Origin: a virus
DNA: 22,212 nt
Direction: 5' to 3' (one strand)
Virus record (IMG/VR): IMGVR_UViG_3300046028_001991
Span: 1 to 22,212 of that record
Positions 1-22,212 of this stretch are shown piece after piece. Position numbers and translations under genes: made by a program. The notes under the pieces were generated by a model. That model worked only from the letters and a program-made list of their open reading frames with translations. It was not told the origin of the DNA and made no database searches. The first letter of the stretch is position 1; each line of letters begins with the position of its first letter.

Positions 1-26
1 TTAACTTGGTCTTCAACCCATCCCAT
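1..26 (-). CDS. 5' end of an unidentified gene, cut by the window edge
   Basis: Only the first eight codons are visible (M-G-W-V-E-D-Q-V). The ATG sits at 26-24 and shares one base with the TAA stop of the preceding gene (TAATG). A good Shine-Dalgarno, AAGGGG, lies 6 bases upstream inside that gene, which is why I accept so short a fragment. After the nozzle and small tail proteins, an internal virion or ejection protein would be the expected next gene in a podovirus-like order, but that is inference from position only. No function can be assigned from eight residues. Confidence 0.55.
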
Positions 27-511
27 TATTCACCCCTTGGTTCACCAGTGGTGATTGAAAAAAGATTGCTTGAGGAATCAAAGTGGGACTTGATGCCCTC
101 AACTTTGTGCTTGCGAAGTGCGAGCTTCAATGCTCGGACAACGTCAGGGGATGTGGTGCAGATCAACACATCAAACCCAATTTTTCTGGCGCACTGGTTG
201 AACTCCATTAAATTCTGAATGTAGTTCTCGGCGGTGTCGCCGTTGTAGCCGCAAACAAAGCCAACGCGGTGAGGCATGGCGGCGATCGTGAACAGCGTAT
301 TGCCAGCCCGGATGCGAATTAGGCGCGGGTCGCTGTACTGCTTGAGCATGATCGAATAGGACATGCGCTCGGCGCTGGTCCCGTGCTTCTTGGCCGCTCC
401 GGCGCACTGCGCAAGGCCCTCCTTGTACTCGTGCGCGGCCACCGCAAAAATGTCGGTTGGCTCAAGCATGTGCTCCTTGGAACTGACTGGGTGAATGCCT
501 GCCATGGTCAT
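26..511 (-). CDS. Unrecognised 161-aa protein, possibly GNAT-like fold
   Basis: I do not recognise the family securely. The start is the ATG at 511, which overlaps the TGA of the gene before it as ATGA; a longer reading from 613 would run deep into that gene. It is a soluble mixed alpha/beta protein with no signal peptide or membrane segment. Two strand-like stretches around residues 68-84 (TLFTIAAM, GFVCGY) are followed by a helix with ENYIQNLMEF, a strand DVLICTT, and a basic helix VVRALKLALRKHKVEG. That order loosely resembles the C-terminal half of a GNAT acetyltransferase, and some podoviruses carry GNAT-like proteins in this part of the genome. I see no convincing acetyl-CoA loop, so this is only a suggestion. 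It sits between the diiron protein and the next, truncated gene. Confidence 0.75.
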   Translation of the reverse strand: MTMAGIHPVSSKEHMLEPTDIFAVAAHEYKEGLAQCAGAAKKHGTSAERMSYSIMLKQYSDPRLIRIRAGNTLFTIAAMPHRVGFVCGYNGDTAENYIQNLMEFNQCARKIGFDVLICTTSPDVVRALKLALRKHKVEGIKSHFDSSSNLFSITTGEPRGE

Positions 512-1191
512 GCGGACACCTCCAGATAGCGTCGATCGTCCACCCGGTTGGGGTGAAAGTTGGGCAAGTAGATCTTGAGCATGGGCACAAATACCTTGGT
601 TGTCATGTGCCACGCCCAGTGCGAAAAGTCAATCCAGTCTTTTGGACGTCGGAAACTGACGCCTTTCAGGGTGTGGCTCACGATGAATTTGATGACGTAG
701 ACCTGATTTTGCCTTGCAATCGTGCGCAAGTCAGCGTCTGAGTAGCCCAAACTGCGCCAAAGGTCGATGGCCAGATCCTTGTGGCCTATCTCTTCGCGAG
801 AATGCCAAGCAAATAAATTGTGGTCTCGGCCAGTGCGATCGCCGTAAAGGTCAAGGTACATGCGACCCATGCAGGCAGCAAAATGCTCAATTGACACCAT
901 GCTGCCCAGCCACAGCTTCGCGCCGGGGCGGCGGTGGATGACTCGGGTCTTTCGGTACTCGCCATTGGCCACCTCAGTGATGCCTGCACGGACGTTGTAG
1001 GCCTCGTGGGCACTGGCGTGAGCCAGCTCTTCGCGGATAAAGTCCTCCACGCGGGCCCGGAGCGCCTCATCCTTGACTTCAGGCAGGTGGTGCTTGGCCA
1101 CAGCCACAAACGCACGCTCCCATGCCGGGAACAAAGTGCTCACAGCATCGCAGTTACGAGTGAAGAATTCTGAGCCACCACACCAGTTCAT
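508..1191 (-). CDS. Ferritin-like diiron protein, PF10118-type 'metal-dependent hydrolase'
   Basis: The 227-aa protein resembles the family named 'predicted metal-dependent hydrolase' (PF10118/COG3687). It has an all-alpha pattern with a complete ferritin-like ligand set: Glu25 (FPAWERAF), an ExxH at Glu55-His58 (EELAHASAH), Glu102 (SIEHFAA), and a second ExxH at Glu134-His137 (REEIGHKDLAID). His62 and Asp143 are extra candidates. In ferritin-like diiron proteins such a set binds two irons and supports oxidase, oxygenase or desaturase chemistry. The substrate here is unknown and the 'hydrolase' name has weak support. No signal peptide or clear membrane span is visible, although residues 165-205 are rich in aromatics. 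It is coupled by ATGA overlaps to both neighbours inside the tail operon, so it should be made late with the structural proteins. It could be a virion component or an auxiliary metabolic gene. Confidence 0.85.
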   Translation of the reverse strand: MNWCGGSEFFTRNCDAVSTLFPAWERAFVAVAKHHLPEVKDEALRARVEDFIREELAHASAHEAYNVRAGITEVANGEYRKTRVIHRRPGAKLWLGSMVSIEHFAACMGRMYLDLYGDRTGRDHNLFAWHSREEIGHKDLAIDLWRSLGYSDADLRTIARQNQVYVIKFIVSHTLKGVSFRRPKDWIDFSHWAWHMTTKVFVPMLKIYLPNFHPNRVDDRRYLEVSA

Positions 1192-1448
1192 GTTGTTTGC
1201 GTCGCGGGGTTAACGGCGGCCATCATGGCCTCAGCCCAACTGAACCAATCCTCGTACTGGTCAGTGCGCGGGGTGGCCTCGTTGGAAAATACGTCAATGG
1301 CGTTCAGGCCATTGCCCCACAACTTCCAGTCGGTCTGGTCATTGGGGATCTCAAGGTTCTGGGCACCGTACAGCTCGCACATGAGCGACGCCCACGAATC
1401 AAACGTGTGATAGCGCGGGTCGTAGATCTGTGCGGGGTTAAGGGCCAT
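1188..1448 (-). CDS. Conserved small phage protein, 86 aa, acidic and Trp-rich
   Basis: The protein begins M-A-L-N-P-A-Q-I-Y-D-P and contains a Trp/Tyr/Asp-rich stretch with HTFDSWASLMCELY near residue 14 and DQYEDWFSWAEAM near the end. I recall similar small proteins (start MALNPA..YDP.YHTFDSWA) between nozzle and internal virion genes in environmental phages, but know no function. The start at 1448 is chosen because it overlaps the upstream nozzle gene by 11 bases; a start at 1508 would lie 70 bases inside it. The gene ends in an ATGA overlap with the diiron gene. It is soluble, with no motif I can tie to activity. A minor tail component is plausible from position. Confidence 0.82.
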   Translation of the reverse strand: MALNPAQIYDPRYHTFDSWASLMCELYGAQNLEIPNDQTDWKLWGNGLNAIDVFSNEATPRTDQYEDWFSWAEAMMAAVNPATQTT

Positions 1449-3651
1449 ATGGTCTCGAATCGCCGATTTCAGCGTTGAGGAGCAACTTACCAAGCTGGTA
1501 ATTCCCACCGGCCACGTCGGAGGTGAACCTCAGCCGCAGCTCGCGGCGCTGCTCACGCATGTCAATCTTGCCGATGTTTGGGCCAAATACGTAGGGGTCG
1601 GACTCCTTGTCCTCGCCTTGCGCAAATGGTCGCCCGGTCACCACCACAGACATCTCGCCGACCTGCAAGAAGTCGGGCTCAATCCGTTCCAGCCGAATCC
1701 AGCGGTTGTTGCCGTCCGGGGCTGGTTGCGATGGGCCACCGCCCAGCCAGCTCAGGTCGTTGGTCTCAAACGAACTAAGGATTGCCCGCACGTTTTGGCC
1801 ATTGATCTCGTCGGTTCCAATCTCATGCTGGTACATGGGTATCAAATTTGCCGGGATCGAAAAGGTAAGCGAAACCGAACCGGTTCCGGTCGAGGCGTCC
1901 GACATCTCAATGGCTTGGGTGTAAATGGCCGTCACCGGGATAGAGAAGCCAGCACCAGTACCACCAAGGCTGGCCGCCGTGGCACTCAGCACATCGCCGA
2001 CCACATAGCCAGCGCCACGGGCCGTGATGGTCACGGTGGCCACTGCCCCACCAGAAACCCCGATCGTGGCCTTGGCATTGGCTCCTGAGCCGCCTGTGAG
2101 GGTCACATTGGAGTATGAGCCGTCAACATAGCCGGAGCCGGGCGTGATCGTGCCAAGCGTCTGGATGTTGCTTGTGGTGATCGCCATCACGGTCGTGCCG
2201 GTTGGAATGTTCGATCCGGAGATGACTTGGCGCAGTGCCACTTGAGTGTTGTACGTGTTGCTGTACAAAAAGACGCTTCCGGACACCTCGTCAAAAGTGT
2301 CGGTGAACACAGTTTCGGCCTCAGAGGTGTGCCAGTCGGCAGCAATTGGGTAGGCAAACACTTGCGAGAAGTAGCCAGCCGAGCGCTGGGAACCACGGGC
2401 CTCTCCCGCGTCGTACCAGACGTTCTCTCGCACGTTGTAAATGATGGCGTCGGTGCATTCGGTTGCGTCGCCCTTGGGGTAGTACCACCAGATCTCGCCG
2501 TAGCGAGGAACCTTCGTCGCCCAAACCTTTTGACGCTGGTCATAGTTCAGGTTGTCGAAGAAGTAGTTCTGGTTCATGTTGTTGGGGATCTCCTTCACAA
2601 CACCGTTGTAAAGCAGGAATCTGTCAACGCCGCACCAGTAGTAGACCCCGTCGTACTCGATGGCCGACTGCGATGACAGAATTGAGGACTGGCTGCTGAT
2701 GATGTCATAGCGCCAGTATTGAGGAGGAGTTCCAGTGCCGCCGATGAACGACACGCGGATCAGGCTGTCGAGGCTCCAGAACAGGCCAGAAGGGGCGTTT
2801 GAGCCGCCGCGCACTGGTAGCCCTTGGACAATCTTGCCAGAGGCCGCATTGGTCGCATTGGCGTCCGCTGAGACCCAGTCGTTGGTGTCACCAGCCGAGC
2901 AATTCTGAATCAGGCCGTTGTTGCCGTACACAAACAGGTAGGGGTGAAGCGACACAACGCCGCCGGACACCGCAATGTTGTTGTTGAAGGTCAGCGTCAC
3001 CGTGGCCGAGGCCGTGGCGTTATTCGACAACGTGACGCTCGTGGTGGAGATCGAGACCACCGTGGTGTTGGCCGGGATGCCTGCGCCGGTCACGGTTTGG
3101 CCCGCGCCGATCAGGGTATTGACGGCAGCCAGCGTGACCACATTGCTCAGGGCAACCGTGGTGGCCAAGTCGGTGAACACGCCGATCTGCGCCATGTTCA
3201 GCGAGGTGATGTCGCCAATCAGAACCGGGGTGTTGGTATCGTTGTCGATCGCGGCGAGGTTCTGACCGGGATGGGCAATGAGAGACTGAAGCCCGGTGCC
3301 TGCCACGTCGTAGAAGGCGTCGAATTGCCACAAATTCAGGTTGGACGGCGTGAAGTTGGCCAAGGTGAAGTCACCCACGCCAGCGCCAACGCCGTTGTTG
3401 TCAATGGTCAGAACTTGCAGGCCGTCGTTGTAGCCGCTGAAAATCGACGTGAAGGCGTTCTGGGGGTTCACCCAGATGCCACGCGAAGGGCCGGTGAGCT
3501 GGTCAGAAATGACTCGGTAACCGCCCATTTTGCGAGGACGACCGCGCTGGAAGCGCACCCACTCGCCGTCGTTGTAGAACTGCTTGTCGAATATCGTGCC
3601 GTCGCGCTGGATGCCCGGCTGCGTGTCGAGGGAGAAAACCTTGGCCGTCAT
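1438..3651 (-). CDS. Tail nozzle / tail-tubular-B-like protein with two inserted beta domains
   Basis: The 737-aa protein has the N-terminus I associate with podoviral nozzle proteins: PGIQRDGTIFDKQFYNDG then WVRFQRGRPRKMGGYR (residues 12-46). The rest carries beta-propeller-like blades (for example GEIWWYYP near 385, IIYNVRENVWYDAG near 403) and ends in a strand-rich region with REQRRELRLRFTSD. Such proteins form the distal end of the short tail tube through which DNA passes. Two lower-complexity beta domains interrupt it, at about residues 158-225 and 455-600; the second is itself interrupted by a Gly-rich GSGY module at about 499-577. The family role is established for T7 and SU10-type podoviruses; membership here is by motif recall. 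The start overlaps the preceding fibre gene's stop as TAATG. No signal peptide is present. Confidence 0.82.
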   Translation of the reverse strand: MTAKVFSLDTQPGIQRDGTIFDKQFYNDGEWVRFQRGRPRKMGGYRVISDQLTGPSRGIWVNPQNAFTSIFSGYNDGLQVLTIDNNGVGAGVGDFTLANFTPSNLNLWQFDAFYDVAGTGLQSLIAHPGQNLAAIDNDTNTPVLIGDITSLNMAQIGVFTDLATTVALSNVVTLAAVNTLIGAGQTVTGAGIPANTTVVSISTTSVTLSNNATASATVTLTFNNNIAVSGGVVSLHPYLFVYGNNGLIQNCSAGDTNDWVSADANATNAASGKIVQGLPVRGGSNAPSGLFWSLDSLIRVSFIGGTGTPPQYWRYDIISSQSSILSSQSAIEYDGVYYWCGVDRFLLYNGVVKEIPNNMNQNYFFDNLNYDQRQKVWATKVPRYGEIWWYYPKGDATECTDAIIYNVRENVWYDAGEARGSQRSAGYFSQVFAYPIAADWHTSEAETVFTDTFDEVSGSVFLYSNTYNTQVALRQVISGSNIPTGTTVMAITTSNIQTLGTITPGSGYVDGSYSNVTLTGGSGANAKATIGVSGGAVATVTITARGAGYVVGDVLSATAASLGGTGAGFSIPVTAIYTQAIEMSDASTGTGSVSLTFSIPANLIPMYQHEIGTDEINGQNVRAILSSFETNDLSWLGGGPSQPAPDGNNRWIRLERIEPDFLQVGEMSVVVTGRPFAQGEDKESDPYVFGPNIGKIDMREQRRELRLRFTSDVAGGNYQLGKLLLNAEIGDSRPYGP

Positions 3652-5147
3652 TAGAAGGTCCCGCCCTGAACACCCCCAGTAAAGTTGCCAGTGCCCGGTA
3701 TGTTCAGCCCCGTAGCGGTCAAGCCAAATAACTTGACGCCCAAAATTGCAATGCCGAATTCACCCGAGCCGGGCCGGTAGATGCCGGTGGAGGTCTCGGT
3801 CGCGAAGTTCAGCGAGGGAGCGCCCACCGTGCCGTCCACCAGCGAGACGTTCACAGCGCCAGCGGCAATGGTCGAGGCGTTCAGCAAGTTGACCGAGTCG
3901 CACAGCAAGATCACCTGCTGGCCAGCGGGCACAGTGGCAGTTGCGCCGCCCGCGCCCGTGGTGAAGGTGATCTGGTAGCCGGGGCCGCCGCCGTTGGTCT
4001 GGTTGGTGATGTAGTACACCTGCACCGTCTGAGGCAGGATGACCGTCACGTTGCCCGTCAGGGTGCCCGTGTACTTCTGAATCGTATTGGCCGCCTCTGA
4101 CGCCGTCAGGGTGTAGCTGCCCGACACCACAGCCTTGGTGAGCTGGGTGAAGTTGAATTCAGTGCTGCGGCCCAATCCAACAGTGAAGAAGGCCGAGCCG
4201 GAGCAGCAGATCACGCAAGAGTCAGCAGGCTGCAAGGCGATTGTCGAGGAGCCGTTGATCTGGATGCCAGCCGCAGGGGCGATGGTCAGCGTGCCGCTGC
4301 CGCCGTTGCGCACCAGCATGTACCAGTCGTTGCCCAGCGTGATGGCCGAGGTCAGGGTCAGCGTACCAGATCCGCCGGTCCAGACGTAGGATGCAGCCCG
4401 GTCGGAGGTCAGCGCGGTGTAGCTGGAAGCGAAGGTGCTGACGCTGATGGCCGAGTTCAGGGTGCTGGCAATGGCTTTGAGGCCAAACCCAGCAAGGGTG
4501 GCGGCGTCCACGTTCGAGGTGCCCACACCAAAGGCGATCAGGCCCCAGATGCCCGCCGTGGTGGCGTTTCCGGTCAGGTAGACGTACTTGGCCTCGCCCG
4601 GAGCGAGCACAACAATCGTGTTGTTGTCGTAATCCGTGACGGTGAACGAGTAGGACCCGGTGTTGCGGAACAGCGCGTCAATGCCCACCGACGCCTGATT
4701 GGCGGGCGGCATGGCGATTGAGAAGGCGTCCAACGTGAAGGTCAGGCCGGTCGTGGTCCCAGCCGTAGTGGCCACAGCCGCGCCGCCCAGAGTTGCCGAC
4801 AGCGTGAAGGTCGTCGAGCCGTTGGTGGCGATGATGTAGTAGGTATTGCCGGTCGTGATGCCGGTCGACGTGCCGGTGGAGATCCCGGTGACGATGACGG
4901 CTTGGCCAACAAACAGGCTAGGCGTGGTCGTGCAAGAGCATTGGCCAAGCGAGCCGGAGACAGTGACGCCGGACAAGACGAGGCCGCTGGACAGGGACGA
5001 AACGTCCATGATGCGAGCTGCCGCGTTGTCGAGCACGCTTCCGTTGATTGGCCACGACAGGGTCGTGTCAGCAACGAGGGTGATCTCGCGGTACGAGACA
5101 TCGGTCGGCTGGATGACCTGACCGGTAAATGGGCTGTTGAAACTCAT
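3651..5147 (-). CDS. Fibre-like tail protein, 498 aa
   Basis: This is a Thr/Ser/Gly/Ala-rich, beta-stranded protein typical of phage fibres or adhesins. The N-terminus (SPFTGQVIQPTDVSYREITL) may dock to the adaptor/nozzle, whose genes flank it. Residues about 53-145 form an inserted beta domain (GQAVIVTGIS, YYIIATNGSTTFTLSAT). The C-terminal part carries the common fibre motif DGTVGAPSLNFATETSTGIY followed by YRPGSGEFGIAILG, then ends in GGTF. It starts with an ATGA overlap with the adaptor gene and stops on the ATG of the nozzle gene, so all three are translationally coupled and probably act in one tail sub-assembly. Receptor binding is inferred. I see no enzymatic motif such as a sialidase or pectate-lyase signature, and no intramolecular chaperone domain. 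Confidence 0.8.
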   Translation of the reverse strand: MSFNSPFTGQVIQPTDVSYREITLVADTTLSWPINGSVLDNAAARIMDVSSLSSGLVLSGVTVSGSLGQCSCTTTPSLFVGQAVIVTGISTGTSTGITTGNTYYIIATNGSTTFTLSATLGGAAVATTAGTTTGLTFTLDAFSIAMPPANQASVGIDALFRNTGSYSFTVTDYDNNTIVVLAPGEAKYVYLTGNATTAGIWGLIAFGVGTSNVDAATLAGFGLKAIASTLNSAISVSTFASSYTALTSDRAASYVWTGGSGTLTLTSAITLGNDWYMLVRNGGSGTLTIAPAAGIQINGSSTIALQPADSCVICCSGSAFFTVGLGRSTEFNFTQLTKAVVSGSYTLTASEAANTIQKYTGTLTGNVTVILPQTVQVYYITNQTNGGGPGYQITFTTGAGGATATVPAGQQVILLCDSVNLLNASTIAAGAVNVSLVDGTVGAPSLNFATETSTGIYRPGSGEFGIAILGVKLFGLTATGLNIPGTGNFTGGVQGGTF

Positions 5148-5779
5148 GAATCCCTCACAATCGCCTGACGATCAGCAGTACGGGTCACGTTCTCCGTCTT
5201 CAGGACTTCAATAATTCGGTCGTAGTTCGTCTGCCACATGGGCATCCGCTCGTCGTTCTTGAGGAACGGCATGGCCTGCAACAGGGTGCCGTAGAGCAAG
5301 GCCTGCGGCGCATACTGGGTGAACCAGTTCGATTGGTTGGAAGAGTCCAGAGGCTGCACGCGCTCGTAGTACAGCACCTCGTAGGAGTAGCCCAGCGTGG
5401 GCGTAGGCCCAATCAGCCAGTGCTGGTAGTCGTAGTCGCAGAAGTACAGCGGCGCGGAGGTCGCGGTGGGGTCTGGCCAGTATTCGCGGATGTACTCGTA
5501 AGTGCGAAGCAGCACGGGCTGGCGCTTCCCGGCGACGGTGACGTTCATGGAAACCGTCTTGCGCCAGCGGGCGGGCTTGGGAATCACGTTCTCGGACGCG
5601 ACCATGGTGCTCTCGGCCACCGTCAAGTTGCCAAGGAACTTGATTTCAGCCGCGATGATCTGCTCCGCCAGCATGATGAACTGCGGAATTTTCTCTAACG
5701 TCTGGGCATCGGTACGCTCCAGATAGGTCTGGATGTCGTTGACCAGCGAGTCATACGTCATTACGGCGGCGACTGTCAT
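5144..5779 (-). CDS. SU10-type head-tail adaptor protein, 211 aa
   Basis: This resembles the phage SU10 adaptor family, functionally the tail-tubular-A/gp11 type ring that links portal to nozzle. It has an N-terminal helical region (DSLVNDIQTYLERTDAQTLEKIPQFIMLAEQII), a central beta region with PKPARWRKTVSMNVTV and EYIREYWPDP, the motif WLIGPTPTLGYSYEVLYYERV, and a C-terminal helical pair ending DRIIEVLKTEN. The start at 5779 has GGAG 7 bases upstream (CGGAGAACAA-ATG); the internal Met at 5761 has none. It follows the endolysin stop by 11 bases and overlaps the 498-aa fibre-like gene by ATGA. A second, longer adaptor-like protein is encoded at 13139-14200. The assignment rests on motif pattern and position before the nozzle gene. 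Confidence 0.8.
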   Translation of the reverse strand: MTVAAVMTYDSLVNDIQTYLERTDAQTLEKIPQFIMLAEQIIAAEIKFLGNLTVAESTMVASENVIPKPARWRKTVSMNVTVAGKRQPVLLRTYEYIREYWPDPTATSAPLYFCDYDYQHWLIGPTPTLGYSYEVLYYERVQPLDSSNQSNWFTQYAPQALLYGTLLQAMPFLKNDERMPMWQTNYDRIIEVLKTENVTRTADRQAIVRDS

Positions 5780-5790
5780 TTTGTTCTCCG

Positions 5791-6132
5791 TTATCCGACG
5801 TTGCGCTCAAAGTGCGGGCAGTCAACCAGTGACCTGAAGTTGCCACCCCATCGGTTTTTGGGGTGCAAGGTCTCCCAATATGCACCGAGCGGGGCCAGTA
5901 TTTGTCTGTCCCAGATGATTTTACCGTCTTTGAAGAAATTTAGGTCGATTGCGCAGCGCTTGAGGTGAATCGAGTTGAGCGTCTTGGACCGGCCTGTCTT
6001 GACGTAGATGGCCTGCTGCTCGGGGGTTCGTGACAATTCCCCGCCAGTGACCTTAAAACCGGCCTCTGTGGCGTGCTGGATCAGCTTGCAGGCATCCAGC
6101 AGGAACGCCGCTTGTTCGTCGCTGAGACTCAT
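5791..6132 (-). CDS. Endolysin, M15 family (VanY-like) peptidase, 113 aa
   Basis: This is a short peptidoglycan peptidase of the M15 (D,D- or L-alanyl-D-glutamate peptidase) type. The zinc-site motif S-x-H-x4-A-x-D is visible as SIHLKRCAID (Ser54, His56, Asp63), preceded by GGELSRTPEQQAIY and the GRSKTLN loop. The second metal motif is D-C-P-H-F-E near the C-terminus (Asp104, His107), after the characteristic RWGGNF. Both halves of the site are present, so the enzyme looks intact despite its small size. It has no signal peptide and no cell-wall-binding domain, so it should need the holin encoded just upstream to reach its substrate. The start at 6132 forms an ATGA overlap with the holin stop; a longer reading from 6210 would overlap the holin gene by 80 bases and adds non-homologous sequence. 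Confidence 0.9.
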   Translation of the reverse strand: MSLSDEQAAFLLDACKLIQHATEAGFKVTGGELSRTPEQQAIYVKTGRSKTLNSIHLKRCAIDLNFFKDGKIIWDRQILAPLGAYWETLHPKNRWGGNFRSLVDCPHFERNVG

Positions 6133-6644
6133 TTGGGGCCTCGGCGCATTTCCATGACCTTTTCGACCGTCCGACCGCCAAAGTAGGCCGTCATGACCAA
6201 CATGCCCCACTGACCCAAGAGCGAGACGTAGGCCTCTGAGATCTTGTAGCCAGCGCCGTCAAGGAGGGCAAACACCACGTAGGCGGTCAGAAGGTAGACC
6301 AGCGTGCCGGGGCGCACGTTCTTGGACAGCCAAGAGTCGGACGACATGTCGGCCTGCCAGCGCTTGCTGACGTTGTCCTCTTGGTTGGCCTGCGCAGCCA
6401 GTAGGGCGGCCAGCTCTTCTTGCTCAAGCCGGGCCTTCTCAATGCCCAGCTCTAGCAGGCGCTCTTCGTGATCGAACTGGAGCTGGCGCAGCTTGCTGAC
6501 TTCGACTGAATCAGGGTTGTCTGAGATCTTGACACCAAGGGCGTTCTCGACGACTTCTTTGCCTTTTGCTTGGATCGCAGAAGACAAAAGACCCAAGCCG
6601 TTGGAGGCAAGGGTCCCAAGTAGTGTCGCTACGATCGGGATCAC
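6129..6644 (-). CDS. Holin, GTA-type three-transmembrane family, 171 aa
   Basis: This matches the pattern of the 'holin of 3TMs, for gene-transfer release' family (PF11351). There is a hydrophobic N-terminus (VIPIVATLLGTLASNGLGLL), a long charged coiled-coil-like middle (residues about 40-95, rich in Glu/Gln/Leu), the conserved WLSKNVRPGTLVYLL with a second hydrophobic segment (about 103-126), a third segment near 140-156, and the end YFGGRTVEKV. It should form the inner-membrane pore that releases the M15 endolysin. I prefer the GTG start at 6644, one base after the TGA of the small membrane gene and preceded by a TGGGA Shine-Dalgarno, because family members begin at this hydrophobic segment. 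An ATG at 6695 would give 188 aa and overlap the previous gene by 50 bases. It is coupled to the endolysin by ATGA. Confidence 0.83.
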   Translation of the reverse strand: MIPIVATLLGTLASNGLGLLSSAIQAKGKEVVENALGVKISDNPDSVEVSKLRQLQFDHEERLLELGIEKARLEQEELAALLAAQANQEDNVSKRWQADMSSDSWLSKNVRPGTLVYLLTAYVVFALLDGAGYKISEAYVSLLGQWGMLVMTAYFGGRTVEKVMEMRRGPK

Positions 6645-6645
6645 G

Positions 6646-6861
6646 TCAGATCCCAAGCAGCTTTTTGGCAAATTCGGCAGCGACGCCGGGTCCAAGCAAC
6701 ACAGCCGCGATGACGAAGTACAAAAGGTACTCGATCTTGGTCATGCGCTTGGAGCCTTCATCAAGGCGCGATTGAATGCCTTCGTAGCGCTGAACGCAGA
6801 CCGCCTCATGGACGCTCAATCTCTTGTCAGTTTCAGTGGCAAGGCCATGAATTGTTTCCAT
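6646..6861 (-). CDS. Small membrane protein of the lysis cassette, XhlA-like, 71 aa
   Basis: The first 40 residues form a charged helix with coiled-coil character (ETDKRLSVHEAVCVQRYEGI, then SRLDEGSKRM). A single hydrophobic segment follows (residues about 44-62, IEYLLYFVIAAVLLGPGVAA) with a short basic tail AKKLLGI. A helix followed by one C-terminal membrane span is the layout of XhlA-type haemolysin/holin accessory proteins. An inner-membrane spanin has the opposite order, so I think XhlA-like is the better guess. It lies immediately before the holin and endolysin genes, which supports a lysis role. The ATG at 6861 has only a weak Shine-Dalgarno (GCGGACC), so translation may depend on the gene just upstream. 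Confidence 0.75.
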   Translation of the reverse strand: METIHGLATETDKRLSVHEAVCVQRYEGIQSRLDEGSKRMTKIEYLLYFVIAAVLLGPGVAAEFAKKLLGI

Positions 6862-6886
6862 GTGTAGGTCCGCGCTGAACTACGAT

Positions 6887-7048
6887 TTAGGCTGCTTCAG
6901 CAGGAACTTCGGCGACTGGCTCAGGGAACTGGCCTTGCGCTTCTTGCTGGATGCCGTTGATCAAGTTGCTCACCTCAACGAAAGGGCGCGAACCCAAATA
7001 TTGCAACAAGGCGTTGACCAATTGGGTCGACAGGGTAACTTTTTCCAT
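6887..7048 (-). CDS. Conserved 53-aa phage mini-protein
   Basis: This is a small gene that is easily missed. The ATG at 7048 has a strong Shine-Dalgarno (GGAGAG, 5 bases upstream in CGGAGAGATCTC). The reading frame runs 53 codons to TAA at 6889-6887. It begins MEKVTLSTQLVNALLQYLGS, continues RPFVEVSNLINGIQQEAQ, and ends in a Pro/Glu/Ala tail (PEPVAEVPAEAA). The first 38 residues look like two amphipathic helices. I recall very similar short proteins beside lysis genes in environmental phages, without known function. It is soluble and acidic. Position suggests it belongs to the lysis transcript. The good start signal and family-like N-terminus make it more likely real than chance. Confidence 0.78.
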   Translation of the reverse strand: MEKVTLSTQLVNALLQYLGSRPFVEVSNLINGIQQEAQGQFPEPVAEVPAEAA

Positions 7049-7102
7049 GAGATCTCTCCGTGTAATTGCCGCTGTCAGGGCCAGCGGTTTGCCCGTTCAA
7101 GA

Positions 7103-7459
7103 TTATGCCGCAGGCGTCGCCCAAGGCAAAGGAGGCTGGATAACTGGCGGGTTAATTTGCGCATCAAGTTGATTGACAACGCCAGCCTCGGTGGTGAACT
7201 GGTCAACGCCGTTGCCCCAGCACCAGCCCAGCACTTGGTCTTGAGTTAGATCAGTGTACGGCGTGAACGTACCGCCTTCTGCGGGCTGTGGAAACGAACA
7301 AGTACCGTATGAGGTGGCGTTGTAAGTCACTTCAGGCGTTCCTGCTGTCTCTGTGCCATTACAGCGCCAGCCTGCGGTCAAGACGACTTCTGAATGGCCG
7401 TTGATGGTGGTAGTGGATGCTTGCATCCATTCGATAACCCAAGTTGTTGTTGCTGACAT
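7103..7459 (-). CDS. Conserved phage protein, 118 aa (DUF7936-like)
   Basis: This is a soluble, strand-rich protein. It starts MSATTTWVIEWMQAS, has a beta core with EVVLTAGWRCNG and YGTCSFPQP, then GGTFTPYTDLTQDQVLGWCW, and a Pro-rich C-terminus PPVIQPPLPWATPAA. I have seen this pattern (W-V-I-E-W-M then G-W-R-C-N-G then L-T-Q-D-x-V-L-x-W-C-W) in small proteins next to tail fibres of freshwater phages. I think it is the DUF7936 group, but the number is from memory. The three Cys and the Trp pair are notable. The start has a clear AAAGGAAATGTC Shine-Dalgarno and the gene follows the 997-aa fibre by 19 bases. A fibre accessory or tip-associated role is only a guess from position. Confidence 0.8.
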   Translation of the reverse strand: MSATTTWVIEWMQASTTTINGHSEVVLTAGWRCNGTETAGTPEVTYNATSYGTCSFPQPAEGGTFTPYTDLTQDQVLGWCWGNGVDQFTTEAGVVNQLDAQINPPVIQPPLPWATPAA

Positions 7460-7478
7460 GACATTTCCTTTTTAAAAA

Positions 7479-10472
7479 TTAACTAGCTAATCCCACAAAC
7501 GAGGCAATACAGCCTCCGCCAGTGACGACGCCAGAGTCGTTGATCCAAGTTACCTGCACCTTTACTGCACCGCCAACGCCGTCGCCTGTAATTGCAACAG
7601 AAGAAAGTGGGTTTGTTCCGCGACTTACAGAAGACACCAGCGTAAAAGCTGTAGGAGACGCTCCATTGCTGGTCGTGTTCAAAGCATAAATAGCCGAGAG
7701 TCCGTTGCCTCCAGAATTCCCGGTTGCGTTAATGTAGACATGGCCTGCCACATAGCCATTTAAAAGTGCTCCATTTGCATTGAGCAATCTTAAAACGTCA
7801 GTTGTTGCATTGTTGGTGGCGGTTGTTGTATTTGTTACATTCCAAAGACCAGTAGAAGTAGAGTTCCCAGACGAAATTTGTGATGTGGTTTGGTAGTTTG
7901 CAAAACCAGCAGTTGGGTTGTTTGTCGAAATTCCGAAGAGCCCAGCGCTTGTCAAACGGGCGCGTTCTGCTAGTGTTCCACCTTGATTTTTAGTCGCAAA
8001 CAACATCTCGCCAGTGTTGGTGGTTGCGCCATCGTTTTGAACTTGGATGTAGGCGTTCTCGCTGTTGGTATTGGCTGTTGACCAAAAACTCAAACGACGC
8101 TCCGTTGACACATCTGTGATTAGCGCAACAGTACCGCCAGACACAGAAAGTCTGCCGTAAGCGCCTGTTGTTGCAATCATCAAATTGCCACTGGAGTCTA
8201 GGCGCATGCGCTCAGGTGCGGTCGTAAGTGAGCCATCAGGTGCCGTGCCAAAAGCCAAAGCCGTTGCACCTGTCGTACCGTTTTCCAACACCGCTGAAAC
8301 ACGGGCATAGGTAGTTGCTGGACCCCAATTTGAATTATTCAAATGGAAACCAATGGTGGCTTGATTTCCCGCAACCCCAGTAGCGCTGTTAAATATAGAA
8401 ACCTGTTCTGTGGTGTTTGAGGTTGCGCCTGTTACATCGCGAAGGACGGTCAGTCTTCCGGTGGGCGAACTTGTTCCAATACCCAGACCTGTGCTGGTCA
8501 GGCGCATTTGTTCTGCACTGTTGGTATAAAAATAAATTGGCTTTGTGCCTAAGTCGCCAATAAATGTTCCAGTGCTATCTTGACCAAAAACGGATGAATT
8601 AGCCCCTACTGTGTTGTATAAATATGAAGCAGAGCCTGTTGAAATTACTTCAATCTGTTTTCCAGAAAACGATGAAGACACAGTCAATTTTGTTGTAGGT
8701 AAAGTCGTCCCAATACCCAGACCTGTGCTGGTCAGGCGCATATACTCTGATGAAGCATCGTAATTTGTCCACGCCAATGTTTCAGCGCGGGACTGCAAAA
8801 TGCCGCTTGAGTTTGTAAGAATCAGGCCTGCTTTTGTAGCTCCACCTGAGTTGGTAAAAGTTAACGCACTGTACGCGCCAGAAGAAGCCAATGTTGCAGT
8901 TGCAACAGAAGCTGAAACACCAAAATTGCTACCATCAAACGTCAGCGCAGAACCAGTGGTCAGGACTTTGGAGCCGTTGAGATAGGCTACACCGTTTGCT
9001 GTTCCACCAGACAAAGTGGTGGAGCCTGCAATGTAAGCGTCACCAGCCAAGTACAAATTGCGAGGACGAAGCCCACCAGAATTTCCAATATCGTAAGTGT
9101 TATCCACAAACTGCAAATTGGTGTTCATCAACATGTTGCCATTTGCCGCCAAGACTGTGTAAATTAGTCTGCTGTTGGCGTAGTCGTACATTCCAAAGTC
9201 GTTAGCACCACCAGTGCCGATGTTTCCGCCACCAATTGCCCACTTGCTTGTTCCGCTTGACTGAAAAGTTATCTGCGTAGCATACGCGCCAGCGCCCGTA
9301 GGCGCGCTTAAATTTAGGACGGCACTGCTGGCCGAGGAAATCATGCTGTGAGTAACAACAGCAGAACTTTGTTGCGTTACGCTTGACGCCCCATAAAACA
9401 CATTACCAGATGCCACATACAACGAGTACGGGTTGTTGATCGTGACGTTCGTGCCAGCGCTTGGAGCGCCCGCAATGTACAGAGTCGCTGCGTTGGTGTA
9501 AGTGACGCTGGTATTGGTCGCGGCGATCGGCGTGATGGCCAAAGAGCTGATCGCGCCAGCGGCGTTGGTTGCACCAATCGCGGAAGTGGTGTCGGTCACC
9601 GTGCCGGTACCGATGTACAGCTTGGCTGGCGCGGTCAGCGAGAACACCGCCGTGCCGTTGAAGTTGGAGTCACCCAAGGTCAGCGTCTTGACCAGCGTGC
9701 TGAAGCCAGTATTCGACAGGCCGGTGGTCGACAGAGTCGTGCCGTTGAAGGTCAGGTTCGCTGAGTCAGCCTCAAGGCCCGCTGTGCTGCTGATAACCAC
9801 CCGGCCAGAGGTCAGGCTGGTGTTGGTGATGCTGGAGCTGGAAACGCCCGTCAGGCCCGTCAGAGCGGTCACCCACTGAGGCGCGGTGCCGGACGAGGAC
9901 ATGATGCGGTTTGCAGCGCCGATGGCCAAGAAGGTGGTGGTGTCGACTGCCGACTGGTACGGGACCGAGCCAGCGAGGCCGCCAGCAAGGTTGTTGGCCG
10001 TTTGCACAGTCACACTGGTGGGGGCAACCCACTGAGGCACCGAGCCGGTCGAGGTCAGGATGTAGTTGACCGTGCCGATGCCAAGCTTGGACAGCGTGTT
10101 GGTGGCCGACGAGTACAGGATGTCGCCTTGGGTATAGGCAGACTGCGCCGTGCCGCCGTAGATCGCGCCAAGGGCGTTGGTGAGGTTCAGCGTGGTCAGC
10201 GTGGTGGTGCTAGTCCCGCTGTTGAACGTCATGGCGGCATTACCAGCCAGAGCGCCCGCGTTGTTGTACTGGATCTGAGTGGTTGCACCGCCGATCGAGC
10301 CCGTGCCCTTGGTGGCCAGAACTTGGACAACGCCGCCGTTGTCCTTGTAATACAGCTTTCCGTCGGTGATGTTGATCGCCAACTCTCCGCTGGTCAGGTT
10401 GCCAGCGACCGGGGCCGTTGAGGCGGTGGTCGAGTAGTAGAGTTGAATCGGTGTGTAGTTCGTTGCAGCCAT
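7479..10472 (-). CDS. Giant tail fibre, 997 aa, with a compositionally distinct C-terminal two-thirds
   Basis: This is a Thr/Ser/Gly/Asn-rich fibre. The N-terminus has the common docking motif SGELAINITDGKLYYKDNGG (residues 28-47). Residues 105-150 form a GGT-x5-YT-x-GD-x-LY...TLSKL...P-x-W module, with a weaker second copy near 170-200. Residues about 280-360 carry the repeated LYIAG/NPYSLYVASG motif. Further on are YDIGNSGGLRPRNLYLAGD and two copies of MRLTSTGLGIGT, typical of intertwined beta-prism shafts. The tail end (GAVKVQVTWINDSGVVTGGG) should be the receptor-binding tip. From about base 9400 leftward the DNA becomes clearly AT-richer and codon use changes, so the distal part may have been acquired by recombination. 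The start has GAGGAAAAATT upstream. I see no C-terminal intramolecular chaperone. Confidence 0.88.
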   Translation of the reverse strand: MAATNYTPIQLYYSTTASTAPVAGNLTSGELAINITDGKLYYKDNGGVVQVLATKGTGSIGGATTQIQYNNAGALAGNAAMTFNSGTSTTTLTTLNLTNALGAIYGGTAQSAYTQGDILYSSATNTLSKLGIGTVNYILTSTGSVPQWVAPTSVTVQTANNLAGGLAGSVPYQSAVDTTTFLAIGAANRIMSSSGTAPQWVTALTGLTGVSSSSITNTSLTSGRVVISSTAGLEADSANLTFNGTTLSTTGLSNTGFSTLVKTLTLGDSNFNGTAVFSLTAPAKLYIGTGTVTDTTSAIGATNAAGAISSLAITPIAATNTSVTYTNAATLYIAGAPSAGTNVTINNPYSLYVASGNVFYGASSVTQQSSAVVTHSMISSASSAVLNLSAPTGAGAYATQITFQSSGTSKWAIGGGNIGTGGANDFGMYDYANSRLIYTVLAANGNMLMNTNLQFVDNTYDIGNSGGLRPRNLYLAGDAYIAGSTTLSGGTANGVAYLNGSKVLTTGSALTFDGSNFGVSASVATATLASSGAYSALTFTNSGGATKAGLILTNSSGILQSRAETLAWTNYDASSEYMRLTSTGLGIGTTLPTTKLTVSSSFSGKQIEVISTGSASYLYNTVGANSSVFGQDSTGTFIGDLGTKPIYFYTNSAEQMRLTSTGLGIGTSSPTGRLTVLRDVTGATSNTTEQVSIFNSATGVAGNQATIGFHLNNSNWGPATTYARVSAVLENGTTGATALAFGTAPDGSLTTAPERMRLDSSGNLMIATTGAYGRLSVSGGTVALITDVSTERRLSFWSTANTNSENAYIQVQNDGATTNTGEMLFATKNQGGTLAERARLTSAGLFGISTNNPTAGFANYQTTSQISSGNSTSTGLWNVTNTTTATNNATTDVLRLLNANGALLNGYVAGHVYINATGNSGGNGLSAIYALNTTSNGASPTAFTLVSSVSRGTNPLSSVAITGDGVGGAVKVQVTWINDSGVVTGGGCIASFVGLAS
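8476..8507. repeat. Direct repeat, copy A (32 bp) inside the 997-aa fibre gene
   Basis: The sequence CCAATACCCAGACCTGTGCT followed by GGTCAGGCGCAT is identical to the copy at 8710-8741. It encodes the repeated MRLTSTGLGIG fibre motif. The copies are 234 bases (78 codons) apart, in frame. Confidence 0.9.
8710..8741. repeat. Direct repeat, copy B (32 bp) inside the 997-aa fibre gene
   Basis: An exact copy of 8476-8507. Perfect identity at the DNA level, while flanking codons differ, suggests recent duplication or gene conversion of a fibre shaft unit. It could support in-frame deletion or expansion. Confidence 0.9.
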
Positions 10473-10481
10473 AATTTTTCC

Positions 10482-12773
10482 TCAGAAAGTTCCGCCAGAG
10501 ATCCCAGACCAAACGGGTCCAGTTGCTCCAGCCGTCAGCACTTGACCTTGAGTCCCAAGCGCTAGTTTAGACAATGTAGTCGTGCCGCTTGCATAAAGCG
10601 TGTCCCCGGCGGTGTAACTCGTCAAATTCGTACCACCCAAATTCACCGGCACAGTGGTCAAAGAGATGACCGTGCCCGTCACAACGATGGGCGAAGTGCC
10701 TGTGTAGACCGGGGCGCTGCTGAATTCGGCAAACTCAATTGAGGTTGCGCCGAAGACGATCACACCAACGGTAGACACGACAAACGAGGTGTTCTTGTTG
10801 ACCGTGCCGTTCTGGGTGAAGAAATAGTCGTTCTGACTGAGCTGGTTCTGGCCGTTGCCGTAGGTGTCGGCGTCGGTTGACCGGGTCAGGACGGTGCCGC
10901 CGGTCGCCCATGTGTACACGCCGTTGTAGGCTTGGTTCACCTCGTCCTTGACCAGCACGCGGTTGGTGTTGAGCAGGGTGTAGCCGTCCAGCACCGTCAG
11001 GGCCACAGACAGCGTAATGGTTGCGCCAACACCAACGCCTGCGCCGCCGGGCTGGTTGTAGGTCACCGTGCCGCCAGTGATGGATGCGAGGCTGGCCGTG
11101 GTGGCCGCCTGCACCGGCTGGTGGAAGGTCAGGCCCACGGACACGCTGGTGTCGACGTACTGCTTGGTGGCAAGCTGAAGGGCCGTTGTCGGGTCCTGAG
11201 TCACAGCCACCGAGGTCAGGCCGCCCAAGGTCAGCGAGCTGGCACCCAAAGCAATTGCTGTGGTGCCCACCGTCACCGAGCTATTGGTCAGCGAGCTGTT
11301 GGCAATGTTGGAAAGCGTATTGGTCGCGCCGCTGATGGTTTTGTTCGTCAGTGTCTGCGTACCGGTCAGCGTGACCACGGTCGTGTCGATGCCCACGGTG
11401 ACCGCAGAAGAGCCGTTGTAGCTCGTTCCGGTCAGGCCGGTGCCCAAGGTGAGGGCGAACAGGTTTGAGCCCAGCGAGACGCCGGAGATCGTGCTGTTGG
11501 TCAGTGACGAGTTGCCGATGTTGGTCAGGGTGTTGCCCGTGCCGCTGATCGACTTGTTGGTCAGGGTGTCGGTGGTGGTCCGAGCCACCAAGGTGTCCGT
11601 GATCGTCGGCAGAGTCAGCGTGCCGGTGTTGACGATGGTGGCAATCACCGGGGCCGTCAGCGTCTTGTTGGTCAGCGTCTGGGCGGCGGTGTTGGTGGTG
11701 ACGGTGGCAGTCAGAACAGTGGCCGCAGCCATGTTGAACGTGCCGCCGGTCACCGTCTTGCTGGTGAAGGTCAGGGCGGTAGGCAGCGACAGCACCACGA
11801 CTGACGTGCCCGTTGCAGTAATTTCGTTGGCCGTGCCGGAGACGGACGCCACTGCGCCGATAGCCGCAGGGGTGATTGTCACGTTGGACGCGGCAGTGAG
11901 CTGGCCCTGAGCGTTGACAGTGAAACTGCCCACCTGAGTGCCGGAGCCGTATGCGCCAGCCACCACCGTGGTGTTGGTGATCGAAATTGTGCCCACGCCA
12001 GTGATGGGGCCGCCGGTCAGACCTGTCCCAGTGTCCACCTGAGTGACGCCGCCAGACAAGGAGAATTGACGCCATGTGCCAGCAGAGTAGCCCTCGTAGG
12101 CGCTGTCCGAGCTGTTGTAACGGATCTTGCCAGCCACGCCAGAAGGTCGCTGGCCAGTGGTTCCCACGGGGATCAGGATCGCGCCAGTGCCGGGGATGAC
12201 GGGGTTGGACGCCAGACCGATGGTTGGATAGCCAGCAGTGCCGTCCGCGTTGAACACGACGGTCTGGTCGGCCACGCCGTTGATCTGGGTGGCAGACAGT
12301 GCGCCAGCCGATGTGATCGTCATCAGGCCGTTGGCGCTCAGGTTGGCCAAATTCAGGACTTGGCCAGTCAGGGAGGTCGTTGGGTTGCCCGCGAAGCCGT
12401 CGCCGTCCGCGATGGACAGGCCAGCACCAGAAACGGCAATTGAGCGGTTCGTAATGGCCGTCGAGGACGTTTTGACTTGGAAGCCAGCAGCAGAGTTCAC
12501 CAGCGACAGCAAAGCGCCCGTGGTGCTGATGTTGAACAGGCCCTGCGCACCGCCGTCGGTGAGTGTCAGGCCATTGGTCGCGCCAACGTAGCGGCTGTTG
12601 GGCAGCTCGGGCGTCTGGATGACTGTCAGATAGCTGTAAGTCTGCGACGGGGCGGCAGCAATCGCACCCGTGGTCGTCTGCACAGTGACGCCGTTTTGAA
12701 CGATCGGAACGGACTCGGCCCCGGTGATGGGGCCAGCCGGTGGCAGTTGGAGGATGGTTACTTGTGCGGACAT
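10482..12773 (-). CDS. Long tail fibre, 763 aa, with TLTNK repeats
   Basis: The N-terminus (ILQLPPAGPITGAESVPIVQ, residues 7-26) is a fibre anchor also seen in the 361-aa fibre at 14731-15816. Residues about 203-238 hold the common GQRPSGVAGKIRYNSS module. Residues 264-306 hold the AYGSGTQVGSFTVNAQGQLT module. Residues 365-500 contain the TLTNK repeats. Residues 530-690 form the LATKQYVD...NRVLVKDE...NGVYTW...LTRSTDAD domain found in many fibres. The C-terminus (GGTNLTSYTAGDTLYASG to GISGGTF) mirrors an internal module of the neighbouring 997-aa fibre. Together these indicate an elongated beta-structured trimeric fibre. The ATG overlaps the previous gene's TAA (TAATG), and the 997-aa fibre follows after 9 bases. 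No catalytic depolymerase motif is seen. Confidence 0.88.
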   Translation of the reverse strand: MSAQVTILQLPPAGPITGAESVPIVQNGVTVQTTTGAIAAAPSQTYSYLTVIQTPELPNSRYVGATNGLTLTDGGAQGLFNISTTGALLSLVNSAAGFQVKTSSTAITNRSIAVSGAGLSIADGDGFAGNPTTSLTGQVLNLANLSANGLMTITSAGALSATQINGVADQTVVFNADGTAGYPTIGLASNPVIPGTGAILIPVGTTGQRPSGVAGKIRYNSSDSAYEGYSAGTWRQFSLSGGVTQVDTGTGLTGGPITGVGTISITNTTVVAGAYGSGTQVGSFTVNAQGQLTAASNVTITPAAIGAVASVSGTANEITATGTSVVVLSLPTALTFTSKTVTGGTFNMAAATVLTATVTTNTAAQTLTNKTLTAPVIATIVNTGTLTLPTITDTLVARTTTDTLTNKSISGTGNTLTNIGNSSLTNSTISGVSLGSNLFALTLGTGLTGTSYNGSSAVTVGIDTTVVTLTGTQTLTNKTISGATNTLSNIANSSLTNSSVTVGTTAIALGASSLTLGGLTSVAVTQDPTTALQLATKQYVDTSVSVGLTFHQPVQAATTASLASITGGTVTYNQPGGAGVGVGATITLSVALTVLDGYTLLNTNRVLVKDEVNQAYNGVYTWATGGTVLTRSTDADTYGNGQNQLSQNDYFFTQNGTVNKNTSFVVSTVGVIVFGATSIEFAEFSSAPVYTGTSPIVVTGTVISLTTVPVNLGGTNLTSYTAGDTLYASGTTTLSKLALGTQGQVLTAGATGPVWSGISGGTF
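11274..11360 (-). repeat. Protein-level repeat, copy 2, in the 763-aa fibre
   Basis: Residues 472-500 (TQTLTNKTISGATNTLSNIA, then NSSLTNSSV) repeat residues 402-430 with only conservative changes. The DNA is similar but not identical. Confidence 0.8.
11484..11570 (-). repeat. Protein-level repeat, copy 1, in the 763-aa fibre
   Basis: Residues 402-430 (DTLTNKSISGTGNTLTNIGN, then SSLTNSTIS). Together with a shorter unit near 365 (QTLTNKTLTAP) they form a shaft of TLTNK repeats typical of long phage fibres. Confidence 0.8.
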
Positions 12774-13135
12774 TATGTGCTCGTATTATTTGGTGGGCTC
12801 GGGGCAATAGTGTCCTTGTTCCCAGTCAAAGTTGGCGTTTGAGTGTTGCCCTCGGTCGAGATCTGGAACACGTTCGTGATTCCTCCGGTGACCAAGTAAT
12901 TGTCTCCCGCGTTCAATGGGGCGTCAGGTCGTGGAAACCGAATCGTTATCTTTTCGGTTTTGCGAGCAGGCAGCCGATAGGGGTCAAGCTGATCTGCACA
13001 GCCCTCGTTGCACACCCTGAGACCCGGAAAGTTGGGGTCGTTGCGCATCACGGCGTGCGGGCGCTTCATCTTGCAGCGGTCGCATATCGCAATTGCGATG
13101 TCAGAGTATCCGAGGGTGTCCAGAAAGATGGCCAT
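12773..13135 (-). CDS. Neck-region Cys4 (putative zinc-binding) protein, 120 aa
   Basis: The N-terminal half has four cysteines arranged like a zinc ribbon: CDRC at 18-21 and CNEGC at 42-46, separated by a KMKRPHAVMRNDPNFPGLRV loop. This is followed by DPYRLPARKTEKITIRFPRP. The second pair is C-x3-C rather than the usual C-x2-C. The C-terminal 40 residues are low-complexity Thr/Pro/Asn and probably flexible. I recall proteins starting this way (CDRC...KRPxxxL...PGLRVC...DPYRL) beside neck genes in environmental podoviruses, where they are uncharacterised. Position, three bases after the neck adaptor gene and overlapping the fibre gene as TAATG, suggests a role in attaching fibres to the neck. 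Structural zinc is inferred from the spacing only. Confidence 0.8.
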   Translation of the reverse strand: MAIFLDTLGYSDIAIAICDRCKMKRPHAVMRNDPNFPGLRVCNEGCADQLDPYRLPARKTEKITIRFPRPDAPLNAGDNYLVTGGITNVFQISTEGNTQTPTLTGNKDTIAPSPPNNTST

Positions 13136-13138
13136 CGG

Positions 13139-14200
13139 TCACCTTGTGTAGACAGAGATGTTCGGGGCAAAGTAGATCGGCGACTTGTCGCGCTCCTCTT
13201 CCTCGGCCATGCCAAGGTACTTTTCGGCTTGGCCTTCGAGGTACTGCACGCGAGCCATGTCCACGCCGGGCAGCTCAAGGCTCATCCGGTGAGACAACAT
13301 CATGATCACGGCCTCGTACCAGCGCTGAGGCACTTCCAGCTCACCGTACAGGTCGCCCACGTCCATGATCTGGCGCGAGTACCAAATGGTCATCTGGTAG
13401 AAGGCGTTCTGGGGCGTTGGCCAAAGCACGATCTCGCTCTGCGGGATGGTGCGGTTGAACCAATACTGGAACGGCTGATTGGCCGTGAAGTTCTTGTTGG
13501 GCAGGTTCGTGAAATCGTCGCGGTTCAGGCGCGACATGGTGATCTCGGTCGAATTGTTGCCAAGGTACAGCTCGCGCAGGTTCAACGTGGTGCCGCCGTA
13601 GGCGCGGATGCGGTAGAAGGGCACGGTCTGTCCGTTGGCCACGTCCATCCACACCCACTCGTTGTTGACCACGGGGATGGTGCCCAGATCCATCAAAGTG
13701 GACCAAGTGACGCCGTCGAGCGAGTATTCGTAGATGATCGACCAATTGCCACTGGCTGCGGGCAAAAAGCCGATGGAGCCAATGAAAACTGGGTTCGAGG
13801 GGCCGTAATTGACCGTGAAGTTGCCGTTGGGCGTGATCTGGGTGCAAATGGTCTCGACGTTGCCGTCATAGAGGTTGGCCACCGCGCCGCCCGCCGAGGT
13901 GGTGTACGCGCCATCAGGGCGGTTCATCCAGCGATACAGGGCGTTGAGCACGTCATTGCCGCCAAGGGGCAGCAGGTAGGTGGCGCGGTCAGGCGAAAAG
14001 CCGTAGACCTTCTTGTCGATGGCCCAATACTGGATGCCGATGTTGATCAGGTTGGACAGCAAGAAAAACAGAGACTCACGAGCGCTCAGGACCTGCTCAG
14101 AGGTCAGCTCTTCAGCCAATTTTCCGCAGCGCCGTGCGCCATGGTCAATCAGTGTTTGGACCGTTACGACGGTCGTTCCTACCGAGCCAGAATATGCCAT
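13139..14200 (-). CDS. Neck/adaptor protein with discoidin-like insert, 353 aa
   Basis: The ends look like a podoviral adaptor or head-completion protein. There is an N-terminal helical part (VQTLIDHGARRCGKLAEELT, ESLFFLLSNLINIGIQYWAI), the motif IVLWPTPQNAFYQMTIWYSR near residue 257, and a C-terminal helical domain (QRWYEAVIMMLSHRMSLELP, then a Glu-rich helix). These parallel the 211-aa adaptor at 5144-5779. Between them, residues about 100-215 read as an F5/8-type-C (discoidin)-like beta-sandwich: AVANLYDGN, SIGFLP, IIYEYSLDGVTWSTL, YRIRAYGG, LRELYLG. Such domains often bind carbohydrate. The protein should act at the portal-tail junction. The start has a good AAGGAAAAACG Shine-Dalgarno. 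The domain calls are by pattern; the adaptor assignment is the less certain of the two. Confidence 0.8.
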   Translation of the reverse strand: MAYSGSVGTTVVTVQTLIDHGARRCGKLAEELTSEQVLSARESLFFLLSNLINIGIQYWAIDKKVYGFSPDRATYLLPLGGNDVLNALYRWMNRPDGAYTTSAGGAVANLYDGNVETICTQITPNGNFTVNYGPSNPVFIGSIGFLPAASGNWSIIYEYSLDGVTWSTLMDLGTIPVVNNEWVWMDVANGQTVPFYRIRAYGGTTLNLRELYLGNNSTEITMSRLNRDDFTNLPNKNFTANQPFQYWFNRTIPQSEIVLWPTPQNAFYQMTIWYSRQIMDVGDLYGELEVPQRWYEAVIMMLSHRMSLELPGVDMARVQYLEGQAEKYLGMAEEEERDKSPIYFAPNISVYTR

Positions 14201-14209
14201 CGTTTTTCC

Positions 14210-14728
14210 TTACCAGCCGGGACAATCCCACCGCTTGAGCGATGCTTTGGCGCGTGGTGCGTCCCCTTTTGAATGCTCGACCACACCAGACATCCGAGCG
14301 CAAAAAGAATCCTTGCGCGGTCCGCCTTGCGGTTGTGGTGCTTTGAGGTGAGAACCTGTCTCTCGATTGTACTTGGCACGGCCCTTTTCGGTAAGGCCAG
14401 CGCCCTTTTCAACCGGCAACTTTTCACCCCGGCCAACAGCCAAGGAGACGCCGCCAGACTTCATTTTTGCCGTCTTGGCGGACTCCTTGAAGGCTTGCTT
14501 GGTTGGAGCGCCGGGAGCGCCGGGCTTGCGCATCTTCTCGCCAGAGCCCTCAGCGATCCGCTCGCGCTTGGCTTGGATGTTTTCGTACAGGCCGCCGCCC
14601 TTGAGCCCCTTGGCTTTGTCGGCAGCCGCAAACTCTTTGCCGACTTTTTGCGACACGCCACCAAACCCACCTTTGGTGTGGGCGGCAGCTTGCATCAAGC
14701 GGTGCTGGGCAGGAGACTTGCTTGGCAT
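14210..14728 (-). CDS. Basic KGG-type phage protein with DUF6321-like C-terminus, 172 aa
   Basis: The N-terminus (MPSKSPAQHRLMQAAAH, then GVSQKVGKEFAAADKAKG) matches a short, widely seen phage protein. The C-terminus (LTEKGRAKYNRETGSHLKAP, then KDSFCARMSGV and KASLKRWDCPGW) matches what I remember as DUF6321. The central part is Lys/Gly/Ala-rich and includes AKMKSGGVSLAVGRGEKLP. The protein is strongly basic and probably partly disordered, which could suit nucleic-acid or virion-interior binding, but no function is known to me. It lies between a fibre gene and the neck gene, two bases after the former. The Shine-Dalgarno is weak, so coupling to the upstream gene is likely. Confidence 0.8.
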   Translation of the reverse strand: MPSKSPAQHRLMQAAAHTKGGFGGVSQKVGKEFAAADKAKGLKGGGLYENIQAKRERIAEGSGEKMRKPGAPGAPTKQAFKESAKTAKMKSGGVSLAVGRGEKLPVEKGAGLTEKGRAKYNRETGSHLKAPQPQGGPRKDSFCARMSGVVEHSKGDAPRAKASLKRWDCPGW

Positions 14729-14730
14729 GA

Positions 14731-15816
14731 TCAGGCGATCTGAGCGACCGTGAAGATCAAGCTTGGCGACGCAGGGCGCGTTGGGCTTGTACCGTTGGGG
14801 TACGTGGCCAACACAGTCTCGCCGGTCAACGAGGACCAGTACAGCTCGACGTAGTCGCCTGCGTCAAACGAGTCCATGAAGTTCAGCGACAAAATAACAG
14901 CGCCCGGAATTGCGCCATGCTTTGTTGGTATTTCTTCTACGCTTGCACTGAACGGAACATCGTTGCCATTCTTTTTCAACCACACCGTGACAGCGTCAAT
15001 TGATGTGGCGTAAGCCAAAAATTGAGCACTAAATTGAATGTTGTAAATGCCGTCTTTGGTGAAGTAGACTTTTGAGTCCGGAACCGCGCAGGTAATGTTG
15101 TTTGAAACAATGACCACATCAAGACGCATTGATGTTGCAGCGCCGATCGCAGAGGACGCGGCTTCTGTGGCATATGCCCCAATGGCATGAGCGCTTTTGC
15201 TTGAGCTGAACTGCCCGCGAGTAATTGACCCACCAAACGCCGTAGCAGTTGTGGTCGTGTACCCAATGATCTCCTCACCAATGATGATGGAGCCAGTGGT
15301 TGGGAAGCCTGCGGTTGAGACCACCTGAATCGGGGTTGTCGTAGATGGGCCGGTGACTTCAGCAGTCAAGGTCGTCAGGCCATCCTGATACGCCGAAAAA
15401 TAGGACGCATTGATGGCCGCTGGGTCGAGCGTCGTTTCCGATGCTACGGTGGCCTGACCTTGCGCATTCAACGTGATGACAGGGACCTTTGTGGCAGAGC
15501 CGTAGGTGGCAGCCACCACGCCAGTGTTCTCAATGTCAAACGTCCGGTTCGCAGTCAGATCACCGCCACCAGACAGGCCAACGCCTGCGGTCAATACAAC
15601 AGCAGAGTGCGCAGCGGCCAAGTTGGTCCGCGCTCCTGCTGCTGTGGTCGCGGCAGTACCGCCCTGCGACACTAGCACCGGGTTGACATCGAGCACTTCC
15701 GAGACGTAGTCAGCAGTGGTGATTTGCTTGTTCGCGCCAGCCTGAACGATGGGCGTAATTTCTGTGCCGTCAAGCGTGGATGCCGGGGGCATTGCCGAGA
15801 TTTTTGTGTCAGCCAT
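14731..15816 (-). CDS. Tail fibre with C1q-like tip, 361 aa
   Basis: The N-terminal anchor MADTKISAMPPASTLDGTEI (then PIVQAGANKQITTADY) is the type that attaches side fibres. Residues about 75-135 hold the LSGGGDLTANRTFDIENTG and YGSATKVPVITLNAQGQAT modules shared with the 763-aa fibre. Residues 165-215 (GSIIIGEEIIGYTT, TRGQFSSSKSAHAIGAYATE) are a motif often seen in phage surface proteins. The last 115 residues resemble a C1q/TNF-like jelly roll: GIYNIQFSAQFLAY, WLKKNGNDVPFSA, LSLNFMDSFDAGDYVELYW. This is a plausible trimeric receptor-binding tip. Its coding DNA (about 14880-15150) is AT-richer than its surroundings. It is coupled to the previous gene by an ATGA overlap. Confidence 0.87.
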   Translation of the reverse strand: MADTKISAMPPASTLDGTEITPIVQAGANKQITTADYVSEVLDVNPVLVSQGGTAATTAAGARTNLAAAHSAVVLTAGVGLSGGGDLTANRTFDIENTGVVAATYGSATKVPVITLNAQGQATVASETTLDPAAINASYFSAYQDGLTTLTAEVTGPSTTTPIQVVSTAGFPTTGSIIIGEEIIGYTTTTATAFGGSITRGQFSSSKSAHAIGAYATEAASSAIGAATSMRLDVVIVSNNITCAVPDSKVYFTKDGIYNIQFSAQFLAYATSIDAVTVWLKKNGNDVPFSASVEEIPTKHGAIPGAVILSLNFMDSFDAGDYVELYWSSLTGETVLATYPNGTSPTRPASPSLIFTVAQIA

Positions 15817-16055
15817 CAGCAGACCTCCAAGTAGATTTTGCTGCCGTCTTCTTGTAAAACGTAGCCTGAGTCTTCCATCAAAATAAAGCAGGTCGTCGGG
15901 GGCACTGGCGTGATCAGGCAGGAGTAGGTGTCAACCACCCCGGCCCCGCCCAAGTCCTCGCCATAGCCTGTGCTCGCGTCAGCAACGACGTTCAGGGCAC
16001 AGCCCGGCGTGGTCTGCGCCTGATTGGCAACACTTGACCAGCCTACGTATGGCAT
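15816..16055 (-). CDS. Unrecognised small protein, 79 aa
   Basis: The frame starts MPYVGWSSVANQAQTTPGCA and ends with a beta-hairpin-like CFILMEDSGYVLQEDGSKIY. I chose the ATG at 16055 because it overlaps the TAA of the preceding gene (TAATG). Upstream codons of the same frame lie wholly inside that gene and read as out-of-frame sequence. It is acidic, strand-rich, has five cysteines and no membrane segment. The C-terminal MEDSG...LQEDGS...YLE pattern looks like a short beta meander seen in small phage structural proteins. A minor capsid or fibre-associated role is possible from position but unproven. Confidence 0.75.
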   Translation of the reverse strand: MPYVGWSSVANQAQTTPGCALNVVADASTGYGEDLGGAGVVDTYSCLITPVPPTTCFILMEDSGYVLQEDGSKIYLEVC

Positions 16056-16357
16056 TAGATGCCCGCTTGCAGCAGGTTCATGGTCGCCGTACCACCACCG
16101 GAGTTGACCAGTAGCTTGATGCCGGTCACCGGGAAGGCGTAATTGCCGTCTTGGTTGGTGCCCTTGCTGGCGATCGTGGGGTGCGAGAACCAAGTCGTAA
16201 AGCCCACGGCTGGGCTGTCGAAGGTGTGCTGCACGGTGTAGTCAACCGTACCAGTCACAACAACGCCGAAGCCCACGTTGAATGGGCTGATGTTCGTGTT
16301 CATGACCAAAGCAGAGCTTGAGCCCTCACCGGTCTGAGAAATTGTTTGCACTTTCAT
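16055..16357 (-). CDS. Conserved small beta-rich phage structural protein, 100 aa
   Basis: It begins MKVQTISQTGEGSSSALVMN, continues SPFNVGFGVVVTGTVDYTVQ then HTFDS, and ends FPVTGIKLLVNSGGGTATMN-LLQAG. This alternating-strand pattern is common to a family of about 100-aa proteins found near capsid or fibre genes. The repeated strands suggest a compact beta sandwich, possibly a decoration or fibre-attachment protein, but I know of no demonstrated function. The start has GGAGATCC upstream, immediately after a transcription-terminator-like hairpin, so it may need read-through or its own entry point. It is soluble, with no signal peptide. Confidence 0.8.
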   Translation of the reverse strand: MKVQTISQTGEGSSSALVMNTNISPFNVGFGVVVTGTVDYTVQHTFDSPAVGFTTWFSHPTIASKGTNQDGNYAFPVTGIKLLVNSGGGTATMNLLQAGI

Positions 16358-16370
16358 GCGGATCTCCGAT

Positions 16371-16393
16371 TAAAAGCGGGGGCCGAAGCCCCC
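16371..16393 (-). terminator. Probable intrinsic terminator or attenuator after the KGG protein gene
   Basis: On the minus strand GGGGGC-TTCG-GCCCCC forms a perfect 6-bp GC stem with a stable TTCG tetraloop, followed by GCTTTTAAT. It begins 7 bases after the stop of the 392-aa gene and ends just before the Shine-Dalgarno of the 100-aa gene. The T-run is only four bases, so termination may be partial. Alternatively the hairpin could protect the mRNA 3' end. Confidence 0.65.
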
Positions 16394-16400
16394 ACCTTGT

Positions 16401-17579
16401 TTAGCACTTCACCGAGCCGCCGCGCTTTTTGGCGGGCGTTACAGTGACCGACTCCTTGGTCTTGGTCACGCTGTCAGCCTTTGGCGCAGAGGAGAACAGG
16501 TCTTTGGCCACGTTCTTGACTTTGCTGAAGACCTTACCGGGGAAGCCACGGATCGACCGTGCCATCTCCATGTCACCCTCGTCGGGCCCAATTGCCTTGT
16601 CGTATGCGCCCTTGGACAGGTCGACATCGCCGCCCTCCTTGAGCTTCATCTTGCTGGCCGGGCCATACTTCAGGTTCGTGTCCATTTTGGCGGCACGGAA
16701 CGCTGGAGCATTTTCAGAGGCGGACATTTTCAAGAGGCGACCTTCAGCAGGAGTTACCTTGCCACCCTTTTTGTACGTTCCCGAGAGTTCGTTGATGCGT
16801 ACAGGCTTGGAGGCTGGCTTGCTGCCTTGGGGCATCGCGACGGGACGACCTGAATCAACAGTTCCCCCCGCCGCGTAGGCTTTTTTTGGGGCACCACCTT
16901 TTTTGTAGCCGCCGCCGTTTGCCTTCGCCACGCCACCAGTTGCATAGCCACCGCCGTTGCCGTCCTTCACGCCGCCAGTTTTGGCAGGTGAACGGTCAGG
17001 CTTGGCCGTGTCCATCTTGGTGTTGCGGTAGATGCCGCCTTGGTCTTCGGTGTTGATGATGCCGCCTTTGGCGTAACCACCTTGGCCGTCTACCACGCCG
17101 CCGGTCTTCAGGCCTTTGTGGCCCTTGGACGCAGGTTTGCCGGAATGAGACTTCAGCTCAGACTTCACGCCTTTGATGGCCTTCATCTCGGCCATGTGCT
17201 CGGCTTTGGACTCGCCGCCTTCAGCCTTGCCGCCCTTTTTCATGGCGGGGGCAGTCATTGCGGGAGGTGGAGTCATTGGAGGCTGCATCCGAGCGCCAGC
17301 GCCAACTGGACCGGCAGGGCCAGCACCAGCGGGCATACCGCGCATTGCACGACGACGCATGGCCAGCGAAGGGGCCATAGGGGCCGCCGCGCCGGGTGCG
17401 CCGCCACGAGCAGGCATTCCGCGAGGAGGCATACCAGCGGGCATACCGCCAGCAGCGCTCATAGGAGAGCCCATCATGCCGCCGTCAGCCTTCTTGGCTA
17501 CCTTGCCACCCTTTTTGAGCTTCAGCTCAACGGATGGCTCGGTGGTCATCATCTTGACCATTGGTTGAAATTGACCCAT
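16401..17579 (-). CDS. Repetitive Gly/Lys/Met-rich KGG-motif protein, 392 aa
   Basis: This is a low-complexity, very basic protein. Residues 21-34 start with LKKGGKVAKKADGG. Residues 35-112 are a Met/Pro/Gly/Ala tract (GGMPAGMPPRGMPARGGAPG). Short KKGG/KTGG/YKKGG units then recur through residues 114-275, with an imperfect repeat KTGGV-x-DG-x-GG-YA-x-GG at 158-173 and 200-217. The C-terminal 120 residues are more ordered (TPAEGRLLKMSASENAPAFR, FSKVKNVAKDLFSSAPK) and end KKRGGSVKC. Proteins with scattered KKGG units are common among environmental phages and have no known role; binding of DNA or of the capsid interior is a guess based on charge. The start has a strong AAAAGGAG. Two poly-A runs in Lys codons (16881-16887 and 16899-16904 on the plus strand as T) could favour ribosome or polymerase slippage. 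Confidence 0.85.
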   Translation of the reverse strand: MGQFQPMVKMMTTEPSVELKLKKGGKVAKKADGGMMGSPMSAAGGMPAGMPPRGMPARGGAPGAAAPMAPSLAMRRRAMRGMPAGAGPAGPVGAGARMQPPMTPPPAMTAPAMKKGGKAEGGESKAEHMAEMKAIKGVKSELKSHSGKPASKGHKGLKTGGVVDGQGGYAKGGIINTEDQGGIYRNTKMDTAKPDRSPAKTGGVKDGNGGGYATGGVAKANGGGYKKGGAPKKAYAAGGTVDSGRPVAMPQGSKPASKPVRINELSGTYKKGGKVTPAEGRLLKMSASENAPAFRAAKMDTNLKYGPASKMKLKEGGDVDLSKGAYDKAIGPDEGDMEMARSIRGFPGKVFSKVKNVAKDLFSSAPKADSVTKTKESVTVTPAKKRGGSVKC

Positions 17580-17591
17580 GTCGCTCTCCTT

Positions 17592-18569
17592 TTAGGCTTG
17601 CGTGACGCCGAAAGCGCCAGTGCGGGTTGCATTGGGACCCACTGCAATTGCTGGCAGGGCGATGGTCATGACCAAGCGCTTGATGCCGTCAGTTGAGGTA
17701 GCAGGAACGAAAGTTCCGCGCACGTCACCAGTCGAGGTGGTAGCGGTAGCGGTAGCAGCGGCAACAGCAGTACCGGCGTTGTCGGCCAGAGTGTTGTTGT
17801 AGCCAGCGTGAACGATGTAGCCCAGATCCAAGATCCGGACGGGAGCGCCAAGGATGTCGGTCGTGCCAACGGTCACAGCGGTAGTCGTTGCGCCAGCCAC
17901 AGCGATGCTGCTGATCTGGAAGAACGCCTTTTTGCCGGGAGTAGTTGCAGCGGCCACCGAAGTGATCACCTCAGACATCGCTTGGCCATACACGTCGTAG
18001 CCGGACACAGTGAATGCACGGGCAGCGCCGCCGGTCACTTGGGTCACGCTCACTGCGCGGGGGCAGTCGAGTTGCAACACGGTTGCGCCAGTAGACAGCA
18101 CTACGGACTTCACGGCAGTGCCAGCGGTCAGGGTCAACGAACCGGCAGCGGCAGGGGTCTGCGATGCTGCAATGTTGTTGGCCACCAGTGCTTGGGGCAC
18201 AGAGTCCCAGACGTAGACGCGACCCAGAGGGCCAACACCAACGTCCATTGGGGCTGGATCACCCAGCAGGGCATTGCCTGCACCGATCACGGTCGCGCTG
18301 GCGGCGGTTTGCGAGCCAGCAGCGTTGATGGTGTAGGTGCCAGTGCCGCCGTTACCAGTGCCGAAGGCAGTGATGTAAGCGCCTGCGGTGGCCACGTTCG
18401 CGCCGCCGAGGTACATGCCGAGGGTGATCGGGTCACCTGACAGCATTGCTGTCACGGTCAATGTGGTTGTGGCAATAGAGCCAGTAAAAGTGGCAGAGTT
18501 GGCGTAAACGCCAGTGCCTTGGTAGCCTTGGGCTGGGCCCAAGAACAGGTCATCGGAAAACTGAGGCAT
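17592..18569 (-). CDS. Beta-rich virion structural protein, 325 aa
   Basis: The protein begins [20 protein letters not shown]. It then carries a Gly/Thr-rich beta module at about residues 25-95 ([38 protein letters not shown]) of a type often grafted onto phage structural proteins. The remaining body has [15 protein letters not shown], a two-sandwich-like region with [18 protein letters not shown], and [19 protein letters not shown] before a C-terminal strand set. No enzyme motif or signal peptide is seen. Its place right after the capsid gene, with a strong AAGGAG start and a terminator between them, suggests a capsid-associated or decoration protein made in quantity. The family is known to me only as a hypothetical phage protein. 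Confidence 0.83.
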
Positions 18570-18601
18570 TGATCTTCTCCTTGAAAAGCTTGATCAGATT
18601 G

Positions 18602-18633
18602 AAAAAAAGGGCTGGCTTTTTACACCAGCCCTT
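18602..18633 (-). terminator. Strong intrinsic terminator after the capsid gene
   Basis: On the minus strand AAGGGCTGG-TGTAAAAAG-CCAGCCCTT gives a perfect 9-bp stem with a 9-base loop, directly followed by a further run of five T. It starts six bases beyond the stop of the major capsid gene, in the longest non-coding gap of the window (18570-18638). This is a textbook rho-independent terminator. It should cap the head-gene transcript and either reduce downstream expression or require a new promoter or antitermination. I find no clear -35/-10 pair in the remaining 30 bases. Confidence 0.9.
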
Positions 18634-18638
18634 GTCAC

Positions 18639-19553
18639 TTACACGCCGGGTGTACCGTACATTGCACGCGGATCAGTGAATCCGGGGATGTAACGCTCTG
18701 TGGCCTTGTAGCGCATGGAGTCGGTCTCGAAATCGCCTTCCATGGTCTTTTCCAGCTTGCGACGCATCAAGAGCTTCATGCCCTCGGGAGCGTCGGTCTG
18801 AACCCACCAAGCGGTCGAGCTGGTCAGACGCGAGATCACAGCGGCACCTTCGTCCAGCAAGCCGATGGACTTGACGGGGTTGATGTCGTTGTTTGCGCCG
18901 CCGGAGCGGAGAACCGACTTCAGCAAAACTTCAGCTTGGAAGACGTTGCCCGGAGCCACGACGATTTGACGTGGGACCAAACGAATCTTCTTGCCGTTGT
19001 TGTCAACAGCTTGGCGGACCTGAATCAGCATCTGTTCCAGAGAGGTCTGGCTCAGGTTGGCAGCGGTAGCCAACTGATTGCTGAAAGTACCGTTCGCGAT
19101 TGGGTGAGCGGTGTTGATCAGAGACACGCCGTCGCCGCCGGGGTAGCTGGCGTTGAAGGCACGGTTCATGATGTTCGCGCACAGAGTCTCTTTGGTCTCG
19201 ATGAGAGACTGAGCCAAGTGACGAGCATAGACCTGACCGATACGGATGTGGTCGCCGTCTTCAACCAACACTTTGGTCAACGCGAAGGCCAAGCCATACA
19301 CGTTGTACACATAGCGTTGCAAGAAGAGCACACCACCCTGTTGGTACGTCACCGGAGTGCCGTCAGGCAACTGAGGTGCCGCGCCAAAGCCGTACAAGAC
19401 GGGCTCTTCGTGGTAGTTACGTGGAATACCGTCTTGCTCGCGGAAAACGCGAGACCATTCGTCGGTACGTTGATCATAGACTCCGTCGAAACACTCGTTG
19501 AGAATAGGCTCAACGATCGAACGGAAGTCCGTACTGCGCATTGGTGCTGCCAT
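18639..19553 (-). CDS. Major capsid protein, HK97-fold, Mu gpT-like, 304 aa
   Basis: The length and layout fit an HK97-type capsid subunit without a long delta domain. There is an N-terminal helix (DFRSIVEPILNECFDGVYDQ), an E-loop-like region (REQDGIPRNYHEEPVLYGFG, TPVTYQQGGVLF), a spine-helix-like stretch (ARHLAQSLIETKETLCANIM), then the P-domain motif GGDGVSLINTAHPIANG, LSQTSLEQMLIQVRQAVDNN, and PRQIVVAPGN. The A-domain-like end contains STAWWVQTDAPEG and FETDSMRYKATERY. GDG-x-x-LI-x-x-x-HP is shared with Mu-like gpT major head proteins. It follows the co-chaperonin, scaffold and decoration genes as expected. The start has AGGAGCAATAAC, and an intrinsic terminator follows its stop, consistent with very high expression. 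I see no obvious N-terminal propeptide. Confidence 0.9.
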   Translation of the reverse strand: MAAPMRSTDFRSIVEPILNECFDGVYDQRTDEWSRVFREQDGIPRNYHEEPVLYGFGAAPQLPDGTPVTYQQGGVLFLQRYVYNVYGLAFALTKVLVEDGDHIRIGQVYARHLAQSLIETKETLCANIMNRAFNASYPGGDGVSLINTAHPIANGTFSNQLATAANLSQTSLEQMLIQVRQAVDNNGKKIRLVPRQIVVAPGNVFQAEVLLKSVLRSGGANNDINPVKSIGLLDEGAAVISRLTSSTAWWVQTDAPEGMKLLMRRKLEKTMEGDFETDSMRYKATERYIPGFTDPRAMYGTPGV

Positions 19554-19564
19554 GTTATTGCTCC

Positions 19565-20137
19565 TTAGAAGGCGTTAACGGTGGCGACATACTGGCTTCG
19601 GCTCACTTGAACCTGAACCACGGTGTATGCATCACCCCAAGCGTTATCCACGCCGTTGTACAAACCGATGATCCGGAGATCACCCACGTTACCCGAGCCT
19701 GCCAGCGAGCTGGAGATCGTGCATTGCGACAAACCAGTGGTCGTAGAACCAGCGGAGATGTTGCTGAAGTTGGCTTGATCACCAACAGCGGCTTGAGTCA
19801 AACTACCGTCGCACTGAATGTCGTAAACGATATTCGCGTCGGAGTAGTAGTAGGTCACCTCAGAGCCAGCAACGTATGCAGTGTTTGCAATCCATTGGTT
19901 GGAGATCTGACGGCGGCCAGAAAGATCAGTCCACTCGTGACCAGCAAACGCACCTTGATAGGCGTTGCCAGCAACAGCGGCGATGATGTTTCCACTTGAG
20001 TCAAGGGCCACAGGTTGGCCTTTTTTGATGCCAGTGGTGTAACCAGAGACAATACCGTTTGCGAGCACCACAGCGCGATCCAGACCCGAAGGGTGGAACG
20101 AAGGACGCAAGCCGAACGGAGCATTAGTCGTAGACAT
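19565..20137 (-). CDS. Capsid decoration/cement-like protein, 190 aa
   Basis: The N-terminus STTNAPFGLRPSFHPSGLD is characteristic of a family encoded next to phage capsid genes. It is followed by GYTTGIKKGQPVALDSSGNI, GAFAGHEWTDLSGRRQISNQ, and a beta-rich end with DLRIIGLYN. Members are usually left as hypothetical or called head decoration proteins; a cement role on the capsid surface is inferred from position immediately before the capsid gene and from the small beta-sandwich look. No membrane or signal segment is present. The start has AACAAAAGGAG, the same extended ribosome-binding sequence as the gene upstream, suggesting strong translation. Confidence 0.85.
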   Translation of the reverse strand: MSTTNAPFGLRPSFHPSGLDRAVVLANGIVSGYTTGIKKGQPVALDSSGNIIAAVAGNAYQGAFAGHEWTDLSGRRQISNQWIANTAYVAGSEVTYYYSDANIVYDIQCDGSLTQAAVGDQANFSNISAGSTTTGLSQCTISSSLAGSGNVGDLRIIGLYNGVDNAWGDAYTVVQVQVSRSQYVATVNAF

Positions 20138-20160
20138 ATGAAACTCCTTTTGTTAAGTCA

Positions 20161-20703
20161 TCACCCGTAAAACACGGGCATTTTGACGTTTCGGTCGAGA
20201 TTACCAAAGCCTTCACCTTCAACGCTTCCCAGACTTTTGCCTGAGCTATCGCGGTTGCCTTGAAGCTGTTCAACTTGGACCCGGACTTTGTCCGCTTCCT
20301 CGTTTGGAGCGTCATGGTGCATCTGAAGCATGACCTCCTGATAAACATCCATTGGAAGCTTATACAGGCGCATTTCATTGCACGCGATAAAACCTACGTC
20401 TTCGCCAGCCTTTACGCGGTAACTGTCGAATCCGGGGAATTCATCCGCTTTCACGGGGACATAACCCAGTCGCATCCGCTTGTCGATACTGTCGTAGCCA
20501 TTGGTGGTTGATAACCAGCAAAGATGCCATCCCGGAAGATCCGGAACCTTTGGTAGCGCACTTTGTGTCCACTCATCGCTCCACATCTTGCGACGTTCCT
20601 GCTTTGAGATGAACGCCTCTTCGGGGGCAGCTCGTGATAAATCTTGTGAAGATCGGCTTTCACGGCCACCTGCGTTGAGGGTTTTTTTGAGACGAGAATC
20701 CAT
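20161..20703 (-). CDS. Conserved head-region phage protein, 180 aa
   Basis: I recognise the pattern but know of no function. The N-terminus is charged and probably flexible (SRLKKTLNAGGRESRSSQDL). The core has LPKVPDLPGWHLCWLSTTNG, then DKRMRLGYVPVKADEF, GEDVGFIACNEMRLYKLPMD, and a helix VYQEVMLQMHHDAPNEEADK. Similar proteins sit between scaffold and capsid genes in other podovirus-like genomes. The C-terminal 40 residues are acidic and Gly-rich (GSVEGEGFGNLDRN). It is soluble. The start carries an AACAAAAGGAG ribosome-binding sequence. Head assembly or maturation is a reasonable guess from its place between the scaffold and decoration genes. Confidence 0.82.
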   Translation of the reverse strand: MDSRLKKTLNAGGRESRSSQDLSRAAPEEAFISKQERRKMWSDEWTQSALPKVPDLPGWHLCWLSTTNGYDSIDKRMRLGYVPVKADEFPGFDSYRVKAGEDVGFIACNEMRLYKLPMDVYQEVMLQMHHDAPNEEADKVRVQVEQLQGNRDSSGKSLGSVEGEGFGNLDRNVKMPVFYG

Positions 20704-20708
20704 AATGT

Positions 20709-21656
20709 TTAGCTCCTTTTGTTGCGTGCTTCAATAGCGTATCGTTTGATCATCTTGTTCCGCTTTTCGGCGTCGTCCCAAAAGCCAGCGTCCTTCATTG
20801 CCCGGACCTGTTCAGGTTCCAAAACAAATTGGTTGCCGCTTCCGCGACTGGATGATTCACGACTCGATCCTGTAACAACACTTCGGGGGCTCCTTCTGGA
20901 GGTCTCGTCAGTGTTTCTAGTATAACGGTGGGGCAATCGCTTTTGCAAGCGGTTGTCAAGCTCATCCCAATAATCTTGAGATGCGGGGTCCCACCCTTCT
21001 GCAACCAGACGGTTGTCGATCACCTTGGCGATCTGTGTGTCCTCGTCCCCAGCCTCTGGGTCGTACCACGAGTTCTTCTCCATCCAGCTATTGGCCAGAC
21101 GCACCAGCTTCGGATTGGCAGGCGCTGACTCTGTCGAGCTGGCGCGGGCTGCCTGTTCCTTGTAGCTGTGCATGGCTTCCAGCTTGCGGCGGCTGTCGTA
21201 CCACAGCTCTTGGGCCTTGGTGAAGGCCGCGCCGTCGGAGTTGTCTGTCGCTTCCTGCATCTTCTGCTGGGCGTAGCGCAGGCGGTACTCCTCGTCTTCC
21301 ATGGCCTTTTCGTAGCGGGCCAGATCTGCGCCGTGGGTCTTGCGCTCCACGACTGACAGTCGCTCCATCAACTCCTGATTCTGACGCTGCAACAGGCCAA
21401 GGCGCTGGTCCTTCTCCTCGTTGGTGCGCTTGATGTATTCCTTCTTGGCTTTGCGGCGGTTGCGCCGGGCCTCGCGGACTGCATCGGAGTCGTCTGGGTG
21501 GTCAACATCGCCGTCGTTGTCCTGATGGGAACTTGGCTCATCGCCGCCGTCTTCGTCGCTGTCAGCCATGTGGCCGGGCAGATCGACAGTGACGGAGCCG
21601 TCCTTTTCCTCAACGACGCTGATGTTTTCGTTTGTGTCTTTGGCTTCAACGCTCAT
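20709..21656 (-). CDS. Capsid scaffolding protein (putative), 315 aa
   Basis: The layout is that of a phage scaffold: an acidic, disordered N-terminus (residues about 30-60, Asp/Glu-rich, for example ADSDEDGGDEPSSHQ), a basic patch (EARRNRRKAKKEYIKR), a long helical coiled-coil region (about 75-175, with RLGLLQRQNQELMERLSVVE and DEEYRLRYAQQKMQEATDN), and a helical C-terminal domain (SWMEKNSWYDPEAGDEDTQI, then DYWDELDNRLQKRLPHRY). The basic C-terminal end (RNKMIKRYAIEARNKRS) could contact the capsid protein. It is coupled to the co-chaperonin gene by an ATGA overlap and lies upstream of the capsid gene, the standard place. I see no protease domain. The assignment is from architecture and position rather than a catalytic motif. 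Confidence 0.85.
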   Translation of the reverse strand: MSVEAKDTNENISVVEEKDGSVTVDLPGHMADSDEDGGDEPSSHQDNDGDVDHPDDSDAVREARRNRRKAKKEYIKRTNEEKDQRLGLLQRQNQELMERLSVVERKTHGADLARYEKAMEDEEYRLRYAQQKMQEATDNSDGAAFTKAQELWYDSRRKLEAMHSYKEQAARASSTESAPANPKLVRLANSWMEKNSWYDPEAGDEDTQIAKVIDNRLVAEGWDPASQDYWDELDNRLQKRLPHRYTRNTDETSRRSPRSVVTGSSRESSSRGSGNQFVLEPEQVRAMKDAGFWDDAEKRNKMIKRYAIEARNKRS

Positions 21657-22087
21657 AGGAATGCCCTCATAGCAAGTGGATCACCGGTCAGCTTCGCAAT
21701 CACTTCGTGATCGTTCAGGACCATAAACAAGGCGGATTCTTCGTTCGCGTCTTCACCGGGAACGTGGATCTCCCAACGGTCACCGCCCCACTTGGGGACG
21801 CGGATAAAGTCGCCCACGTCAGCCCAGCTACCTTCAGGCCATGAGGCCATCGTGTCGCGGTGCTTATACGCCAGCGGACCAATCTCAATGACCTTGGCCA
21901 CCATGTTTTGCCACTTTTCGGTTTCCTTGGTCTCTTCGACCAAGATAATTCCAGATGCAGTTGTTGCCTTTTTTGTTCGGCGGAGCTGTACCAAAATACG
22001 CCCACCAAGAGGTTTTGCACCGGGATCTACGCTCGGAAATGCCCAAGCCATCTCAGCTTCGTTAGAAGCTACCGGGTTATTACTCAT
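21653..22087 (-). CDS. GroES-like co-chaperonin, 144 aa
   Basis: The Cpn10 fold is recognisable: PLGGRILVQLRR at residues 26-37, the mobile loop KKATTASGIILVEETKETEK (39-58) with Ile47-Ile48-Leu49 in the place of the GroEL-binding Ile-Val-Leu, then MVAKVIEIGP, VGDFIRVPKWGGDRWE, and the final strand NDHEVIAKL. It should cap the host GroEL and adapt it to a phage substrate, as T4 gp31 does for its capsid protein; the nearby capsid gene makes that substrate likely here. At 144 aa it is longer than bacterial GroES (about 97) and T4 gp31 (111), owing to an N-terminal extension, a roof-like insert near 72-88 (HRDTMASWPEGSW) and a tail after 132. It overlaps the preceding gene by 8 bases and the scaffold by ATGA. 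Confidence 0.9.
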   Translation of the reverse strand: MSNNPVASNEAEMAWAFPSVDPGAKPLGGRILVQLRRTKKATTASGIILVEETKETEKWQNMVAKVIEIGPLAYKHRDTMASWPEGSWADVGDFIRVPKWGGDRWEIHVPGEDANEESALFMVLNDHEVIAKLTGDPLAMRAFL

Positions 22088-22212
22088 TCTTATCTTCTTC
22101 CATCAGGTTGTTTAGGATGTCGAGGGACTCTTGCAGTCCCGCGTTGTGACCGACCAAGCGGATATAAGACTCCCAGTTCGTCGCATTACCAGCAACGAGG
22201 GACGAGGCACCC
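22080..22212 (-). CDS. C-terminal end of an unidentified small phage protein (partial)
   Basis: One minus-strand frame stays open from the window edge to the TAA at 22082-22080, giving 43 residues. It contains VAGNATNWESYIRLVGHNAG, then LQESLDILNNLMEEDKNE. This looks like a helical C-terminus of the type found in short accessory proteins beside portal genes. The stop lies 8 bases inside the co-chaperonin gene, so the two are translationally coupled. Too little is visible to name it. The other two frames in this stretch contain early stops. Confidence 0.7.
   Translation of the reverse strand, partial: GASSLVAGNATNWESYIRLVGHNAGLQESLDILNNLMEEDKNE

Follow-up and report, generated by a model that had tools for sequence, protein, structure and literature searches.

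Cyanobacterial aldehyde-deformylating oxygenase (ADO) carries two EX28-29EX2H motifs, with Glu32, Glu60, His63, Glu115, Glu144 and His147 supplied from four helices (PMC4286721). Phages were already known to carry acpP and fabF as auxiliary genes: these have been read as auxiliary metabolic genes in Rhodobacteraceae prophages (excerpts of PMC8224337), as has an acyl carrier protein (ACP) in Alteromonas phage R22Y (excerpts of PMC11705849). These fatty-acid-type phage genes resemble the ACP and ketosynthase (KAS) pair that we found as the alternative occupant of the slot described here, whereas PF10118 and the nozzle/GNAT slot are unreported in the excerpts of these two papers. A literature search on the function of PF10118/COG3687 returned a passing mention of PF10118 as a lanthipeptide-correlated candidate, and otherwise nothing. 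The Caulobacter phages GB2A, KcrB, RW, RLK and MW202545 have their gene order in common with the present locus (nozzle identity 45% and 51.5%), but the slot is empty in GB2A and KcrB and holds ACP and KAS in MW202545.

The sample was a virus record of 22 212 bases (IMGVR_UViG_3300046028_001991; the window, i.e. the whole stretch of DNA analysed) with its tail-region genes, and an M15-type endolysin gene, on the minus strand (Table 1). The usual order in nearly all carriers is adaptor, fibre, nozzle, a small gene (79-106 amino acids), PF10118, a GNAT-fold gene and a very large ejection-type protein. These carriers are a lineage of short-tailed environmental phages of roughly 51-57 kb with SU10-type adaptor genes. 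At the place matching the window's GroES-like gene, MW202545 has a gene annotated as chaperonin 10 kd.

Table 1. Features of the window, with the evidence for each.
Feature	Position	Strand	Evidence or remark
GNAT-fold protein, 161 aa, 3' border of the slot	26..511	(-)	AlphaFold and Foldseek
PF10118 (Metal_hydrol) ferritin-like diiron-type protein (probable), 227 aa, ATG start	508..1191	(-)	Pfam, ligand invariance, AlphaFold, dN/dS
Small gene after the nozzle gene, 86 aa (MALNPAQIY...), 5' border of the slot	1188..1448	(-)	in nearly all nozzle loci
Nozzle-like virion structural protein, 737 aa	1438..3651	(-)	phrog_3287 virion structural protein, E=7.3e-26
Tail-fibre-like protein, 498 aa	3651..5147	(-)	phrog_12796 tail fiber protein, E=7.4e-6
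SU10-type tail adaptor, 211 aa	5144..5779	(-)	PF24175, E=5.5e-23; phrog_2941, E=5.5e-29
Lys/Gly-rich repetitive protein, 392 aa, in the structural block	16401..17579	(-)	KKGGK/ADGG stretches repeated; no Pfam match
Capsid protein	18639..19553	(-)	
GroES-like co-chaperonin, near the capsid genes	21653..22087	(-)	PF00166 Cpn10, E=6.5e-7

The PF10118 protein and its proposed ligand set

The 227-aa protein matched PF10118 with E=4.4e-36 (125.3 bits against the Pfam cut-off of 33.2), in an alignment spanning profile positions 16-247 of 247, i.e. most of the profile is covered and the curated cut-off exceeded. This match, and the presence of E25, E55, H58, E102, E134 and H137 in the spacing E25-x29-E55xxH58 and E102-x31-E134xxH137, bear out a sequence-only reading that had proposed a PF10118-like protein with a full E/ExxH/E/ExxH set. 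Loss of these residues in close phage homologues, which would have spoken against that proposal, was looked for, and no variation was found across 32 viral rows with identity down to 36%; the six were likewise identical in 40/40 cellular PF10118 rows. A loose form of the pattern (E-x(24-34)-ExxH ... E-x(24-36)-ExxH) recurs in 0.8% of composition shuffles (167/20000), so it is not the motif by itself but the HMM match and the invariance that are conclusive.

H62 and H130 are as invariant as the six proposed ligands and E133 nearly so, these residues and the ligands being conserved in 32/32 or 31/32 viral rows and in 40/40 cellular rows. The residues invariant beyond the ligands in both viral and cellular rows (S18, P22, H62, W129, H130 and E133) suggest a substrate pocket. 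Between viral copies dN/dS was 0.03-0.12, indicating strong purifying selection on the protein. A search with PADLOC for a defence or anti-defence role gave no match.

An AlphaFold model built on the 32 rows (mean pLDDT 94.7) places the ligands on four long successive helices (8-38, 42-69, 92-116 and 122-136), with H137 just beyond the fourth. The model is consistent with a ferritin-like E/ExxH/E/ExxH arrangement over four helices, and from the helices and the invariance we infer that the six ligands converge on a dimetal site. Foldseek listed PaaA/PaaC, ADO, R2lox, RNR R2, MMOH and COQ7 but also TenA and heme oxygenase; as its top matches were a mixture of diiron and TenA/heme-oxygenase folds, none of those in the PDB at E<=0.001, the ferritin-like assignment from this source is suggestive. 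The cyanobacterial ADO resembles the viral protein in having two EX~28-31EX2H motifs on four helices (Foldseek TM-score 0.51-0.56), whereas the Foldseek E of about 1 is non-significant and no sequence homology between them is detectable. Sequence searches detected no match of the PF10118 protein to any PDB chain, neither Pfam nor the PDB gave a ferritin or rubrerythrin match, and a rubredoxin domain is absent. Weak matches in BFVD included a phage rubrerythrin-domain protein (A0A218M313) and no close structure. The protein is probably redox-active and of the diiron type.

The slot, its borders and its alternative occupants

The small gene and the PF10118 gene share a 4-base ATGA overlap at 1188-1191 (stop of the former, start of the latter), and a second ATGA overlap at 508-511 joins the PF10118 stop to the GNAT-fold gene; PF10118 was joined to the next gene in this way in 17/22 loci checked. 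The earlier description of a gene fused by ATGA overlaps to tail genes on both sides is thus correct as to both overlaps, but the downstream partner is a GNAT-fold protein by its model and no demonstrated tail gene. That model has a pLDDT of 91.9, and its leading Foldseek matches in the PDB are without exception GNAT acetyltransferases, with a best E of 5.3e-4. The canonical acetyl-CoA motif Q/RxxGxG/A is not visible in this protein, which makes acyltransferase activity doubtful. The GNAT-fold gene is conserved before the giant ejection-type gene and follows PF10118 in 13/13 nozzle loci that have PF10118 (L196/L172 with a divergent form), while the protein had no PHROG match above chance and no match among GenBank phages. 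It may resemble T7 gp13. On the other border, almost all relatives have a member of the small-gene cluster after the nozzle-like gene, but conservation does not extend to a longer GTG start at 1508. The small gene was considered as an acyl carrier protein and rejected, its 18 aligned rows having no conserved serine motif and Pfam no match.

The nozzle-like protein has 401 relatives in IMG/VR, and we surveyed the slot at the 63 nozzle-anchored loci with enough downstream sequence, the window included. PF10118 occurred in 13 of these, the GNAT-fold gene alone in 19, neither in 26 and another arrangement in five. The gene is therefore missing from 50/63 loci, whereas a virion structural protein would be expected to be conserved among relatives sharing the tail. 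In L130, with a nozzle 92% identical to that of the window, the GNAT-fold gene starts directly at a bare ATGA junction without PF10118 (...CAAACAACATGAG... against ...CAAACAACATGAAC... in the window), and the exact empty ATGA site is found in L130, L138 and L142. Such presence and absence among close relatives with intact flanks is expected of an auxiliary (cargo) gene. On the nozzle tree we counted nine changes of PF10118 state, at least eight of them forced by supported branches, a count that recombination of the nozzle gene could inflate. Anchoring on the GNAT-fold gene instead (60 loci) placed PF10118 immediately upstream in 27, a ketosynthase in five and neither in 28. In cultured Caulobacter phages (GB2A and KcrB) both cargoes and the GNAT gene are missing, and the small gene leads directly into the ejection-type gene.

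In MW202545 and L124-L128 the place of PF10118 is taken by an acyl carrier protein and a FabF-like ketosynthase. The DS(L/M)D motif of the ACP is conserved, and its profile matches in the PDB are almost all ACPs (best E=0.008); the ketosynthase retains its Cys-His-His residues and matches FabF structures at 3e-21. Relatives of this ketosynthase were found on 555 viral contigs. All of the best 80 carried the ACP with the ketosynthase in this slot and none carried PF10118; 79 had the small gene and 77 the GNAT-fold gene, which was adjacent in 76. Conversely, 0/15 PF10118-carrying records had the ketosynthase and 0/13 ketosynthase-carrying records had PF10118, tests that are independent of annotation but partly trivial if a single site holds a single cargo. 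This mutual exclusion is position sharing and not evidence of equivalence. A large group of phages (L284-L363 and MW202545, L074:33643-35021) has the ACP and FabF-like ketosynthase pair in its tail-to-ejection slot, an observation in its own right; in MW202545 the ketosynthase is annotated too short, its frame being open upstream of the annotated start.

The empty sites, the ACP-ketosynthase replacement and the 13/63 count contradict the view that the gene is locked into a late structural operon. Since close relatives lack PF10118 or have the ACP-ketosynthase pair there, we regard it as optional metabolic cargo and not as a part of the tail.

Distribution of the viral form

The viral PF10118 form was counted, across searches, in about 60 IMG/VR contigs. 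The sampled viral rows form a single clade (support 100/100), set apart from 40 cellular rows by a branch of length 1.32 changes per site; the tree program issued a warning that long branches meet. A recent bacterial donor was rejected in view of this single deep clade of the sampled viral rows and its long branch. Homology between the viral form and cellular PF10118 proteins, such as those of Burkholderiales-type genomes, extends along almost the entire profile, but the viral form is shorter (about 216-236 amino acids against about 270-330 in most cellular proteins), and it has W24, M98, S100 and A105 where the cellular proteins have G, T, A and T.

PHROGs does not contain the viral family, and tblastn found no convincing member among GenBank phages; it is consequently missed by current annotation. 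The sole tblastn matches were 10 contigs labelled Acinetobacter phage MD-2021a, which we read as probable host contigs and rejected as phage relatives; these records (CAKLQF/CAKLQH) reach 254 kb, contain cellular-type genes and are probably host sequence. Cellular-type PF10118 genes were also present in 21 further IMG/VR contigs (L263-L283), possibly as independent captures or host contamination. The single match in genome_contigs was a contig of a Limnohabitans MAG with both a phage nozzle gene and a viral-clade PF10118 protein, and hence a phage contig; its binning is a weak indication of the host.

Possible roles of the cargo enzyme

We read the PF10118 gene as an optional cargo (auxiliary) enzyme of this phage lineage, catalytically intact and possibly acting in an acyl or lipid direction, and give this reading as a whole a probability of about 0.6. 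Our confidence is high that it is an enzyme and optional cargo, while our estimate for an acyl substrate is near even. The metal centre would be a ferritin-like dimetal site, diiron or Mn/Fe, that could activate O2, and the activated O2 would oxidize a small substrate, possibly an acyl or lipid compound, in the infected cell. The protein would be made late, the gene being translationally coupled to tail and ejection genes through the ATGA overlaps. The lipid direction is a possible one with two leads, namely ACP and KAS as the alternative cargo and the neighbourhood of one cellular PF10118 locus (L220), where a TetR regulator, a 4HBT thioesterase, an SDR and ETF-QO are encoded; the other cellular neighbourhoods examined held regulators and no clear lipid genes. 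That its basis is slot sharing and one cellular neighbourhood counts against the acyl link. A more far-reaching proposal, which we consider unlikely, is that the nozzle-linked/GNAT-fold junction serves specifically for the exchange of acyl-chain enzymes (a diiron PF10118 oxidase in some phages, an ACP-ketosynthase pair in hundreds of others), both feeding a late acyl modification, whether of a lipid of the host or of a protein of the virion or ejection apparatus, with the help of the adjacent GNAT-fold protein.

The sequence-only reading had offered three roles, a virion-delivered oxidase, an oxygen/iron-handling factor or an auxiliary metabolic gene acting on lipids, and the last of these is the best supported. 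Packaging beside the ejection proteins and injection at the start of infection, with action in the periplasm or on the membrane, is unlikely, if the most credible of the rivals. Nearly all loci do have the gene flanked by the nozzle-linked gene on one side and by the GNAT-fold and giant ejection-type genes on the other, and the ejection proteins of podophages are internal components of the virion (PMC8954989). This position, however, also fits plain late expression, and close relatives do without PF10118 in assembling the same tail region. Redox enzymes, moreover, usually need host reductants, which are harder to supply outside the cytoplasm. It is very improbable that the protein is a structural or morphogenetic tail part retaining an enzyme fold: the strict position and ATGA coupling would suit such a role, but the gene is absent from most nozzle-anchored relatives and from the cultured Caulobacter phages, and the invariance of all six ligands goes beyond what a purely structural role requires.

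Two further explanations concern the chemistry. A ferritin- or rubrerythrin-like protein that stores or detoxifies iron, peroxide or O2 and transforms no organic substrate would share the superfamily type of ligand set, and A0A218M313 is among the weak BFVD matches; we nevertheless think this quite unlikely, since ferritin and rubrerythrin sequence matches (Pfam, PDB) and a rubredoxin domain are lacking, as is other specific support, and the additional invariant residues suggest a substrate pocket. Less likely again is a non-redox dimetal hydrolase. The family name in Pfam, 'Predicted metal-dependent hydrolase', speaks for this and, in a family with no assigned chemistry, against our preferred reading; yet the name is itself a prediction, and a helical bundle with two ExxH motifs matches the diiron-carboxylate pattern rather than any common type of hydrolase site.

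Although PF10118 occurs widely in bacteria, its chemistry is unassigned, and the compact, strongly selected viral form offers a tractable route to its substrate. The locus also indicates that late virion operons can accommodate metabolic genes that replace one another at a single, precise junction of four bases. With an ACP-ketosynthase pair and a probable diiron-type enzyme as the alternatives, the lipid change that these phages may need becomes testable.
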